A stretch of DNA of 64,000 nt, taken from the NCBI RefSeq assembly GCF_033547155.1, contig NZ_CP137892.1, positions 992,001 to 1,056,000 of the forward strand, written 5' to 3'. A model generated the notes under the pieces. The model was not told the origin of the DNA, ran no database searches, and was given only the letters and a program-made list of their open reading frames with translations. Positions 1 through 64,000 of this stretch are shown here, in pieces. The DNA is from Pseudomonas benzenivorans. Its GTDB lineage: Bacteria > Pseudomonadota > Gammaproteobacteria > Pseudomonadales > Pseudomonadaceae. Position 1 is the stretch's first letter, and the number at the start of each line of letters is the position of its first letter. The translations under genes and the position numbers were made by a program.

Positions 1-1331
1 GGCGCACCTATATCGTCATCGACACCGGGGGTATCTCCGGCGACGAGGAGGGCATCGATGCGAAGATGGCCGAGCAGTCGCTGCAGGCCATCGAAGAGGC
101 CGATGCCGTGCTGTTCCTGGTCGATGCCCGGGCCGGGCTGTCGGCCTCCGACCAGATGATCGGCGAGCACCTGCGCAAGCGTAACAAGCACAGCTTCCTG
201 GTGATCAACAAGGTCGACAACCTCGACCCCGACCTGGCCCGTGCCGAATTCAGCCCCCTGGGCATGGGCGAGGCCCTGGCCATCGCCGGCGCTCACGGCC
301 GCGGCATCACCCAGATGCTCGAGGCGGTGCTGGGCGGCTTTCCCAAGGACGCCGGCGAGCCGGAGGAGGGCGAGGAGGCCGAAGAGGTGGCCGAGGGCGA
401 GGAAGCCAAGCGCATCCCCGGGCCCAGCGAGAAGGACGGCATCAAGCTGGCGATCATCGGCCGGCCCAACGTCGGCAAGTCGACCCTGGTCAACCGCATG
501 CTCGGCGAGGACCGGGTGATCGTCTACGACCAGGCGGGGACGACCCGGGACAGCATCTACATCCCCTTCGAGCGCGACGACGAGAAGTACACCCTGATCG
601 ACACCGCCGGCGTGCGTCGCCGCGGCAAGATCTTCGAGGCGGTGGAGAAGTTCTCGGTGGTCAAGACCCTGCAGGCCATTCAGGATTCCAACGTGGTGGT
701 GTTCGTCATGGACGCTCGCGAAGGGGTGGTCGATCACGACCTCAACCTGCTCGGCTTCGTCCTGGAGAGCGGCCGCGCCCTGGTCATCGCCCTGAACAAG
801 TGGGACGGCATGGAGCCGAGCGAGCGCGACTACGTGAAGACCGAGCTGCAGCGCCGGCTGTTCTTCGTCGATTTCGCCGACATCCACTTCATCTCGGCGC
901 TGCACGGCACCGGCGTCGGCCACCTGTACAAGTCGGTGCAGGCCTCGTTCCAGTCGGCGATCACCCGCTGGCCCACCAGCCGCCTGACCCAGATCCTCGA
1001 GGACGCGGTGCGCGAGCACCAGCCGCCGCTGGTCAACGGCCGGCGCATCAAGCTGCGCTACGCCCACCTCGGCGGCGCCAACCCGCCGCTGATCGTGATC
1101 CACGGCAACCAGGTCGAGTCGGTGCCCCGTGCCTACTCGCGTTACCTGGAGAACACCTACAGGCGCGTGCTCAAGCTGGTCGGCACGCCGATCCGCATCG
1201 AATACAAGGGCGGCGAGAACCCCTACGAGGACAAGAAGAACACCCTCACCGACCGCCAGGTGAACAAGAAGCGCCGCCTGATGAGCCACCACAAGAAGGC
1301 CGAGAAGAAGCGCAAGGACAAGAAGCGCTGA
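1..1331 (+). CDS. der: GTPase Der (EngA), 5'-truncated by window edge
   Basis: Double-GTPase needed for late 50S ribosome assembly. The frame is already open at base 3 and reads 442 residues to TGA at 1329, so roughly the first 45-50 residues (including the first P-loop) lie outside the window; E. coli Der is about 490 residues. The first G domain keeps its G3 motif DTGGISG and G4 NKVD. An acidic Glu-rich linker follows, then a complete second G domain ([20 protein letters not shown]), the KH-like C-terminal domain and a lysine-rich tail. The following aminotransferase gene is separated by a strong terminator, so it is not co-transcribed by default. Confidence 0.97.
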
Positions 1332-1356
1332 CCCCGGTCGTCCGCCACACACGGAA

Positions 1357-1377
1357 GGCGCCCGCGGGCGCCTTTTT
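1357..1377 (+). terminator. Rho-independent terminator after der
   Basis: Self-complementary GGCGCCCGCGGGCGCC followed directly by five T, 25 bases after the der stop codon. Confidence 0.85.
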
Positions 1378-1449
1378 CGTGCCCGGACGATCGGCTATCC
1401 TGCGCCCTCGACAGCGCCCGCCAGGCGCGCTGAGCCGCAGGAAGACGTC

Positions 1450-2598
1450 ATGATCACCAGCAAGCTGCCGCATGTCGGCACCACCATCTTCACCCGCATG
1501 TCCCAGCTCGCCGCCGAGACCGGCGCGCTCAACCTGTCCCAGGGCTTCCCCGATTTCGATGGGCCGCAGGCGCTGCGCGACGCCGTCGCCCGGCACATCG
1601 CCGCCGGCCACAACCAGTACGCGCCGCTGGCCGGCTTGCCGGCGTTGCGCCAGCAGGTGGCGGCGAAGATCGCCCGCAGCTATGGCCGCACGGTCGACAT
1701 GGACGGTGAGGTGACCATCGCTCCGGGTGCCACCCAGGGCATCTTCTGCGCCATCCAGACGCTGATCCGCCCGGGCGACGAGGCGATCGTCTTCGACCCC
1801 TGCTACGACAGCTACGAGCCCTCGGTGGAGTTGGCCGGCGGCCGCTGCGTGCACGTGCCCCTGGCCCTGCCGGATTTCGCCATCGACTGGCAGCGCCTGG
1901 CCGACGCCCTGAGCCCCAGGACCCGGCTGATCGTCCTCAACAGCCCGCACAACCCCAGCGGCGCGCTGATCTCCCGCGCCGATCTGGACCGGCTGGCGGC
2001 GCTGATTCGCGACCGCGACATCTACCTGATCAGCGACGAGGTCTACGAGCATCTGGTGTTCGACGGCGCGCGGCACGCCAGCGTGCTGGCCCACGAGGAG
2101 TTGTACGCGCGGGCCTTCGTGGTCAGCTCGTTCGGCAAGACCTATCACGTCACCGGCTGGAAGACCGGCTACGTGGTGGCGCCGCCGGCGCTCACCGCCG
2201 AGCTGCGCAAGGTGCACCAGTACGTCAGCTTCTGCGGCGTCACGCCGTTGCAGTGGGCCCTGGCCGACTACATGGCCGAGCACCCCGAGCATGTCGAGGA
2301 GCTGCCGGCCTTCTACCAGGCCAAGCGCGACCTGTTCTGCGACCTGCTCAAGGACTCACGCTTCAGCTTCCAGCGCGCGCCCGGTACCTATTTCCAGCTG
2401 GCCGACTATTCGGCGATCCGCGACGACCTGGACGACGTGGCCATGGCCGAGTGGCTGACCCGCGAGCACGGCGTGGCGACCATCCCGGTGTCGGTGTTCT
2501 ACCAAGAGCCGCCCAAGGACCTGCGCCTGGTGCGCTTCTGCTTCGCCAAGCGCGAGGACACCCTGCGTCAGGCCGCGGAGAAGCTATGCGCGATCTGA
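1450..2598 (+). CDS. PLP-dependent methionine/kynurenine-type aminotransferase (YbdL-like)
   Basis: Fold-type I aminotransferase of 382 residues. The PLP-binding lysine is K230 in SSFGKTYHVTGWK; NSPHNPSG (164-171) and SDEVYEHL (195-202) are the usual PLP/phosphate contacts of the class I/II family, and YAPLAGLPALR marks the YbdL / glutamine transaminase K branch. An AGGAAG ribosome site sits 6 bases before the ATG. The next gene starts inside its last codons (13-bp overlap), so the two are translationally linked. This pairing is meaningful: a transaminase that uses Met or Gln with keto acids produces an omega-amide that the neighbour can hydrolyse. Exact substrate not determinable. Confidence 0.9.
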   Translation: MITSKLPHVGTTIFTRMSQLAAETGALNLSQGFPDFDGPQALRDAVARHIAAGHNQYAPLAGLPALRQQVAAKIARSYGRTVDMDGEVTIAPGATQGIFCAIQTLIRPGDEAIVFDPCYDSYEPSVELAGGRCVHVPLALPDFAIDWQRLADALSPRTRLIVLNSPHNPSGALISRADLDRLAALIRDRDIYLISDEVYEHLVFDGARHASVLAHEELYARAFVVSSFGKTYHVTGWKTGYVVAPPALTAELRKVHQYVSFCGVTPLQWALADYMAEHPEHVEELPAFYQAKRDLFCDLLKDSRFSFQRAPGTYFQLADYSAIRDDLDDVAMAEWLTREHGVATIPVSVFYQEPPKDLRLVRFCFAKREDTLRQAAEKLCAI

Positions 2599-3380
2599 CG
2601 GCGTTACCCGATCTGCAACTGGCGTTGGTGCAGACCGAGCTGGCCTGGCACGACCCGGCGGCCAACCTCGCCCACTTCGAGTCCCTGGTGGAACAGGCCC
2701 GGGGCGCCGACCTGGTGGTGCTGCCGGAGATGTTCACGACCGGTTTCTCCATGGACTCGGCCTGCCTGGCCGAGCCGGAGGGTGGGCCGAGCAGCCAGTG
2801 GTTGCTGGCCCAGGCCGTGCGCCTGCAGGCGGTGGTGACCGGCAGCCTGATCGTCCAGGCCGCCGATGGCCGCTACCGCAACCGCTTGCTCTGGGCGCGC
2901 CCGGACGGCTCCCTGGCGCACTATGACAAGCGCCACCTGTTCCGCATGGCCGGCGAGCACAAGCACTACGCCGCGGGCGCGGAGCAGCTGCTGGTGGAGC
3001 TCAAGGGCTGGCGCATCCGCCCGCTGATCTGCTACGACCTGCGCTTCCCGGTGTGGAGTCGCGACCCGCGGGACACCGACCTGTTGCTGTACACCGCCAA
3101 CTGGCCGGCCGCGCGGCGCCATCATTGGAACCGCCTGTTGCCGGCCCGGGCGATCGAGAACCTGTGCTACGTGGCGGCGGTCAACCGCATCGGCACGGAC
3201 GGCAAGGGCCACCCCTACAGTGGCGACAGCCAGGTGCTGGATTTCCAGGGCGAAGCCTTGCTCGAGGCCGGGACGGCCGGCGGGGTGTTCCGTGTCACGC
3301 TGTCCGGCACCGACCTGGCTGCGTACCGGGAGCGCTTTCCCGCCTACCTGGATGCCGATGCCTTCGAACTGAAGCCCTAG
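2586..3380 (+). CDS. Nitrilase-superfamily amidohydrolase, omega-amidase type (YafV-like)
   Basis: 264 residues. The nitrilase catalytic triad is visible: E48 (LPEMFTTGF), K115 (YDKRHLFRM) and C149 (LICYDLRFPVW). Family members hydrolyse 2-oxoglutaramate or 2-oxosuccinamate produced by glutamine/asparagine or methionine transamination. The ATG start overlaps the end of the aminotransferase gene by 13 bp; this is the first start that gives the family's usual short N-terminus. Together the two genes resemble the glutaminase-II/methionine-salvage pair (aminotransferase plus omega-amidase). Cytosolic, no signal peptide. Function is by family and context; substrate not proven. Confidence 0.88.
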   Translation: MRDLTALPDLQLALVQTELAWHDPAANLAHFESLVEQARGADLVVLPEMFTTGFSMDSACLAEPEGGPSSQWLLAQAVRLQAVVTGSLIVQAADGRYRNRLLWARPDGSLAHYDKRHLFRMAGEHKHYAAGAEQLLVELKGWRIRPLICYDLRFPVWSRDPRDTDLLLYTANWPAARRHHWNRLLPARAIENLCYVAAVNRIGTDGKGHPYSGDSQVLDFQGEALLEAGTAGGVFRVTLSGTDLAAYRERFPAYLDADAFELKP

Positions 3381-3407
3381 CCTGGGTCGAGCGCAACGAT
3401 ACCCAGG
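3381..3407. repeat. REP-like dyad
   Basis: CCTGGGT...ACCCAGG with the core TCGAGCGCAACGAT between the arms. It resembles the short 'GGGT-cgctgcgct-ACCC' palindromes scattered between Pseudomonas genes, as I remember them. Only one copy is seen in this window. Confidence 0.4.
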
Positions 3408-3436
3408 TTCGATGAGGGTCGCTACGCACGAAAACG

Positions 3437-3463
3437 ACAACGCCGGGCTGTGCCCGGCGTTGT
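3437..3463 (-). terminator. Terminator between convergent amidase gene and leuA
   Basis: Perfect 12-bp stem ACAACGCCGGGC / GCCCGGCGTTGT with a 3-base loop. Read on the minus strand it is followed by CGTTTT, so it serves leuA best; it could also stop transcription from the left. Confidence 0.75.
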
Positions 3464-3484
3464 TCTCTCTGGCCGAGTCGCGCC

Positions 3485-5155
3485 TCAGGCGGCCTGGGCC
3501 TCGACCTGCTTCAGGGCGCGGTTCAGCGCGCTGAACAGGGCGCGGAAGCTGGCCGTGGTCAGGTTCTCGTCGATGCCCACGCCGTGCAGCGCACGGCCGC
3601 CGTCCACGCGCAGCTCGATGTAGGCCGCAGCCTTTGCATTGGTGCCGGCGCCGATGGCGTGCTCGCTGTAGTCCATGATCTCCACGGCTACCGGCAGGCC
3701 GGCCACCAGGGCCTCAAGGGGGCCCTTGCCGATGCCGCGCCAGTGCTGGCTGTCGCCGCCGGCGAGGACTTCCACGTCCACCGCGCTGGTACCGTTCTCT
3801 TCCTGCAGGCGATGGCCCTTGAGCGCATAGGGCGCGCGGGCCTGCAGGTACTCGCGGTCGAACAGCTGGTAGATCTGCGCGGCGGTCATCTCCAGGCCGA
3901 GGCGGTCGGTTTCCTTCTGCACCACCTGGCTGAACTCGATCTGCATGCGCCGCGGCAGGCTGATGCCGTATTCCTGCTCCAGCAAGTAGGTGATGCCGCC
4001 CTTGCCGGACTGGCTGTTGACGCGGATCACCGCCTCGTAGCTGCGGCCGATGTCGGCCGGGTCGATCGGCAGGTAGGGCACTTCCCAGACGCCGTCCGGG
4101 TCCTGCTGGGCGAAGCCCTTGCGGATGGCGTCCTGGTGCGAGCCGGAGAAGGCGGTGTGGACCAGGTCGCCGACATAGGGGTGGCGCGGGTGCACCGGGA
4201 TCTGGTTGCACTCCTCGACCACCTTGCGCACCGCGTCGATGTCGGAGAAGTCCAGGCCCGGGTGGATGCCCTGGGTGTAGAGGTTCAGCGCCAGGTTGAC
4301 CAGATCGACGTTGCCGGTGCGCTCGCCATTGCCGAACAGGCAGCCTTCGACGCGATCGGCGCCGGCCAGCAGGCCCAGTTCGCTGGCGGCCACGCCGGTG
4401 CCGCGGTCGTTGTGGGTATGCAGACTGATCAGCACGCTGTCGCGGCGGCCGATATGACGGCAGAACCACTCGATCTGGTCGGCGTAGACGTTGGGCGTGG
4501 ACACTTCGACTGTGGCCGGCAGGTTGAGGATGGCTTTGTTCTCAGGGGTCGGCTGCCACACGTCGAGCACCGCGTCGCAGACCTCGACGGCGAACTCCAG
4601 CTCGGTGGAGGTGAAGATCTCCGGCGAGTACTGGAAGGTCCACTGGGTCTGCGGCTGCCGGGCGGCCAGGTCCTTGATGATGCGCGCGGCATTGACCGCG
4701 ATGTTCACCACCCCGGCCTTGTCCTGGTTGAAGACGATGCGGCGGAACGACGGCGCGGTGGCGTTGTAGACGTGGACGATGGCCCGCTTCGCACCCTTGA
4801 GCGACTCGAAGGTGCGGCTGATCAGGTCTTCGCGGGCCTGGGTCAGCACCTGGATGGTGGTGTCCTCGGGGATGTGGCCGCCCTCGATCAGCTCGCGGAC
4901 GAAGTCGAAGTCGGTCTGCGAGGCCGAGGGGAAGCCCACCTCGATCTGCTTGATGCCGACCTGCACCAGGGTCTTGAAGAAGCGCATTTTCTTCTGCGCG
5001 TCCATCGGCTCGATCAGCGACTGGTTGCCGTCGCGCAGGTCAGAGCTGCACCAGACCGGCACTTCGGTGATGGTCTTCGACGGCCAGGTGCGGTCGGGCA
5101 GGTCGATCGGGGCGAAAGCACGGTACTTGCCGGAGGGGTCTTTGAGCATGCTCAT
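3485..5155 (-). CDS. leuA: 2-isopropylmalate synthase (long form)
   Basis: First committed enzyme of leucine biosynthesis: acetyl-CoA plus 2-ketoisovalerate. 556 residues from the chosen start. The catalytic HMGL-like TIM barrel begins with [10 protein letters not shown]; metal/active-site residues are seen in [11 protein letters not shown] and [10 protein letters not shown], and the C-terminal leucine-feedback domain contains the [14 protein letters not shown] stretch. An in-frame ATG 27 bases upstream exists, but an AAGGA site 7 bases before 5155 and the Pseudomonas-typical N-terminus MSMLKDPS favour this start. A leucine-rich leader ORF lies 68 bases upstream on the same strand, pointing to control by leucine supply. 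Confidence 0.96.
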
Positions 5156-5223
5156 GGGGAAGTCCTTGTTGGCGGCGGCCACGGAGGGGCCAGGCAGAAT
5201 CGGCGGAAACAGGCGAAGGGGCG

Positions 5224-5301
5224 CTAGCCACGCAGTCGCTGGCTGACCAGGCAGAGGTTGGCGTGTTGCCGCAGGAGGAAGAGGGTATGGGTAGCCTTCA
5301 T
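5224..5301 (-). CDS. Leucine-rich leader peptide upstream of leuA (leuL-like)
   Basis: Short ORF of 25 codons, ATG to TAG, too short for ordinary gene finding. It contains six leucines, including the run TLFLL, then the patch [14 protein letters not shown]; three of the six leucine codons are CTC, less used here than CTG. Its stop lies 68 bases before the leuA ATG. A possible promoter TTGCCA-17-TAGGGT lies almost on top of the ATG, so the mRNA could have a very short or no 5' leader. I see no G/C hairpin with a T-run between this ORF and leuA, so control, if real, may be translational or Rho-dependent instead of classical attenuation. Confidence 0.6.
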
Positions 5302-5728
5302 GGCGTTAACCCTATCCATAGAGGTTAAAGATGGCAAGTGTTGCTGAAAAATTGGAATTATTTGTCTTTTTGGTTGGGGTGTTGGTGTTTTATTGCGTGG
5401 ATATTCGTTTGTGCTGTCGAGGATTGCGCGCCGTCATCGTCCGGGTTATGGCGACCTGTTGGCCGTGCTCGCATTGATTATTGGCACCGCGGGCCGCTCG
5501 CTGCCTGGCCCGGCCCGGCGATCACGGCCCTGCCGGGCGGCACCGAACGTCCCCGCGCCGCCCGCCAATTAGCGCCGCCCTGGCGCAACAGCTGCCTCGC
5601 AACTGGTTCTATCTGGGCCTTTCGCCCGACTCCTACTCTAGCCCCAAGCCAGCCGCCCTCAGGCGCGCCGCGCTGCTTCGCTCGACTTGCCTCACTGACT
5701 CCACACAACAACAACGGGAGAGATCGGC
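5302..5728. other. Intergenic region between leuA leader and ald
   Basis: 427 bases without a convincing gene. The left third (about 5335-5420) is AT-rich compared with its surroundings and probably carries the divergent promoters. The right part is C-rich and ends in GGGAGAG, the ribosome site of ald. A 139-codon open frame here has no homology that I recognise and runs through the ald start. I looked for a sigma-54 site; TTGGCACCGCGGGCCGC near 5480 lacks the -12 TTGC. Confidence 0.6.
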
Positions 5729-6841
5729 ATGCTAATTGGAGTTCCGCAAGAGATTAAGAACCACGAGTACCGCGTCGGTATGGTGCCGGCCAGTGTCCAG
5801 GAGTTGACTAGCCGCGGTCATGCGGTGCTGGTGCAGACCCAGGCCGGCGCCAGCATCGGCTTCAGCGACGACGACTACCGAGCCGCCGGCGCCAGCATCG
5901 CCGCCACTGCCGAGGAGGTGTTCGCCAAGGCCGAGATGATCGTCAAGGTCAAGGAGCCCCAGGCCTGCGAGCGCAAGCAGTTGCGCCGCGACCAGCTGCT
6001 GTTCACCTACCTGCATCTGGCGCCGGATCGCCAGCAGACCCTCGACCTGCTGGAGAGCGGCGCCACCTGCATCGCCTACGAGACCGTGACCTCCAGCCGC
6101 GGCGGCCTGCCGCTGCTGGCGCCGATGTCGGAAGTGGCCGGGCGCATGTCGATCCAGGCCGGCGCCGCCTGCCTGGAGAAGTCCCGCGGCGGCCGCGGCG
6201 TGCTGCTCGGCGGTGTGCCGGGCGTGGAGCCGGCCAAGGTGGTGATCCTCGGCGGCGGCGTGGTCGGCTCCAACGCCGCGCGCATGGCCCTGGGCCTGGG
6301 CGCCCAGGTGGTGGTGCTGGACCGCAGCATCGAGGTGCTGCGCCGCCTGGTCGGCGAATTCGGCACCCAGTTGCAGACGGTGCTGTCGACCCGCGCGGAA
6401 CTGGAAGAACACGTGCTGTCCGCCGACCTGGTGATCGGCGGCGTGCTGATCCCCGGTGCCGCCGCGCCCAAGCTGGTCAGTGCCGAGATGGTGCGCGCCA
6501 TGAAGCCGGGCTCGGCGGTGGTCGACGTGGCTATCGACCAGGGCGGCTGCTTCGAGACCTCTCGTGCCACCACCCACCAGGAACCGACCTACCTGGTCGA
6601 CGGCGTGGTGCACTACTGCGTGGCCAACATGCCCGGCGCGGTAGCCCGCACCTCCACCCTGGCGCTGAACAACGCCACCCTGCCGCACATCGTCGCCCTG
6701 GCCGACCTGGGCTGGGAGGAGGCGCTGCGCCGCGACCCGCACCTGGCCAACGGCCTGAATATCCATGCCGGGCAGATCACCTGTCCGGAAGTGGCCGAGG
6801 CCCTCGGCTACCCCTGTGCCCCCATGCCCCTGACCAACTGA
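5729..6841 (+). CDS. ald: Alanine dehydrogenase
   Basis: NAD-dependent L-alanine to pyruvate plus ammonium. 370 residues, full family length. N-terminus [17 protein letters not shown] carries the substrate-binding R15; K75 (VKVKEP) and H96 (YLHLA) are the substrate/catalytic residues; [17 protein letters not shown] is the Rossmann motif; DVAIDQGGC holds the catalytic aspartate. It is followed 61 bases later by xsc. In taurine-degrading bacteria Ald regenerates pyruvate from the alanine formed by taurine:pyruvate aminotransferase (Tpa), so its place before xsc-pta strongly suggests that role. No tpa gene is in the window. Confidence 0.96.
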
Positions 6842-6902
6842 GGCTCGCCAGCCGATTGCCCGGCGGCCCGGCCGCCGTACCCCAAACGAGAGGAAACAAG
6901 AC

Positions 6903-8663
6903 ATGCCACGTATGACCCCCAGCGAAGCCCTGGTAGAAACCCTGGTCGCCAACGGCGTCACCGACATCTTCGGCATCATGGGCTCGGCCTTCATGGATGC
7001 GATGGACATCTTCGCCCCGGCCGGTATCCGCTTCATTCCGGTGGTCCACGAGCAGGGCGCCGGGCACATGGCCGACGGCTACGCTCGCGTCAGCGGCCGT
7101 CACGGCGTGTGCATCGCGCAGAACGGCCCGGGCATCACCAACTTCGTCACCGCCGTGGCCGCCGCCTACTGGGCGCACAGCCCGGTGGTGGTGATCACCC
7201 CGGAAACCGGCTCCATGAGCCAGGGCCTGGGCGGTTTCCAGGAGGCCCAGCAGCTGCCGTTCTTCGAGACCATCACCAAGTACCAGGGGCATGTCGCCAA
7301 CCCGGCACGCATGGCCGAGCTGACCGCGCGCTGCTTCGACCGCGCCATGCTGGAGAACGGTCCGACCCAGCTGAACATCCCGCGCGACTTCTTCTACGGT
7401 GACATCAACGTCGAGATCCCCGCACCGATCCGCATCGAGCGCAGCGCCGGCGGTGCCCAGAGCCTGGCCGAGGCAGCGGCGCTGCTGGCCGGCGCGCAGA
7501 ACCCGGTGATCATCTCCGGCGGCGGCGTGGTCATGGGTGATGCGGTGGCCGAATGCCAGGCGCTGGCCGAGTACCTCGGCGCGCCGGTGGTCAACAGCTA
7601 CCTGCACAACGACTCCTTCCCGGCCAGCCACCCGCTGTGGTGCGGCCCGCTCGGCTACCAGGGCTCCAAGGCGGCGATGAAGCTGCTGTCGCGCGCCGAC
7701 GTGGTGCTGGCCCTGGGCACCCGCCTGGGCCCGTTCGGCACCCTGCCGCAGCACGGCCTGGACTACTGGCCGAAGCAGGCCAAGGTGATCCAGATCGACT
7801 GCGATCCGAAGATGCTCGGCCTGGTGAAGAAGATCACCGTGGGCATCTGCGGCGACGCCAAGGCGGCGGCCGCCGATCTGCTCGGGCGCCTGGAGAATCT
7901 GACGGTGAGCTGCCTGGAGAACAAGGGCGCGCGGGCCGAGGAAATCGCCCTGGAGAAGGCCAACTGGGAAGCCGAACTGAACGCCTGGATCCATGAGAAG
8001 GACGAATACTCCCTGGACATGATCAAGGAGCAGAGCGGCGAGGCGGGCAACTACCTGCACCCGCGCCAGGTGCTGCGCGAGCTGGAGAAGGCCATGCCGG
8101 CCGACGCCATGGTCTCCACCGACATCGGCAACATCAACTCGGTGTCCAACAGTTACCTGCGTTTCGAGCAGCCGCGTTCGTTCTTCGCCGCCATGAGCTT
8201 CGGCAACTGCGGCTATGCGCTGCCGACCATCATCGGCGCCAAGGTCGCCGCGCCGCACCGCACCGCCATCTCCTACGCCGGCGACGGCGCCTGGGGCATG
8301 TCGATGATGGAGATCATGACCTGCGTGCGCGAGAACATCCCGGTCACCTCCATCGTCTTCCACAACCGCCAGTGGGGCGCGGAGAAGAAGAACCAGGTGG
8401 ACTTCTACAACCGCCGCTTCGTCGCCGGCGACCTGGAGAACCAGAGCTTCGCCGGCATCGCCCGCTCCATGGGCGCCGAAGGCGTCACCGTCGACCGCCT
8501 GGAAGACGTCGGCCCGGCGCTGAAGGCCGCCTGCGAGGCGCAGAAGGCCGGCAAGACCACGGTGATCGAGATCATGTGCACCCGCGAGCTGGGCGATCCG
8601 TTCCGCCGCGATGCGCTGTCCAAGCCGGTGCGCTTCCTGGAGAAGTACAAGGACTACGTCTGA
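6903..8663 (+). CDS. xsc: Sulfoacetaldehyde acetyltransferase
   Basis: Thiamine-diphosphate enzyme of 586 residues that splits sulfoacetaldehyde with phosphate into sulfite and acetyl phosphate. The N-terminal HEQGAGHMADGYAR holds the ThDP-activating glutamate; the C-terminal ThDP/Mg motif runs from GDGAWGM to HNRQWGAEKKNQ. The Xsc-typical opening is MTPSEALVETLVANGV and FGIMGSAFMDAMD. Ribosome site GAGAGGAAAC before the ATG. Location between ald and a short phosphotransacetylase gene is the classic sulfonate-dissimilation arrangement, and it supports Xsc over acetolactate synthase, which it resembles in fold. Confidence 0.96.
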   Translation: MPRMTPSEALVETLVANGVTDIFGIMGSAFMDAMDIFAPAGIRFIPVVHEQGAGHMADGYARVSGRHGVCIAQNGPGITNFVTAVAAAYWAHSPVVVITPETGSMSQGLGGFQEAQQLPFFETITKYQGHVANPARMAELTARCFDRAMLENGPTQLNIPRDFFYGDINVEIPAPIRIERSAGGAQSLAEAAALLAGAQNPVIISGGGVVMGDAVAECQALAEYLGAPVVNSYLHNDSFPASHPLWCGPLGYQGSKAAMKLLSRADVVLALGTRLGPFGTLPQHGLDYWPKQAKVIQIDCDPKMLGLVKKITVGICGDAKAAAADLLGRLENLTVSCLENKGARAEEIALEKANWEAELNAWIHEKDEYSLDMIKEQSGEAGNYLHPRQVLRELEKAMPADAMVSTDIGNINSVSNSYLRFEQPRSFFAAMSFGNCGYALPTIIGAKVAAPHRTAISYAGDGAWGMSMMEIMTCVRENIPVTSIVFHNRQWGAEKKNQVDFYNRRFVAGDLENQSFAGIARSMGAEGVTVDRLEDVGPALKAACEAQKAGKTTVIEIMCTRELGDPFRRDALSKPVRFLEKYKDYV

Positions 8664-8671
8664 GTCGCCGC

Positions 8672-8695
8672 GGTGACCGGCCCGCGCCGGTCACC
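8672..8695. other. Intercistronic hairpin between xsc and pta
   Basis: Perfect 10-bp stem GGTGACCGGC / GCCGGTCACC with a CCGC loop, no T-run after it. More likely an mRNA-stabilising or partial-attenuation structure than a full terminator. Confidence 0.6.
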
Positions 8696-8769
8696 CGCAG
8701 CTGGCAACACTGCAGCGGCGTCTTCGGGCGCCGTTGTGGCTTCGACCGCGAACCATCGGGAATTCAAGC

Positions 8770-9720
8770 ATGTTGAGCACTATTCCACGGGAGTGTCCGG
8801 CGTTTCTCCTCGAGCGGGCCAAGGCCCTGCCGCGGGTGGTCACGGCGGTGGTCAACCCGGTCAACCAGTTGAGCCTGGAAAGCGCCAGGCAGGCCAGCGA
8901 CCAGGGCCTGATCGAGCCGGTGCTGGTCGGCGACCCGGCGCAGATCCGCGCCCAGGCCGAGGCCATCGACTGGGACCTGCACGACCTGCGCCTCCTGGCC
9001 GCCGCCGACGAAGGGCAGAGCGCCGAGCTGGCCTGCGCCCTGGCCGGCGCCGGGGAGGCGGCGGCGCTGATGAAGGGCCATCTGCACACCGATGCCCTGT
9101 TGCGCGCGGTACTCAAGCGCGAGGCCGGGCTGCGCACCGCCAGCCGCCTCAGCCATGTGTTCCACATGACCCTGCCGGGCAGCGACAAGGCGCTGTCGAT
9201 CACCGATGCGGTGATCAACGTGCAGCCGACCCTAGTCGACAAGATCCACATCGCCCAGAACGCCATCGAACTGATGCACGCCCTGGGCTACCAGCTGCCG
9301 CGCATGGCGGTGCTCTCCGGTACCGAGGAGGTGACACGCAGCATGCCCTCCAGCCAGGACGCCGCGGAGCTGGTCAAGCTGGCGGCCATCGGCGCCCTGC
9401 GCGGCGCCTGCGTCGAGGGGCCGCTGGCCTTCGACAATGCGGTGTCGCTGGAGGCGGCGCGGATCAAGGGCATCGGCGGGCAGGTGGCGGGCAATGCCGA
9501 CATCCTGTTGGTGCCGAATCTGGAGGCCGGCAACATGCTGTTCAAGCAGATGGTGTACTTCATGAGCGCCACCGCCGCCGGCCTGGTGCTGGGGGCACGG
9601 GTGCCGATCATCCTGACCTCGCGCGCCGACCCGCTGGAGGCGCGCCTGGCCTCCTGCGCCCTGGCCTCCATCTTCATCGACCATCGCCAGCAGGCGCAGG
9701 CTCGCGCCCTGGCCCACTGA
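8770..9720 (+). CDS. pta: Short phosphate acetyltransferase of the sulfonate operon
   Basis: 316 residues, only the PTA_PTB catalytic domain, without the N-terminal domains of full-length Pta. Converts acetyl phosphate, the Xsc product, to acetyl-CoA. Family landmarks: AVVNPVNQLSLESA near the N-terminus, MKGHLHTDALLRAVL, RLSHVFHM, GPLAFDNAVS and the C-terminal GNADILLVPNLEAGNML. The ATG at 8770 is chosen because it gives the family start; an upstream in-frame ATG at 8734 adds twelve residues that are not family-like. The ribosome site (GGGA) is weak, perhaps coupled to the hairpin region upstream. A second, full-length pta is at 59.9-61.9 kb. Confidence 0.92.
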   Translation: MLSTIPRECPAFLLERAKALPRVVTAVVNPVNQLSLESARQASDQGLIEPVLVGDPAQIRAQAEAIDWDLHDLRLLAAADEGQSAELACALAGAGEAAALMKGHLHTDALLRAVLKREAGLRTASRLSHVFHMTLPGSDKALSITDAVINVQPTLVDKIHIAQNAIELMHALGYQLPRMAVLSGTEEVTRSMPSSQDAAELVKLAAIGALRGACVEGPLAFDNAVSLEAARIKGIGGQVAGNADILLVPNLEAGNMLFKQMVYFMSATAAGLVLGARVPIILTSRADPLEARLASCALASIFIDHRQQAQARALAH

Positions 9721-9735
9721 CCGAGGAGCAACCGC

Positions 9736-10035
9736 ATGGCCCTGCAACGTTATGCCTTCATCTTCAAGGCCCCCGGCATGGACTTTCTCACCCACAACGG
9801 CCGCCTGGAATCCGCAGATTTCGCCGCCACCCTGTGCGGCGTGGCGGATGTCGAACAGGCGGTGCTGGTGGCCCAGGAGCTGCTGACCCGCCATGTGCAG
9901 CTGATCGAGCTGTGCGGCGCCTTCAGCGCCGCGGAGGTCGAGCAGGTGCGCAGCGCCCTCGGCGAGCGCATTCCAGTGGGCGCCGTGCAGTACAGCGCCG
10001 CGGAGCGCGAGCGCCTGCAGCAGGCGTTCGCCTGA
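9736..10035 (+). CDS. DUF6506 family protein
   Basis: 99 residues, starting 15 bases after the pta stop with a GAGGAG site, so almost certainly the last gene of the ald-xsc-pta operon. The sequence opens ALQRYAFIFKAPGMDF and matches, from memory, a small family (DUF6506) that accompanies sulfonate and related operons. No catalytic motif is recognisable; there is no signal peptide or membrane segment. A small dimeric alpha/beta-barrel fold is possible but unproven. Its role in sulfoacetaldehyde metabolism is unknown. Confidence 0.8.
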   Translation: MALQRYAFIFKAPGMDFLTHNGRLESADFAATLCGVADVEQAVLVAQELLTRHVQLIELCGAFSAAEVEQVRSALGERIPVGAVQYSAAERERLQQAFA

Positions 10036-10051
10036 GCCGGCGCAGCCGGCT

Positions 10052-10711
10052 TCAGTCTGCCGGAGGGGCGGCCAGCCAGGCCGCCAGCACCCGGCGGCGC
10101 CACCAGTCGCTGCCCTCGATCAGCTGACGGATCAGGGCCTGTTCGCGGGCATCGCCGGCGAACAGCCGGGGCCGTGGCAGCACTGGCAGCTGGGCCTGCA
10201 GCTCCTGCGCGCGCTGCAGCCAGGCGTGCGGCGCGGCACCCGCCGGCACCGGCAGCAGGGGCAGCTGCGGGCAGAGGTAGAACAGCAGCCAGCTGGTCGC
10301 CGGGTACCCGCCGGCATCGTCGAACAGGGCCCGGTTGCCGGCCTCCAGCAGCGCCAGGGCCGGCTCCAGGCCCTCGGCCCCGCGCCATTGCTCCAGCTGC
10401 GCCCAGCGTGGCGCCAGCTCGCGGCGAATGAAGCCGTCCAGGCGCGCGGCCAGTTCGTCCGCGCTCAATCCCAGAAAATCCAGGCCGGCACAGTCCTTGA
10501 GCATGCGCAGATAGGTCTTGTCGATCAGCGTGCGCCCGGCGTTCTGCCAGGCGGCGCCGGCGGCCCGGGTCAGGTTGCCGTAGCACTGCAGCAGCAGGCC
10601 GTTGTCGCTGCTGCGCGCATCCCGGCCCGAGGCGAACGCCGGATGGGGCTGTTGCCAGGCCTCGCGCAGGCGCTCGCCGAGCTGGACGATGCGCAGGTTA
10701 TCCAGGGTCAT
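10052..10711 (-). CDS. Hypothetical protein, convergent with the sulfonate operon
   Basis: 219 residues from the ATG at 10711, which has an AAGAGG site; a longer frame to 10846 only adds an Arg/Pro-rich stretch. Not recognised. The sequence is Ala/Leu/Arg-rich and mainly helical, with a central WLLFYLCPQLPLLP hydrophobic patch too proline-rich for a clear membrane helix. No signal peptide. It lies tail-to-tail with the DUF6506 gene, only 16 bases apart, sharing a small GCCGGC-gca-GCCGGC dyad at 10036-10050. Function unknown. Confidence 0.7.
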   Translation of the reverse strand: MTLDNLRIVQLGERLREAWQQPHPAFASGRDARSSDNGLLLQCYGNLTRAAGAAWQNAGRTLIDKTYLRMLKDCAGLDFLGLSADELAARLDGFIRRELAPRWAQLEQWRGAEGLEPALALLEAGNRALFDDAGGYPATSWLLFYLCPQLPLLPVPAGAAPHAWLQRAQELQAQLPVLPRPRLFAGDAREQALIRQLIEGSDWWRRRVLAAWLAAPPAD

Positions 10712-10960
10712 GGGGGCCTCTTCGGGTGATGGGGCGGCGTCCGCCGGCGGGTTCCGGCCCGTCTCCGGTCGCGGGCGTGCGCGCACCACTCTAGGGGCCG
10801 TGCGGGGCCCCAGGTAGCGCCAGCCGCGACCTTTCGGCAGGGCCAAGCACGGCGCGGCGGCTGGCCCCTACGACGCCCGCGGCGTGGCCCTAATGGGGGG
10901 CGGAGGCTTTCTCTAGCATCGAGATTCCGAGTCTTAGCCTCTAAGGGTGTAGGTGCCGAC

Positions 10961-12025
10961 ATGACAATAAAACAACACCACACGATCCCGCCCAGCCACA
11001 GTCAGACCCAGGACGAGGCGGCGCCGACCTCCTGGCTGATGGAGCGCAGGCAGCGCCTCGCGCTGTTGCTGCCGGGGTTGATCGCCTCGGCCGTGGTCGC
11101 CGCCAGCGCCGCCTTCCTCTCCGAGCACTACGGTGCGCCGGTGATGCTGATGGCGCTGCTGCTGGGCATGGCCCTGGGCTTTCTCTCCGAGGAGGGCCGC
11201 GCGGTCGCCGGCATCCGCTTCACCTCCAGCACCATCCTGCGCATCGGCGTGGCCCTGCTCGGCATGCGCATCACCCTGGAGCAGATACTCTCGCTGGGCA
11301 GCACCCTGATGGCGGTGGTGATAGGCGCGGTGTTCCTGACCATCAGCTTCGGCATCCTGCTCGCCCGCCTGCTCGGCCAGTCGCGGGACTTCGGCATTCT
11401 CAGCGGCGGCAGCGTGGGCATCTGCGGCGCCTCGGCGGCCCTGGCCATCTCCGCGGTGCTGCCGCAGAACAAGGACAGCGAGCGCAACACCATCTTCACC
11501 GTGATCAGCGTCACCGCGCTGAGCACCATCGCCATGATCGCCTACCCGCCGATCGCCCAGTGGCTGGGGCTGGACGCCCAGCAGGCCGGGGTGTTCCTCG
11601 GCGCCACCATCCACGATGTGGCCCAGGTGGTCGGCGCCGGCTACAGCATGTCGGACGAGACCGGCGACAGCGCCACGGTGATCAAGCTGCTGCGCGTGGC
11701 CATGCTGGTGCCCATCGTCTTCAGCCTGTCGCTGCTGCTGCGCAAGCGCAGCGAGGGGGCGCGCCCGGCCTTGCCGCTGCCGCTGTTCATCATCTTCTTC
11801 GTGCTCTTCGTGGCCCTCAACAGCAGCGGCCTGGCCTCGGCGCAGGTGCAGGCGTTCGCCGGCGACGTCTCGCGCTGGTGCCTGATCACCGCCATCGCCG
11901 CCCTGGGCATGAAGACCTCGCTGAAGTCGCTGCTGGAGGTCGGTTGGCGCCCGGCGACCCTGCTGGTCAGCGAGACGCTGTTCCTCGCGCTGCTGATCCT
12001 GGGCGCGGTGAGCTGGCTGGGGTGA
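10961..12025 (+). CDS. YeiH-family putative sulfate/sulfite exporter
   Basis: 354 residues, integral membrane protein with about ten hydrophobic segments, PF03601 type. Signature stretches: GMALGFLSEEGRAVAGIRF, RIGVALLGMRITLEQIL, LSGGSVGICGASAALAISA and GATIHDVAQVVGAGYS. Members are annotated as putative sulfate exporters; experimental proof is thin. Sulfite is released by Xsc, and sulfonate-degrading bacteria need an exporter for sulfite or sulfate, so the position next to the ald-xsc-pta module is suggestive. It has its own 249-base upstream region and one minus-strand gene intervenes, so it is not simply part of that operon. Confidence 0.85.
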   Translation: MTIKQHHTIPPSHSQTQDEAAPTSWLMERRQRLALLLPGLIASAVVAASAAFLSEHYGAPVMLMALLLGMALGFLSEEGRAVAGIRFTSSTILRIGVALLGMRITLEQILSLGSTLMAVVIGAVFLTISFGILLARLLGQSRDFGILSGGSVGICGASAALAISAVLPQNKDSERNTIFTVISVTALSTIAMIAYPPIAQWLGLDAQQAGVFLGATIHDVAQVVGAGYSMSDETGDSATVIKLLRVAMLVPIVFSLSLLLRKRSEGARPALPLPLFIIFFVLFVALNSSGLASAQVQAFAGDVSRWCLITAIAALGMKTSLKSLLEVGWRPATLLVSETLFLALLILGAVSWLG

Positions 12026-12079
12026 GGCGGGCTGCTCCGCACCGCCGCTCCTGGCCTACAAGGGGGGGCGCAATACCCT

Positions 12080-12104
12080 GCACGCCGCCAGTGCGGCGGC
12101 GTGC
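12080..12104 (+). other. Hairpin downstream of yeiH-like gene
   Basis: 10-bp perfect stem GCACGCCGCC / GGCGGCGTGC with a 5-base loop, extendable by ACCC/GGGT across one mismatch; no T-run. Confidence 0.5.
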
Positions 12105-12171
12105 CGGGTCCTGGTACAAGGTTTCGGCGCGTATGCTCGGCAGCCAGCCCTGAGCCGGGGTAGCGAGGCGC

Positions 12172-12435
12172 TTATTGTGCCGTCTCTTCCTTGCCCAGCT
12201 CGCTCAGGGCATCGGGCTGGTTCTTGAAGGCCTTGGCGAAGATCTCGCGGTTCTTCGCCATGTAGATGCCCAGTTCCTCGCCCTGTTGCTCGTTGAGCGA
12301 GGGCACGGCTTTCTGCAGCACCTCGGTGAGCAGTTCGGCCAATTCCAGCATCTTGTCGTGACGATCGGCTTCGGCCTTATCCATAAACAAACGCTCCAGA
12401 TCTCGACTGCTGCGGTACACCACTTCGACGGCCAT
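12172..12435 (-). CDS. yebG: YebG family SOS-induced protein
   Basis: 87 residues, MAVEVVYRSS at the start and a helical DKMLELAELL core as in E. coli YebG (about 96 residues), a small DNA-damage-inducible protein of unknown biochemical role. A perfect LexA box lies 42 bases upstream, which independently supports the assignment. GAGGTGATGA serves as ribosome site. The gene is monocistronic. Confidence 0.92.
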   Translation of the reverse strand: MAVEVVYRSSRDLERLFMDKAEADRHDKMLELAELLTEVLQKAVPSLNEQQGEELGIYMAKNREIFAKAFKNQPDALSELGKEETAQ

Positions 12436-12477
12436 TCATCACCTCTACGCCTTCAATGCTGACAGGGTTGCTATAAG

Positions 12478-12493
12478 CTGTTTATTTATACAG
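12478..12493 (-). promoter_or_regulatory. LexA (SOS) box upstream of yebG
   Basis: CTGTTTATTTATACAG: the two half sites CTGT and ACAG are separated by eight A/T bases, matching the LexA operator consensus exactly. It is placed 43 bases before the yebG ATG. Confidence 0.93.
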
Positions 12494-12554
12494 TAGTGGC
12501 GCAGTGTACTGCAGCCGCAGGCGCCCTGCAAAGGCTCGGGTGGCGACCGGGGCA

Positions 12555-13385
12555 TCATTGCGTGTGGCGCTGAACGATGCGCTCGATTTCACCCGAGCTG
12601 TGCAGGTGTTGCAGCGCCTCGTCCAGCTGGCGGGCGAAGTCTTCCTTGAAGGGGAAGCGCGGGCCGGTGCGGTCGCTGAAGCCGACGTAGCTGTTTTCCA
12701 CCGAGATGATCGGGCCTTCGACTATCGCCTCGGCGTTCGCCGTGTCGTACAGCCCATCGCGGCGCATCTGCGCCAGTTCGGCGAGGATCGACAGGCGCTC
12801 GTTGAAGTAACAGTCGATGCGTCGGTGCAGCAGTTTCTGCAGGTTGGCACGGTTGCCGGGGGCGTCCTCGATCCGGATCAGGCCTCGGCGTACCGCGCGC
12901 CAGAAGGGTTGGTTCGCCGACAGGTAACCGGGGTTATTGCCGAAGCGCAGGCCCTGATAGTCCTGCGGCCAGCCGGGCGGCGGGCCGTCGGCGAACACCT
13001 CGCGGTGGCAGAACACCACCACCTGCTCCTGCAGGATGGGCACCGAGTAGGGCTTGATCCACGGCCGTTGCTGCGGGCGGTAGTAGGGCGGGACCACCGC
13101 CAGTGCCCGCCCGGCCTCGATCTCGACCATGGCGCGCAGCCAGGGCGTGGGCTGCAGTTCGAGGCGGTAGCCGCGCAGCAGCGGTTCGGCCGCCCGTAGG
13201 ACATCGACATAGATGCCGGCGGCCTGGCCCTCGGCCGTGCGGTAGGTGAAGGGCGGATAGGCCTCGTCGATCAGCAGGGTGACGCGGGTGTCGGCCTGGG
13301 CCGCCAGCGCCGGAGCCAGGGTCAGCAGGACCAGGACCAGAAGGCCGGTCATATAGCGCTTCAGGCGTTCGATCATCGGCTTCAT
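12555..13385 (-). CDS. Periplasmic solute-binding protein, family 3 (SBP_bac_3)
   Basis: 276 residues with a Sec signal peptide (GLLVLVLLTLAPALAAQA, cut near ADT). The mature protein opens VTLLIDEAYPPFTY and GIYVDVLRAAEPLL, the usual pattern of amino-acid-type family 3 binding proteins. No ABC permease or ATPase gene adjoins it, so it is an orphan and may act as a sensor input rather than a transporter component. It is divergent (about 200 bases) from the sensor kinase at 13592, whose partner regulator follows; a functional link is plausible but only inferred from position. Confidence 0.85.
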   Translation of the reverse strand: MKPMIERLKRYMTGLLVLVLLTLAPALAAQADTRVTLLIDEAYPPFTYRTAEGQAAGIYVDVLRAAEPLLRGYRLELQPTPWLRAMVEIEAGRALAVVPPYYRPQQRPWIKPYSVPILQEQVVVFCHREVFADGPPPGWPQDYQGLRFGNNPGYLSANQPFWRAVRRGLIRIEDAPGNRANLQKLLHRRIDCYFNERLSILAELAQMRRDGLYDTANAEAIVEGPIISVENSYVGFSDRTGPRFPFKEDFARQLDEALQHLHSSGEIERIVQRHTQ

Positions 13386-13591
13386 TCGCCTATGCCGTTT
13401 GAGGTCTGGACTCGGCCCGGGGTGTTCGCGGCGGCCTTGCCGACAGCCAGCGATTGGTCCTCATTACGGTGATGCCCGGACCGGGTGCGGCTCCGGTGGA
13501 CTATCGTGGTAGGTAAGGCTTGCGCCTCGTCCATCTCGTGCCCCCAATCCCGGTGCGAGTCGATCTCGCCGGCGCTCGGCCGGGGTAGGTG

Positions 13592-15100
13592 ATGAGAAAC
13601 AGTATAGGCTTCCGCCTCAATGCCCTGTTCGTGGTTCTGGTCACGGCGCTGCTCAGTTGTTCCGGGGCGCTGGCGTACTGGAGCATGCGCAGTCAGTTGC
13701 TCGAGCAGTACCAGCGCGACCGCGACAGCGTGCAGCAGCGCCTGCAGACCAATCTGGTCAATCCGTTGTGGAACTTCGACACCGCGACCCTGCAGGAGAA
13801 CCTGGCCGCCGAGGTCAAGCCGCCGGTGCTGGGCATCGTGGTGTACAGCGAGCATGGCGAGCTGCTGGCATCGGCCGGGGTGCAGGAGCCGACGCGGCGG
13901 CAAAACGCGCGCTACGACCACCTGGAGTTTCCCCTGCGCAATCGCGGGCGGGACGAGCAGCAGGTGCTCGGCCGGGTACGGGTGCTGCTGTCGCGCCAGG
14001 CGATGCAGGGCACGCTGAACGAGCAGGTGTGGCGACGCTTCCTGGAAATACTCGCCCTCGACGTGCTGTTGGTGGCGGCGCTGTCGCTGAGCCTGCGCCT
14101 GCAGGTGCTCAAGCCCCTGGCGGCGTTGCGCGACGCCCTGCACCAGGCGGCCGAGCACCGCGGCCCGCCGGAGTCGCTGGTGCTGCCGGGCGCCAGCCTC
14201 GACGAGTTCGGCGAGGTACTCGGCGGCTTCAAGCGCATCGCCCGGCGCCTGGCCGAGGACCTGGAGGCCCGGCGCCAGGCCGAGAGCGACATCCGCGGCG
14301 CCTACGAGGAACTGCAGCGCACCCAGGCGACCCTGATCCAGGCGGAAAAGCTGGCGGCCCTCGGCGGGCTGGTGGCGGGCGTGGCCCACGAAATCAACAC
14401 GCCCCTGGGCATTACCCTGACCGGGGCCAGCGTGCTGGCCGAACAGACCCGGCGCTTCGCCGGCCAGCTGCAGGCCGGGCGCCTGAAGAAGTCGGAGGTC
14501 GAGGGCTACCTGCAGGCCGCCGAAGAGAGCGTCGAACTGATCCTGGCCAACGCCAACCGGGCGGCGCACCTGGTGCACAGCTTCAAGCAGGTGGCGGTGG
14601 ACCAGACCAGCGAGGCGCGCCGTGAATTCAACCTCGCCCGCTACCTGGGCGAGGTGGTCGAGAGCCTGCGGCCGACCTACAAGCGCCTGCCGATCCAGGT
14701 GCGCATCGACTGTCCGGCGGATATCCAGCTGGACGGCTACCCGGGGGCCCTGGCCCAGGTGGTGACCAATCTGCTGGTCAACGCGGTGACCCACGCCTTC
14801 CCGGATGGGGCGGCAGGGCAGATCCGGCTCGGCGCCCAGGATGAAGGCGACTGGGTGGTGGTGCGCTTCGAGGACGATGGGCAGGGCATCGCCTCCGAGC
14901 ATCTGCCGCACATCTTCGAGCCTTTTTTCACGACGAAACGTGGCGTCGGTGGCAGCGGTTTGGGCCTGCATGTGGTCTATAACCTTGTGACCCGGCGCCT
15001 GGGCGGCCAGATCCAGGTGGCGAGCACGGCGGGGCAGGGCACCTGCTTCACCCTGCGCATTCCGCGCATCGTCCCGCAGCCGCCCGAGGAGGCAATGTGA
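13592..15100 (+). CDS. Membrane sensor histidine kinase
   Basis: 502 residues. TM1 about 8-28, a periplasmic region of about 130 residues, TM2 about 149-169, a HAMP-like linker, then a coiled coil and the kinase core. The phosphoacceptor is H266 in AGVAHEINTPLG, the HisKA variant common in kinases paired with DUF3369 regulators; N box NLLVNAVTHAF, G1 DDGQGI, G2 GGSGLGLHVV. A GTG codon immediately precedes the ATG, so the start is uncertain by one residue. The downstream regulator gene overlaps by 4 bases (GTGA), so kinase and regulator are a pair. Confidence 0.92.
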   Translation: MRNSIGFRLNALFVVLVTALLSCSGALAYWSMRSQLLEQYQRDRDSVQQRLQTNLVNPLWNFDTATLQENLAAEVKPPVLGIVVYSEHGELLASAGVQEPTRRQNARYDHLEFPLRNRGRDEQQVLGRVRVLLSRQAMQGTLNEQVWRRFLEILALDVLLVAALSLSLRLQVLKPLAALRDALHQAAEHRGPPESLVLPGASLDEFGEVLGGFKRIARRLAEDLEARRQAESDIRGAYEELQRTQATLIQAEKLAALGGLVAGVAHEINTPLGITLTGASVLAEQTRRFAGQLQAGRLKKSEVEGYLQAAEESVELILANANRAAHLVHSFKQVAVDQTSEARREFNLARYLGEVVESLRPTYKRLPIQVRIDCPADIQLDGYPGALAQVVTNLLVNAVTHAFPDGAAGQIRLGAQDEGDWVVVRFEDDGQGIASEHLPHIFEPFFTTKRGVGGSGLGLHVVYNLVTRRLGGQIQVASTAGQGTCFTLRIPRIVPQPPEEAM

Positions 15101-16665
15101 GCAAAGAACAGGCCCACGAAGAGGACGACTGGCTGATCGACGACAGTGCCGATCCGCCGGTATTGCACTGTGAAATGCCGTGGCGGTTGCTGATCGTCGA
15201 CGATGAACCGGATGTGCACCGGGTCACCCAACTGGCGCTGCGCGACGTCGAGTACAAGGGACGCAGGCTGGAGTTGCTCAGTGCCTATTCCGGGGAGGAG
15301 GGCTTCGCCCTGTTGCGCGACCAGCCGGATATCGCCCTGACCCTGCTCGATGTGGTGATGGAGACCGAGGATGCCGGCTTGCGTCTGGTGCATCGGGTCC
15401 GCGAGGAACTGGGCAACCCCCTGGTGCGCATCGTGCTGCGCACCGGTCAGCCGGGGCAGGCGCCGGAGCAGGAGGTGATAGTCGCCTACGACATCAACGA
15501 CTACAAGGCCAAGACCGAGCTGACCCTGCAGAAGCTCTACACCACGGTCATCTCTTCCCTGCGCGCCTACGAGAGCCTGGTGGCCATCGAGCGCAGCCGC
15601 CAGGGCCTGAGCAAGATCCTCGAGGGCTCGGCCAACCTCTACCAGATGCACTCGTTGCGCGAGTTCGCCTCCGGCGTGTTGGCGCAGATCGGCGCCATCC
15701 TCGACGTCGGCACTCACGGCATCCTCTGCGTACGTCGGGGTGCCGGCAGCGGTTCGGTGGCCCTACAGGTACTCGGCGCCACCGGCAGCTTCGCCGAGGC
15801 GGCCCGGCATGACGAACTCGACTCGGCGCACCCGGCCTATGCGCTGATGCTGCAGGCGGTCGAACGGCAGCAGAGCCTCTACGCCTATCCCAACGAGGTG
15901 CTCTACATCCCGACCCAGACCCGCCACGAATTCCTGCTGTATTTCACCCCACCCTGGCCGCTGACCGAGGTGGACAAGGACCTGCTGGAGGTGTTCTGCA
16001 GCCGCATCGCTTCGGCCTTCGACAACCTCCACCATCACCTGCAGATGACCCGCGCGCAGGAGGCCACGGTGGTGGCCCTGGCCGATCTGGCCGAGTACCG
16101 CGACAGTGATACCGGCGAGCACGTGCTGCGTGTCGAGCGCTGGACCGCGCGCACGGCGCAGCGGATGGCCGAGCGTGGCGACTACCCCGAGCAGCTGACG
16201 CCGCGCTTTCTCGAACTGATCGGCATGGCCAGCATCCTGCACGACGTCGGCAAGGTCGCCACCCCCGACCTGGTGCTGTTCAAGCCCGGAGTACATGACG
16301 CTGAGCAGCGCGAGGTGATGCGCCGCCATGCCAGCATCGGTGCGGCCATCCTGCAGCGCTCGGCACGCATGGTCGAGGGTCAGAGTTACCTGTCGATCGG
16401 CGCGGAGATCGCTGGCGGCCACCACGAGCACTTCGATGGCAACGGTTATCCCCAGGGCCTGCGCGGCGAGGAGATCCCCCTCTCGGCACGCATCGTCGCG
16501 GTGGTCGACGTATTCGACGCCCTGATGCATCGGCGGCCCTACAAGGAACCCTGGTCCCTGGCCGATTCGCTGGACTACCTGCGCGCGCGCAGCGGCAAGC
16601 AGTTCGATCCGCGGGTGGTGGACGCCTTCCTCGAAGTGGTGGAGCAGGAGTATGCGCAGGAGTAG
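15097..16665 (+). CDS. Response regulator with DUF3369 and HD-GYP phosphodiesterase domains
   Basis: 522 residues, GTG start overlapping the kinase stop. Receiver domain about 30-155 (LLIVDDEPD; phospho-aspartate in LTLLDVVMET), DUF3369 about 170-320, HD-GYP about 330-515. The metal motifs are complete: H382-D383 in SILHDVGKV and HHEHFDGNGYPQGL with N449-G450-Y451-P452, so cyclic-di-GMP hydrolysis to GMP is expected. The same REC-DUF3369-HD-GYP architecture is known in Pseudomonas (PA2572-like and PA4781-like proteins, from memory). Output should lower c-di-GMP when the kinase is active, or the reverse; the signal is unknown. Confidence 0.93.
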   Translation: MSKEQAHEEDDWLIDDSADPPVLHCEMPWRLLIVDDEPDVHRVTQLALRDVEYKGRRLELLSAYSGEEGFALLRDQPDIALTLLDVVMETEDAGLRLVHRVREELGNPLVRIVLRTGQPGQAPEQEVIVAYDINDYKAKTELTLQKLYTTVISSLRAYESLVAIERSRQGLSKILEGSANLYQMHSLREFASGVLAQIGAILDVGTHGILCVRRGAGSGSVALQVLGATGSFAEAARHDELDSAHPAYALMLQAVERQQSLYAYPNEVLYIPTQTRHEFLLYFTPPWPLTEVDKDLLEVFCSRIASAFDNLHHHLQMTRAQEATVVALADLAEYRDSDTGEHVLRVERWTARTAQRMAERGDYPEQLTPRFLELIGMASILHDVGKVATPDLVLFKPGVHDAEQREVMRRHASIGAAILQRSARMVEGQSYLSIGAEIAGGHHEHFDGNGYPQGLRGEEIPLSARIVAVVDVFDALMHRRPYKEPWSLADSLDYLRARSGKQFDPRVVDAFLEVVEQEYAQE

Positions 16666-16706
16666 GTGGGCGCCTGCCGGATAGCGGGATAGAGCGGCCA
16701 GAAACG

Positions 16707-16733
16707 ACGAGCCCGGCGCGGGGCCGGGCTCGT
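16707..16733. terminator. Bidirectional terminator between HD-GYP gene and fumarase
   Basis: Stem ACGAGCCCGGC / GCCGGGCTCGT (11 bp) with a 5-base loop; CTTCT follows on the plus strand and TTTC on the minus strand. Confidence 0.75.
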
Positions 16734-16753
16734 CTTCTGGGCAGAGGTGCCGC

Positions 16754-18277
16754 TTACTTCACTTCCACCGCCAGGCTGTCGGCGATCTTCTGGTTCCAGA
16801 TCGCCGGGCCGGTGATGTGCACCGACTCGCCGTTGGTGTCGACCGCCACGGTGACCGGCATGTCCTTGACCTCGAACTCGTAGATGGCTTCCATACCCAG
16901 CTCGGCGAAGGCCAGCACCTTGGACTTCTTGATTGCCTGGGCCACCAGGTAGGCGGCGCCGCCGACGGCCATCAGGTACACCGCCTTGTTGTCCTTGATC
17001 GCCTCGATGGCGAGCGGGCCGCGCTCGGACTTGCCGATCATGCCCAGCAGGCCGGTCTGCTCGAGGATCTGCCGGGTGAACTTGTCCATCCGGGTGGCGG
17101 TGGTGGGGCCGGCCGGGCCGACCACCTCGTCGCCGACCGGGTCGACCGGGCCGACGTAGTAGATAAAGCGGCCTTTCAAGTCGACAGGAAGCTGCTCACC
17201 CTTGTTGAGCATCTCGACCATGCGCTTGTGCGCGGCGTCGCGGCCGGTGAGCATCTTGCCGTTGAGCAGGATGGTCTCGCCCGGCTTCCAGCTCTGCACC
17301 TCTTCCGGAGTGATTTCGTCGAGGTTGACGCGGCGCGCGCTCGGGCCGGCCTCCCAGACGATTTCCGGGTAGGCATCCAGGTCCGGGGCTTCCAGTTCGG
17401 CAGGTCCCGAGCCGTCGAGCACGAAGTGGGCGTGGCGGGTGGCGGCGCAGTTGGGGATCATGCACACCGGCAAGGAGGCGGCGTGGGTCGGGTAGTCCAT
17501 GATCTTCACGTCGAGCACCGTGGTCAGGCCGCCCAGGCCCTGGGCACCGATGCCCAGCTGGTTGACCTTCTCGAACAGCTCCAGGCGCAGTTCCTCGATG
17601 CGGTTCTGCGGGCCACGGGCCTGCAGCTCGTGGATGTCGATGTGCTCCATCAGCACTTCCTTGGCCATCACCGCGGCCTTCTCGGCGGTGCCGCCGATAC
17701 CGATGCCGAGCATGCCCGGCGGACACCAGCCGGCGCCCATGGTCGGCACGGTCTTCAGCACCCAGTCGACGATGGAGTCGGACGGGTTGAGCATGGCCAT
17801 CTTCGACTTGTTCTCGGAGCCGCCGCCCTTGGCCGCGACGTCCACTTCCACCTTGTCGCCCGGGACGAGGGAGTAGTGGATCACCGCCGGGGTGTTGTCC
17901 TTGGTGTTCTTGCGGCTACCTGCCGGGTCGGCCAGGATCGAGGCGCGCAGGACGTTCTCCGGCAGGTTGTAGGCGCGGCGCACGCCCTCGTTGATCATGT
18001 CGTCGACGCTCATGGTGGCGCCGTCCCAGCGCACGTCCATGCCGACCTTGACGAACACGGTGACGATGCCGGTGTCCTGGCAGATCGGCCGGTGGCCGGT
18101 GGCGCACATGCGCGAGTTGATCAGGATCTGCGCCATGGAGTCCTTGGCGGCCGGCGACTCCTCCTTGAGGTAGGCCTCGTGCATGGCCTGGATGAAGTCC
18201 ACGGGATGGTAGTAGGAGATGAACTGCAGGGCATCGGCGACGCTCTGGATCAGGTCGTCTTGCTTGATCACGGTCAT
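16754..18277 (-). CDS. Class I (iron-sulfur) fumarate hydratase
   Basis: 507 residues. Class I fumarases are oxygen-sensitive [4Fe-4S] enzymes of the TCA cycle, unrelated to FumC. Cluster cysteines are in RMCATGHRPICQDTG (first), GWCPPGMLGIGIGG (second) and MIPNCAATRH (third). The C-terminal beta domain contains GKMLTGRDAAHKRMVEML and the conserved VGPAGPTTATRMD. The ATG at 18277 is chosen because of a GAGGAG site; the frame extends 22 codons upstream without family similarity. The upstream 18278-18472 region is the divergent promoter space shared with the diguanylate cyclase gene. Confidence 0.95.
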   Translation of the reverse strand: MTVIKQDDLIQSVADALQFISYYHPVDFIQAMHEAYLKEESPAAKDSMAQILINSRMCATGHRPICQDTGIVTVFVKVGMDVRWDGATMSVDDMINEGVRRAYNLPENVLRASILADPAGSRKNTKDNTPAVIHYSLVPGDKVEVDVAAKGGGSENKSKMAMLNPSDSIVDWVLKTVPTMGAGWCPPGMLGIGIGGTAEKAAVMAKEVLMEHIDIHELQARGPQNRIEELRLELFEKVNQLGIGAQGLGGLTTVLDVKIMDYPTHAASLPVCMIPNCAATRHAHFVLDGSGPAELEAPDLDAYPEIVWEAGPSARRVNLDEITPEEVQSWKPGETILLNGKMLTGRDAAHKRMVEMLNKGEQLPVDLKGRFIYYVGPVDPVGDEVVGPAGPTTATRMDKFTRQILEQTGLLGMIGKSERGPLAIEAIKDNKAVYLMAVGGAAYLVAQAIKKSKVLAFAELGMEAIYEFEVKDMPVTVAVDTNGESVHITGPAIWNQKIADSLAVEVK

Positions 18278-18472
18278 GCTGGGCGCTCCTCTGTAGGGCA
18301 GGCACTGCGGGGCGCCGGACCAGGATCCGGCGCAGGCTTTCAAGGTGAATAGCCGCGCTTAAAAAAGGCGCGGCAGTATAGCGCGCAGCGCCCGCAGGGG
18401 ACACCCGACCAGGGTCGAAGGCGGTCGCCGGTGCTAGGCATTTGTGGCGGACGGGGGTAGAGTGGCGGCCAG

Positions 18473-19630
18473 ATGCCAGTATGGGACGGAGCCCATCAAC
18501 CCATGAGCTCGAGTAGCCAGCGGGTCACTCAGCGTAGGCTAAAAGGCTTGCTGCTCAAGCGCTTTGGTATGGCGGCAGCGACCTACGCCTTGACCGGCGT
18601 GGTGTGCTCGGTCGCCATGTTCAACGGCCTGTTGCAGGCATCCTGGCCCACCGCACTGCTGTTCACCCTGCTGGTGACACTGAGCCAGCTGGGCTTCTTC
18701 GCGGTGTTTCGCGCCGGAAAGAACCTGCGCTTTCGCGACCCCAGCCTGACCGAGCCGCAGATGCTGGTGGCCCTCGGCTGGCTGACGCTGTTGCTGTCCT
18801 CGTTCGACGAGGGGCGCGGCAGTCTGCTGGTGATCTATCCGCTGATCATGCTGTTCGGCGTGTTCGAGCTGCAGCCCAGGGTCTTCGTCCGCTGCGCGCT
18901 GCTGGCCTTCTTCGGTTTCGCCGGTTTGAACCTCTACGAGGCCTTCACCCTGCGCCTGGACGACCCGGCCGCGGCTACCTTGCAGGTCTGTGTGTTGGCC
19001 GCCGTCCTGATCTGGCTGAGCCTGTTCGCCAGTTACGTGCAGACCCTGCGTCGGCGCATGCGCCAGCGGCGCTTCGCCCTGCAGGCGCATCAGGACACCC
19101 TGCGCGGCATGATGCGCCAGCTGGAGGATCTGGCGGCGACGGACGAGCTGACCGGCCTGTTCAATCGTCGACACTTCCTGCGCCTGGCCAGCCGTGCGCT
19201 GGATAACCTGAGGGCTGGACGCCAGCACGGCCTGGCCCTGATCGACCTGGATCATTTCAAGCGCATCAACGATGTTCACGGCCATGCCGCCGGCGACCGG
19301 GTGTTGCAGGCCTTCGCCGCCGTCGCCCGGGCCTGTCTGCGCGACGGCGATGTGCTGGCCCGCTATGGCGGCGAGGAGTTCGTGTTGCTGCTGCCCGACA
19401 CCGACTGCGAGCAATTCGCCGCCTGTTGCGAGCGGCTGCGCGAGGCCTTCAGCCGGGCCGAGCCCTTGGGTGTTAAGGTGAGCGACCTGAGTCTGTCTGT
19501 CGGAATGACCCTGTTGACCATGCACGACGATCTGGATGAAGCCCTGCACCGCGCCGACCAGGCGCTCTACCAGGCCAAGCGCAGCGGGCGCAACCGCTGT
19601 ATGGCGGCCTGGGAGGAAGCCGATGCCTGA
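18473..19630 (+). CDS. Membrane diguanylate cyclase (SadC-like position and architecture)
   Basis: 385 residues from ATG 18473, or 375 from ATG 18503 (neither has a strong ribosome site). About five or six hydrophobic segments span residues 30-190, then a coiled coil and a GGDEF domain. The active site RYGGEEF is intact (first Gly at residue 299) and an I-site RDGD lies exactly five residues before it, so the enzyme should make c-di-GMP with product inhibition. Gene order fumarase / cyclase / ferredoxin reductase / enoyl-CoA hydratase / pykA matches the PA4333-PA4329 block around sadC in PAO1, as I remember it. SadC in PAO1 promotes exopolysaccharide and biofilm formation. Confidence 0.85.
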   Translation: MPVWDGAHQPMSSSSQRVTQRRLKGLLLKRFGMAAATYALTGVVCSVAMFNGLLQASWPTALLFTLLVTLSQLGFFAVFRAGKNLRFRDPSLTEPQMLVALGWLTLLLSSFDEGRGSLLVIYPLIMLFGVFELQPRVFVRCALLAFFGFAGLNLYEAFTLRLDDPAAATLQVCVLAAVLIWLSLFASYVQTLRRRMRQRRFALQAHQDTLRGMMRQLEDLAATDELTGLFNRRHFLRLASRALDNLRAGRQHGLALIDLDHFKRINDVHGHAAGDRVLQAFAAVARACLRDGDVLARYGGEEFVLLLPDTDCEQFAACCERLREAFSRAEPLGVKVSDLSLSVGMTLLTMHDDLDEALHRADQALYQAKRSGRNRCMAAWEEADA

Positions 19631-20561
19631 GCTGCGGGTCGGCGCGCACCGCCTCACCGTCGCCCCCTCCTGTAATCTGCTGGATGCCTTGCTCGCCGGC
19701 GGTGTCGCCGTGCCCTACAGCTGCCGGGCGGGGAGCTGTCATGCCTGCCTGGTGCGTTGTCTGCAAGGCGAGCCGCTGGATGCCAAGCCCGGCGCCCTCG
19801 ATGACGCCCGCCGGGAGCAGGGCTGGCGCCTGGCCTGTCAGTGTCGCATCGTCGACGACCTGCAGGTCGAGGTGTTCGACCCTCTGCGCGATGGCCGCCC
19901 GGCGCGTATCCACAGCTGCGACTGGCTCAGCCCCAGCGTGCTGCGCCTGCGTCTGATCCCGCAAGACGCGCTGCGCTACCGCGCCGGCCAGCATCTGGTG
20001 CTGTGGACCGAGGCCGGCGTGGCCCGTCCCTATTCGCTGGCCAGTCTGCCCGGCGAAGACCCCTGGTTGGAGTTCCACCTGGACTGCCGGCAGAGCGGGG
20101 CCTTCAGCGACGCGGCGCGGGCCATGCGTCCCGGCGACAGCCTGCGTCTGGGCGAGCTGCGGGGCGGTGCGCTGCACTACGATCCGGACTGGCAGGCCCG
20201 GCCACTCTGGCTGCTGGGGGCCGGCACCGGCCTGGCGCCGCTCTACGGCATCCTGCGCGAGGCGCTACGGCAGGAACATCAGGGTCCCATCCGGGTCATT
20301 CACCTGGCCCATGCTGCCGCCGAGCACTACCTCGCCGACAGCCTGGCCGCCCTGGCTGCCGGCTACCCGCAGCTGCGGGTCGAACTCACCAGCGCGGCGC
20401 AGTTGCCCGCGGCTTTGGCCGAACTGCGCCTTGTCTCGCGTAAAACCCTCGCCTTACTCTGCGGCCACCCCCACAGCGTCGAAACCTTTGCGCGGCGTCT
20501 GTATCTGGCCGGTATCCCGCGCAACCAGGTATTCGCCGACCTGTTCCTGCCGCATGCGTGA
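19623..20561 (+). CDS. 2Fe-2S ferredoxin / FAD / NAD(P) oxidoreductase
   Basis: 312 residues. N-terminal plant-type ferredoxin domain with cysteines C34-x4-C39-x2-C42 and C72, a complete cluster set; FAD-binding RPYSLAS; nucleotide-binding GAGTGLAPLYGILREAL. This is the single-chain electron-transfer component seen in many oxygenase systems (class IB-like reductase), but no oxygenase gene is adjacent, so its partner is unknown. The ATG overlaps the cyclase end by 8 bases with GGAGG upstream, so it is co-transcribed with it and with the enoyl-CoA hydratase. Confidence 0.9.
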   Translation: MPELRVGAHRLTVAPSCNLLDALLAGGVAVPYSCRAGSCHACLVRCLQGEPLDAKPGALDDARREQGWRLACQCRIVDDLQVEVFDPLRDGRPARIHSCDWLSPSVLRLRLIPQDALRYRAGQHLVLWTEAGVARPYSLASLPGEDPWLEFHLDCRQSGAFSDAARAMRPGDSLRLGELRGGALHYDPDWQARPLWLLGAGTGLAPLYGILREALRQEHQGPIRVIHLAHAAAEHYLADSLAALAAGYPQLRVELTSAAQLPAALAELRLVSRKTLALLCGHPHSVETFARRLYLAGIPRNQVFADLFLPHA

Positions 20562-20592
20562 AGGCGCCGGCGGCGCTGCCCGAGGAATACCG

Positions 20593-21366
20593 ATGAGTGA
20601 GCATGTGCTGGTCGAGCGCGAGCGAGGGCTGCTGACCCTGCGCCTCAACCGTCCGGACAAGAAGAATGCCTTGACCCGGGCCATGTACGCCGGCCTGGGC
20701 GAGGCGCTGAGCCAGGCCGAGCGGGACAGTGACGTCCGCGCCGTGCTGCTTACCGGTGGCACGGAGTGCTTCACCAGTGGCAACGACGTGGCCGATTTCA
20801 TCCAGGCGCCGCCGACGGGGCCGGACAGCGAGGTGTTTCGTTTCATGCGGACGCTGTTCGACTTCGCCAAGCCGATAGTGGCCGCGGTCAGCGGCCCGGC
20901 AGTGGGCATCGGCACCACCCTGCTGCTGCATTGCGATCTGGTCTACGTCAGCCGCGACGCACGGTTGAAGATGCCCTTCGTCAGTTTGGGGCTCTGTCCC
21001 GAATTCGGTTCCAGCCTGATCTTGCCGCGCCTGCTGGGCCATGCCCGGGCCACCGAGCTGTTGCTGCTGGGCGAGGCCTTCGGCGGCGAGCAGGCGGAGG
21101 CCTGGGGCATCGCCAACCAGGTGCTGGACGACGGTGCGGCGACCCTGGCCAAGGCCCGCGAGATGGCCCTGGGTTTCCAGCGCCTGGCGCCCACGGCGGT
21201 GCTGGACGGCAAGCGTCTGATGCGTGCACCGGGACGCGAGGAGCTGCGTCGGGTGATCGAGGAGGAAGCTGCCCTGTTCGGCCAACGCCTGCGCTCGCCA
21301 GAGGCCATCGAGGCGCTGAGCGCCTTCATGCAGCGGCGCCCGGCGGATTTCAGCCGGTTCGCCTGA
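20593..21366 (+). CDS. Enoyl-CoA hydratase/isomerase (crotonase) family protein
   Basis: 257 residues. Crotonase fold with oxyanion-hole stretches ECFTSGNDVADF and GPAVGIGTTLLLHCDL, and a catalytic-glutamate region LGLCPEFGSSL. The single PEFG glutamate pattern is closer to the isomerase side of the superfamily than to a bifunctional hydratase; the reaction is not certain. Starts 31 bases after the reductase stop with GAGGAA. Third gene of the cyclase operon, ended by a strong bidirectional terminator. Confidence 0.88.
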   Translation: MSEHVLVERERGLLTLRLNRPDKKNALTRAMYAGLGEALSQAERDSDVRAVLLTGGTECFTSGNDVADFIQAPPTGPDSEVFRFMRTLFDFAKPIVAAVSGPAVGIGTTLLLHCDLVYVSRDARLKMPFVSLGLCPEFGSSLILPRLLGHARATELLLLGEAFGGEQAEAWGIANQVLDDGAATLAKAREMALGFQRLAPTAVLDGKRLMRAPGREELRRVIEEEAALFGQRLRSPEAIEALSAFMQRRPADFSRFA

Positions 21367-21381
21367 GGCCTGGCAGCAGAC

Positions 21382-21412
21382 GAGAAAGGCCGCTCATCGA
21401 GCGGCCTTTCTC
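21382..21412. terminator. Bidirectional terminator between crotonase gene and pyk
   Basis: Perfect 14-bp stem GAGAAAGGCCGCTC / GAGCGGCCTTTCTC with an ATC loop, between two convergent genes. Confidence 0.9.
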
Positions 21413-21427
21413 CGGTATCGGCGGGCG

Positions 21428-22879
21428 CTACACCAGCTTCTCGCCGACATGCAGCATCTTCATGCCGTTGGTGCCGCCGATGGTGTGGTAGCTGTCGCCC
21501 TTGGTCAGTATCACCCAGTCGCCGGGCTCGACCACGCCACGCCTCAGCAGCTCGTCGACCGCCGCCTGGCTGACCTGCTCCGGGGGCAGCGCGGCCGGGT
21601 CGAAGGGCACGGTGTAGACGCCGCGGAACAGTGCCGCCCGGGCCTGGGTGGCGCGGTGCGGGGAGAAGGCGAAGATCGGCACGCCGGAACGGATGCGCGA
21701 CATGATCAGCGGCGTGTAACCGCTTTCGGTCAGGGCGATGATCGCCTTGACTCCGGGGAAGTGGTTGGCGGTGTACATGGCCGCCAGGGCGATGCTCTCG
21801 TCGCAGCGGTTGAAGGTCTTGCCGATGCGGTGGCTGGACTGCTGGCTGGTCGGGTGCTTCTCCGCGCCGGCGCAGATGCGCGCCATGGCCTGCACCGCCT
21901 CCAGCGGGTAGGCGCCGGCGGCGCTTTCTGCCGAGAGCATCACCGCGTCGGTGTAGTCGAGCACGGCGTTGGCCACGTCGGAGACCTCGGCCCGGGTCGG
22001 CATCGGGTTGTGGATCATCGACTCCATCATCTGCGTGGCGGTGATCACCGCCTTGTTGTGGCGGCGCGCGTGCAGGATGATCTTCTTCTGGATGCCGACC
22101 AGTTCGGCGTCGCCGATCTCCACCCCGAGATCGCCGCGGGCCACCATCACCGCATCGCTGGCGCGGATCAGGCCGTCGAGGGTCTCGTCGTCGGCCACCG
22201 CCTCGGCGCGCTCGATCTTCGCCACCAGCCAGGCGCTGCCACCGGCTTCGTCGCGCAGTTGGCGGGCGTATTCCATGTCCGCGGCGTCGCGCGGGAAGGA
22301 CACCGCCAGGTAGTCCAGCTCCATCTCCGCGGCCAGCTTGATGTCGGCCTTGTCCTTGTCGGTCAGGGCCGGGGCGGTCAGGCCGCCGCCGCGGCGGTTG
22401 ATGCCCTTGTGATCGGACAGCGGGCCGCCGATCAGCACCTCGCAGTGCAATGCGTCGGCGGTGGCGCTGGTCACGCGCATGACCACGCGGCCGTCGTCGA
22501 GCAGCAGTTCGTCGCCCACGCCGCAGTCCTTGACCAGGTCCGGATAGTCGATGCCGACGATTTCCTGGGTGCCCTCGGTCAGCGGGTGGCTGGTGGAGAA
22601 GGTGAAACGGTCGCCGACCTTGAGCTCGATGCGCTTGCCGGCGAACTTGGCGATGCGGATCTTCGGGCCCTGCAGGTCGCCGAGCAGGGCGACGTGGCGA
22701 CCGTGCTTGGCGGCCAGTTCGCGCACCAGCTTGGCGCGGGCCTTGTGCTCGTCCGGCGTGCCATGGGAGAAGTTCAGGCGGGCCACATCCAGGCCGGCGA
22801 GGATGAGTTTTTCGAGGACTTCGGGCGAGTTGCTGGACGGGCCGAGGGTGGCGACGATTTTGGTACGACGAAAGGTCAT
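21428..22879 (-). CDS. pykA: Pyruvate kinase
   Basis: PEP plus ADP to pyruvate plus ATP, last glycolytic step. 483 residues, type II (PykA) length. Motifs: TKIVATLGPSS, NFSHGTPDEHKAR, LLGDLQGPKIR, the catalytic-lysine/Mg stretch AKIERAEAV, MVARGDLGVEI, ATQMMESM and MLSAESAAGAYP. C-terminal effector domain present. No second-domain anomalies. Transcribed alone on the minus strand, with the universal stress protein gene 55 bases upstream on the same strand, so the two may be co-transcribed. Confidence 0.97.
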   Translation of the reverse strand: MTFRRTKIVATLGPSSNSPEVLEKLILAGLDVARLNFSHGTPDEHKARAKLVRELAAKHGRHVALLGDLQGPKIRIAKFAGKRIELKVGDRFTFSTSHPLTEGTQEIVGIDYPDLVKDCGVGDELLLDDGRVVMRVTSATADALHCEVLIGGPLSDHKGINRRGGGLTAPALTDKDKADIKLAAEMELDYLAVSFPRDAADMEYARQLRDEAGGSAWLVAKIERAEAVADDETLDGLIRASDAVMVARGDLGVEIGDAELVGIQKKIILHARRHNKAVITATQMMESMIHNPMPTRAEVSDVANAVLDYTDAVMLSAESAAGAYPLEAVQAMARICAGAEKHPTSQQSSHRIGKTFNRCDESIALAAMYTANHFPGVKAIIALTESGYTPLIMSRIRSGVPIFAFSPHRATQARAALFRGVYTVPFDPAALPPEQVSQAAVDELLRRGVVEPGDWVILTKGDSYHTIGGTNGMKMLHVGEKLV

Positions 22880-22934
22880 GCGCAGACTCCTGAATTGAAG
22901 CTGGCCGGGAGGCTACTACGGCGCCCCCCTGTAG

Positions 22935-23864
22935 TCATCGTTCCTCTGCACTACCTTGCGCCTCGGCTTTCAGGATCAGCAGGTCGCAGGTCACGCTGTC
23001 CAGGATGCGCTCGGCGGTATGGCCGATCAGTGCCGTGTCCAGGTGGCCGCGGGCGATGGCGCCCATCAGCAGCAGGTCGATCTGCCGCTCGCCGACGAAG
23101 TTCGGCAGGACTTCCTCGGCGAAACCCTCGATCAGATGGGTGTCGGGCAGGGCGATGGGGTAGTGGCCGAGCAGCTGCTCGAAGGCCTCGCGATGTTGTG
23201 CGGTGCTGCGTGTCACGTAGTCCTCGTAATTGGTCACCAGTTCGGCGTCGAATACCAGGCTGCGCGGCAGGGGGGCGTGGCAGTGCAGGTAGTGGGGCTG
23301 CAGACCGAACTGCTCGCCGAGGTCCATGGCCGCGCTGATCAGCTGGTGGTCGAGGGCCGCCGGCTTATCGGCGCTGTGCAGCGGATCGAGGGCGGCGCAC
23401 AGCGTGCGCCCCTGCCATTGGCCGTGTTGCACCAGCCACAACGGCACGGGGCAGTGGCGTACCAGCTGCCAGCCGCTGTTGCTGTGCAGCAGGCGTTGCA
23501 GCAGGTTATCGCGGTGGGCAATGGACTTGAGCACCAGGTCCGGGCTCATCTCGGCCACTTTCTCCAGGACCAGACCATGGGGTGGCTTGCCCCAGCGCAC
23601 GTCCAGGTGCAGTTCCAGGCCCTCGGCGCGCAGCGGCGCGACCAACTCCTCCAGCCAGGTGCCGCGCTGCTCGAGCAGGGCGGCGCGGGCCCTGGTCTGC
23701 AGAGCGCTGTCGAAGAAGCGGCTGGCCTCCAGGGCGGCACTGTACTCGACCAGCAGCAGGTACAGCTGCGCCTGATTCTGTCGGGCCAGCCACACCGCGC
23801 GCTCCAGCGCCGGCTGGCGGGTTTCCTGGGGATCGATGACGACCAGTAGCTGGCGCAGACGCAT
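22935..23864 (-). CDS. Tandem universal stress protein (UspE-like)
   Basis: 309 residues made of two USP domains (about 1-150 and 155-305). The first begins RLRQLLVVIDPQETRQPALERAV; the second ends with IDLLLMGAIARGHLDTALIGHTAERIL, containing the G-x2-G-x9-G(S/T)-like nucleotide loop in modified form. UspE-type tandem proteins bind small molecules and act in stress survival. Start at 23864 has a GAGG site; the frame is open 14 codons further without similarity. It lies upstream of pykA in the same direction. Confidence 0.9.
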   Translation of the reverse strand: MRLRQLLVVIDPQETRQPALERAVWLARQNQAQLYLLLVEYSAALEASRFFDSALQTRARAALLEQRGTWLEELVAPLRAEGLELHLDVRWGKPPHGLVLEKVAEMSPDLVLKSIAHRDNLLQRLLHSNSGWQLVRHCPVPLWLVQHGQWQGRTLCAALDPLHSADKPAALDHQLISAAMDLGEQFGLQPHYLHCHAPLPRSLVFDAELVTNYEDYVTRSTAQHREAFEQLLGHYPIALPDTHLIEGFAEEVLPNFVGERQIDLLLMGAIARGHLDTALIGHTAERILDSVTCDLLILKAEAQGSAEER

Positions 23865-24025
23865 GGTTCTGAACCTCGCTGGGTGGAGACGGCTTCGGCA
23901 GCGCATCGGTACCTATGTCTATCAGCATAGCTGTCCGCACGCCGGTGCCTGTGCCGCGTGCGGGCGCCTGGACCTGCAGATTAGCCGCGACCGGTCGATA
24001 CACTGGGCAACACGAGGAGAGTCCC

Positions 24026-24400
24026 ATGAGAACCCTGTTGATCCTGACTCTGGCGCTGAGCGCCGCCGGCTGTACCCGTTGGTCACTCGACCACCACCTG
24101 AACAGTGCCTACCGGGCCTACGAACGGGGCGACTGCGACGAGGTCATCCTCGAGCTGTCCCAGGCCGAGCGTAAGAGTCGCTCGCGCAGCTACCTGCAGC
24201 CGGAGATCTCCCTGCTGCGCGGGCAGTGTCTGGAGCGGCAGAGCCTGTTCGTCGATGCGGCGCAGACCTACCAGTTCATCATCGCTCATTACCCCGGCAG
24301 CGAGTATGGCTTCCGTGCCAAGGCCCGCCTGGAAACCTTGCGTCAGCTCGGTCATTATGGCCAGGCGGAGGCGGCGAAGGTCTCGCCTGCCGGGCTCTAG
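24026..24400 (+). CDS. Small lipoprotein with TPR-like repeats
   Basis: 124 residues. Lipoprotein signal MRTLLILTLALSAAGC with a lipobox SAAGC, Cys17 the likely acylation site. The mature part is helical, with paired helix sequences (LNSAYRAYERGDCDEVILEL; ISLLRGQCLERQSLFVDAAQ; TYQFIIAHYPGSEYGFRAKA) that look like tetratricopeptide repeats, as in BamD/YfgC-type scaffolding lipoproteins. GAGGAGA ribosome site. Probably in an operon with the next gene. Function not known. Confidence 0.82.
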   Translation: MRTLLILTLALSAAGCTRWSLDHHLNSAYRAYERGDCDEVILELSQAERKSRSRSYLQPEISLLRGQCLERQSLFVDAAQTYQFIIAHYPGSEYGFRAKARLETLRQLGHYGQAEAAKVSPAGL

Positions 24401-24442
24401 CCGGCCGCGGCCCGCGCCGAAAAACCGTTCAGGGAGGAAAAC

Positions 24443-24865
24443 ATGCGCGCATGGCTTTGCCTGCTGCTGCTGCCGGGGTTGGCGGCGGCGGAGATCTATC
24501 GCTGGGTCGATGACCAGGGACAGGTACACTTCGGCCAGCGCCCGGCCGCTGCGGGGGCCGAGCAGGTCGAGGTCAGGCCGCAGGTGATCGAGCGCGATGC
24601 GGCTACGCGCGAGCGGCTGGAGCGGACCGAGCGCTTCTACGATGCCCGCCGCCAGGAGCAGGCCGAGGCCGACGCGAGCTCGGCCCAGCGCCGAGCCAAG
24701 CGTGACCAGGAATGCAGCGACCTGCGCCATCGCCTGGCGCAGCTCCCGGAGGGGCGGCGCTACTACCGGGAAGAGGCGAGCGGCGAGCGGACGTACTACA
24801 GTGATGAGGAACTCGACGCCGTTCGCCGTCGGCTCCGCCAGAGCCTGACCGATCGCTGTGCCTGA
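24443..24865 (+). CDS. DUF4124 domain-containing periplasmic protein
   Basis: 140 residues: signal peptide MRAWLCLLLLPGLAAA, then the DUF4124 signature EIYRWVDDQGQVHFGQRP, followed by a long charged helix (about 55-100) rich in Arg/Glu/Ala that could form a coiled coil. DUF4124 proteins are common, small, secreted proteins of gammaproteobacteria with no known activity. It starts 43 bases after the lipoprotein gene. Confidence 0.85.
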   Translation: MRAWLCLLLLPGLAAAEIYRWVDDQGQVHFGQRPAAAGAEQVEVRPQVIERDAATRERLERTERFYDARRQEQAEADASSAQRRAKRDQECSDLRHRLAQLPEGRRYYREEASGERTYYSDEELDAVRRRLRQSLTDRCA

Positions 24866-24910
24866 AGCGGGTTTAACGGCAGTAGTGCGGTCCTACTCAA
24901 GGGCCATCCA

Positions 24911-25279
24911 ATGCGATGCGCCACTATGCATGCCCAGCGCCACATCGAACGCCACCAGCTGCCCAGCTACCTGAAGGTGTTCAACCGTGTCACCGACAAG
25001 CCGATGGGCTATATCGGCAACGTGTCGTTGGACGGGTTGATGCTGATCAGCCAGTTGCCGATGCTGGTCGGGGCGCGTTTCGAGCTGCGCTTGAAGATCC
25101 CCGGGGTCGAGGGGCCACGTTTCGTCGATTTCTCCGCCACCTGCCAGTGGTGCCGGGAGGATGTCACGCCCGGTTATTTCGACTCGGGCTTCGCCCTGGT
25201 GGCGCCGCCGGCCGAGTACGTGGAGATGGTCGATGCGCTGCGTCGCTACTTCAGCTTTCGTCTGGCCGCCTCCGCCTAG
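24911..25279 (+). CDS. PilZ domain protein (c-di-GMP receptor)
   Basis: 122 residues, essentially one PilZ domain. Both binding motifs are intact: RxxxR as R10-H-I-E-R14 and (D/N)xSxxG as N37-V-S-L-D-G42, so c-di-GMP binding is expected. A second in-frame ATG at 24926 (residue 6) is possible, but AAGGG seven bases before 24911 favours the longer form. It stands alone and could answer to the several c-di-GMP enzymes of this window; its target is unknown. Confidence 0.88.
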   Translation: MRCATMHAQRHIERHQLPSYLKVFNRVTDKPMGYIGNVSLDGLMLISQLPMLVGARFELRLKIPGVEGPRFVDFSATCQWCREDVTPGYFDSGFALVAPPAEYVEMVDALRRYFSFRLAASA

Positions 25280-25306
25280 CGGCGTCTGAGGGCTTGATCC
25301 GGGACC

Positions 25307-25340
25307 ATGAAAAAACCGCCCAGGAGGGCGGTTTTTTCAT
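25307..25340. terminator. Bidirectional terminator between PilZ gene and mqo
   Basis: 15-bp stem ATGAAAAAACCGCCC / GGGCGGTTTTTTCAT with an AGGA loop; T-runs on both strands. Confidence 0.95.
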
Positions 25341-25354
25341 TCGAGGGCGCAGGC

Positions 25355-26863
25355 TCAGGCCAGTGCCGCTTCCTTCTCGGTCAGTTGCAGCAGCTCATCC
25401 GAACGTGCCTGCACTTCGCGGTAGCGCTCGGCATCGCTGGCCAATACCTTGCCCATGGCGGGGAAGATCTCGTTCAGCTTGTCGACCCACTGCTGGGATT
25501 TGGACTGCTCGGGGAAGCAGCGCCGGATCAGCTCGAGCATGATCGACACGGTCACCGAGGCGCCCGGCGAGGCGCCGAGCAGGGCGGCGATGGAGCCGTC
25601 CTCGGCGGCCACCAGCTCGGTGCCGAACTGCAGGATGCCACCGCGCTTGGGGTCCTTCTTGATGATCTGCACGCGCTGGCCGGCCACTTCCAGGCGCCAG
25701 TCCTCGGCCTTGGCCTCGGGGTAGAAGCCGCGCAGGGTTTCCAGGCGCTGCTCCTCGGACTGCAACACTTCCTTGATCAGGTAGCGGGTCAGGTCGAAGT
25801 TGTCGCGGGCCACCGCCAGCATCGGCCCGATATTGCTCGGGCGCACCGACAGCGGCAGGTCGAGGTAGGAGCCGTGGCGCAGGAACTTGGTGGAAAAGCC
25901 CGCATAGGGCCCGAACAGCAGCGAGGTCTTGCCGTCCACCACGCGGGTGTCGAGGTGCGGCACCGACATGGGCGGCGAACCGACGGCTGCCTGGCTGTAG
26001 ACCTTGGCCTGGTGCTGCTTGACCACCTCCGGGTTGTCGCAGCGCAGCCACTGGCCGCTGACCGGGAAGCCGCCGTAGCCCTTGCCCTCCGGAATGCCGG
26101 ACAGTTGCAGCAGCGGCAGGGCCGCGCCACCGGCGCCGAGGAAGACGAACTTGGCCTGGATCTCGCGATGGCTGCCATCGGCCTGGTTCTTGATGCTGAC
26201 GCGCCAGCCCTGCGGGTTGCGCTGCAGGCCGGTGACCTTCTGGCTGCACTTGACCCTGGCGTCCGGCTGCTTGGCCAGGTGGTCGAGCAGGTGCTTGGTC
26301 ACCGCGCCGAAGTTGACGTCGGTGCCGCCCAATACCCGGGTGGCCGCGATCGGTTCGTTGGGATCGCGGCCCGGCATCATCAGCGGCATCCACTTGGCCA
26401 GGGTGGCGCGGTCTTCGCTGTACTCCATCTCGGCGAAGGCATGGTGCTGGGTCAGCGCCTGGAAGCGCTTCTTCAGGTAGGCGATGCCCTCATGGCCGCG
26501 GACGAAGCTCAGGTGCGGCACCGAGGTGATGAAGGACTTGGGCGAGCCGAAGCTGCCCTTCTCGATCAGGTAGGCCCAGAACTGCTTGGATTCCTCGAAC
26601 TGGGTGTTGATGGTCACCGACTTCTTGATGTCGATCGAGCCGTCCGCCGATTCCGGCGTGTAGTTCAGCTCGCACAGCCCGGCGTGGCCGGTGCCGGCGT
26701 TGTTCCAGGGGTTGGAGCTTTCGATCGCCCCGGACTCCATCAGCTCGATGATTTCCAGTTTGATGCCCGGATCGAGCTCCTTCAGCAGCACGGCCAGGGT
26801 CGCGCTCATGATGCCGGCCCCGACCAGCACCACATCCAGTGTTTCGTAATCGTTGTGCGCCAT
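25355..26863 (-). CDS. mqo: Malate:quinone oxidoreductase
   Basis: FAD-dependent peripheral-membrane enzyme that oxidises malate to oxaloacetate and reduces quinone, feeding the TCA cycle and respiratory chain. 502 residues. N-terminal FAD motif [31 protein letters not shown] and [12 protein letters not shown] are Mqo signatures. ATG 26863 is preferred over an in-frame TTG five codons upstream because GGGAGAAG sits just before it. The 461-base upstream region contains no gene. Confidence 0.97.
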
Positions 26864-27324
26864 TACCACTTCTCCCAAAAATCAGCACCCAGTTGACGGC
26901 AAGAGACCTGCGCGTGCGAACACGCGGTTAGAGGTCGCAGAGCAGTCCCAGGGATGTGGAGGTGATGCCAGCGCGTATGCCAGCCGCAAGATCGTTCATT
27001 ACTCGCCACACTCTTGTGAAGTTGTTGAAACCGTTTTTTCACGCTCTTTTGGAGCGGTGAACCTCAAAGATACGCGTCTGCCAGGGCCGGCCTTTCCATC
27101 AGCGCGAAGCTGCCGTGGCAGTACGACGCGGCATGTTTCAGCTGGGCGAAAGGCGGTAACCCTAAGGGCAGCGCGAAGTGGGCGACTCTCTGGGGCGATG
27201 CCGATGGCTAGTGCATCAGCGGGACGGCGAGGCCCGATCAGGAGGCGTCCTTATAATCGGGGCGCGATTATAAGGCGAAAGCGGGAAAATTGATCGTCCT
27301 GTGTGACTTTTCTTCTTCCGCCGG
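26864..27324. other. Long intergenic region upstream of mqo
   Basis: 461 bases with no convincing ORF. It contains a hairpin-forming TTCACGCTC-TTTTG-GAGCGGTGAA at 27038-27061 and, at 27249-27275, a perfect inverted repeat with TATAAT on both strands (listed separately). The middle is rich in short G/C dyads. A small RNA or a long mqo leader is possible; no T-run terminator is visible on either strand. Confidence 0.5.
27249..27275. promoter_or_regulatory. Inverted repeat carrying TATAAT on both strands
   Basis: CCTTATAATCG-GGGCG-CGATTATAAGG: 11-bp perfect arms, 5-base centre. Each arm reads TATAAT in outward-to-inward direction, so a -10 element exists on both strands. No good -35 lies 16-18 bases upstream on either side. 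It could be a divergent promoter core, a regulator operator, or an RNA hairpin. Confidence 0.5.
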
Positions 27325-27558
27325 TCAGGCTGCCAACGCCTTGCCGAGAGACGGATGCGCGGCGACTGGCAGTAGGCGTGCGCTGGCCGGGAGTGGCTGA
27401 TTCAGCCAGCTCAGGCGTTGTTCCTTGACTTCGGTCCAGCCCGCGCCGGACGGGGCCTGGAGCGATTGGCGGAAGGCGCGGCACAGTCCCCGCTCATCCA
27501 GCAGGACGAAGGTCCGCAGCGGCCGGCGAGGAGCGAACAGCGAACGAATGGAAAACAT
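27325..27558 (-). CDS. Small conserved-looking hypothetical protein
   Basis: 77 residues, MFSIRSLFAPRRPLRTFVLL at the start, ending LGKALAA. ATG with GAGGC a few bases upstream. A basic, Arg-rich N-terminal part is followed by WTEVKEQRLSWLNQPLP. No domain recognised. Its codon use fits the neighbours and I believe relatives occur in other Pseudomonas, but I cannot name one. It is the gene nearest to the TATAAT inverted repeat, though transcribed toward it. Confidence 0.55.
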   Translation of the reverse strand: MFSIRSLFAPRRPLRTFVLLDERGLCRAFRQSLQAPSGAGWTEVKEQRLSWLNQPLPASARLLPVAAHPSLGKALAA

Positions 27559-27726
27559 GGGGCGGGCCTCGGGCGATGACGACTAAAGTCTTATGCCAGA
27601 GCGCCATGACAGGCCGGTGACAGGAACCGTCGAGGGGGATGCCCGGTCATAAAAGCGACGCTGTTAGCGCATCGAACCGCTGGTTATACTGCCGGCCACT
27701 TCGCACCCCGCTATGGAGAGATGAGC

Positions 27727-28311
27727 ATGCTGCATCGCCTGCTGTTTGGACTGATGGCCGTCGCCAGCCTGACCCTGGTCGGTTGTGCTCACAGCCCGCA
27801 ACAACTCAGCCCGCAACCGAAGATCAACAGCCCCCTGGCCGCCGTCGGCCAGGGCCAGCCGGTGGTGGTGCGCGTGGTGGACGGACGCCCGTCGCCGGTA
27901 CTCGGCACTCGCGGCGGCCTGTATCCGGAAACCAGCGCCATCAGCGTCAGCGGCCAGGACATCCTGCCCAAGCTGCAGGCCCAGGCCGAGGCCGCGGTGC
28001 GCCTGCTCGGCTTCACCCCGACGCCGAACGCCTACAACGCGCCGCAACTGACCCTGACCCTGGCCGAGCTGAAGTACCAGTCGCCGAAAGAGGGGCTGTA
28101 CGTCACCGAGTCCGACATCACCGCTACCTTCCGCGCCGATGTGCAGAACAGCTCGCGCCGCTACAGCGGCCGCTACGGTGCCTCGCTGAACCAGCGTTTT
28201 GGCATGGCGCCGAACCAGGAAACCAACACCAAGCTGGTCAGCGACGTGTTGAGCGACGCGCTGACCCGCGCCTTCAAGGACCCGACCATCGGCCAGCTGT
28301 TGCTCCAGTGA
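27727..28311 (+). CDS. YajG family lipoprotein
   Basis: 194 residues from ATG 27727. Lipoprotein signal with LTLVGC lipobox. YajG hallmarks: PQPKINSPLAAVGQGQPV and VDGRPSPVLGTRGGLYP, then a mixed alpha/beta domain ending in a helical VSDVLSDALTRAF. An ATG two codons upstream (27721) sits too close to the GGAG site (2 bases), while 27727 has 8 bases. Outer- or inner-membrane-anchored periplasmic protein; function unknown in general, associated with envelope or peptidoglycan genes in E. coli. Confidence 0.88.
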   Translation: MLHRLLFGLMAVASLTLVGCAHSPQQLSPQPKINSPLAAVGQGQPVVVRVVDGRPSPVLGTRGGLYPETSAISVSGQDILPKLQAQAEAAVRLLGFTPTPNAYNAPQLTLTLAELKYQSPKEGLYVTESDITATFRADVQNSSRRYSGRYGASLNQRFGMAPNQETNTKLVSDVLSDALTRAFKDPTIGQLLLQ

Positions 28312-28327
28312 GCAGGCAGCCGTAGAT

Positions 28328-28355
28328 AAAAAGCCCGGACATGTCCGGGCTTTTT
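28328..28355 (+). terminator. Terminator after YajG-like gene
   Basis: Symmetric AAAAAGCCCGGAC...GTCCGGGCTTTTT, 18-base GC palindrome GCCCGGACATGTCCGGGC flanked by A and T runs; works on both strands. Confidence 0.92.
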
Positions 28356-28375
28356 CTTGGGCGTTGCGCGGTTTT

Positions 28376-28582
28376 TCAGGCCGCTTCGGCGTACAGCTCC
28401 GGCAGGCTCAGGCCGGTGCGCCGGTCGATGTCCGGCAGGTCGTAGTGCTCGTGGCCGCCGAGGGCGCAATAGATCAGCCATTGGTGGTCGTGCACGTTGA
28501 AGGACAGGCCGTCGATCAGATCTTGCACCTCGTCCAGCGAGTCGATCAGGTAGTCGCGGTCTAGGGGTTGTGGATTGAGCAT
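28376..28582 (-). CDS. Small acidic hypothetical protein
   Basis: 68 residues from ATG 28582 (GGAGA site). Sequence MLNPQPLDRDYLIDSLDEVQ, then DLIDGLSFNVHDHQWLIYCA and LSLPELYAEAA. Acidic, with two His/Asp pairs (HDHQ, GHEHYD) that could hold a metal, but no family is recognised. The frame extends upstream to 28654 without ribosome site. Convergent with the YajG-like gene across the shared terminator. Confidence 0.65.
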   Translation of the reverse strand: MLNPQPLDRDYLIDSLDEVQDLIDGLSFNVHDHQWLIYCALGGHEHYDLPDIDRRTGLSLPELYAEAA

Positions 28583-28874
28583 GGCAGGGTCTCCGTGACG
28601 GATTGAATACGCTGCCGTACGGCGATCACGGTGGCGTAACTGAATAGAATTCAAACCCTAGGCCAGCATTGTGACGATTATGGGGCGTATTCAGACGATT
28701 TTGGGATAGCGGCCGCGTTCGTCGGGAGCAAAACTTATAACCACGGGGCTCCGGTAAACTGCCCGGCGTATTTTTCTCCGCTCCGCTCGCACCCAATCGG
28801 CCGAGCGGGGCGGGATCGTCCCTATTGTGGTGCGCCTGGCCCGGCCATGCACCGTTGTGATGTGGAGGTTGTCG

Positions 28875-29159
28875 ATGTCCCTGCAGGCGCTCTGGTCGCT
28901 GTTTCTCGCCCACCCGGCCCAGCTGGCCAACTCCCTGGCACTGTTCTTCGCGGTGGCGGGGGCCTGGCTGCTGCTGGCCACCCGTCTGCGTGAGCAGCGC
29001 GGCCTGGCCCGTTTGGCGGCCGAGAACGAGCTCGAAGGCGGCGCCCAGGCCAGCCTGCTGAGCGAGGCGACGTTACGGATGAACCGCTTCTTCTATCGCT
29101 TCGGCTATAGCTGCCTGGGGCTGGCGCTGGCGGTTTCCGGAATCAGCACCAGGTTGTGA
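28875..29159 (+). CDS. Small membrane protein, hypothetical
   Basis: 94 residues with two hydrophobic segments: ANSLALFFAVAGAWLLLAT (about 18-36) and FGYSCLGLALAVSGIST (about 75-91). Between them a charged helix RLAAENELEGGAQASLL. GGAGG ribosome site. No family recognised. It stands alone, followed by a strong terminator, so it is likely a real transcription unit. Confidence 0.7.
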   Translation: MSLQALWSLFLAHPAQLANSLALFFAVAGAWLLLATRLREQRGLARLAAENELEGGAQASLLSEATLRMNRFFYRFGYSCLGLALAVSGISTRL

Positions 29160-29178
29160 GCGGCGCGGTGGAATCAGA

Positions 29179-29206
29179 AAAAAGGCAGCCTGCGGGCTGC
29201 CTTTTT
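29179..29206. terminator. Bidirectional terminator
   Basis: Stem AAAAAGGCAGCC / GGCTGCCTTTTT with a TGCG loop, between convergent genes. Confidence 0.92.
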
Positions 29207-29222
29207 GCATTGCTGGCTGCCC

Positions 29223-30386
29223 CTAGAGCGGCAAGCCGGCCTTGACCCGGTACTGGTTGCGTACCGGATTGGCGTACTGCAGCACCAGGTAGGGCTGCTG
29301 CTCGGCCGGGCAGGCGGCCAGCCGCTGCTGCCACTGCGCCTGGGCGGCGGCCAGCTCCTCGGCCGGGAACAGCTGGGCGGCGTCGGGTACCTGCAGCTCG
29401 GGATCGCGTTCGCTCCACATGGCATAGGCCAGGTAATGCACCGGGAACAGGCGATAGCCGCCGAGTATCTGCTTGTCCATCTCGGCGGCCAGCTGCTTGC
29501 TGTCCTCCAGGCCGCGGCTCAGCGGCTCGCCGAAGTGCACGTGCACGCGCCCCTTGTAGCCGGTGATACCCAGGGCGATGCTCTGGTCGTCCTCACCGGG
29601 GGCCTTGTCGTAGCGACCGGTGCTGGCGCGCACGAACAGTTCGCGGGCCTTGGCCTGGTCGCAGGGGTCGTATTCGTAGCTGATCGACACCGGAGTCAGC
29701 TTGAGCGAGGCGATGACCTCGGCGAAGGCCTCGTCCTTGCGGCTCATGTGGAACATCTTGAGGATCGCCGAATCGGTGCGGTCGTCGCCGTCCTTGGCGC
29801 GCCCCTCGGCTTGGGCGATCCAGACCGACTCGCCGTCCTGGCGGATCGAGTGATTGATGTAGGCCGACAGCAGCTGGTAGGCGGCGAGTTTCTCGCGGCG
29901 GCCGCTGAGCGAGCGGTGCACGATGAAGCTCTTGTTCAGGCGCATCAGGTCGCTGACGAAGGGCTTCTGTAGCAGGTTGTCGCCGATGGCGATGCGCGGT
30001 GTCGGCAGGCCGGCGTGATACACCGCATAGTTGACGAAGGCCGGGTCCATGACGATATCGCGGTGGTTGGCCAGGAACAGGTAGGCGCTGCCCGGCTTGA
30101 GCCGCTCGACGCCGGAGTAGGTGACGCCGTCGGTGGCGCGCTCGATGGTGCGGTCGACGTAGTGTTCGATCTTGTCCTGCAGCGCCCGCACCGAGGCGAC
30201 CGGGCGGAATTCACGGCGCAGCCGATAGGCTATAAGGGGTTTGAGCAGCCAGCCCAGGGAGTCGGCCAGGCGCGGAAAGCGGAACTGGGTGAGGATGTCG
30301 AGGAACGCCTCGTCGGCCAGCAGGCGTGCCAGTACGGCAGGGACTTCGGCGTCGGCGTAGGGTCGGATGGCATCGAATTCGCCCAT
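29223..30386 (-). CDS. PlsC-type 1-acylglycerol-phosphate acyltransferase family protein
   Basis: 387 residues. The acyltransferase HX4D motif is NHRDIVMD; substrate-pocket stretches YLFLANHRD and AQAEGRAKDG follow (the usual FPEG-like motif is diverged to AEGR). No clear transmembrane anchor at the N-terminus, and the protein is longer than ordinary PlsC (about 240 residues), with extra helical N- and C-terminal parts. Pseudomonas carries this family as a separate conserved acyltransferase. Two adjacent ATG codons occur (30389, 30386); the second has better spacing from AAGAGAG. Lipid substrate unknown. Confidence 0.82.
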   Translation of the reverse strand: MGEFDAIRPYADAEVPAVLARLLADEAFLDILTQFRFPRLADSLGWLLKPLIAYRLRREFRPVASVRALQDKIEHYVDRTIERATDGVTYSGVERLKPGSAYLFLANHRDIVMDPAFVNYAVYHAGLPTPRIAIGDNLLQKPFVSDLMRLNKSFIVHRSLSGRREKLAAYQLLSAYINHSIRQDGESVWIAQAEGRAKDGDDRTDSAILKMFHMSRKDEAFAEVIASLKLTPVSISYEYDPCDQAKARELFVRASTGRYDKAPGEDDQSIALGITGYKGRVHVHFGEPLSRGLEDSKQLAAEMDKQILGGYRLFPVHYLAYAMWSERDPELQVPDAAQLFPAEELAAAQAQWQQRLAACPAEQQPYLVLQYANPVRNQYRVKAGLPL

Positions 30387-30501
30387 CATGCTCTCTTGTC
30401 GTAGTTCGGCTGCGGTTAACAGGCCTGTTGTGGGGGAGTGCCCGGTATTCGGGGCCAGCAATAGACCGGCGATTATACGCGCAAGTCACACGGAGACCGC
30501 G

Positions 30502-30684
30502 ATGCTGGAAACCCAGGCGTATCGATGCCCCTACTGCGGCGAGACGGTCGAGGCGTTGCTCGACCTGTCCGCCGGCGATCAGCAATACATCGAGGATTGC
30601 CCGGTGTGCTGCCGGCCGATCCTCTTCGATCTGCGCAGCGATGGCGTAGACTGGATCTTGGATGTCCGTGGGGAAAACGACTGA
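30502..30684 (+). CDS. CPXCG-motif zinc-ribbon protein
   Basis: 60 residues with two CPxC knuckles (CPYCGE near residue 9, CPVCCRP near residue 36), a treble-clef or zinc-ribbon arrangement. Annotated widely as CPXCG motif-containing cysteine-rich protein. Small soluble protein, function unknown. GGAG ribosome site; its stop overlaps the next start by one base, so the two genes are coupled. Confidence 0.85.
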   Translation: MLETQAYRCPYCGETVEALLDLSAGDQQYIEDCPVCCRPILFDLRSDGVDWILDVRGEND

Positions 30685-30944
30685 TGCAACGCATCTACGA
30701 GCCGCTGGACCTGATGGAGGGCGAGCTGCTGCTGGGCATGCTGGCCAGCGAGGGTATCGAGGCCCATCTCACCGGCCGCGACCTGCTCGGCGCCGTCGGC
30801 GAGTTGCCGACCTGCGGCCTGCTCGGCCTGATGGTCGAGGACCCTCAGGCCGAGCGCGCGCAGCAGCTGATCGCCGCGTACAATGCCGCGCAACCGCTGC
30901 CCGGCGATGAGCCGGAGAACACACAGGGCGTCCTCATCTGTTGA
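30684..30944 (+). CDS. DUF2007 family putative signal-transducing protein
   Basis: 86 residues. Opens MQRIYEPLDLMEGELLLGML with EGIEAHLTGRDLLGAVGELP and LMVEDPQAERAQQLI, the ACT-like beta-alpha-beta pattern of DUF2007. The ATG overlaps the TGA of the zinc-ribbon gene, so both are translated from one mRNA. The family is thought to bind a small ligand, but this is unproven. Confidence 0.85.
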   Translation: MQRIYEPLDLMEGELLLGMLASEGIEAHLTGRDLLGAVGELPTCGLLGLMVEDPQAERAQQLIAAYNAAQPLPGDEPENTQGVLIC

Positions 30945-30981
30945 TCGGCATGGGGCCGCCCACCTGACATCGAGTTGCCCC

Positions 30982-31599
30982 ATGAGTGGACGTTATGCCC
31001 TGTTCCGCTGGTCGCCGACGTTCGCGGCGCTGCCCGGCTTTCCCGCCGACCAGCTGCCCCACTGGAATATCGCCCCCAATGCCCAGGTGTTGCTGCTGCG
31101 CCACGTCGCCGGCGAGCGCCAACTGAGCCGTGCCCGCTGGGGGTTGACCCCGCCCTGGCTGACCGACCTGTCGAAGACCCCGGCCCAGGCGCGTGCCGAG
31201 ACCCTGGCCGAGCAGCCGATGTTTCGCCAGGCCTTTCGCCAGCGCCGCGGTCTGTTGCCGGCCAACGGCTTCTATGAGTGGCGCGGCAGCGTGCGCAAGC
31301 ACCCGTACTGGATGACCGGCGAGGGTTCGCTGCTGTATTTCGCCGCGCTGTGGGAGGCCTATCCGGTCGAGGGGCATGTCTACCTCAGCACCGCACTGGT
31401 GACCCAGGCGGCGGCGAACCAGCGGCGGCCATTGATTCTCGACGAGGCGGGGCAGGCGGCCTGGCTGGCCGAGGACACGCCCCAGGCGGAGCTGCTGGCC
31501 CTGCTGAGCGCGGCACAGCAGCCCTTGCGCGAGCGGGTGCTGGCCAACCTGGTCAACGATCCCAGGCTCGATGGTCCCGAGTGCCTGACTCCGCTGTAG
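30982..31599 (+). CDS. SRAP (YedK/HMCES)-family protein with degenerate active site
   Basis: 205 residues, clear SOS-response-associated peptidase fold: N-terminal SGRYALF, NIAPNAQVLLLR, RARWGLTPPWL, GFYEWRG, and the C-terminal VNDPRLDGPECLTPL. SRAP proteins crosslink abasic sites in single-stranded DNA through Cys2. Here residue 2 is Ser (ATG AGT), the residue aligned with YedK Asn75 is Gln69, and the His160 loop IHDRRP is shortened to NQRRP (146-150); only Glu99 is kept. I expect no normal crosslinking chemistry. Start ATG 30982 is the only one that gives the SRAP N-terminus. Confidence 0.88.
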   Translation: MSGRYALFRWSPTFAALPGFPADQLPHWNIAPNAQVLLLRHVAGERQLSRARWGLTPPWLTDLSKTPAQARAETLAEQPMFRQAFRQRRGLLPANGFYEWRGSVRKHPYWMTGEGSLLYFAALWEAYPVEGHVYLSTALVTQAAANQRRPLILDEAGQAAWLAEDTPQAELLALLSAAQQPLRERVLANLVNDPRLDGPECLTPL

Positions 31600-31701
31600 T
31601 CGCGCCGGAACCCGGCAGCGGAGGTACTGGCCATTGCGTCGACTGTTGCCCGCGACAGGTCGGCGGCCTAGCATACGGGCTTATTCAGATGGAGATTCAG
31701 C

Positions 31702-32523
31702 ATGAAGCAGTTGTCGTCATTCACCGCGTTGACCGCGGCCCTGCTGCTGGCAGGATGCCAGGCCGTGAACACCACCAGTGGCGGTGCGGTGGGGGTCGAG
31801 CGCAAGCAGTACATGTTCAGCATGCTCTCGAGTCAGGAGGTCAACCAGATGTACGCCCAGTCCTACCAGCAGACCCTGGGGGAGGCGGCGAGCAAGGGCA
31901 AGCTGGATAGAAGCAGCACCAACGCCAAGCGCCTGCAGGCGATCACCGACCGGCTGATCGCCAAGGCGCCGATCTTCCGTCCCGATGCCGCGCAGTGGCA
32001 GTGGGAGGTCAACCTGATCAAGAGCGACGAGCTCAATGCCAACTGCGGACCCGGCGGCAAGATCTTCTTCTACAGCGGCCTGATGGACAGGCTCAACCTC
32101 ACCGACGATGAGATCGCCGCGATCATGGGCCATGAGATGGCCCATGCCCTGCGCGAGCACAGCCGCGAGGCCATGTCCAAGGCCTACGGCCTGGGGCTCG
32201 CCAAGCAGGGGGCGGGCGCCTTGCTCGGCCTGGGCGAGGGCACCATGGCCATCGCCGACGCGGCGGTGGAATACGGCATGACGCTGCCCAACAGCCGCGG
32301 CAACGAGAACGAGGCCGACCTGATCGGGCTGGAGTTGGCCGCCCGGGCCGGCTACAACCCCAATGCCGCCATCAGCCTGTGGCAGAAGATGGCCCAGGCC
32401 AGCAATGGCGCGCCGCCGGAGTTCATGAGCACGCACCCCTCTTCGAGCAGCCGGATCGCCGCGCTGCAGGCGGCCATTCCCAAGGTCATGCCGCTCTACG
32501 AACAGGCCAAAGCCGCGCGCTGA
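31702..32523 (+). CDS. M48 family metalloprotease, lipoprotein
   Basis: 273 residues. Lipoprotein signal with LLLAGC lipobox. Zinc motif HEMAHALREH (about 150) and the downstream glutamate in RGNENEADLIGLELAARAGY, the standard M48 (LoiP/YcaL/BepA-like) arrangement, so the active site looks complete. Probably acts at the outer membrane on misfolded outer-membrane proteins, by family. Starts alone; ribosome site GGAG in ATGGAGATTCAGC. Confidence 0.92.
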   Translation: MKQLSSFTALTAALLLAGCQAVNTTSGGAVGVERKQYMFSMLSSQEVNQMYAQSYQQTLGEAASKGKLDRSSTNAKRLQAITDRLIAKAPIFRPDAAQWQWEVNLIKSDELNANCGPGGKIFFYSGLMDRLNLTDDEIAAIMGHEMAHALREHSREAMSKAYGLGLAKQGAGALLGLGEGTMAIADAAVEYGMTLPNSRGNENEADLIGLELAARAGYNPNAAISLWQKMAQASNGAPPEFMSTHPSSSSRIAALQAAIPKVMPLYEQAKAAR

Positions 32524-32600
32524 TTGCGGCGGGCTGCCCATTCGCCCAGTGCCCGGTCTCCGGCGCTGGGCGTTTTCGTTTCCCTGCACAAGGAGCGGCC

Positions 32601-33590
32601 GTGAAGCTTGCCGTGTTCGGTGCCACCGGCCTGCTGGGCCATCATGCCGCCCGCGCCATCAAGGCGGCGGGCCATCAGTTGCGGCTGATTCACCGCCCGT
32701 CTTCGCGTATCGAGCGCCTCGCCTATCTGGGGGCCGAGTGTCGGGCTGCCGAGTTGTTCGACCATGCCGAGTTGTGCCGGGCGCTGGACGGCGTCGATGG
32801 CGTGCTGTTCTGCGCCGGCCACTACCCGAGCCAGCCTCGGCGCTGGCAGGATGAGGTGGCCTGTGCCCTGGACCAGAGCAATCACTTCTATGCCGCCTGC
32901 CTGGCCGCCGAGGTGCCGCGCATCCTCTATGTCGGTGCGGCTATCGCGCTGCCGCGGCATCCGCAGGGGGTGGCCGGGCACGAGGGGCTGTTCTACGAGG
33001 GCATGCCACGCTGGCGCAATCCTTATCTGCTGTGCAAATGGGCCCTGGACGAGCAGGCCCGCGAGCAGGCCCGCTGTGGTTTACCGGTGGTGATCGCGAT
33101 TCCGGGCATGGCCCTGGGCGCCTTCGATGCCGGCCCGAGCACCGGGCGGCTGATCACCGCGATCGCCAACGGCGTGATGCGCTACTTCGTGCCGGGCCGG
33201 CGCAACCTGATCGACGCGGCGGAGGCCGGGCGCGGGCTGTTGCTGGCCCTGGAGCGGGGCCGGGTTGGCGAACGCTATCTGCTCACCGGGCAGAATATCC
33301 AGCTGGCCGAGCTCACCGGCCGCATCGCGGAGCTGGTGGGTGTGCCGGCGCCGCGGCCGATGCCCCTGGCGCTGGCCCGGGGTGTGGCGGCACTGGGCCG
33401 GTTACGCTATCGGCTGACCGGGCAGGCACCTTTGCTGGACGACACGGCGCTGGCGGTGATGGCGGGGGGGCAATACCTCGACGGCAGCAAGGCGCGCGAG
33501 GAACTGGGATTCGTTGCCGAGCAAACCCTGGATGACACCCTGGGCCGGGCCATCCAGTGGTTTCGCGAGAACGGTTATATCGAGGGGTGA
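32601..33590 (+). CDS. Extended SDR / NmrA-like NAD(P)-binding protein
   Basis: 329 residues, GTG start with AAGGAG nine bases upstream. N-terminal GATGLLGHH dinucleotide motif; PYLLCKWALDEQ corresponds to the YxxxK region of extended SDR proteins (Y-x3-K visible as YLLCK). C-terminal part holds RLITAIANGVMRYFVPG and a helix LDDTLGRAIQWFRENGYI, as in dihydroflavonol-reductase-like epimerases. Substrate unknown. It is separated from the M48 gene by 77 bases and from the convergent next gene by 8 bases. Confidence 0.85.
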   Translation: MKLAVFGATGLLGHHAARAIKAAGHQLRLIHRPSSRIERLAYLGAECRAAELFDHAELCRALDGVDGVLFCAGHYPSQPRRWQDEVACALDQSNHFYAACLAAEVPRILYVGAAIALPRHPQGVAGHEGLFYEGMPRWRNPYLLCKWALDEQAREQARCGLPVVIAIPGMALGAFDAGPSTGRLITAIANGVMRYFVPGRRNLIDAAEAGRGLLLALERGRVGERYLLTGQNIQLAELTGRIAELVGVPAPRPMPLALARGVAALGRLRYRLTGQAPLLDDTALAVMAGGQYLDGSKAREELGFVAEQTLDDTLGRAIQWFRENGYIEG

Positions 33591-33598
33591 GGCTGGCC

Positions 33599-34042
33599 TC
33601 AGGGCAGGGCCTTCTCCGCGTAGGGGCGGGCATCCAGGCCGAGCTGGGCGCGGAAGCTTTCCATGTCGAACATGGTGCAGATCTCCTGGACCTCGTTGGC
33701 GGGCGTCAAGGTCCAGAAGGCCATGGCCGAGATGCTCAGCACCTTGTCGCTGGGGGGGTAGCCCAGGGCCGGCTGCTCGATGGTGCCGATCAGGGTGCTC
33801 CAGGTGACCACCTTGTTGCCCTCGGCGACGCACTCCTCGACCACCACCTCCAGGTCCGGCATGGCGCGGCGGATTTCCCGCACCAGCTGGGCGAAAGACG
33901 GGCTGTTCAGCGGCCGCCCGGCGAAGGAGCTCTTGTACAGGAAGTCCTGGCTGTGCAGCTGCTCGACCAGGGCCAGGTGGCCCTTGTTCCAGGACAGGTC
34001 GATATGCCGACGAACCAGTTTTTTACGCTCTTCCAATGACAT
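33599..34042 (-). CDS. SnoaL-like ester cyclase family protein
   Basis: 147 residues, one NTF2-like cone fold (PF07366 type): SFAQLVREIRRAMPDLEVVVEE and NKVVTWSTLIGTI are typical. ATG 34042 has GGAGGG at good spacing. Standalone gene. Function unknown; SnoaL relatives bind hydrophobic ligands. Compare the second NTF2-fold protein at 40405. Confidence 0.85.
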   Translation of the reverse strand: MSLEERKKLVRRHIDLSWNKGHLALVEQLHSQDFLYKSSFAGRPLNSPSFAQLVREIRRAMPDLEVVVEECVAEGNKVVTWSTLIGTIEQPALGYPPSDKVLSISAMAFWTLTPANEVQEICTMFDMESFRAQLGLDARPYAEKALP

Positions 34043-34151
34043 GACGCCCTCCATGACGGCCAACGAGACTGAGCAAGATCTTGCGCAGGATATCAGCAGT
34101 CGTTCGGCTGGGGTATTGGCACCAACTGCTGCCCAGGGCCGTGGGCCAGCA

Positions 34152-34736
34152 TCAGGCCGCGCCGCCGAGCTTGAGCGCCTGGTAACCGCTGTAGAGCGCC
34201 AGCGTGGCGAAGGCGCAGGCCGCCAGGCGACGGATCAGGACCAGCGGCAGGCGCTCGGCGGCGAAGTTGCCGGCCAGTACCACCGGCACGTTGGCGAGCA
34301 GCATGCCCAGAGTGGTGCCGATCACCACCAGAACGAAGTGCGGGTATTGCGCGGCCAACATCACGGTGGCGACCTGGGTCTTGTCGCCCATCTCGGCGAG
34401 GAAGAAGGCGACCAGGGTGGTGAGGAAGGCGCCATGCTGCCTGAACCGGCTGCCCTCGTCCTCGTCCAGGCGATCGGGGATCAGCGTCCACAGCGCCACT
34501 GCGGCGAAGCTGGCGGCAAGCAGCCAGCCGATCTGGGCGGGGGCGAGCAGGCCGGCGACCCAGGTGCCGAGGGCTCCGGCGGCGAAATGGTTGGCCAGGG
34601 TGGCGGCGAGGATGCCGGCGATGATCGGCCAGGGGCGGCGGAAGCGTGCGGCCAACAGCAAGGCGAGCAGCTGCGTCTTGTCGCCGATTTCGGCCAGGGC
34701 GACGATCAGGGTCGGGACGAACAGGGATTCCAGCAT
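34152..34736 (-). CDS. TMEM165/GDT1 family membrane transporter
   Basis: 194 residues, about six membrane segments in two homologous halves, each carrying the family motif E-x-G-D-K-T-Q (EIGDKTQ near residue 16 and EMGDKTQ near 114). Members transport Mn2+ or Ca2+ out of the cytosol. The 184-base leader on the same strand contains a long hairpin (34766-34814); Mn-responsive leaders are common in this family but I could not match the known riboswitch. Confidence 0.9.
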   Translation of the reverse strand: MLESLFVPTLIVALAEIGDKTQLLALLLAARFRRPWPIIAGILAATLANHFAAGALGTWVAGLLAPAQIGWLLAASFAAVALWTLIPDRLDEDEGSRFRQHGAFLTTLVAFFLAEMGDKTQVATVMLAAQYPHFVLVVIGTTLGMLLANVPVVLAGNFAAERLPLVLIRRLAACAFATLALYSGYQALKLGGAA

Positions 34737-34765
34737 CGAAGTTCCAGAGGGGCGGGTCGACTCGG

Positions 34766-34814
34766 CTATGACACGTACGACCTTCCCGCCCCGGGTGAGG
34801 TGTGCGTGTCATAG
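34766..34814 (-). promoter_or_regulatory. Structured leader hairpin of the GDT1 gene
   Basis: Arms CTATGACACG and CGTGTCATAG (10 bp perfect), enclosing a smaller hairpin (ACCT/AGGT, CCC/GGG) on the minus strand, 30 bases before the start codon. Could be an RNA regulator or an operator. Confidence 0.5.
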
Positions 34815-35029
34815 GTCTTGTCAAACCCTGGCGCTTGCCGCGTACTGCTGTGGGCAAGCCGCCGATCCGCTGGGCGGACCTCGGGTCGCGCGCGCCATGG
34901 CCGGTTGACCAAGTATGTTGACGCGCGCCGGGCGAGCGGGCATTGCTGCGGCGCTCGCGGGAGACTACTCCCCTAGGACGGGCGCATTGTGCCCAGTCGA
35001 CCGGTTTCGGGCAAGGCCGATCTGCCGGC

Positions 35030-36028
35030 TCAGCGCGGGCTGGCGCGATAGACGCGAAAGCCGTCGGCCTCGGCCAGGGTCTGGCAGGGGCCCAGGTGCT
35101 GTTCGATCAGCGGTGGGTATTTGAGGAAGCTGTTGGCCACCAGGCGCAGCTGGCCGTGCGGCTGCAGGTGTTGGGCCGCCTGGCGCAACAGCTGTTCGGT
35201 CGCCTGGTAGTGGGTGTGTACGCCCTGGTGGAAGGGCGGGTTGCTGAGAATGGCACTCAGCGCCCTGGGCGCGGCCGCGATGCCGTCGCCGCTGATGACC
35301 TCGGCCTCCAGGCGGTTCGCCGCCAGGGTCAGGCGGCTGCTGGTCACGGCGAAGGCGTCGACATCCAGCAGCGTCACCTGGCTCTCGGGGTAGCGCCGTT
35401 TCAGGGCTGCGCCGAGCACGCCGGCGCCGCAGCCGAAGTCCAGCAGATGGCCGCTCGGCAGCTGTTCCAGGTGCTGCAGCAGCAGGGCGCTGCCAAGGTC
35501 CAGGCGGCCATGGCTGAATACTCCGGGCAGGCTGACCACCTGCAGCGGGCCGTCCTCCAGCTGCAGGCTGTAGTGTCGGGCCAGGGCCTGCAGGTCGGGG
35601 GTGGCAGGCACCTGCTCCACCTGCACCTGCCACAGTTGACAGTGGCGGGCGCTGTCGAGCTTGCGCGGCGTGCCGAAGGCCGCCAGCTGCTTGGCCGCGC
35701 GCTCGATGCCGGCGCGCTTCTCGCCGACCAGAAACAGCGGGCGACCGCCCAGGCGGGCGGCCAGGGCGGTCAGCAGGTAGTCGGTCAGTTCGCGGGATTT
35801 CGGCAGGAACAGCACCGCGGCTTCCCACGCCTGCTCCGTCGGGCTGACGCCGAACTGGCTGCGTCCGGTGAAGCGACTCTCCAGGGCGCCCTGCTCGCCG
35901 GCGTGCCAGCTCCAGCCGCGGGCTTCGGGCAGGTGGCCGAGCAGGTCGTCGGCCGGCAGCCCGGCCAGCAGGGTCTGGCCGGCAAAGAGTTCGGCCTGGC
36001 GCAGCAGCACTTCGCTTCGCGGGTCCAT
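35030..36028 (-). CDS. rsmC: 16S rRNA m2G1207 methyltransferase
   Basis: 332 residues. The N-terminal half is the inactive RsmC/RsmD-like MTase domain; the C-terminal half holds the SAM motif [10 protein letters not shown] and the catalytic LSNPPFH (NPPF) of N2-guanine methyltransferases. Methylates G1207 of 16S rRNA. ATG 36028 has GAGGAGAG upstream; another ATG five codons earlier has no site. It ends the hprA-rsmC minus-strand unit, in PAO1-like order as I remember (PA4626-PA4627). Confidence 0.92.
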
Positions 36029-36055
36029 ATGCTCTCCTCGCAAAAGCCGCGAAGC

Positions 36056-37021
36056 TTAGCCGACTACCCGGCGCGGCGCACCGGAGAAGAAGGCCCGGGC
36101 GTTCTCCATCATCTGCATGACGATGCGCTGGCGTGCCTCGCGGCTGCCCCAGGCGCTGTGGGGCGTGACGATCAGGCGCGGGATGTCGGCGGCCAGCAGG
36201 GGATTGCCGTCCCGCGGCGGCTCCTGGGTCAGCACGTCGGTGGCGGCGCCGCCCAGATGGCCGCGCCGCAGGGCGTCGGCCAGGGCCTGTTCGTCGACCA
36301 GGCCGCCGCGGGCGGTGTTGATCAGGAAGGCCCCCGGTTTCATCAGGCCCAGTTCGTCTTCGCCGATCAGGTTGGTCGTCGCCGCGTTCAGCGGGCAATG
36401 CAGACTCAGGGCGTCGACCTGGGGCAGTAGCTCGTCCAGGGGCAGGCGGTCCTGGCGGGGCGGACGCCCCGGCAGCTGGCCGAGCAGCACCCGCATGCCG
36501 AAGGCCTCGGCCAGGCGGGCCACCGCGCCGCCCAGTTCGCCATGGCCGAGCAGGCCGAGGGTCTTGCCCTCCAGCTCGACTATGGGATGGTCCAGCAGGC
36601 AGAATTGCTGCGCCTGCTGCCAGCGGCCGGCGCGGATGTCCTGCTGGTAATCCGGCAGGCGCGTGGCCAGGGCCAGCAATAGCATCAGGGTGTGCTGGGC
36701 CACCGAGGGCGTGCCATAGCCTTGGCAGTTGCTCACGGTGACGCCCCCGGCGCGCGCCGCGGCCAGGTCGACGTTGTTGGTGCCGGTGGCGGCGACCAGC
36801 ACCAGCTTCAGGTCGGGGCAGGCGGCGAAGGTGGCCGCATCGAGCGGTACCTTGTTGCTGATGGCCACCTGGCGGCCCTGCAGGCGCTCGATGACCTGTT
36901 CCGGCGTGCTGTGCTCATGCAGCTGCAAAGTGGTGAAGCACTGCTCGAGGGGGGACAGGTCGAGGTCGCCGAGGTCCAGTGAGCGGTGGTCGAGAAATAC
37001 CGCGTGGTTGTCGTTGCTCAT
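36056..37021 (-). CDS. hprA: D-2-hydroxyacid dehydrogenase (hydroxypyruvate/glycerate type)
   Basis: 321 residues. NAD(P) motif LGHGELGG (with a variation from GxGxxG), catalytic arginine in NTARGG, glutamate in LTQEPP, and histidine in TPHSAWGS. Reduces hydroxypyruvate or oxidises glycerate, likely in serine/C2 metabolism. ATG 37021 has AGGAAAGG. The frame is open far upstream (to 37657), but that is only the antisense of the LysE gene. It shares an upstream region of 78 bases with the divergent LysE gene. Confidence 0.9.
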   Translation of the reverse strand: MSNDNHAVFLDHRSLDLGDLDLSPLEQCFTTLQLHEHSTPEQVIERLQGRQVAISNKVPLDAATFAACPDLKLVLVAATGTNNVDLAAARAGGVTVSNCQGYGTPSVAQHTLMLLLALATRLPDYQQDIRAGRWQQAQQFCLLDHPIVELEGKTLGLLGHGELGGAVARLAEAFGMRVLLGQLPGRPPRQDRLPLDELLPQVDALSLHCPLNAATTNLIGEDELGLMKPGAFLINTARGGLVDEQALADALRRGHLGGAATDVLTQEPPRDGNPLLAADIPRLIVTPHSAWGSREARQRIVMQMMENARAFFSGAPRRVVG

Positions 37022-37099
37022 CGCTGTACCTTTCCTAACTGCCCTGACGAGGGGTAATGTGGCGAGCCTAACAGACTCAACGGACGTCGCGGAGGTGGC

Positions 37100-37729
37100 A
37101 TGTACTGGGCTGAATTTCTCACTGTGGCGCTGATCCATCTGCTGGCCGTGGCCAGCCCCGGCCCCGACTTCGCCATTGTCGTGCGCGAAAGCGTGGCCTA
37201 TGGACGGCGCGCCGGCATCTTCACCGCGCTGGGCGTGGGCAGCGGCATCTTCGTGCACGTGGCCTATTCGTTGCTCGGCATCGGTTTGATCGTGTCGCAG
37301 TCGATCGTGCTGTTCAACGCGCTGAAGTGGGCGGCGGCGGCTTACCTGCTGTACATCGGCATTCGCGCGCTCCGGGCCAAGGCCAGCGCTCCGGCCGGCG
37401 CCGAGCCAGGGGCGGGAGCGAGCGGGCGGACGGCTCGCGCGGCCTTCGTCACCGGCTTCGTCACCAATGGCTTGAACCCCAAGGCCACGCTGTTCTTCCT
37501 GTCCCTGTTCACCGTGGTGATCGACCCGCATACCCCGCTGATCGTGCAGGCCGGCTATGGCATCTACCTGGCGGCGGCCACGGCGCTGTGGTTCTGCCTG
37601 GTGTCGCTGCTGTTCAGCCAGGCGCGGGTGCGCGCCGGGTTCGCCCGGCTCGGCCATTGGTTCGACCGCCTGACCGGCGCGGTGCTGGTGGGGCTGGGGG
37701 TGAAGCTGGCGTTCAGCGAGATGCGCTGA
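37100..37729 (+). CDS. LysE family amino-acid exporter
   Basis: 209 residues, six hydrophobic segments. N-terminal LysE motif: SPGPDFAIVVRESVAYGRRAG. Members export basic amino acids, threonine, or homoserine lactones. It stands divergent to hprA and is adjacent to the acyl-ligase end of the next cluster, but has its own promoter region. Its last codons lie inside a long inverted repeat, listed separately. Confidence 0.88.
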   Translation: MYWAEFLTVALIHLLAVASPGPDFAIVVRESVAYGRRAGIFTALGVGSGIFVHVAYSLLGIGLIVSQSIVLFNALKWAAAAYLLYIGIRALRAKASAPAGAEPGAGASGRTARAAFVTGFVTNGLNPKATLFFLSLFTVVIDPHTPLIVQAGYGIYLAAATALWFCLVSLLFSQARVRAGFARLGHWFDRLTGAVLVGLGVKLAFSEMR

Positions 37730-37739
37730 ACGCCAGCTT
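37703..37739. terminator. Inverted repeat spanning the lysE-like stop codon
   Basis: 16-bp perfect arms AAGCTGGCGTTCAGCG and CGCTGAACGCCAGCTT, 5-base loop; the TGA stop (37727-37729) is within the right arm. Short T-run only, so terminator strength is uncertain. Confidence 0.6.
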
Positions 37740-37750
37740 GGGGGCTCCTC

Positions 37751-39580
37751 TCAGTAGCGGTGCTGACCTGCACCTATGGCCTGGAATAGCTCCGCGTCCA
37801 CCAGGCGGTAGCCGCTGGTGCCGGGTAGCCAGGCATAAATCGGTTCGCCGTTGCTTTGCCCGGGGTCGAAGGCCTGTTGTTTGAGGGCCTTCTTCTGGTA
37901 CTTGAAGGTCCCGGTGGTTTCCATGTCCGGTCGCAGGCGAATGAACAGCGGTACGGCATAGTGCGGCAGCTTGCCCTGGGCGAAGCGCAGCAGGTCGTCC
38001 AGGTCCAGGGGTTGATCGGCATCGGCCAGGGTCAGCGCGGCCATGCCGGCGCGCCCGTTGGTGTTGGGGACCTCGACACCGTAGACCACTGCCTCGGCGA
38101 TCCGCGGGTGCTGGAGCAGCAGGTTCTCCACCTCGGTGGTCGACACGTTCTCGCCCTTCCAGCGGAAGGTGTCGCCCAGGCGATCGACGAACTGGGCATG
38201 GCCCCAGCCGATGTCGCGCAGCATGTCGCCGGTGTTGAAGTAGCGATCGCCTTTCTCGAACACGTCCTGCAGGATGACCTGGCGCGTCTTCTCAGGGTCG
38301 GTGTAGCCGTCCAGCGGGGCCTTGTCGTCGACCTTCGCCAGTAGCAAGCCCTGGCCGCCCTTGGCTACCCGTTTGAGGAAGCCATGGCTGTCGCGCACCG
38401 GCTCGCCTTTCTCCTGATCGTATTCGACCAGGGCCCAGGACATCAGGGAAAATCCTATGGTGTTGTCGAAGTTGAGCACGTTGCTGAAGCCGATGTTGCC
38501 TTCGCTGGCGGCATAGAACTCGCAGACATGGCCGATGCCGAAGCGCGCCTTGAATGGGGTACCGACGCCTGGGCGCAGGCCGTTGCCGACCATCTTCACC
38601 ACCGGGTTGTCCGCGTCGTCCGGGCGTGGCGGCTGATCCAGCAGGTAGCGACAGAGTTCGCCGACATAGCCGATGGTGGTGGCGCGGAACTTGCGCACAT
38701 CCACCCAGAACGCGCTGGCGCTGAACTTGCGGCGGATGGCCAGGGCGCCGGCGCCGGCCACGGCCGAGCCCCAGCAGACGCACAGACCCGTACCGTGGTA
38801 GAGCGGCAGGGTGCAGTAGAGAACGTCCTGGGGGCGCATATCCAAGGCGATGATGCCGAAGCCGGCATGGGTCTTCATCCAGCGCCCATGCTTGAAGATG
38901 CCGGCCTTGGGCAGGCCGGTGGTGCCCGAAGTGTAGATGTAGAAGCAGGGGTCGTCGGCGAATACCTGCTGGGTGCTGGCCGGATTGTGGACGGGCTGGT
39001 TGCGGGACTCCTCCAGCAGGCTCAGGTAGCCGCCGGGAGCCGGCGTCTGGGCACCGTGTTCGGCGACGAAGAAGGTCCGGTCGGGCGGCAGAGCGATCTG
39101 CTCGCGCACCTCGGCATAGGCTCCCAGCAGCTCCTCGCCGACCACAACCGCGGCTGGGTTGACCAGCTTGAGGCTGTGGGCCAGCACGTCGCGGGTCTGC
39201 GAGGTGTTGAGCATGGCGCATATGGCGCCGAGCTTGGCCGCTCCCAGCACGGTGAACAGCAACTCCGGACGGTTCTCGAGGAAGATGCCGATCACGTCGC
39301 CTTTGCCGATGCCCTGCAGGGCCAGATAGTGGGCGATGCGATTGGCCCGTTGGTTCATCTCCAGATAGCTGAAGCGGCTGTTCTCGTAGAGCAGGGCGGT
39401 GCCGTCTGGGTTGCGTTGGGTGGCCTGCTCGACGCTCCAGCCCAGGCCGCAGGCCTGGGTCGGCGAGGACACCTTGGAGAGCCTCAGGCCCCTGATAGCC
39501 CGGGGCAGACTCTGCAGGATGCGGGGGGCCTTTCTGGCCATCTTGCCCCAGGTGATCATGTCGCTGCTTGTCGTGTGCAT
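37751..39580 (-). CDS. Long-chain acyl-CoA synthetase, FadD6/VLACS type
   Basis: 609 residues, ANL superfamily. P-loop YTSGTTGLPK, later AASEGNIGF, and GDTFRWKGENVSTTEVE, the motif that marks the very-long-chain / FATP-type synthetases. Activates long-chain fatty acids to acyl-CoA. ATG 39580 has AAGGG. Last gene of a minus-strand cluster with a diiron-oxidase-like protein (98 bases upstream), an NTF2-fold protein and an acyltransferase, so it likely supplies acyl-CoA to that pathway. Confidence 0.88.
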   Translation of the reverse strand: MHTTSSDMITWGKMARKAPRILQSLPRAIRGLRLSKVSSPTQACGLGWSVEQATQRNPDGTALLYENSRFSYLEMNQRANRIAHYLALQGIGKGDVIGIFLENRPELLFTVLGAAKLGAICAMLNTSQTRDVLAHSLKLVNPAAVVVGEELLGAYAEVREQIALPPDRTFFVAEHGAQTPAPGGYLSLLEESRNQPVHNPASTQQVFADDPCFYIYTSGTTGLPKAGIFKHGRWMKTHAGFGIIALDMRPQDVLYCTLPLYHGTGLCVCWGSAVAGAGALAIRRKFSASAFWVDVRKFRATTIGYVGELCRYLLDQPPRPDDADNPVVKMVGNGLRPGVGTPFKARFGIGHVCEFYAASEGNIGFSNVLNFDNTIGFSLMSWALVEYDQEKGEPVRDSHGFLKRVAKGGQGLLLAKVDDKAPLDGYTDPEKTRQVILQDVFEKGDRYFNTGDMLRDIGWGHAQFVDRLGDTFRWKGENVSTTEVENLLLQHPRIAEAVVYGVEVPNTNGRAGMAALTLADADQPLDLDDLLRFAQGKLPHYAVPLFIRLRPDMETTGTFKYQKKALKQQAFDPGQSNGEPIYAWLPGTSGYRLVDAELFQAIGAGQHRY

Positions 39581-39678
39581 GGCAGGTCCCTTGTATCGAC
39601 TTCTATGGGGGAGTCATGGCGGTATGCGGGAGGTGCCCGGCGCAGCCCTTTCCCAGGGACCGCGCCGTGGCGCTCGGT

Positions 39679-40332
39679 CTAGAACTCGTTGGCGACCGAT
39701 TCGAGAATCTGTCCGGTGAGGAATAGGGTGGTGCGCGCCACCTGCTTCACCGCTTCCTTGTCCTCGTCGCTCTCGACCCAGCGGATGATGGCGTTGTTGA
39801 CGTCTTCGGCATGTTTGGCATCGATGACCGAGTGGGCGATGAAGAACGTCAGTTGCTTGTCGCTGAGGCCCAGCCGGTTCTTGCACACGTCCAGCAGCGG
39901 AGCGAGGTGTTCATAGGAGTCCTCGGCCCAGAAACTGTAGCCCAGCCGAGGAATGACTCCGCCGCGGATGGCCAGGCTGAACAGGTATCCGTTGAGGGCT
40001 TCGGTGGCGGGCAGCGGTTTGCGCTCGAAAACACTGGGATCTACGCCGATTGAGGCGAGGTCGTTGACTACCATGTTCTCGTGCCCCAGCTCTTCCAGGG
40101 CATGCTTCATGGCGAAGCGCAGCAGGCCGACCCGCTTGTGGTCTTCTCCGAAGGTGGCGGCGGCCTGGTTGATGGCGTTGTTCTTGGTGTAGTGAAACAC
40201 CTCAACCATGGCGCGAATATAGAGTTCGCGTTGCAGTTCGGAGTTTTGCACCAGGCGGAAAAAACGCCCGGCCTTAATTTTGGCCCATTCCGCGTCACAT
40301 ACATCCTTGAGTTCGTCTATGAAGTTGCTCAT
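39679..40332 (-). CDS. Haem-oxygenase-fold diiron-oxidase-like protein (HDO / TenA-like)
   Basis: 217 residues, almost wholly helical. Metal-ligand candidates: E44 (AMVEVFHYT), E81-x2-H84 in LEELGHENMV, E137/E141 (WAEDSYEHL) and H167, D171, H174, D177 in HSVIDAKHAED. The ExxH pair and the late D/H cluster match what is known of the haem-oxygenase-like diiron family (UndA, CADD, SznF central domain), whose members do oxidative chemistry on fatty acids, amino acids or guanidines. UndA itself is about 260 residues. No haem-binding histidine motif is seen. Exact reaction unknown; a fatty-acyl substrate is suggested by the neighbours. Confidence 0.78.
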   Translation of the reverse strand: MSNFIDELKDVCDAEWAKIKAGRFFRLVQNSELQRELYIRAMVEVFHYTKNNAINQAAATFGEDHKRVGLLRFAMKHALEELGHENMVVNDLASIGVDPSVFERKPLPATEALNGYLFSLAIRGGVIPRLGYSFWAEDSYEHLAPLLDVCKNRLGLSDKQLTFFIAHSVIDAKHAEDVNNAIIRWVESDEDKEAVKQVARTTLFLTGQILESVANEF

Positions 40333-40404
40333 GTCATCTCCCTGATTAGATATCGATGCCCCTGGGGGCTGTAAGTCGCAGTTGGTTTTTTGAGTCGGGC
40401 CTCC

Positions 40405-40803
40405 TTAGAGTCTGAGCAAGGGTTTGATCATGTACATAAACCGGGAAAACAGACCGATGCCCTCGATGGTGTCCCAGTGTTCGAGTAGAACGCCATTCTC
40501 GACTCGGTAGATGTCGATGACCTTGTAGTTGACCTTGAATAGCTTGTTGGCGGCCCAATGCGTGGCGTAGAGGAATACATGATCGCCCTCGGCGCAGACT
40601 TTCTCGATCTGTGTGCCCGACTTGGGGAACATCTTGAAGTACTGTTGGAAATACCCCTTGAAGCCGTCTCGGGTCGGAGGAATAAATACATTGTTGTGTT
40701 GTTTGTAATCCTCGCAGATCAACTCGTCGGCGGCGGACAGGTCGCGTTCGGCGAAAACACGCTGATAGAACTCGATGACGGTCTGTTTATTGTGTTCGTG
40801 CAT
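40405..40803 (-). CDS. NTF2-like / SnoaL-like protein
   Basis: 132 residues. Opens MHEHNKQTVIEFYQRVFAER and continues ICEDYKQHNNVF, then WAANKLFKVNYKVIDIYRV and EHWDTIEGIG, a typical SnoaL_2 fold (PF12680) of a small-molecule isomerase, cyclase or binding protein. The frame extends upstream to 40860 but the ATG at 40803 follows the acyltransferase stop by 19 bases, so coupling is likely. Visibly lower GC than the window average. Confidence 0.82.
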   Translation of the reverse strand: MHEHNKQTVIEFYQRVFAERDLSAADELICEDYKQHNNVFIPPTRDGFKGYFQQYFKMFPKSGTQIEKVCAEGDHVFLYATHWAANKLFKVNYKVIDIYRVENGVLLEHWDTIEGIGLFSRFMYMIKPLLRL

Positions 40804-40822
40804 GGTTAAACCTGCTGTAGGA

Positions 40823-41578
40823 TCAGGAGAAGGCGGTGGTCGCAAAAGGAGAGCCTTCAATGAGGGCTATGAGACTGTCCATGTCGGTGAGGTCCTGGGG
40901 GTGGCAGTCGAGCTTGAAGAAGTCGATGACGGCACTCAGCAGGTTGCCCTTGAACAGGGCGTAGTGGTGGTCGCCACGCTCCTTGATTTGAAACAGCAGG
41001 GCTTCGTGGTCGAAGCTGAATTGACTGAAACGCTCCTGCAGGCGCGGCTTCACATAGGTGATGTAGTTGCGGCAGGGCGTGTTCAGAGCAACCAACGAGC
41101 CAGCGGTGCAGGCAAGGGCATCGACTACCCGCTTGACCGGAGCGGTTTTGTCGACAATCAGCCTGGAGAACTCGACATGGTCATGAGCGTAATCGGTACC
41201 GAGGAAGTCGTTTAGGGCTGCGGCGTCGATATAACGGCCGGCTTCATGGGGGAATGGCGTGACACGTTGGGTGCCAATGATCTGATCGTCGTAGTAGCAG
41301 GCGAAAACATATGAGCGGTTGTCGATCTCGTCCACTGCACGGGTATTGCCAAACAGCAGTTCATAGTACTTCTTGCGCTGGGCATAGAGCCGCAGACGTG
41401 CCTGGGAAAGTACTTCCAGTTCGGCCGGTGTGACCAATTGGCGAACTCTGATGTGCGACGACTCGCAGCGGGCCTGGAGGATGGCGTCGAAAAAACTGTA
41501 GGTGCGTTCACGCTGCAGTGGGTCGGCGATCAGGTGAGGCAGGGCGCCACAGTCATTGAGGGCAGATTGTTGCTGCAT
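40823..41578 (-). CDS. LuxI/FeeM-like GNAT N-acyltransferase
   Basis: 251 residues from ATG 41578. GNAT-like fold: an N-terminal helix, strand YVFACYYDDQIIGTQRVTPF (about 90-109), then the LuxI-like motif VEFSRLIVD (135-143), where a Glu-x-Ser-Arg is typical of acyl-homoserine-lactone synthases and of N-acyl-amino-acid synthases such as FeeM. So it probably joins an acyl chain from acyl-ACP or acyl-CoA to an amine. AAGGA precedes the start within a small hairpin. The frame is open to 41851, but the upstream part is not family-like. First gene of the cluster; exact product unknown. Confidence 0.65.
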   Translation of the reverse strand: MQQQSALNDCGALPHLIADPLQRERTYSFFDAILQARCESSHIRVRQLVTPAELEVLSQARLRLYAQRKKYYELLFGNTRAVDEIDNRSYVFACYYDDQIIGTQRVTPFPHEAGRYIDAAALNDFLGTDYAHDHVEFSRLIVDKTAPVKRVVDALACTAGSLVALNTPCRNYITYVKPRLQERFSQFSFDHEALLFQIKERGDHHYALFKGNLLSAVIDFFKLDCHPQDLTDMDSLIALIEGSPFATTAFS

Positions 41579-41580
41579 AG

Positions 41581-41597
41581 AACAGATTCCTTCTGTT
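41581..41597 (-). promoter_or_regulatory. Hairpin containing the acyltransferase ribosome site
   Basis: AACAGA-AGGAA-TCTGTT on the minus strand, with the Shine-Dalgarno AGGAA in the loop, three bases before the ATG. It could hide or present the ribosome site. Confidence 0.45.
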
Positions 41598-41848
41598 AAT
41601 ACAACTCCATTGGCGATAAGGCTCAGGCGCCACATGACCATAAAGCGGTTGGCCTGGCATCTGTGATGCTTATCAAGTGAGGCGACGGTCGGGGTTATCA
41701 ACTGCCTGGGCAGTTGGCGATGACCGATCGAGAATAGTCGGGAGGCGAGAGCGGGGGCGTAGTCGTGTCGTAGGCTTGAATAATCCGTTTCATGGCAGGC
41801 CATCCTGGCTGTTGTGTTTGTGCATGAGTGCGCGTTAAGTGTGACGGG

Positions 41849-41869
41849 CACTTGAGTTGGCTTTAGTCA
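41849..41869 (-). repeat. TGACTA-9-CAAGTG element
   Basis: On the minus strand TGACTA, nine bases, CAAGTG, 271 bases upstream of the acyltransferase start. Related to the two elements upstream of the DUF1302 gene. Confidence 0.4.
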
Positions 41870-42345
41870 ATATCAAAGGAAACTTATTGGAGTGCGATAG
41901 GAGTTTTGTAGTTTTTTGTAATCCGTTGGCCTGTCGCCGGCTTCGGCGAATGGGTCGTTAGGCGCTCGCTGCTTCTTGGACGGTCCGCACCCTTCACCGT
42001 CACTCGATCGCCTTCTCCGTGGCTTCGTCCTCCCCACGAGCACTGCAGCCATGTCATGTTTGTCACAGCCGTCATGCGGGAAAACGATCAGGGGCAGGAT
42101 GCGTCGCGCCCCGCCCGGGCAAACCTCCCTACGAGGGGCAGACAGCGACGATGAGTTGTGCGTGCTTAGGCCCTGCCAGCATGGAACTCGAAGCCGCGCT
42201 CACATGGCAGGTCCTCGTCGTGCGGCCATCGAGGCTATTGTGGCCATGCGCAAATTCATTCTTTTGACTGATTTGTACGTCAGGCTGTCGCCCTAGAGTC
42301 ATATTCATCCGAAACCGATACGACCGCAGACTAAGGTGCCTTCCC

Positions 42346-44028
42346 ATGTTGCAAACCCGCATCATTTCGCCCGCGACCAACGCCTATCAATATCCCCTGC
42401 TGATCAAGCGTCTGCTGCTGTCCGGGGGACGCTACGAGAAGACCCGGGAGATCGTCTACCGCGACAGCGTGCGCTACAGCTACGCGACCTTCAACGAGCG
42501 GGTCGCGCGCCTGGCCAACGTGCTGAGCGACGCCGGGGTGAAGGCCGGCGATACCGTCGCGGTGATGGACTGGGACAGCCATCGTTATCTGGAGTGCATG
42601 TTCGCCATCCCCATGCTCGGTGCGGTGTTGCACACCATCAACATCCGCCTCTCGCCGGAGCAGATCCTCTACACCATGAATCATGCCGAGGACCGCTTCG
42701 TACTGGTCAACAGCGAGTTCGTGCCGCTCTACAATGGCATCGCCAGCCAGCTGACCACGGTCGAGAAGACCCTGCTGCTGACCGACGCGGAGGAGAAAAC
42801 CGCCGACTTGCCAGGACTGGTGGGGGAGTACGAGCAATTGCTGGCGGCGGCCGGCCCGAGCTACGAGTTCGCCGATTTCGACGAGAACTCGGTGGCTACT
42901 ACCTTCTACACCACCGGTACCACCGGCAACCCCAAGGGTGTGTACTTCACGCATCGGCAACTGGTGCTGCACACCCTGTCCATGGCCACCATTTTGGGTA
43001 GCCTGGACAGCATTCGCCTGATGGGGACCGCTGACGTCTATATGCCTATCACGCCGATGTTCCACGTGCACGCCTGGGGCGTGCCCTACGTGGCCACCAT
43101 GCTGGGGGTAAAACAGGTCTATCCGGGGCGCTACGAGCCGGAGATGCTGTGCCGCCTGATCAAGGACGAGCAGGTCAGCTTTTCCCACTGCGTGCCGACC
43201 ATCCTGCAAATGCTGCTCAACACCCCAAGCGCCCAAGGGCACGATTTCGGGGGATTGAAGATGATCATCGGCGGCAGTGCGCTGAACCGTACCCTGTATG
43301 ACGCCGCCAAGGCCCGTGGTATCCAGCTGACCGCGGCCTATGGCATGTCGGAAACCTGTCCGCTGGTTTCCTGTGCCTACATCAATGAGGAGTTGCTGGC
43401 TGGTAGCGAGGATGAGCGTATCACCTACCGGATCAAGGCCGGGGTGCCGGTGCCGCTGGTCGATGCGGCCATCATGAGTGCGGATGGCACGTTGCTGCCG
43501 GCCGATGGAGAAGCCCAGGGCGAGTTGGTGCTGCGTTCGCCCTGGCTGACCCAGGGTTACTTCCGCGAGGCGGAAAAGGGCGAGGAGCTGTGGGAGCATG
43601 GCTGGCTGCATACTGGCGATGTCGCCACGCTCGATGGCATGGGATTCGTCGATATTCGCGACCGTATCAAGGATGTGATCAAGACCGGCGGAGAGTGGCT
43701 CTCCTCGCTGGAGCTGGAAGACCTGATCAGCCGCCATTCGGCCGTGCGTGAGGTGGCGGTGGTGGGCGTTCCCGATCCGCAATGGGGCGAGCGGCCCTTT
43801 GCCCTGCTGGTGCTGGCCGAGGGGCAGGCGCTGGATGCCAAGGGGCTGAAGGAACACCTCAAGCCCTATGTCGAGCAAGGGCACATCAACAAGTGGGCAA
43901 TACCCACGCAGATCGCCCTTGTTACCGAAATTCCCAAGACCAGCGTCGGCAAGCTGGACAAGAAACGCATTCGCCTGGATATCGCCCGGTGGCAGGCGGC
44001 CGGAAGCGAATTTCTTTCCACCCTCTAG
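42346..44028 (+). CDS. Medium/long-chain fatty acyl-CoA ligase (AlkK-like)
   Basis: 560 residues, ANL superfamily. P-loop YTTGTTGNPKG, then PMFHVHAWGVPY, AYGMSETCPL, HTGDVA and DVIKTGGEWLSSLELED; the order and the HAWG/GGEW motifs match AlkK-type medium-chain acyl-CoA ligases. Corresponds to PA3924 in PAO1, as I remember. Start of a four-gene plus-strand block (acyl ligase, DUF1302, DUF1329, LuxR) in PAO1-like order. ATG 42346 has AAGGTG upstream. Confidence 0.93.
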   Translation: MLQTRIISPATNAYQYPLLIKRLLLSGGRYEKTREIVYRDSVRYSYATFNERVARLANVLSDAGVKAGDTVAVMDWDSHRYLECMFAIPMLGAVLHTINIRLSPEQILYTMNHAEDRFVLVNSEFVPLYNGIASQLTTVEKTLLLTDAEEKTADLPGLVGEYEQLLAAAGPSYEFADFDENSVATTFYTTGTTGNPKGVYFTHRQLVLHTLSMATILGSLDSIRLMGTADVYMPITPMFHVHAWGVPYVATMLGVKQVYPGRYEPEMLCRLIKDEQVSFSHCVPTILQMLLNTPSAQGHDFGGLKMIIGGSALNRTLYDAAKARGIQLTAAYGMSETCPLVSCAYINEELLAGSEDERITYRIKAGVPVPLVDAAIMSADGTLLPADGEAQGELVLRSPWLTQGYFREAEKGEELWEHGWLHTGDVATLDGMGFVDIRDRIKDVIKTGGEWLSSLELEDLISRHSAVREVAVVGVPDPQWGERPFALLVLAEGQALDAKGLKEHLKPYVEQGHINKWAIPTQIALVTEIPKTSVGKLDKKRIRLDIARWQAAGSEFLSTL

Positions 44029-44054
44029 GTCCCGCTATTGCTACTTCGGAAAAG

Positions 44055-44076
44055 TGACTACACAGTCAAACAAGCG
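44055..44076 (+). repeat. TGACTA-10-CAAGCG element, copy 1
   Basis: TGACTACACAGTCA (a TGAC...GTCA dyad) followed by AA and CAAGCG. Copy 2 lies 72 bases downstream. Possible operator of the operon. Confidence 0.5.
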
Positions 44077-44080
44077 TTTG
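44067..44080 (+). promoter_or_regulatory. PsrA-like box
   Basis: CAAAC-AAGC-GTTTG fits the PsrA fatty-acid repressor consensus (C/G)AAAC-N2-4-GTTTG. It overlaps copy 1 of the TGACTA element, so the match may be partly coincidental. Confidence 0.45.
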
Positions 44081-44126
44081 GCTTGCTAATTGCTGTTTTC
44101 AGTCCATTCTTGGCTCTTCGCAAAGC

Positions 44127-44146
44127 TGACTATTCGGTCACAAGCG
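44127..44146 (+). repeat. TGACTA-8-CAAGCG element, copy 2
   Basis: TGACTATTCGGTCA then CAAGCG. It shares TGACTA-N4-GTCA and CAAGCG with copy 1. Confidence 0.5.
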
Positions 44147-44211
44147 GCGAGCCAGAGTGCCAGGGGCTGCAAATCACACTTTCGAGGGATCAAGCAGTAC
44201 GACCCGCTGGC

Positions 44212-44217
44212 TATAGT
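44212..44217 (+). promoter_or_regulatory. Candidate -10 of the DUF1302 operon
   Basis: TATAGT, 40 bases before the ATG, without a good -35, as expected for an activator-dependent promoter. Both TGACTA elements lie 66 bases or more upstream. Confidence 0.4.
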
Positions 44218-44256
44218 CCGCACCATCCATAACAAAAAACACATGGAGTAGCGTCG

Positions 44257-46218
44257 ATGACAAAGACCCAACCGTTCTGGCGCCTGGCAAAGCTGCCGCT
44301 GGCCGTCAGCCTCGCATCCACCCTCGCCGCACCGGCATTCGGCGTTACCTTTAATATCGGCGAGATCGAAGGTCAGTTCGATTCGTCGTTGTCCGTGGGC
44401 GCCAGCTGGTCGGTGCGTGGTGCAGATAAGGACCTGATCGGTAGAAACAACGGTGGCGATGGCCTTTCGCAGACCTCGGATGATTCGCACCTGAACTTCA
44501 AGCGTGGCGAAACCTTCTCGAAGATCTTCAAGGGTATCCACGATTTGGAGCTGAAGTACGGCGATACGGGTGCCTTCATTCGCGGCAAGTATTGGTATGA
44601 CTTCGAGCTGAAGGACGAGCATCGTCTGTTCAAGGACATCGACGACAGCAATCGTAAAGAGGCTGCCCAGGCATCTGGTGCACAGATCCTCGATGCCTTC
44701 GTTTATCACAACTATGACATCGCCGATCAACCTGGTTCGGTACGCCTGGGTAAGCAGGTGGTCAGCTGGGGTGAAAGCACCTTTATCCAGAACTCCATCA
44801 ACTCCATCAACCCGATCGATGCCTCGGCGTTTCGCCGTCCTGGCGCGGAGATCAAGGAAGGCTTGATTCCGGTCAACATGTTCTACGTGTCCCAGAGCCT
44901 GACCGATAGCCTGTCGATGGAGGCGTTCTACCAGCTTGAGTGGGACCAGTCCGTCGCAGATAACTGCGGTACCTTCTTCGCACAGCCGGATGTGATTGCG
45001 GATGGCTGTGATCGTAACCTGGCCGTATTGAGCCCACAGCTTGGTGCTCTATCTGGGTTTGCCGCCGCACAGGGGTTTGGTTATCAGACTACCTCCGAAG
45101 GTGTGATAGTTCCTCGGGGCGGTGATCGTGATGCGCGTGATAGTGGGCAATGGGGTACGGCGTTCCGCTATTTCTCTGAACAGCTTGACACCGAATTCGG
45201 TGCCTATTTCATGAACTATCACAGCCGTACGCCGGTGTTCAGCGGGCGGGCTGCCCCAGCGGCAGCATTTACTGCCGCCCAGGCAGCAGTGGGTGGTTTT
45301 GGCGCTGCACAGGTGGCAGCTCAGTGCGCAACGATGGGGGGGGCTTGTGCCAACCCTGTAGTTCTCGCGGCAGTGCGAGCAGGTGTTCTGGGCAGTACGG
45401 CATTTCAGCAAGCCGCTACCGGGCTGGCGTCTGCGACAGTTGCCGGTAACAGCCAGTATTTCATCGAGTATCCCGAGGATATTCGCCTCTACGGTCTGAG
45501 TTTCTCTACTACCCTGCCTACTGGCACGGCCTGGAGTGGCGAAATTAGCTATCGGCCAAATGCACCGGTGCAGATCAATACCACCGACATTTTGTTTGGC
45601 GGTTTGACCCCCCTGGACTCAACTGTTTCCCCTATTCAGGCCACGCCTGGCACTGACACTCCCGGCTACCGCCGCAAGGAAATCACGCAGTTCCAGACCA
45701 CCTTTACCCACTTCTTCGACCAAGTGATGGGAGCCTCGCGTTTAACCCTGGTGGGTGAGATTGGGGTCACGCACGTGGGCGGTCTGGAAAACAGCAGTGA
45801 GTTGCGCTATGGCCGGGACCCAGTATTCGGCCCGGGCCCTTTGGCCGGCAATCGCTGCCAGACGCTCAATGCCAGTACGTTGGGCAGTGCTACCGCCGAG
45901 AACGTCAGCAAATACTGTGAGGACGATGGTTTCGTCACCAGTACCTCCTGGGGTTACCGCGCTCGCGCCATTTGGGATTACAACGATGCATTCGCGGGCA
46001 TCAACCTGAAACCCAGCATCTCCTGGTCCCATGACGTCGACGGCTATGGCCCCAACGGTGTGTTCAACGAAGGCAACAAGGCGGTGAGCCTGGGCCTGGA
46101 CGCCGAATACCAGAACACTTACACCGCGGGCCTGTCCTATACCGACTTCTTCGGCGGCAAGTACAACACGTCGATCGACCGTGACTTCGTCGCGCTCAGC
46201 TTCGGTATGAACTTCTAA
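44257..46218 (+). CDS. DUF1302 family outer-membrane protein
   Basis: 653 residues. Signal peptide MTKTQPFWRLAKLPLAVSLA and cut near APAFG; the mature part starts FNIGEIEGQFDSSLSVGAS and ends in RDFVALSFGMNF, a C-terminal aromatic beta-strand typical of outer-membrane barrels. PF06980 proteins occur with DUF1329 proteins and fatty-acid or sterol genes; their role is unproven, but they may be channels or lipid-transfer components. It lies 13 bases after the preceding sequence block and 24 bases before the DUF1329 gene, so the pair is one operon. Confidence 0.9.
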   Translation: MTKTQPFWRLAKLPLAVSLASTLAAPAFGVTFNIGEIEGQFDSSLSVGASWSVRGADKDLIGRNNGGDGLSQTSDDSHLNFKRGETFSKIFKGIHDLELKYGDTGAFIRGKYWYDFELKDEHRLFKDIDDSNRKEAAQASGAQILDAFVYHNYDIADQPGSVRLGKQVVSWGESTFIQNSINSINPIDASAFRRPGAEIKEGLIPVNMFYVSQSLTDSLSMEAFYQLEWDQSVADNCGTFFAQPDVIADGCDRNLAVLSPQLGALSGFAAAQGFGYQTTSEGVIVPRGGDRDARDSGQWGTAFRYFSEQLDTEFGAYFMNYHSRTPVFSGRAAPAAAFTAAQAAVGGFGAAQVAAQCATMGGACANPVVLAAVRAGVLGSTAFQQAATGLASATVAGNSQYFIEYPEDIRLYGLSFSTTLPTGTAWSGEISYRPNAPVQINTTDILFGGLTPLDSTVSPIQATPGTDTPGYRRKEITQFQTTFTHFFDQVMGASRLTLVGEIGVTHVGGLENSSELRYGRDPVFGPGPLAGNRCQTLNASTLGSATAENVSKYCEDDGFVTSTSWGYRARAIWDYNDAFAGINLKPSISWSHDVDGYGPNGVFNEGNKAVSLGLDAEYQNTYTAGLSYTDFFGGKYNTSIDRDFVALSFGMNF

Positions 46219-46242
46219 CGGTCAGGAAATTTGAGGAAGACT

Positions 46243-47616
46243 ATGTACATGAAAACAACAAAAGGTCTGTTGCAAACCGGCGCCCTGACCCTGTCGCTGC
46301 TCGCCAGCAGTGTGATGGCGGCCGTCTCGCCGGAAGAAGCCGCCCAGCTGGGCGCCAGCCTGACGCCGATCGGCGCAGAGATGGCGGGCAATGCCGATGG
46401 TTCGATCCCGGCCTGGACCGGCGGTCTGCCGAGCAATGCCGGCACCGTCGATGATCGCGGTTTCCTGTCGAATCCCTTCGCCAACGAGCAGCCGCTGTTC
46501 ACCATCACCGCGCAGAACGTGGATCAGTACAAAGACAAGCTCACCCCCGGTCAGCTGGCGATGTTCAAGCGCTATCCCGACAGCTACAAGATGCCGGTAT
46601 ATCCGACCCATCGCAGCGCCACCCTGCCGGACGCAGTCCTGGCCGCGGCCAAGGCCAACGCGGTCAATACCAAGTTGGTAGAAGGCGGCAACGGCCTGGA
46701 GAACTTCGCCACGGCCAACCCCTTCCCGATCCCCAAGAACGGTCTGGAAGTGATCTGGAACCACATCACCCGCTATCGCGGTGGCAGCGCCAAGCGCCTG
46801 GTGACCCAGGCGACCCCGCAGGCCAACGGCTCCTACAGCTTGGTGTATTTCGAGGACGAGTTCACCTTCCGCGATGCCCTGAAGGATGCCGGCAGCAGCA
46901 AGGCGGACAACATCCTGTTCTACTTCAAGCAGCGGGTGACCGCACCGTCGCGTCTGGCGGGCAACGTGCTGTTGGTGCACGAGACCCTGAACCAAGTCAA
47001 GGAGCCGCGTCTGGCGTGGCTGTACAACGCCGGCCAGCGCCGCGTGCGCCGGGCGCCGCAGGTGTCTTACGACGGTCCGGGCACCGCAGCCGATGGCCTG
47101 CGCACCTCGGACAACTTCGACCTGTACAACGGCGCGCCGGATCGTTACGACTGGACGCTCAACGGCAAGAAGGAAGTCTACATCGCCTACAACACCTATG
47201 GCCTGGACTCGCCGAAGCTCAAGTACGAGCAGATCATCAAGCCCGGCCATATCAACCAGGAGCTGAGCCGTTACGAGCTGCACCGCGTCTGGCATGTGAC
47301 CGCGACCCTGAAGTCGGGCGAGCGGCATATCTATGCCAAGCGCGACTTCTTCATCGACGAGGACACCTGGCAGGCCGCTGCCATCGACCACTACGACGGT
47401 CGCGGTACCCTGTGGCGTGTGGCCGAGGCGCATGCCCAGTACTACTACGACAAGAAAGTGCCGTGGTACACCCTGGAGGCCCTGTATGACCTGCAGTCCG
47501 GGCGCTACCTGGCGCTGGGCATGAAGAACGAGGAGAAGCAGTCCTATCAGTTCGATATCGGCTCCAAGGAAAGCGACTACACCCCGGCGGCCTTGCGTCA
47601 GGCCGGCGTGCGTTAA
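46243..47616 (+). CDS. DUF1329 family periplasmic protein
   Basis: 457 residues from ATG 46243 (GAGGAAG five bases before). Signal peptide MYMKTTKGLLQTGALTLSLL up to VMAAVSPEEAAQLG. DUF1329 proteins are LolA/LolB-like soluble periplasmic proteins that accompany DUF1302 and RND-type or lipid genes; a role as a hydrophobic-molecule chaperone between membranes is suspected. Ends SYQFDIGSKESDYTPAALRQ as in the family. Follows DUF1302 by 24 bases, so same operon. Confidence 0.9.
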   Translation: MYMKTTKGLLQTGALTLSLLASSVMAAVSPEEAAQLGASLTPIGAEMAGNADGSIPAWTGGLPSNAGTVDDRGFLSNPFANEQPLFTITAQNVDQYKDKLTPGQLAMFKRYPDSYKMPVYPTHRSATLPDAVLAAAKANAVNTKLVEGGNGLENFATANPFPIPKNGLEVIWNHITRYRGGSAKRLVTQATPQANGSYSLVYFEDEFTFRDALKDAGSSKADNILFYFKQRVTAPSRLAGNVLLVHETLNQVKEPRLAWLYNAGQRRVRRAPQVSYDGPGTAADGLRTSDNFDLYNGAPDRYDWTLNGKKEVYIAYNTYGLDSPKLKYEQIIKPGHINQELSRYELHRVWHVTATLKSGERHIYAKRDFFIDEDTWQAAAIDHYDGRGTLWRVAEAHAQYYYDKKVPWYTLEALYDLQSGRYLALGMKNEEKQSYQFDIGSKESDYTPAALRQAGVR

Positions 47617-47645
47617 GCACAGCAGCCTGACCGCGTAGTGCCGGT

Positions 47646-47680
47646 CTCGAGCCAGCAGGACGATGTCCGGCTGGCTCGAG
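47646..47680. other. Hairpin after the DUF1329 gene
   Basis: CTCGAGCCAGC / GCTGGCTCGAG, 11-bp perfect arms with a 13-base loop, immediately before the stronger terminator. Confidence 0.6.
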
Positions 47681-47694
47681 GTGCCGAGACATTG

Positions 47695-47727
47695 AATGCC
47701 CGTATCCTTGGATACGGGCATTTTTAT
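47695..47727 (+). terminator. Terminator of the DUF1302-DUF1329 operon
   Basis: 13-bp perfect stem AATGCCCGTATCC / GGATACGGGCATT followed by TTTATTT. Confidence 0.95.
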
Positions 47728-47906
47728 TTGGGATGTAGGCGGGGCTGGCCATTCGGCGAGGGGTTGGCAAGTGCGGACGTGCCGGGTGAGACCCGACGCA
47801 GCTATTGCAAAGAATTGTTAAGGCGGCCGGGGCACACTTCAAATGTGCGGCCCGAGGGGCTAGGCTGCTGGTCAAACCACAGACCTACTGCGCCAAGAAC
47901 CGGGTA

Positions 47907-50642
47907 ATGACCGAGCTGTCCAGTTCACATCGATTCGTCAGTCTGAGTCCGCAGAGCACCGATGGGCATTTCTTCCGTCCTCCGCTGCCACCGGGGCATG
48001 TCCTGCGCCCGCGCCTGTGCGAGCGGCTGGCGAGCGGTCTGTCCGGCCGCCTGATACTGGTCAGCGCGCCGGCGGGCTTCGGCAAGAGCTCACTGGCCAT
48101 CGAGTTTTGCGAACGGCTGCCGCCGCAGTGGCAGAGCCTCTGGTTCGGCCTGAGCCGCCGCGACAGCGATCCCGGGCGCTTTCTCGAGCGACTGTTGGCT
48201 GGGCTGCAACAGTTTTTCCCGGGGCTGGGGGACGATGCGCTGGGGTTGTTGCGACTGCGCCAGAGGCATCAGCCCTTCGCCTTCGAGGAATGGCTGGATG
48301 GTCTGCTCGACGAGCTGACGCTACGCTTGAAACCGGACAGTCCGGTGCTACTGGTGCTGGACGATTACCATCTGGCCCAGGGGGCGGTGCTCGATCGCTG
48401 CCTACAGTTCTTCCTCAACCACTTGCCGGCTGGCCTGCTCTTGCTGGTGACCAGCCGCCAGCGTCCGGATTGGCATCTGGCCCGCCTGCGCCTGTCGAGG
48501 CAATTGCTCGAGTTGCAGGAACAGGATCTGCGCCTGACAGAGGAGGAGACCGGCGAGCTGTTGTCTAGGCACGGTGCCACCTTGAGCGAGGAGGCGCTGG
48601 CCGATTTGCTGCAGCACAGCGAAGGTTGGGTGGCCGGGCTGCGCCTGTGGTTGCTCGCCGCCGCCGAGGCGGTTGTCGACGGCGAGATGACCAGGCCTCA
48701 CGGCGCCGAAGGGCTGATCCGCGAGTATCTACTGGAAGAGGTGATCGAGCGGCAGCCGCCGGAAGTGCAGGCCTTTCTCTATGACACCGCCTGCCAGGAG
48801 CGCTTCTGTGCCGAGCTGTGCGATGCCGTGCGCGAGGCCCATGACAGCGCCGCCATTCTCGAGCATCTGCAGGCGCATCAGGTGTTTCTGGTGCCGCTGG
48901 ATGAGCAAGGCCGCTGGTTTCGTTATCACCATCTGTTTTCCGACCTGCTCCGCGCTCGACCAGCGGCCGCCTTGCGTCCCGCCCCGACCAGTGCACACCT
49001 GCGTGCCTGCCGCTGGTTCAGCGGCCAAGGGCTGTTGGACGAGGCGATCGAGCAGGCGCTGCGGGCCGGGCAGCCGGATGTGGCCGCCAACCTGGTGCAG
49101 AACCTGTCCGAGGAGCAACTGCTGGCCGAACAAAACGTGGCCACCTTGTTGCGTTGGAAGATGGACTTGCCGGACAGCCTGCTGGCCAGCACGCCACGCC
49201 TGATCGTCCTGTACAGCTGGGCCCTGGCCCTGGCCTGTCAGCTGGATGCGGCCGAGGAGTTAGTAGGGCAGATGAGCCGCTTCCTTCCCGCTCCCTCGGC
49301 AGTCCAGCAGCAGAGCCTGCTGGCCCAGTGGCAAGCCCTCTGCGGGGTGATCGCCCGCGGTCGTGGCGAAAGCCTGAGCGCGCAACGCCACTGTACCGAA
49401 GCACTGGCGGGGTTGCCGATGGAGCGCTATGGCCAGCGGCTGATGTGCCTGTCGACCCTGGCTAATCTGGCCATCGTCCAGGGCGATCTGTGGCGTGCCC
49501 GGGGCCTCAATCGCGAGGCTTTGGAGCTGGCGCAGCGGGTGGGCAACCCCCTGTTCGAAGCGCTGGCGCACTATGACCGCGCGCGCGTACTGCAGGCCCG
49601 GGGCGAAGTGCAGCGGGCCCTCGACGAGGTGCGCCAAGGCCTGGAGCGTTTGCGCGGGCTGCCGCACCAGCGTTTGTACGCGTTGCGCGCACGCCTGACC
49701 CTGTATGAGGGTTATCTGCTGAGCCTGCGTCTGCAGCCGCAGTTGGCGCGTCAACGGTTAACGGCGGGGATCGCCGAGGCGCGTGCCTGCCGTGACGTCA
49801 GCCTGCTCATCGGCCAGTGCGTGCTGGCCGGCCTGGAGGGGCGCGAAGGCGCTCTGGCCGAAGCGTTCGCTCGACTCGCCGAGGCCGAGCGGCTCATGCA
49901 TGTCTGGGATGTGCCGCCTATCTACTACCTGGCGATGATCACCCTGGCCAAGTGCGAGTTGTGGCTGCGCCAAGGCCAGTTCGAAGTGGCGGATGCCTGG
50001 CTGGTGCGCCTGGCCGAGGCTTACAACGGGGAGCAGGCCGCCGCGGCGCCGGAGTTCCACCCGCAACTGCCGCTGTACATCGAACTCCACCAGGCGGTGC
50101 TGGAACGGCAGCAAGGTGAACGGAGTAAGGCCGAGAGGCGTCTGCGTGCTCTGGTGCAACGGGCACAGGCTATGGGGGGGGAGTTGCTGGCAGTGATCGC
50201 CCGGGTGCAGCTGGTTCTGTTGCTGCGCGCCAGTGGCCAGGAGCGTGAGGCCCGGCAACAGCTGAGTGACGCCTTGCAAGCGGCCCTTGGAGGCGCTCTG
50301 TCACCCTTCCAGGATCTGTTGAAGGCACACCCGGATTGGGCTCGGGAGCAACTGCTGGCGCAACCCGAGGGTTCCCAGCGCGAGGCGCTGTTGGCCGAAC
50401 TGCCCACGGCGCCGGCTGTGGCGAGCGTTGAGCCGGACATGATGGTGGGCAGTTTGAGCGGCCGTGAACTGGCGGTGTTGAAGCTGATTGCCCAAGGCTA
50501 TTCGAACCAGCAGATCAGCGAGAGTCTGTTCATCTCCCTGCATACGGTGAAAACCCATGCCCGCCATATCAACGGCAAGCTTGGCGTCGAGCGTCGTACC
50601 CAAGCGGTGGCGCGGGCCAAGAGCCTCGGCCTGCTGACTTGA
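47907..50642 (+). CDS. MalT-like LuxR-family transcriptional regulator
   Basis: 911 residues. STAND-type ATPase N-terminus with Walker A SAPAGFGKSSL and a Walker B LLVLDDYH; a long helical TPR-like middle; C-terminal LuxR helix-turn-helix LSGRELAVLKLIAQGYSNQQ followed by LHTVKTHARHINGKLGVERR. This is the MalT-type large ATP-dependent LuxR activator. Start ATG 47907 is chosen; the frame extends 34 codons upstream without similarity, and the ribosome site is weak (CGGGTA). Corresponds to PA3921 by position. Likely activator of the adjacent fatty-acid operon, with an unknown ligand. Confidence 0.92.
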   Translation: MTELSSSHRFVSLSPQSTDGHFFRPPLPPGHVLRPRLCERLASGLSGRLILVSAPAGFGKSSLAIEFCERLPPQWQSLWFGLSRRDSDPGRFLERLLAGLQQFFPGLGDDALGLLRLRQRHQPFAFEEWLDGLLDELTLRLKPDSPVLLVLDDYHLAQGAVLDRCLQFFLNHLPAGLLLLVTSRQRPDWHLARLRLSRQLLELQEQDLRLTEEETGELLSRHGATLSEEALADLLQHSEGWVAGLRLWLLAAAEAVVDGEMTRPHGAEGLIREYLLEEVIERQPPEVQAFLYDTACQERFCAELCDAVREAHDSAAILEHLQAHQVFLVPLDEQGRWFRYHHLFSDLLRARPAAALRPAPTSAHLRACRWFSGQGLLDEAIEQALRAGQPDVAANLVQNLSEEQLLAEQNVATLLRWKMDLPDSLLASTPRLIVLYSWALALACQLDAAEELVGQMSRFLPAPSAVQQQSLLAQWQALCGVIARGRGESLSAQRHCTEALAGLPMERYGQRLMCLSTLANLAIVQGDLWRARGLNREALELAQRVGNPLFEALAHYDRARVLQARGEVQRALDEVRQGLERLRGLPHQRLYALRARLTLYEGYLLSLRLQPQLARQRLTAGIAEARACRDVSLLIGQCVLAGLEGREGALAEAFARLAEAERLMHVWDVPPIYYLAMITLAKCELWLRQGQFEVADAWLVRLAEAYNGEQAAAAPEFHPQLPLYIELHQAVLERQQGERSKAERRLRALVQRAQAMGGELLAVIARVQLVLLLRASGQEREARQQLSDALQAALGGALSPFQDLLKAHPDWAREQLLAQPEGSQREALLAELPTAPAVASVEPDMMVGSLSGRELAVLKLIAQGYSNQQISESLFISLHTVKTHARHINGKLGVERRTQAVARAKSLGLLT

Positions 50643-50801
50643 GCCGCCCGCTACCGGCAGGCTCAGGCCCGACCGCTTCGTCCGGGGATGCACCCGGCTC
50701 GTTTTCGCCGGCGCGATAGCTTTGGACGCGGCGATTTTCGGCGTGCATTCAACGAGTGGATGGGTAAGCTAGCCGGCGTTCACCGTATCGAGGAGTCACC
50801 G

Positions 50802-51449
50802 ATGAGTTCTGCCGCGTCCCCTGCCCTGATCCGCGAAACCTTCCCCGTCGGGCCGTTGCAGTGCAACTGCACGATCATTGGCGACCCCGTCACCAAGCAG
50901 GCGATAGTGGTCGATCCGGGCGGCGACCCCGAGCTGATCATGGCGCGCCTCGAGGGCCATGGGCTCAAGGTGGTCAGCATCATCCACACCCACGCCCACC
51001 TGGACCACTTCCTCGCCTCCGGGCAGATGAAGGAGAAGACCGGTGCCACGCTGCATCTGCACAAGGAGGATCGGTTCCTCTGGGATAACCTGGAGATGCA
51101 GTGCCGCATGTTCGGGGTGCCCTATACGCCGGTGCCGGCTCCGGACCAGTGGCTGGCCGACGACGAGGCATTGCCCTGTGGCTGTGGCGTGGCGCTGCAC
51201 ACGCCCGGGCACACGCCCGGTTCCATGAGTTTCTGGTTCCCCCAAGACAAGCTGCTGATTGCCGGCGACACGCTGTTCAAGCGTGGCATCGGTCGGACCG
51301 ACCTGTGGGGCGGCGACTACGCGACCATCGAACGCTCGATCAAGCAGCGCCTGTACCGGCTCGACGAGGACGCCACCGTGGTTACGGGGCATGGTGCCGA
51401 TACCCGGCTGGGCGATGAAATGCGCGAGAATCCGTTTGTCCGCGCCTGA
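50802..51449 (+). CDS. Metallo-beta-lactamase-fold hydrolase (glyoxalase II-like, YcbL type)
   Basis: 215 residues. Metal motif HTHAHLDH, then GHTPGSMSFW and AGDTLFKRGIGRTD (the third metal ligand Asp), VVTGHG. Similar in length and motif to E. coli YcbL, a type II glyoxalase-like hydrolase. ATG 50802 has GAGGAG. Soluble, cytosolic. Substrate uncertain (thioester such as S-lactoylglutathione is the family model). Confidence 0.92.
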   Translation: MSSAASPALIRETFPVGPLQCNCTIIGDPVTKQAIVVDPGGDPELIMARLEGHGLKVVSIIHTHAHLDHFLASGQMKEKTGATLHLHKEDRFLWDNLEMQCRMFGVPYTPVPAPDQWLADDEALPCGCGVALHTPGHTPGSMSFWFPQDKLLIAGDTLFKRGIGRTDLWGGDYATIERSIKQRLYRLDEDATVVTGHGADTRLGDEMRENPFVRA

Positions 51450-51508
51450 GGGCGATGGGCGCCCCGCTGGCTAGACTGAATACTAGCCAATGCCTTGGAG
51501 GGTTCGTC

Positions 51509-52174
51509 ATGCCTAGTTCGCGTCTGATCCTGACCTGCTGCTGTGCCGGCTTGCTGCTCGGTTGTGCCTCGCAGAATCCCTATGACGGCCAGCCCAGCAG
51601 TAACAAGACTGCGACCTACGGCGGCCTCGGCGCCCTGGCTGGTGCGGTGGCCGGCGCGGCTATCAGTCACGACAATCGCGGCAAGGGGGCGCTGATCGGC
51701 GCCGCCGTAGGCGGGGCGGCGGGAGCCGGTTATGGCTACTACGCCGACAAGCAGGAGGCGGAACTGCGGCGCAGCATGGAGGGTACAGGCGTGCAGGTGG
51801 CGCGCCAGGGCGATGTGATCCAGCTGATCATGCCCGGAAACATCACCTTCGCCACCGATTCGGCGGAGATCGCCGGCAGTTTCCATGCGCCGCTGAACAA
51901 CCTGGCCAATTCCTTTCGCCAATATCCGCAGAACAGCATCGAGATCGTCGGTCATACCGACAGTGTCGGCTCCCATGCCTACAACATGGGGTTGTCGCAG
52001 CGCCGTGCACAGAGCGTGGCCAACTACCTGATCGCCCAGGGGGTCGATCAGACGCGTCTGAGCACCCGCGGCATGGGGCCCGACCAGCCTCTGGCGAGCA
52101 ATGCCTCGGCCGATGGGCGGGCCCAGAACCGTCGGGTCGAGGTGAACCTGCGGCCATTGCCCGGCGTGCAGTAG
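51509..52174 (+). CDS. OmpA/glycine-zipper lipoprotein, copy 1
   Basis: 221 residues. Lipobox LLLGC after MPSSRLILTCCCAGL. Glycine-zipper segment GGLGALAGAVAGAAIS, then a second GALIGAAVGGAAGAGYGYY, and an OmpA peptidoglycan-binding domain EIVGHTDSVGS, RRAQSVANYL, RAQNRRVEVNL. YiaD/YfiB-like outer-membrane lipoprotein. ATG 51509 has GGAGGG; the frame is open 18 codons further upstream. A close paralogue follows. Confidence 0.93.
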   Translation: MPSSRLILTCCCAGLLLGCASQNPYDGQPSSNKTATYGGLGALAGAVAGAAISHDNRGKGALIGAAVGGAAGAGYGYYADKQEAELRRSMEGTGVQVARQGDVIQLIMPGNITFATDSAEIAGSFHAPLNNLANSFRQYPQNSIEIVGHTDSVGSHAYNMGLSQRRAQSVANYLIAQGVDQTRLSTRGMGPDQPLASNASADGRAQNRRVEVNLRPLPGVQ

Positions 52175-52324
52175 TATCTGGTGCGGCGCGTACCCTCCTT
52201 GCTGCGTGTCGCACTGCTCATCAACACCGCCTGCTAAGCTGGAACGGAACTTCGAGGCGCCTGGCGCCTCGAACACCCCTGCGCGATAGCCAACCTGCTG
52301 AACAACCCAGATAAGGACGTATCT

Positions 52325-52981
52325 ATGAAGAACTGGCGTAACCTGACCGCTTTGGCCGCCGGCCTGGCTCTGCTGGCCGGCTGTACGACCAACCCCTATA
52401 CCGGCGAACGCGAAGCCGGCAAGGCAGGAGTCTATGGCGGTATCGGCGCGGTCACCGGAGCGGTGATCGGGGCGGCCACCTCGAGCAAGAAGGACCGCGC
52501 CAAGGGCGCCTTGATCGGTGCCGCAGTGGGCGGCGCCGCAGGCGGCGGTTACGGCTACTATGTCGACACCCAGGAGGCCAAGCTGCGCCAGACCCTGCAG
52601 GGCACGGGCGTACAGGTGCAGCGCAATGGCGATGACCTGAAGCTGATCATGCCGGGCAACATCACCTTCGCCAGCAATTCGGCGGATATTTCCAGCGGCT
52701 TCTACCCGACGCTCAACTCCCTGGTGCTGGTGTTCAAGGAGTTCGACAAGAACGGTATCGACATCGTCGGGCACACCGATAGCACCGGTTCGCTGGCGCT
52801 GAACCAGAACCTGTCGAATCGCCGTGCGCAGAGCGTCGCGGCTTACCTGTCGGGCAACGGCGTGGCGCCGGCGCGGATTTCCGCCTACGGTGCTGGGCCC
52901 AACCAGCCGATCGCCAGCAATGCCAACGAGGCGGGGCGGGCACAGAATCGCCGCGTCGAAATCAATCTGCGTCCGCTCTAA
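52325..52981 (+). CDS. OmpA/glycine-zipper lipoprotein, copy 2 (YiaD-like)
   Basis: 218 residues, lipobox LLAGC. Same order as copy 1: glycine-zipper region GGIGAVTGAVIGAATS and GALIGAAVGGAAGGGYGYY, then OmpA domain DIVGHTDSTGS, NRRAQSVAAYL, RAQNRRVEINL. The two proteins share about half of their residues, so they arose by tandem duplication; copy 2 has a separate upstream region (150 bases). Anchors the outer membrane to peptidoglycan, by family. Confidence 0.93.
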   Translation: MKNWRNLTALAAGLALLAGCTTNPYTGEREAGKAGVYGGIGAVTGAVIGAATSSKKDRAKGALIGAAVGGAAGGGYGYYVDTQEAKLRQTLQGTGVQVQRNGDDLKLIMPGNITFASNSADISSGFYPTLNSLVLVFKEFDKNGIDIVGHTDSTGSLALNQNLSNRRAQSVAAYLSGNGVAPARISAYGAGPNQPIASNANEAGRAQNRRVEINLRPL

Positions 52982-52996
52982 AACCGGGTGCAGACG

Positions 52997-53026
52997 AAAA
53001 GCCCCGCTCGTGCGGGGCTTTTTTCT
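52997..53026 (+). terminator. Terminator after YiaD-like gene
   Basis: AAAAGCCCCGC-TCGT-GCGGGGCTTTT plus more T bases. Confidence 0.93.
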
Positions 53027-53153
53027 GTGGTCCTTTGCTGGTCAGGGCAGGGCCCTCTGCCGGATTCCTGACTAGACTGCTTCCTTGAGTTCTGTCGCGC
53101 GCTCATCCCCTGTGATCGGGCGTGGCAGGTAGTGAACGGATTCAGGAGAAGTC

Positions 53154-56100
53154 ATGGACGGCAGGTTGCGTTCCTTTTCCCTCGGGCCCGGGCTGGCGAT
53201 AGGGGTCACCTTGGCCCTGTTGCTCGGTTTGGGCGGCCTGATCGTCTGGCAATGGCAAGCCCTCGAGGCGACGAGTCGAGAGGAGGCGCGGCAGCGCTTC
53301 GAGCTCGAAGCGCAGGACGTCGGTCAGCGCGTCATCCACCGCATGCGCGCCTACGAAATGGTGCTGCGCGGTATCTCAGGGCTGATTGTCGGTAAACAGG
53401 ACGTTTCCCTGGCCGAGTGGGAGAGGGCGGTCGAGCAGCTGCACCTGCAGGATCGCTACCCCGGCATCCAGGCGCTGGGGTGGGCGCGTTACCTGCGCCA
53501 GGGGCAACTCGAGGATTTCCTCGCCGCTATCGCGGCCGATGGTCGCGAGGGTTACCGGGCCTTTCCGGCCGGCCAGCGCGAGGAGTACGTGCTGATCGAC
53601 TACATCAGTCCGTTCGATTGGCGTAACCGGCGTGCCCAGGGCTACGACATGTTCAGCGAGCCTCTGCGCCGTGAAGCGATCGAACAGGCCTTGCACAGTG
53701 CCGATGCGGCCCTCAGCGCACCGGTGATCCTGAAGCAGGAAACCGAGTTGAACGTGCAGTCCGGAATGCTGCTGTACCTGCCAGTGTTCCGTCCCGGCAT
53801 GCCGTTGGGCAGCGCGCAGCAGCGGCGCGAGGCTCTGTTCGGTTACGTCTATGGCGCCTTCCGCAGTCATGACCTGATGGCAGGCATTCTCGGTCCTCAG
53901 ACGCGTTTGTTCGATATCCACGTCGTGGACCGGCAGGCGGGCAGTCCGTTGCTGGGCGAGGCCGCGGCGGCGGTGGACCGGCCGGCGCTCTTCACCCAGA
54001 CCATGGATTTGCCCCTGTATGGTCGAACCTGGACCCTGACGGTCAGCAGTTCGGCCGCCTACGAAGAGTCGCTGGCGCGGCGGTACATGACCTTCAGCCT
54101 TGGGATGGGGCTGACTGCGGCGACCCTGCTGGCCCTGTTGACGGGTGGCTGCCTGTATCAGCGCGAGCGCCAGTTGCATGCCAGCCAGCGGGCGACCGAA
54201 CAGCTGCGCGAGCGCGAGGAGCGTTTTCGTCTGGTGGTGGAGGCCTCGCCCAACGCCATCGTCCTGGTCGACAGCGACGGGCAGATCGCCATGGTCAACC
54301 AGCAGGCCGAGCTGCTGTTCGGCTACCCACGTCAGGAATTGCTTGGCCAGCCAGTGGAGATGCTGCTGCCCGAGGACAAGCGCGAAGGCCACGTACCGTC
54401 CCGCCGCGCCTACCAGAAGAACCCTGAGCCCCGACGCATGGGTAGCAACCGCGAGCTGTTCGGCCAGCACCGCGACGGTCGGCTGATTCCCCTGGAGGTT
54501 GGCTTGTCGCCCCTGCGCAGCGGCGAGAACATCCTGGTGCAGGCGGTGATCATCGACATCAGCGAGCGCAAGGCGGCGGAGCGGCGCCTGCATGAACAGG
54601 CCGAGCAGCTGGTGCTGGCCAACCGCTACAAGTCCGAGTTCCTCGCCAACATGTCTCATGAGCTGCGTACCCCGCTCAACAGCATCCTGATCCTCAGCGA
54701 TCAATTGCGCCAGAACAACGCCGGTAATCTCACGCAGAAGCAGACCCAGCACGCCGATATCGTGCACCGGGCCGGTAGCGACCTGCTGCAGTTGATCAAC
54801 AGTGTGCTCGACCTGGCCAAGGTCGAATCCGGCCGTATTCAGCTCAAGCTGGAGCCGTTGGATGTCCACGAGATGCTGGTGGAGCTGGATGCGAGCATTC
54901 GCCCGATGGCCGAGCTCAAGGGGTTGCAGCTGCAGACGCAGGTCCAGCCGGAGGTGCCCAGGCTGATCCATAGCGACCGGGCCCGCCTGCAGCAGATATT
55001 GCGCAACCTGCTGTCCAACGCCGTGAAGTTCACCGAGCAGGGCGAGGTGTGCCTGAGTGTGACCCTCGAGCCGACGTGCGAGGAGGGGGCTGGGCAACGC
55101 CTGAGCTTCTGCGTGTGCGACAGTGGCATCGGCATTGCCGCCGACCAGCACGAACTGATCTTCCAGGCGTTCCAGCAGATCGACGGCTCCACCAGTCGCC
55201 GCTTCGGCGGCACCGGCCTGGGTCTGGCCATCACCCGTCAGTTGGCATTGGCCCTCGGCGGCGAGGTGGGAGTGAAGAGCGAGCTGGGGCAGGGCGCTTG
55301 CTTCACCGTGAGTCTGCCGTTGCGGCAACTGCCCGAGTCGGCGGCAGACGGCCCCGAGGACCGGCCGCAGCGACAAGGTGTGGGCCCCGCTGTGCTGATA
55401 GTCGAGGACAATGCCAGCTTTGCCTCGGTACTGGCCGAGGAAGCCTATGCCCATGGTTTTGCCAGCGTGCACTGCCGCACGGGTCAGCAGGCGCTCGAGC
55501 TGTTGCAATACGAGCGCTTCAGCGCGGTGATCCTGGACATCCTGCTGCCGGATATCAGTGGCTGGCAGCTGTATCGCCACCTGCGCGGGCAGGCCGAGCA
55601 TCGTGAGACGCCGGTGCACATCATCTCCTGCGTGCCGCAGCCGTCCGACTGGAGCGAGGATGGCCCGCGCTACCTGGTCAAGCCGATCAACCGAGCCGAT
55701 CTCGAACGGGTCTTCGTCGAGCTGCGGCGCGACGGCCAGATCCCCGCGCCGGCGCTGTTGCTGGTTGAAGATGTCGAGGTCGAGCGTGAGCACTACCGCG
55801 AGCACCTGCAACAGCTGGGCTTCGAGGTGGTCAGCTGCATCAATGCCGCCGAGGCGCTCGACGCCTATGCCGAGCGCAACTTTGCGGCGCTGGTGATCGA
55901 CCTCGACCTGCCCGACCGAGACGGTTTCGATCTGCTCGAGACCCTCGACCGGCACACCCCCTTGAATGGCGCACGGGTGGTGATCAATACCGGAGTGGAC
56001 ATCACCCAACTGAGCCTGCAGCGGTTGCGGCGCTACAGCGCGGTGGTGGTGCGCAAGCAGGGCGAGGACCTGCAGGCCTTGAGCCTGGCGGTCCAGGGCT

Positions 56101-56582
56101 TTCTCGGCAGTGTGGGGGCCGTGGAGCAACCGCCGGCGGTGCCGGACCGGCGGATGGCGGGGGGGCTGGTCGGCCGCCGCGTATTGCTGGTGGACGACGA
56201 CGTGCGCAACGTCTATGCGCTCAGCGCCTTGCTCGACGAGGCCGGCCTCGAGGTCAGCGTGGCCGGGGACGGACTGGAAGCCATCGAGAGCTACCTGCAG
56301 GTGGGCTGTGACCTGATCTTGATGGACATGGCCATGCCGCGCATGGACGGTTACAGCGCGACTCGGGTGCTCAAGCAGGAGCACGCCTGCCGCGTGCCGA
56401 TCATCGCTCTGACCGCCCATGCGATGAAGGGTGACCAGGAGAAGTGCCTGGCGGCCGGCGCCGACGACTACCTGGCCAAACCGGTCAGCCAAGATGAGTT
56501 GCTCGACATGCTGAGACGCTGGTTGAGCGAGCCGCCGCGAGAGTTGGACGAGGCGCGGGCGGTGCCCGTCGATCGGGCCTGA
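53154..56582 (+). CDS. CHASE-PAS hybrid sensor kinase with three receiver domains
   Basis: 1142 residues. TM1 about 12-34, CHASE domain about 75-290 (FPAGQREEYVLIDYISPFDW), TM2 about 318-340, PAS about 352-470, coiled coil, HisKA with phospho-histidine H502 in NMSHELRTPLN, HATPase (LLSNAVKF, CDSGIGI, GGTGLGLAI). Three receivers follow: REC1 from about 747 with D795 (VILDILLPD), REC2 from about 867 (VIDLDLPDRDG), REC3 from about 1018 (LLVDDDVRNVYAL; LMDMAMPRMDG). No histidine-phosphotransfer domain is seen. The next gene, a receiver-GGDEF-EAL protein, begins 47 bases later, a likely partner. AGGAGAAG before the ATG. Confidence 0.93.
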   Translation: MDGRLRSFSLGPGLAIGVTLALLLGLGGLIVWQWQALEATSREEARQRFELEAQDVGQRVIHRMRAYEMVLRGISGLIVGKQDVSLAEWERAVEQLHLQDRYPGIQALGWARYLRQGQLEDFLAAIAADGREGYRAFPAGQREEYVLIDYISPFDWRNRRAQGYDMFSEPLRREAIEQALHSADAALSAPVILKQETELNVQSGMLLYLPVFRPGMPLGSAQQRREALFGYVYGAFRSHDLMAGILGPQTRLFDIHVVDRQAGSPLLGEAAAAVDRPALFTQTMDLPLYGRTWTLTVSSSAAYEESLARRYMTFSLGMGLTAATLLALLTGGCLYQRERQLHASQRATEQLREREERFRLVVEASPNAIVLVDSDGQIAMVNQQAELLFGYPRQELLGQPVEMLLPEDKREGHVPSRRAYQKNPEPRRMGSNRELFGQHRDGRLIPLEVGLSPLRSGENILVQAVIIDISERKAAERRLHEQAEQLVLANRYKSEFLANMSHELRTPLNSILILSDQLRQNNAGNLTQKQTQHADIVHRAGSDLLQLINSVLDLAKVESGRIQLKLEPLDVHEMLVELDASIRPMAELKGLQLQTQVQPEVPRLIHSDRARLQQILRNLLSNAVKFTEQGEVCLSVTLEPTCEEGAGQRLSFCVCDSGIGIAADQHELIFQAFQQIDGSTSRRFGGTGLGLAITRQLALALGGEVGVKSELGQGACFTVSLPLRQLPESAADGPEDRPQRQGVGPAVLIVEDNASFASVLAEEAYAHGFASVHCRTGQQALELLQYERFSAVILDILLPDISGWQLYRHLRGQAEHRETPVHIISCVPQPSDWSEDGPRYLVKPINRADLERVFVELRRDGQIPAPALLLVEDVEVEREHYREHLQQLGFEVVSCINAAEALDAYAERNFAALVIDLDLPDRDGFDLLETLDRHTPLNGARVVINTGVDITQLSLQRLRRYSAVVVRKQGEDLQALSLAVQGFLGSVGAVEQPPAVPDRRMAGGLVGRRVLLVDDDVRNVYALSALLDEAGLEVSVAGDGLEAIESYLQVGCDLILMDMAMPRMDGYSATRVLKQEHACRVPIIALTAHAMKGDQEKCLAAGADDYLAKPVSQDELLDMLRRWLSEPPRELDEARAVPVDRA

Positions 56583-56629
56583 TCGACAGGTCAGGTCAGA
56601 GCATGGCGTCATCGATACAGGAGGCAGGC

Positions 56630-58783
56630 ATGGCAACGCTGCAGAAGAAGCGACAAGTGGAACGGACGCAGACGCTTCTGGTAGTGGACGACCGGTCGGA
56701 AAACCTCGAAGCCATGCAGGCGTTGCTGGAGGACGGTGACTGGCAGCTGCGCTGCGTCAGCTCCGGTGAGGCCGCCCTGCAATGCCTGCTGAACGAGGAA
56801 GTCGGATTGGTCCTGCTGGACGTGCAGATGCCGCACATGGACGGATTCGAGGTGGCGCGGCTGATGCGCGGCAACCCGCGCACCCGCTTCATTCCGATCA
56901 TCTTCATCTCGGCCATCGCCCAGACCGAGGATGCCGTGCTCCAGGGCTATGCCACCGGGGCGGTGGACTTCATGCTCAAGCCCTTCGACCCCAAGGTGTT
57001 GCGCCACAAGATCCACTCGTTGCTCGACCATGAGCGCAACCGCAGCGAGCTGCAACAGCTGACCCAGCAGCTGGACAGCGCCCGGGCCTTCAACGCCTCG
57101 GTACTGGATAACGCCGCCGAAGGCATCATGGTGGTCGGCGAGGACGGCCTGGTGCGCTTCGCCAACCCGGCCATGGCGCAGATGCTGCGTTGCTCGGTGG
57201 CGGAGCTGCAGGGCAGCGCGCTGCTGTCCCACCTGCGCAGTCCGGAGGTCGATTGCGAGTGGCACTCGTCGAAGTTCTACCGGAACTGGCAGCAGGGCAA
57301 GACCTATCGCGTGCATGAGGCGAGTCTGCGTACCGGGGATGGCGACAGCATACCGGTGGCGCTGTCGTGCTCGCCGCTGCCCAAGTTGCAGCGGGCCATG
57401 GTGGTACTCGCCCTGGACATGTCGGTAGTGCGCAGTCTGCATACTCAGCTGGAGTCCCTGGCGGTGACCGATCCTTTGACCGGCCTGCTCAACCGGCGAG
57501 GCTTCCACAAGGCCCTGGAGGCGGCGCTCTCGCGCTCGGGGCGCAGCGGCCAGCGCCTGGCCCTGCTCTACCTCGACCTGGACGGCTTCAAGCGGATCAA
57601 CGACTCCCTTGGCCACGGTGTCGGCGATCAGTTGCTGCGCCGAGTCGGCGAGCAGTTGAAGAGCAGCCTGCGGCCCTACGACACGCTGGCCCGGGTCGGC
57701 GGCGACGAGTTCACGGCAGTGATAGACGGCCTCGGTCACACGGAAGACGCGGCGCGCGTGGCGGAGAAGCTGATCGAGCAGGTGTCGGTGCGTCACAGCC
57801 TCAACGGCGTCGACTTCACGATCGGCGCCAGTGTCGGCATCGCCTGTTTTCCCGAGTGCGGGCAGAGCGTGGAGAGCCTGCTGCGCGCGGCAGACATGGC
57901 GATGTACGAGGCCAAGCGAGCCGGGCGCCAGCAGTACCGCTTCTTCCTGCCGGAAATGAACGGCCGCGCGCGTTCGCGACTGATGCTAGAAGAAAGCCTG
58001 CGCACGGCCATCGACCAGGATGACTTCGTCCTGGTCTACCAGCCCCAGGTCTACCTGGACAGCGGCCGGCTGCGCGGCTTCGAGGCCCTGTTACGCTGGC
58101 AGCATCGGGTTGCCGGAACCGTCGCCCCCAGCGTGTTTATCCCCCTGCTCGAGGAGACCCGGCTGATCAACCGCCTGGGCGACTGGATATTCCGCCAGGG
58201 GGCGCGGCAGTTCTGTGGCATGGGGCGGCCGCCTGCAGACGAGCTGGTGCTCAGTATCAACGTCAGTCCGGTGCAGTTCAGCATGCCGCAGCTGGTGGAA
58301 GACCTGGGGCGGGTGTTGGACGACTACCAGCTGAATCCGGCGCAGCTGGAAGTGGAGGTGACCGAGAGTGCGCTGATGCAGAGCCTGGAAAACACCCAGG
58401 AGCAGCTGCGTCAATTGCGCCTGCTGGGGGTGAAGATCGCCATCGATGATTTCGGTACCGGCTACTCCTCCCTGGCCTATCTGCGGCACTTCGAGCTGGA
58501 CACCCTGAAGATCGACCGCCTGTTCATCGCCAATATGCTCGATTCGCCACGGGATGCGGCGGTGGTCAGCACCATCATCGACCTGGGGCGCAACCTGGGC
58601 CTGGAGGTGATCGCCGAGGGCGTGGAGACGGCGGCCCAGCGCGAGTGGCTGGTCGAGCACCAGTGCCCGATCATGCAGGGCTTTTTGGTCGCGCCGGGGC
58701 TGGCGGCGGACGATGCGCAGGCCTTCCCGGCGCAGCTGGATTGGAACGCCCTGCCGCGCAGCGCCAGACCCAATGACAGCTAG
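56630..58783 (+). CDS. REC-PAS-GGDEF-EAL response regulator
   Basis: 717 residues. Receiver domain at the N-terminus (LLVVDDRSEN; LLDVQMPHMDG), PAS about 150-270, GGDEF with intact RVGGDEF and an I-site RPYD five residues before it, then EAL with FEALLRW, DDFGTGYSS and EGVET intact. Both cyclase and phosphodiesterase could be active. ATG 56630 has GGAGG; an ATG nine codons earlier is possible. It sits 47 bases after the hybrid kinase and is its likely output. Confidence 0.93.
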   Translation: MATLQKKRQVERTQTLLVVDDRSENLEAMQALLEDGDWQLRCVSSGEAALQCLLNEEVGLVLLDVQMPHMDGFEVARLMRGNPRTRFIPIIFISAIAQTEDAVLQGYATGAVDFMLKPFDPKVLRHKIHSLLDHERNRSELQQLTQQLDSARAFNASVLDNAAEGIMVVGEDGLVRFANPAMAQMLRCSVAELQGSALLSHLRSPEVDCEWHSSKFYRNWQQGKTYRVHEASLRTGDGDSIPVALSCSPLPKLQRAMVVLALDMSVVRSLHTQLESLAVTDPLTGLLNRRGFHKALEAALSRSGRSGQRLALLYLDLDGFKRINDSLGHGVGDQLLRRVGEQLKSSLRPYDTLARVGGDEFTAVIDGLGHTEDAARVAEKLIEQVSVRHSLNGVDFTIGASVGIACFPECGQSVESLLRAADMAMYEAKRAGRQQYRFFLPEMNGRARSRLMLEESLRTAIDQDDFVLVYQPQVYLDSGRLRGFEALLRWQHRVAGTVAPSVFIPLLEETRLINRLGDWIFRQGARQFCGMGRPPADELVLSINVSPVQFSMPQLVEDLGRVLDDYQLNPAQLEVEVTESALMQSLENTQEQLRQLRLLGVKIAIDDFGTGYSSLAYLRHFELDTLKIDRLFIANMLDSPRDAAVVSTIIDLGRNLGLEVIAEGVETAAQREWLVEHQCPIMQGFLVAPGLAADDAQAFPAQLDWNALPRSARPNDS

Positions 58784-58801
58784 GCGCTGCGGCCGTGCGG
58801 A

Positions 58802-59707
58802 TCAGCGGGCGGGGGAGCGGCGGTGCAACTCGGCCAGTTCGGCATCCTTGGCTTGCCACAGCTGGTTGACCCACTGCTGGAACGCCAGGCGATAGCCCTC
58901 GTCCTGGTCGTAGTTGCGGCCGATGAAGGCCGGGTCGATCGGTAGCTGACGGAAGTTGACCACTATCTCTCCAACCTCGCCGCTGAGCAGCGCCCAGAAG
59001 CTCGGACTGCCCTGGGGGTAGTGGATGGTGACGTTGACGATCGCGTGCAACTGCTCGCCCATGGCGTCCAGCACGAAGGCAATGCCGCCGGCTTTGGGTC
59101 TGAGCAGATAGCGGAAGGGTGAGTCCTGGGCGGCGTGCTTGGCCGGGGTGAAGCGGGTGCCCTCGAGGAAGTTGAAGATGCCGACCGGGTTGTCACGGAA
59201 CTTGGCGCAGGTGCGGCGGGTGGTCTGCAGGTCCTTGCCCTTCTTCTCCGGGTGCTTGGCCAGATAGGCCTTGGAGTAACGCTTCATAAAGGGGAAGCCC
59301 AGGGCCCACCAGCACAGACCGATCACCGGCACCCAGATCAGTTCCTGTTTGAGAAAGAACTTCAGCGGGCGGATGCGTCGGTTGAGCAGGTACTGCAGGA
59401 CCAGGATATCGACCCAGCTCTGGTGATTGCTGGTGACCAGGTAGGAGTGACGGTAATCCAGGCTCTGCAGGCCCTCCACCCGCCAGCGCGTCTGGCCCAG
59501 TAGCTTCATCCAGGTCTTGTTGCAGCTGATCCAGGCCTCGTGGATGAAGTTCATCGAGGCGTTGCACAGACGTTGCGCGCCGGCGAATGGCAGGCAGACC
59601 TTCAACAGGGTCACGGCGAACAGCGGCCAGCACCAGAACAGGGTATTGAGCGCCAGCAGGCTGGCGCCGAGCAGTCCGCGCAGGGCGGCGGGCAGGAAGT
59701 GCAGCAT
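58802..59707 (-). CDS. PlsC-type acyltransferase (YihG-like)
   Basis: 301 residues. HX4D motif NHQSWVD, then FLEGTRF (the FPEG-type substrate motif), PFMKRYSK. One or two N-terminal hydrophobic segments (LLGASLLALNTLFWCW and PLFAVTLLKVCL) anchor it to the inner membrane. YihG-type lysophospholipid acyltransferases influence membrane composition and swarming in E. coli. ATG 59707 has GAGGCAC; 37 extra upstream codons are not family-like. Confidence 0.88.
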   Translation of the reverse strand: MLHFLPAALRGLLGASLLALNTLFWCWPLFAVTLLKVCLPFAGAQRLCNASMNFIHEAWISCNKTWMKLLGQTRWRVEGLQSLDYRHSYLVTSNHQSWVDILVLQYLLNRRIRPLKFFLKQELIWVPVIGLCWWALGFPFMKRYSKAYLAKHPEKKGKDLQTTRRTCAKFRDNPVGIFNFLEGTRFTPAKHAAQDSPFRYLLRPKAGGIAFVLDAMGEQLHAIVNVTIHYPQGSPSFWALLSGEVGEIVVNFRQLPIDPAFIGRNYDQDEGYRLAFQQWVNQLWQAKDAELAELHRRSPAR

Positions 59708-59873
59708 GGGGGCGTGTGCCTCGGCCAAGGGGGCGCAGGCCCCGGGTCGTCGTGTGCCCGCGGCGTGCCACCGCGGGTCGGTCGGCGCCAAGGTTAGCCT
59801 CTGGGGATCGGACGGCAAGTGCTGGCCGTGACTGGTTGGTCGTTTGTCACGGCTCGTCGCCGGGCCAGTGCTG

Positions 59874-61949
59874 CTAGTCGGGCAAGCTGGCCGCTTGCAC
59901 TGCGGTCAGGGCGATGGTGTAGAGGATGTCGTCGACCAGGGCGCCGCGCGCCAGGTCGTTCACCGGCTTGCGCAGGCCCTGCAGCATCGGTCCGAAGCTG
60001 ACGCAGTCGGCGCTGCGCTGGAGCGCCTTGTAGGCGCTGTTGCCGCTGTCCAGGTCGGGAAACACCAGGACGGTGGCCCGCTCGACCGGTGGGCTGTGCG
60101 GCTCCTGCGGCCACTGGGGGGCGTAGGGCAGGGGGCCGTCGAGGGCCAGATCGGGCCGCTGGAGCCGTGCCAGGCGGGCCGCTTCGCGGACCTTGTCGAG
60201 GTCGTCGGGGGTGTCCGTGGCGTCACTGGCGCCGCTGAGCATCGCCACCCGCGGCTCGATGCCCAGGGCCCTGGCCGAGTCGGCGCTCTGCAGGGCGATC
60301 TCCGCCAGTTGCTCGGCAGTCGGCTGTGGGTTGACCGCGCAATCGCCATACACCAGCACCTGGTCCGGCAGCAGCAGGAAGACCACCGAGGACACCAGTT
60401 GGTAGCCCGGTGCGGTCTTGATCAGCTGCAAGGCCGGGCGAATGGTGTTGGCCGTGGTGTGCACGGCGCCGGAGACCAGGCCGTCGACCTCGTCCAGGGC
60501 CAGCATCATGGTGCCGAGCACCACGTTGTCTTCCAGTTGCGCGGTGGCCATCGGCGCGTTGAGGCCCTTGCCCTGGCGCAGCTCGACCATGGGCGCGACG
60601 TAGCGGGCGCGGATCAGGTCCGGGTCGAGAATCTCCAGTCCCGGCGGCAGTTCGATTCCCTGGGCCTGGGCAACGGCCTGGACCTCCTCGGGCTTGGCCA
60701 GCAGCACGCAGCGGGCGATGCCGCGGGCCTGGCACAGGGCGGCGGCCTGTACGATGCGCGGCTCGCTGCCTTCCGGCAGGACGATGCGCCGGTTCGCCGC
60801 CATGGCCCGTTGCAGCAGCTGGTAGCGGAACGCCGCGGGCGACAGGTGCAATGCCTGCGAGTCGCCGCAACGGCTGCGCAGCCAGTCGTGGTCGACGTGA
60901 GCGGCGACGAATTCGGCGACCTTCTCGGCGCGTTCGCGGTCGTCCAGGGGAATTTCCTTGTTCAACCGGTTCAGGTGAGTGGCGGTGTCGTAGGAGCCGC
61001 TGCTCACGGTCATCACCGGCAGGCCGCTGGCCAGTGCGCCGCGGCACAGCTGCATGATCCGCGGGTCGGGGTTGAAGTCGCTGCACAGCAGCAGTCCGGC
61101 CAGCGGCACACCGTTCATCGCGGCCAGGCTGGCGGCGAGGATGATGTCGTCGCGGTCGCCCGGGGTGACCACCAGGGTGCCGGGTTTGAGCAGCTGCACC
61201 GTGTTGGCCACGGCGCGGGCGCAGAGCACGATCTGTAGCACCCGGCGCTGCTCGTAGTCGCCGGCGTTGAGCATCCGCGCGCCGAGCAGTTCGGCGATGT
61301 CGCGGCTGCGCGGGGCGTTCAGTTCGTCCTGCCAGGGAATGCAGCCGAGCAGGCGGAAGTGCTCGCCGCGCAGCAGCGCCGAGCATTCCCGCAGGCGCTG
61401 GGCGTAGGCCGCGCTCCCGTCTTCGCTACGCACCTTGTTGAGGATCACGCCGAGCACCTTGGGGTCCTGGGGGCCGCCGAACTGCTGCGCCTGGATCTCC
61501 AGGCGGTCGCACAGCTCGCCCAGGCCCTCCTGCTCGGGCGCCGAAACCAGGATCACCTCGGCATCCAGGCTCTTGGCCAGGTGGAAGTTGACCCGCGCCG
61601 CGTAGCTGGTGTGGCGGGTCGGCACCATGGCTTCGACTATGACCACGTCCTTGCCCGCCGCGGCCTGCCGATAGCGCTCGAGCATGTCCTCCAATAGCTC
61701 GTCCAGCCGGCCGTCGCCGAGCATCTGCTCCACCCGGCTCAGCGCCAGGGGGTCGGGCGAGTGCAGGCCATGGGTGCGGGCGATCAGCGCGCTGGAGCGT
61801 TCCGGGCCGGTGTCGCCCGGGTGCGGCTGGGCGACGGGCTTGAAGAAGCCGACCCTGAGGCCGGCGCGTTCCAGGGCACCGACCAGGCCGAGGCTGGTGG
61901 AGGTGAGGCCGACGCCGAAGCCGGTCGGTGCGATGAAGAAGCAATGCAT
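59874..61949 (-). CDS. pta: Phosphate acetyltransferase, full-length
   Basis: 691 residues, N-terminal P-loop-like/DRTGG domains (FIAPTGFGVGLTSTSLGL; DTGPERSSALIAR; GVILNKVRSED) and C-terminal PTA_PTB catalytic domain (VLPEGSEPRI; EDNVVLGTMML; GDCAVNPQPTAEQLAEIAL). Interconverts acetyl-CoA and acetyl phosphate. In PAO1 the ackA gene follows pta, but here the neighbour toward slyD is a small DUF3565 protein instead. A short pta belongs to the sulfonate operon. Confidence 0.95.
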   Translation of the reverse strand: MHCFFIAPTGFGVGLTSTSLGLVGALERAGLRVGFFKPVAQPHPGDTGPERSSALIARTHGLHSPDPLALSRVEQMLGDGRLDELLEDMLERYRQAAAGKDVVIVEAMVPTRHTSYAARVNFHLAKSLDAEVILVSAPEQEGLGELCDRLEIQAQQFGGPQDPKVLGVILNKVRSEDGSAAYAQRLRECSALLRGEHFRLLGCIPWQDELNAPRSRDIAELLGARMLNAGDYEQRRVLQIVLCARAVANTVQLLKPGTLVVTPGDRDDIILAASLAAMNGVPLAGLLLCSDFNPDPRIMQLCRGALASGLPVMTVSSGSYDTATHLNRLNKEIPLDDRERAEKVAEFVAAHVDHDWLRSRCGDSQALHLSPAAFRYQLLQRAMAANRRIVLPEGSEPRIVQAAALCQARGIARCVLLAKPEEVQAVAQAQGIELPPGLEILDPDLIRARYVAPMVELRQGKGLNAPMATAQLEDNVVLGTMMLALDEVDGLVSGAVHTTANTIRPALQLIKTAPGYQLVSSVVFLLLPDQVLVYGDCAVNPQPTAEQLAEIALQSADSARALGIEPRVAMLSGASDATDTPDDLDKVREAARLARLQRPDLALDGPLPYAPQWPQEPHSPPVERATVLVFPDLDSGNSAYKALQRSADCVSFGPMLQGLRKPVNDLARGALVDDILYTIALTAVQAASLPD

Positions 61950-62045
61950 GAAGGGTTCCTGGCAGGAGGCGCTCGTCGGCGCCGTTAACCACTGTTGAGT
62001 CTTGTGTCGGCCTGCTCGACCCGCTCGGGACGGGGCGTGCCGGGG

Positions 62046-62255
62046 CTAGTGCGCTTCGCCGCTTTCGTCCGCACTGGTGTTGTGGCACCAGCCGCAGATG
62101 AACCGCTGGCCGCGCCGCGCGTCGCGCAGGACGGGATCGAGCACCCAGGCGCGATTTTGCCACGGTGGCTGATGGCGCAGGTGCTGGGTGTGACCGCAGG
62201 ACAACACGGCCACCCAATGACCCTCCTCGTCCTGGCGCAGATCCAGCAGGCGCAC
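62046..62255 (-). CDS. DUF3565 domain-containing protein
   Basis: 69 residues from a GTG start at 62255; a longer in-frame ATG (62387) reaches into the slyD start region and adds residues that are not family-like, so the start is uncertain. Domain signature: DEEGHWVAVLSCGHTQHLRH, PPWQNRAWV and FICGWC, a small zinc-binding motif set. Function unknown. It lies between pta and slyD, where ackA is expected in PAO1. Confidence 0.7.
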   Translation of the reverse strand: MRLLDLRQDEEGHWVAVLSCGHTQHLRHQPPWQNRAWVLDPVLRDARRGQRFICGWCHNTSADESGEAH

Positions 62256-62355
62256 GGCGCCGCCCGTCTGGCAAAGGGCCGGACTCGGGTCGCTTTCGCG
62301 CGTGCCCTTGGTTACACTCGTGCGTTCATTCTTCTTATGCAAAAGGTCTCGCCCC

Positions 62356-62841
62356 ATGCTGATCGCCGCCAACAAGGCCGTCTCCATCGACTATACCCTG
62401 ACCAACGATGCCGGTGAGGTGATCGATAGTTCTGCTGGCGGCGCGCCGCTGGTTTACCTCCATGGCGCCGGCAACATCATCGTCGGCCTGGAAAAGGCCC
62501 TGCTCGGCAAGCAGGCCGGTGACGAGCTGAAGGTGGCCGTCGAGCCGGAAGATGCCTACGGCGAGTACAGCGCCGAGCTGGTCGCGACCCTCAACCGCTC
62601 GATGTTCGAGGGCGTCGACGAGCTGGAAGTCGGCATGCAGTTCCACGCCTCCGGCCCGGACGGCAGCATGCAGATCGTCACCATCCGTGAACTGGACGGC
62701 GACGACGTGATCGTCGACGGCAACCACCCGCTGGCCGGCCAGCGCCTGAACTTCCAGGTCAAGGTGGTGGCGGTGCGTGACGCCAGCGAAGAGGAACTGG
62801 CCCACGGTCACATCCATGGCGAGGGTGGTCACCACCACTGA
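62356..62841 (+). CDS. slyD: FKBP-type peptidyl-prolyl isomerase
   Basis: 161 residues. FKBP core IAANKAVSIDYTLTNDAGEV with an inserted-in-flap domain (DAYGEYSAELV, FEGVDELEVGM), and a histidine-rich C-terminus GHIHGEGGHHH that can bind nickel, as in SlyD. Folding helper and metallochaperone. ATG 62356 follows AAGG; the frame is open 18 codons earlier. Order slyD / glutathione peroxidase matches PA0837-PA0838, as I remember. Confidence 0.95.
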   Translation: MLIAANKAVSIDYTLTNDAGEVIDSSAGGAPLVYLHGAGNIIVGLEKALLGKQAGDELKVAVEPEDAYGEYSAELVATLNRSMFEGVDELEVGMQFHASGPDGSMQIVTIRELDGDDVIVDGNHPLAGQRLNFQVKVVAVRDASEEELAHGHIHGEGGHHH

Positions 62842-62920
62842 TTCTGGCCGCGCCCGGTGCCGAGGCGAGACGACTTTCGGTTGTCCCGCCTGCCCCGGCG
62901 CCTGCTACGCTGAGTACAAC

Positions 62921-62949
62921 GAAAAGGCGCCCGACAACGGCGCCTTTTC
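62921..62949 (+). terminator. Terminator after slyD
   Basis: GAAAAGGCGCC / GGCGCCTTTTC, 11-bp stem and 7-base loop, ending in a T-run. Confidence 0.88.
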
Positions 62950-62991
62950 TGTCCCAGGTACCTTTTCCGCTGCAGTTTCAAGGAGTTAGTC

Positions 62992-63474
62992 ATGAGTGCC
63001 TTTCACGACCTCAATCTGCGTGCACTGGATGGCGAGGAGTTGCCGCTGGCTCCTTTCAAGGGGCAGGTGGTGCTGGTGGTCAACGTCGCCTCCAAGTGTG
63101 GCCTGACCCCGCAGTACGCCGGTCTGGAGAAGCTCTATCAGCAGTACCGCTCGCGTGGTTTCAGTGTGCTGGGGCTGCCGTGCAATCAGTTCGCCGGCCA
63201 GGAGCCGGAGAGCGAGACGGCCATTCGTGAGTTCTGCAGCCTGAACTACGGGGTGAGTTTTCCCCTGGGCAGCAAGCTGGAGGTCAACGGCCCCGAACGT
63301 CATCCGCTGTATCGCCTGCTGGCGGGCGAGGGCGCGGAGTTTCCCGGCGACATCACCTGGAATTTCGAGAAGTTTTTGGTGGGCCAGGATGGCCGGGTGT
63401 TGGCGCGGTTCTCGCCGCGTACCGCCCCGGACGACCCGGCCCTGGTCCAGGCCATCGAAAACGCCCTGAGCTGA
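62992..63474 (+). CDS. Glutathione peroxidase (cysteine type)
   Basis: 160 residues. Peroxidatic cysteine C36 in VNVASKCGLTPQY (not selenocysteine), conserved glutamine in NQFAGQEP, tryptophan in ITWNFEKFLV. Such bacterial enzymes usually work with thioredoxin. AAGGAG seven bases before the ATG. Confidence 0.95.
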   Translation: MSAFHDLNLRALDGEELPLAPFKGQVVLVVNVASKCGLTPQYAGLEKLYQQYRSRGFSVLGLPCNQFAGQEPESETAIREFCSLNYGVSFPLGSKLEVNGPERHPLYRLLAGEGAEFPGDITWNFEKFLVGQDGRVLARFSPRTAPDDPALVQAIENALS

Positions 63475-63482
63475 CTGGCGCC

Positions 63483-63517
63483 GCTCGCGTCGGCACCTGC
63501 GCCGCGCCGACGCGAGC
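63483..63517. other. Hairpin after glutathione peroxidase gene
   Basis: 12-bp perfect arms GCTCGCGTCGGC / GCCGACGCGAGC with an 11-base loop; no T-run, so terminator function is uncertain. Confidence 0.55.
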
Positions 63518-63691
63518 GTCGCTCTGCAACTTCGGCTATCAGCCGCTCTCCCGCTTTTTCTCGTGCCCACGGGCACGGCTTCCCGACCGATCCTCAGCCA
63601 TCCGGCCTGCACAGGCTTGGTGCTTTTCGTCGTTAATCACGGCCATCAATAGTGCTGGGCGGGCGAGACGACCGGTCATATGCTCGCCGCC

Positions 63692-64000
63692 ATGACCAGT
63701 AGCATCCGACTCGACAAGCGTGACCTGATCCTCGCCAAGGGCGCCGAGGTGATGACCCGGCGCGGCTACCACGGCGCCGGCGTGCAGGAGATCGTCCAGG
63801 CCGCCGGTGTGCCCAAGGGCAGCTTCTACCACTACTTCGCCAGCAAGGAGGACTTCGCCCTGCAGGCCCTGCAGCAGGTCTACGCGCCGCGCCTTGCGCG
63901 CTACGCCGAGGCCCTGGCGAATCCGGCGCTGAGTCCACGCCAGCGCATCCTCGATTATTACGCCGAGCTGGTGGCGCATTTCGCCCGCCAGGAGCGCCTC
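63692..64000 (+). CDS. TetR/AcrR-family regulator, 3'-truncated by window edge
   Basis: 103 residues visible. N-terminal helix-turn-helix: RDLILAKGAEVMTRRGYHGA, IVQAAGVPKGSFYHYFASKEDF, the TetR signature. The ligand domain is only begun. An in-frame ATG at 63680 could extend it by four residues. No ribosome site is strong. Possibly controls a neighbouring detoxification gene beyond the window. Confidence 0.9.
   Translation, partial: MTSSIRLDKRDLILAKGAEVMTRRGYHGAGVQEIVQAAGVPKGSFYHYFASKEDFALQALQQVYAPRLARYAEALANPALSPRQRILDYYAELVAHFARQERL

Follow-up and report, generated by a model that had tools for sequence, protein, structure and literature searches.

A conserved gene cluster in Pseudomonas benzenivorans that may produce an oxidized N-acyl amine

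Among the closest described systems is the tyz/oxz acyl-oxazolone pathway. The available part of its report (PMC10404671) presents TyzA as a FeeM-fold enzyme that N-acylates amino acids with lauroyl-CoA and makes N-acyl-tyrosine, TyzC as a flavin oxidase that desaturates the product with O2, and TyzB as the enzyme that closes the ring. A second point of comparison is the heme-oxygenase-like dimetal oxidases (HDOs), which follow a 3-His/3-carboxylate (3H/3C) ligand rule. About a dozen have a validated function, against more than 10,000 predicted, and the substrates of those characterized are mostly fatty acids or amino acids (PMC13108848). We compared with these systems a gene cluster in the window, the 64,000-nucleotide stretch of contig NZ_CP137892.1 that was analyzed here.

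Organization of the cluster

The cluster consists of four minus-strand genes separated by gaps of 19, 72, and 98 bp. They encode, in order, a FeeM/acyl-homoserine-lactone (AHL)-synthase-like N-acyltransferase (GNAT; 251 amino acids, 40823..41578), a SnoaL-like NTF2-fold protein (132 amino acids, 40405..40803), an HDO (217 amino acids, 39679..40332), and a FATP-type long-chain acyl-CoA synthetase (609 amino acids, 37751..39580). An earlier note on this DNA had described four minus-strand genes with short gaps, and both their order and the assigned folds hold. The presumed promoter region upstream of the GNAT start (41579..42345, minus strand) was assigned from sequence, and a divergent acyl-CoA ligase gene (42346-44028) lies on its far side. 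Candidate promoters, terminators, and RNA elements at the cluster were set aside, as scans were empty or at chance level: the upstream region had no Rfam match, and one sigma-70-like site was found between 37500 and 42600, the number expected by chance.

G+C content is 0.54 to 0.62 between about 40 kb and 48 kb of the window, compared with 0.63 to 0.72 in the remaining window, and is lowest (0.54 to 0.55) at 40001..42000. The low-G+C stretch spans the GNAT and SnoaL genes and part of the HDO gene, as well as the divergent neighbors. The cluster was possibly acquired from elsewhere, but the dip extends beyond it, and we do not claim low G+C as proof of transfer.

Co-occurrence and related layouts

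The expectation that the four genes would be found together was borne out in full for three of them. In all 17 other loci retrieved with the GNAT, the GNAT, SnoaL, and HDO genes are contiguous. Across 199 genomes of the genus, a full-length GNAT, the SnoaL-like protein (69 to 100% identity), and this type of HDO occur in the same 5 genomes and never apart. HDO and GNAT distances within the type correlate (r 0.97 over 18 loci, with 0 of 2000 permutations as high), as expected of co-inherited genes. The synthetase is more loosely associated and is common elsewhere. A ligase of the same type lies directly downstream in 15 of the 17 loci, as well as in all 5 sample genomes that carry the trio, and does so in at least two genomic settings; the synthetase is missing from L017 (P. 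fuscovaginae) and divergent in L018. P. donghuensis HYS is among the strains with the cluster.

Genes for an acyltransferase, an adenylating enzyme, and an HDO recur together in at least four layouts, among them those designated A to D. Of 78 loci fetched with the HDO alone, which are related rather than independent, 75 have a FeeM-, autoinducer-synthase-, or T_hemolysin-type gene, mostly near the HDO gene, and 71 encode an AMP-forming ligase within the stretch retrieved. A 4.5-Mb genome with 19 AMP-binding matches gives an expectation of about 0.05 per 12 kb. The HDO places sampled were 41 of 71 (36 in the 78, the other 5 being layout A), 20 of 48, 17 of 22, and 5 of 34 plasmid records. One locus (L132) was picked when an AMP-binding neighbor was already visible in its row, and L099, which repeats L175, was not counted. 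In four loci (L141, L142, L143, and L153), the ligase and HDO share one reading frame. Neither partner accompanies the HDO in two of the 78 (L098 and L187); L096 lacks a GNAT, and an AMP ligase is missing from L097, L130, L131, and L134. A flavodoxin/FMN reductase is present in layout B; no reductase is found in the window cluster. The earlier note did not see the recurrence of the trio in other layouts.

Profile matches between the GNATs of different layouts were 97% for A-C, 83% for A-B, 61% for C-D, 9% for B-C, and 0.6% for A-D, leaving sequence homology across all layouts unsupported for the last two pairs. These sequences are so distant from one another that position is the main link to the layout-D protein (Pfam "Thermostable hemolysin"). 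Twelve T_hemolysin loci came from genomes without a layout-D hit by the first HDO profile; 10 of them had an HDO by the layout-D profile, and the other two (L197 and L198) had T_hemolysin and a ligase with no HDO. We tentatively suggest that an unrecognized, widespread module of Gammaproteobacteria could exist in at least four layouts, the window cluster being one of them, and that it would combine an adenylating enzyme with an acyltransferase of the autoinducer-synthase fold and a diiron HDO. Such a module would make oxidized N-acyl amines, several of them as signals or antibiotics, and "thermostable hemolysin" (PF12261) proteins would be its acyltransferases rather than hemolysins.

Predicted pathway and competing explanations

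Our preferred reading, at a probability of roughly 0.55, is that the conserved four-gene cluster encodes one pathway. The FATP-type ligase would make a long-chain acyl-CoA, and the AHL-synthase-like GNAT would transfer the acyl group onto the amino group of an amino acid or of S-adenosylmethionine (SAM). The six-ligand HDO would then oxidize the N-acyl product with O2, and the SnoaL-like protein would finish it by rearrangement or ring closure. The earlier note had already read the four genes as able to activate a fatty acid, attach it to an amine, and oxidize and rearrange it, and the analysis supports that reading. By analogy with tyz, the HDO would stand in for TyzC, and the SnoaL-like protein would correspond to TyzB, which closes the ring. 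For the HDO step, we commit to a guess: the amino-acid portion of an N-acyl amino acid would be desaturated (or oxidatively decarboxylated). We infer these reactions and their order, as well as the identity of the amine, the acyl chain length, and the SnoaL step, from the gene order, co-occurrence, predicted folds, conserved residues, and recurrence seen here.

The fold of the GNAT bears directly on its earlier assignment as an N-acyltransferase, and it upholds that assignment. An AF2 model (pLDDT 88.2) predicts a GNAT fold of the AHL-synthase type, with RpaI, LasI, TofI, FeeM, and BjaI as the nearest solved folds and MesI also among the near AHL synthases. Against PF21926, the FeeM family, the protein scored 23.2 bits, under the 27-bit cut-off; relatives such as P0126, P0128, and P0134 have a database PF21926 assignment. 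It aligned by profile with 19 PF00765 AHL synthases of the genus (87%, E 3.8e-6), taken from 19 of 20 returned loci (31 matches), with L237, a partial match, omitted. This alignment paired eight of nine active-site-type invariants of AHL synthases (R, F, W, E, D, D, R, E, R), two more invariants, P and G, being outside the nine counted. GNAT residues R61, Y65, Y71, D83, D86, R105, E136, and R139 pair with R, F, W, D, D, R, E, and R, six identically and F and W as Y, and all eight are invariant in the A1 alignment of 22 rows (the window GNAT plus 21 of 26 GNAT hits). The ninth invariant, E before D-x-x-D, is A in the GNAT. The available part of a report on EsaI calls D45, D48, R68, E97, S99, and R100 its most important residues (PMC5131480). 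They correspond to GNAT D83, D86, R105, E136, S138, and R139, again invariant in the 22 rows. The E-x-S-R motif (E-F-S-R in the GNAT) stands where the available part of the FeeM report gives E94-V-V-Q97 (PMC9654057).

The model, the paired invariants, and this motif also favor the alternative that survives best, namely, that the GNAT uses SAM and the cluster makes an oxidized AHL-like signal. Sister layouts add to its support: DUF3419 occurs in L089, L131, L134, and, by clustering, further layout-C loci, and speD occurs in L131, both of which we take to be SAM-using families. In addition, layout B has a LuxR-family gene beside it on plasmids. We consider this alternative rather unlikely. The Y and A residues noted above depart from the AHL-synthase pattern, the GNAT had no direct PF00765 match even at E≤1, and the only LuxR-family gene among the scanned window neighbors encodes a MalT-type regulator (47805-50639), 6 kb off. 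With PF00765 unmatched, we rejected filing the GNAT as a LuxI member. The whole P. benzenivorans genome had no PF00765 match at E≤0.001.

The synthetase scored 863.8 bits against PRK08279, above the equivalog cut-off of 625, and its nearest solved sequence is long-chain fatty acid transport protein 2. The next best relative in its own genome shares 25% identity. Relatives at E≤1e-60 are encoded in 118 of the 199 genomes of the genus, and of 90 matches with at least 60% identity in those genomes, 5 are in the cluster. Relatives of 60 to 68% identity are common outside the cluster, and the cluster copies do not form one group in a tree of 33 synthetases; we therefore rejected the synthetase as cluster-specific. 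It might be a mere neighbor, with GNAT, SnoaL, and HDO forming the true unit and drawing on acyl-ACP or acyl-CoA of general metabolism. Its wide distribution, its absence from L017, and its divergence in L018 fit this explanation, and FeeM itself is acyl-ACP-dependent according to the available part of its report (PMC9654057). The explanation is nevertheless doubtful, given the recurrence of the same ligase type downstream in most loci and in all sample genomes, in more than one setting, and of an AMP-forming ligase in most of the other HDO loci.

The preferred reading places oxidation after N-acylation. The HDO has the heme-oxygenase helical fold, and its 3H/3C set (E81, H84, E137, H167, D171, and H174) is invariant in the 31 rows of the A2 alignment (the window HDO plus 30 of the 120 HDO hits listed, from 375 found) and in 96 of 96 rows. 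By fold and ligand set it is a member of the HDOs, with two-metal O2 oxidation as its putative chemistry. The nearest solved relative, 3dde (39% identity), is without assigned function, and MboA was the second-best PDB match to the HDO profile (E 2.7e-5). A similarity of residues 91-138 to light-harvesting proteins (phmmer, E 4e-7) was lost with the alignment profile and was taken as chance. DtpC of Acinetobacter was set aside as the same protein, judged by its description, because its E143, H153, and H232 imply a longer protein.

The HDO could instead act first, taking a fatty acid or an acyl chain as its substrate in the way that UndA takes lauric acid, and the GNAT would then couple the altered acyl group with an amine. 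We regard this order as unlikely. The HDO is only 12% identical to UndA in a structural alignment, CtCADD and HrmI score equal or higher, and UndA was absent from PDB sequence searches with the HDO at E≤1. A close relation to UndA was not found; UndA-type olefin formation is kept as a rival only. The layout-B plasmid ligase is annotated as a member of the phenylacetate-CoA ligase family, which makes a shared fatty-chain reaction less likely. In L096, a GH3-family protein adjoins the HDO; GH3 enzymes adenylate acids and couple these to amino acids, which suggests an amide substrate.

The SnoaL-like protein belongs to PF07366 (54.8 bits; cut-off 28.4), and its H36, H82, D97, R100, and E108-H109-W110-D111 are invariant in 18 rows. 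Within the preferred pathway, it is the likely agent of the completing step. A structural or surface-active, ornithine-lipid-like lipoamino acid, rather than a diffusible signal or antibiotic, is an improbable product: the long-chain FATP type of the ligase, a PF01553 acyltransferase gene 7 kb off (29226-30461), and a weak match of one layout-B GNAT to PF13444 (21.3 bits; cut-off 22.4), to which the ornithine-lipid acyltransferase OlsB belongs, speak for it, but the cluster has no O-acylating enzyme, and its patchy spread (5 of 199 genomes) would be unlike that of a structural lipid.

Comparison with described systems

Full-text literature searches found no description of this gene set, in line with the earlier note's view that it is not a named pathway, and the cluster likely points to an unrecognized family of small molecules. 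A module tying one HDO branch to N-acylation would tell which substrates to try; should its products be signals, autoinducer-type chemistry would gain an oxidative step. At three to four genes, the module is small enough for rebuilding in E. coli.

The window HDO shares its fold and ligand set with UndA, BesC, CADD, HrmI, and MboA, but its identity to the first four is only 12 to 20% in structural alignments. The mangotoxin operon (MboA/MboB; PMC13185094) likewise has an HDO in a small Pseudomonas operon, and the MboA match is weak. That operon builds on a peptide with ATP-grasp ligases, of which there are none among the four window proteins, and we rejected it as the parent system on these grounds. 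The AHL synthases RpaI, BjaI, LasI, TofI, and EsaI are the nearest folds to the GNAT, and eight of nine of their active-site-type invariants pair with its residues, but the GNAT differs in its Y residues and in lacking a direct PF00765 match. FeeM (PDB 2G0B) differs in its E-V-V-Q motif and in a family cut-off that the GNAT does not reach. Like tyz/oxz, as far as the available part of that report describes it, the cluster would combine an AHL-synthase/FeeM-fold N-acyltransferase, an O2-dependent oxidase, and a ring-closing third enzyme. No nitroreductase-family or ThiF-family match was found among the four cluster proteins: where tyz relies on a flavin oxidase of the nitroreductase family and on a ThiF-family protein, the window cluster has an HDO together with a SnoaL-like protein and a ligase.

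The cluster and the co-occurrence of its genes

The cluster comprises four minus-strand genes at 37751..41578: a FeeM/AHL-synthase-like N-acyltransferase (GNAT; 40823-41578, 251 aa), a SnoaL-like NTF2-fold protein (40405-40803), a haem-oxygenase-like diiron oxidase (HDO; 39679-40332), and a FATP-type long-chain acyl-CoA synthetase (37751-39580). The short gaps described in the earlier note are present, measuring 19, 72, and 98 bp. We preferred the 251-aa GNAT start over a longer frame because most homologues are 244 to 258 aa long; the closest named homologue is from Pseudomonas sp. MBLB4123 (97%). Residues 91-138 of HDO match light-harvesting proteins by phmmer (E 4e-7), a match that is absent with the family profile.

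G+C content reaches its minimum of 0.54-0.55 at 40001-42000, within a wider dip (positions ~40-48 kb) extending over the divergent neighbours as well. This divergent block (42346-50639) encodes an acyl-CoA ligase, DUF1302 and DUF1329 proteins, and a MalT-type LuxR regulator, and its counterparts adjoin the cluster in two fetched loci, L002 and L003. Another SnoaL-like gene (33599-34063; PF07366, 60.2 bits) lies 4 kb from the cluster and has counterparts in the same two loci.

The earlier note proposed that all four genes form one unit for an acyl-derived metabolite or signal. This grouping held for GNAT, SnoaL, and HDO, but the synthetase is more loosely attached. A pattern scan of genome contigs with the GNAT alignment, which relatives may escape, recovered 17 loci (16 Pseudomonas and one metagenome-assembled genome [MAG]). 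GNAT, SnoaL, and HDO adjoin in all 17, and the synthetase comes next in 15. P. fuscovaginae (L017) is without a synthetase at the cluster, and the MAG (L018), a short contig ending within HDO, has it upstream on the opposite strand. The window's flanking genes are common to L002 and L003 and absent around the other loci. Immediately upstream of GNAT in 9 of 14 loci (L004-L017) is a HIT-family gene, assigned by Pfam in L011 (6254-6700) and by clustering with it in the other eight; none was seen in the window.

Among 199 genus genomes, full-length GNAT, SnoaL (69-100% identity), and HDO of this type (>370 bits, the next score being 358) occur in the same five, adjoining. The GNAT search gave seven more matches, weak and partial, and the SnoaL search gave 15 weaker ones (30-39%) located elsewhere. 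Synthetase relatives (E<=1e-60) are found in 118 of the 199, and just 5 of 90 matches at least 60% identical lie within the cluster. Two of the five cluster-bearing genomes have a second copy, and the cluster copies are not a single group in a synthetase tree (n=33). Within the genome that contains the window, identity falls to 25% for the next relative.

HDO loci with other gene orders

Searches with HDO only matched 67 of 199 genomes in the genus, 47 of 293 in the order (E<=1e-10), 19 of 369 in the class, and 34 plasmid records; these counts are low because the first profile misses many HDOs of the layout termed D here. We retrieved 78 HDO loci outside the window-type order (layout A, GNAT-SnoaL-HDO-FATP ligase) and scanned every ORF with profiles of the three partners. 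A FeeM/autoinducer-synthase/T_hemolysin-type gene was detected in 74 of the 78 (75 counting L097, a PF21926 match by Pfam) and an AMP-forming ligase in 71, against a chance expectation of ~0.05 AMP-binding matches per 12 kb (from 19 in 4.5 Mb); because of kinship among the loci, these cases do not count as independent, and L132 was picked when an AMP-binding neighbour was already visible in its row. The acyltransferase occurs without a ligase in L097, L130, L131, and L134, and L098 and L187 have neither. In L134 (6052-10278), DUF3419, HDO, FMN-binding protein, and GNAT genes stand beside an Asp/Asn beta-hydroxylase-family gene. In L096 (7589-11280), HDO adjoins GH3-family and ketosynthase III-type proteins, an arrangement in which a single enzyme possibly replaces both ligase and acyltransferase.

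Layout B (L080-L085, L129, and L133; Pfam on L083) reads AMP ligase-GNAT-HDO-flavodoxin/FMN reductase-EamA transporter-hydrolase. Two of these loci, L129 (P. syringae pv. actinidiae pM228) and L133 (P. coronafaciens), are conjugative plasmids from plant-associated Pseudomonas; there the ligase is annotated as phenylacetate-CoA ligase family, and LuxR-family and anthranilate/aminodeoxychorismate synthase-like genes lie alongside. A partial PF00765 AHL-synthase match in L085 (G006:C93:87217-87531) lies ~2.5 kb from the layout-B HDO (84088-84741). Layout C (L086-L095; Pfam on L089) reads GNAT-HDO-DUF3419-PLP enzyme-AMP ligase, and layout D (L132 and most of L135-L186) reads T_hemolysin (PF12261)-AMP ligase-HDO; in L132 an SDR gene comes next. 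In the layout-D loci L141, L142, L143, and L153, a single reading frame spans ligase and HDO.

PF12261 "thermostable hemolysin" proteins occur in 97 of 199 genus genomes, and the gene heads a ligase-HDO cluster in nearly all retrieved loci (e.g., L132:5889-6542). By the layout-D profile, HDO is present in 10 of 12 extra T_hemolysin loci; L197 and L198 have T_hemolysin and ligase with HDO absent. The family name may mislead as to function.

Relationships among the layouts

Branches of the HDO tree match layout: A, B, and C are each a single group (support 97-100) and D has support of 82/37, with long branches leaving the placement of exceptional loci unsure. In every layout, GNAT distances are correlated with those of HDO (r 0.97, 0.97, 0.87, and 0.83; 0 of 2000 permutations as high), the pattern expected of genes with a shared inheritance. 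GNAT profile comparison linked A with C (97%), A with B (83%), and C with D (61%), and gave no link for A-D (0.6%) or B-C (9%). T_hemolysin is tied to the module mainly by gene position.

Proposed pathway and known systems

The layouts differ in their ligases, some loci fuse ligase and HDO in one frame, and L096 has a GH3-family protein; all three points suggest that this HDO is associated with activation of an acid and formation of an amide. Every enzyme family of the cluster is already known; for the gene set or trio, full-text searches of an open-licence library listed no paper with a description in its title or the opening of its abstract.

The pathway of the cluster probably runs from ligase to GNAT, HDO, and SnoaL. 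AMP-forming ligases convert acid, ATP, and CoA to acyl-CoA, and the cluster ligase would do the same. Judging from its fold and residues, GNAT would transfer the acyl group to an amine, with an amino acid or SAM as the probable acceptor. HDO is predicted to oxidise the N-acyl product with O2, and the SnoaL-like protein is a putative catalyst of cyclisation or rearrangement. Our preferred reading of the HDO step has the amino-acid part desaturated or decarboxylated; the models for this are TyzA/TyzC, the FeeM-fold N-acyltransferase and flavin oxidase of the tyz acyl-oxazolone pathway (PMC10404671), and known HDO chemistry (PMC13108848).
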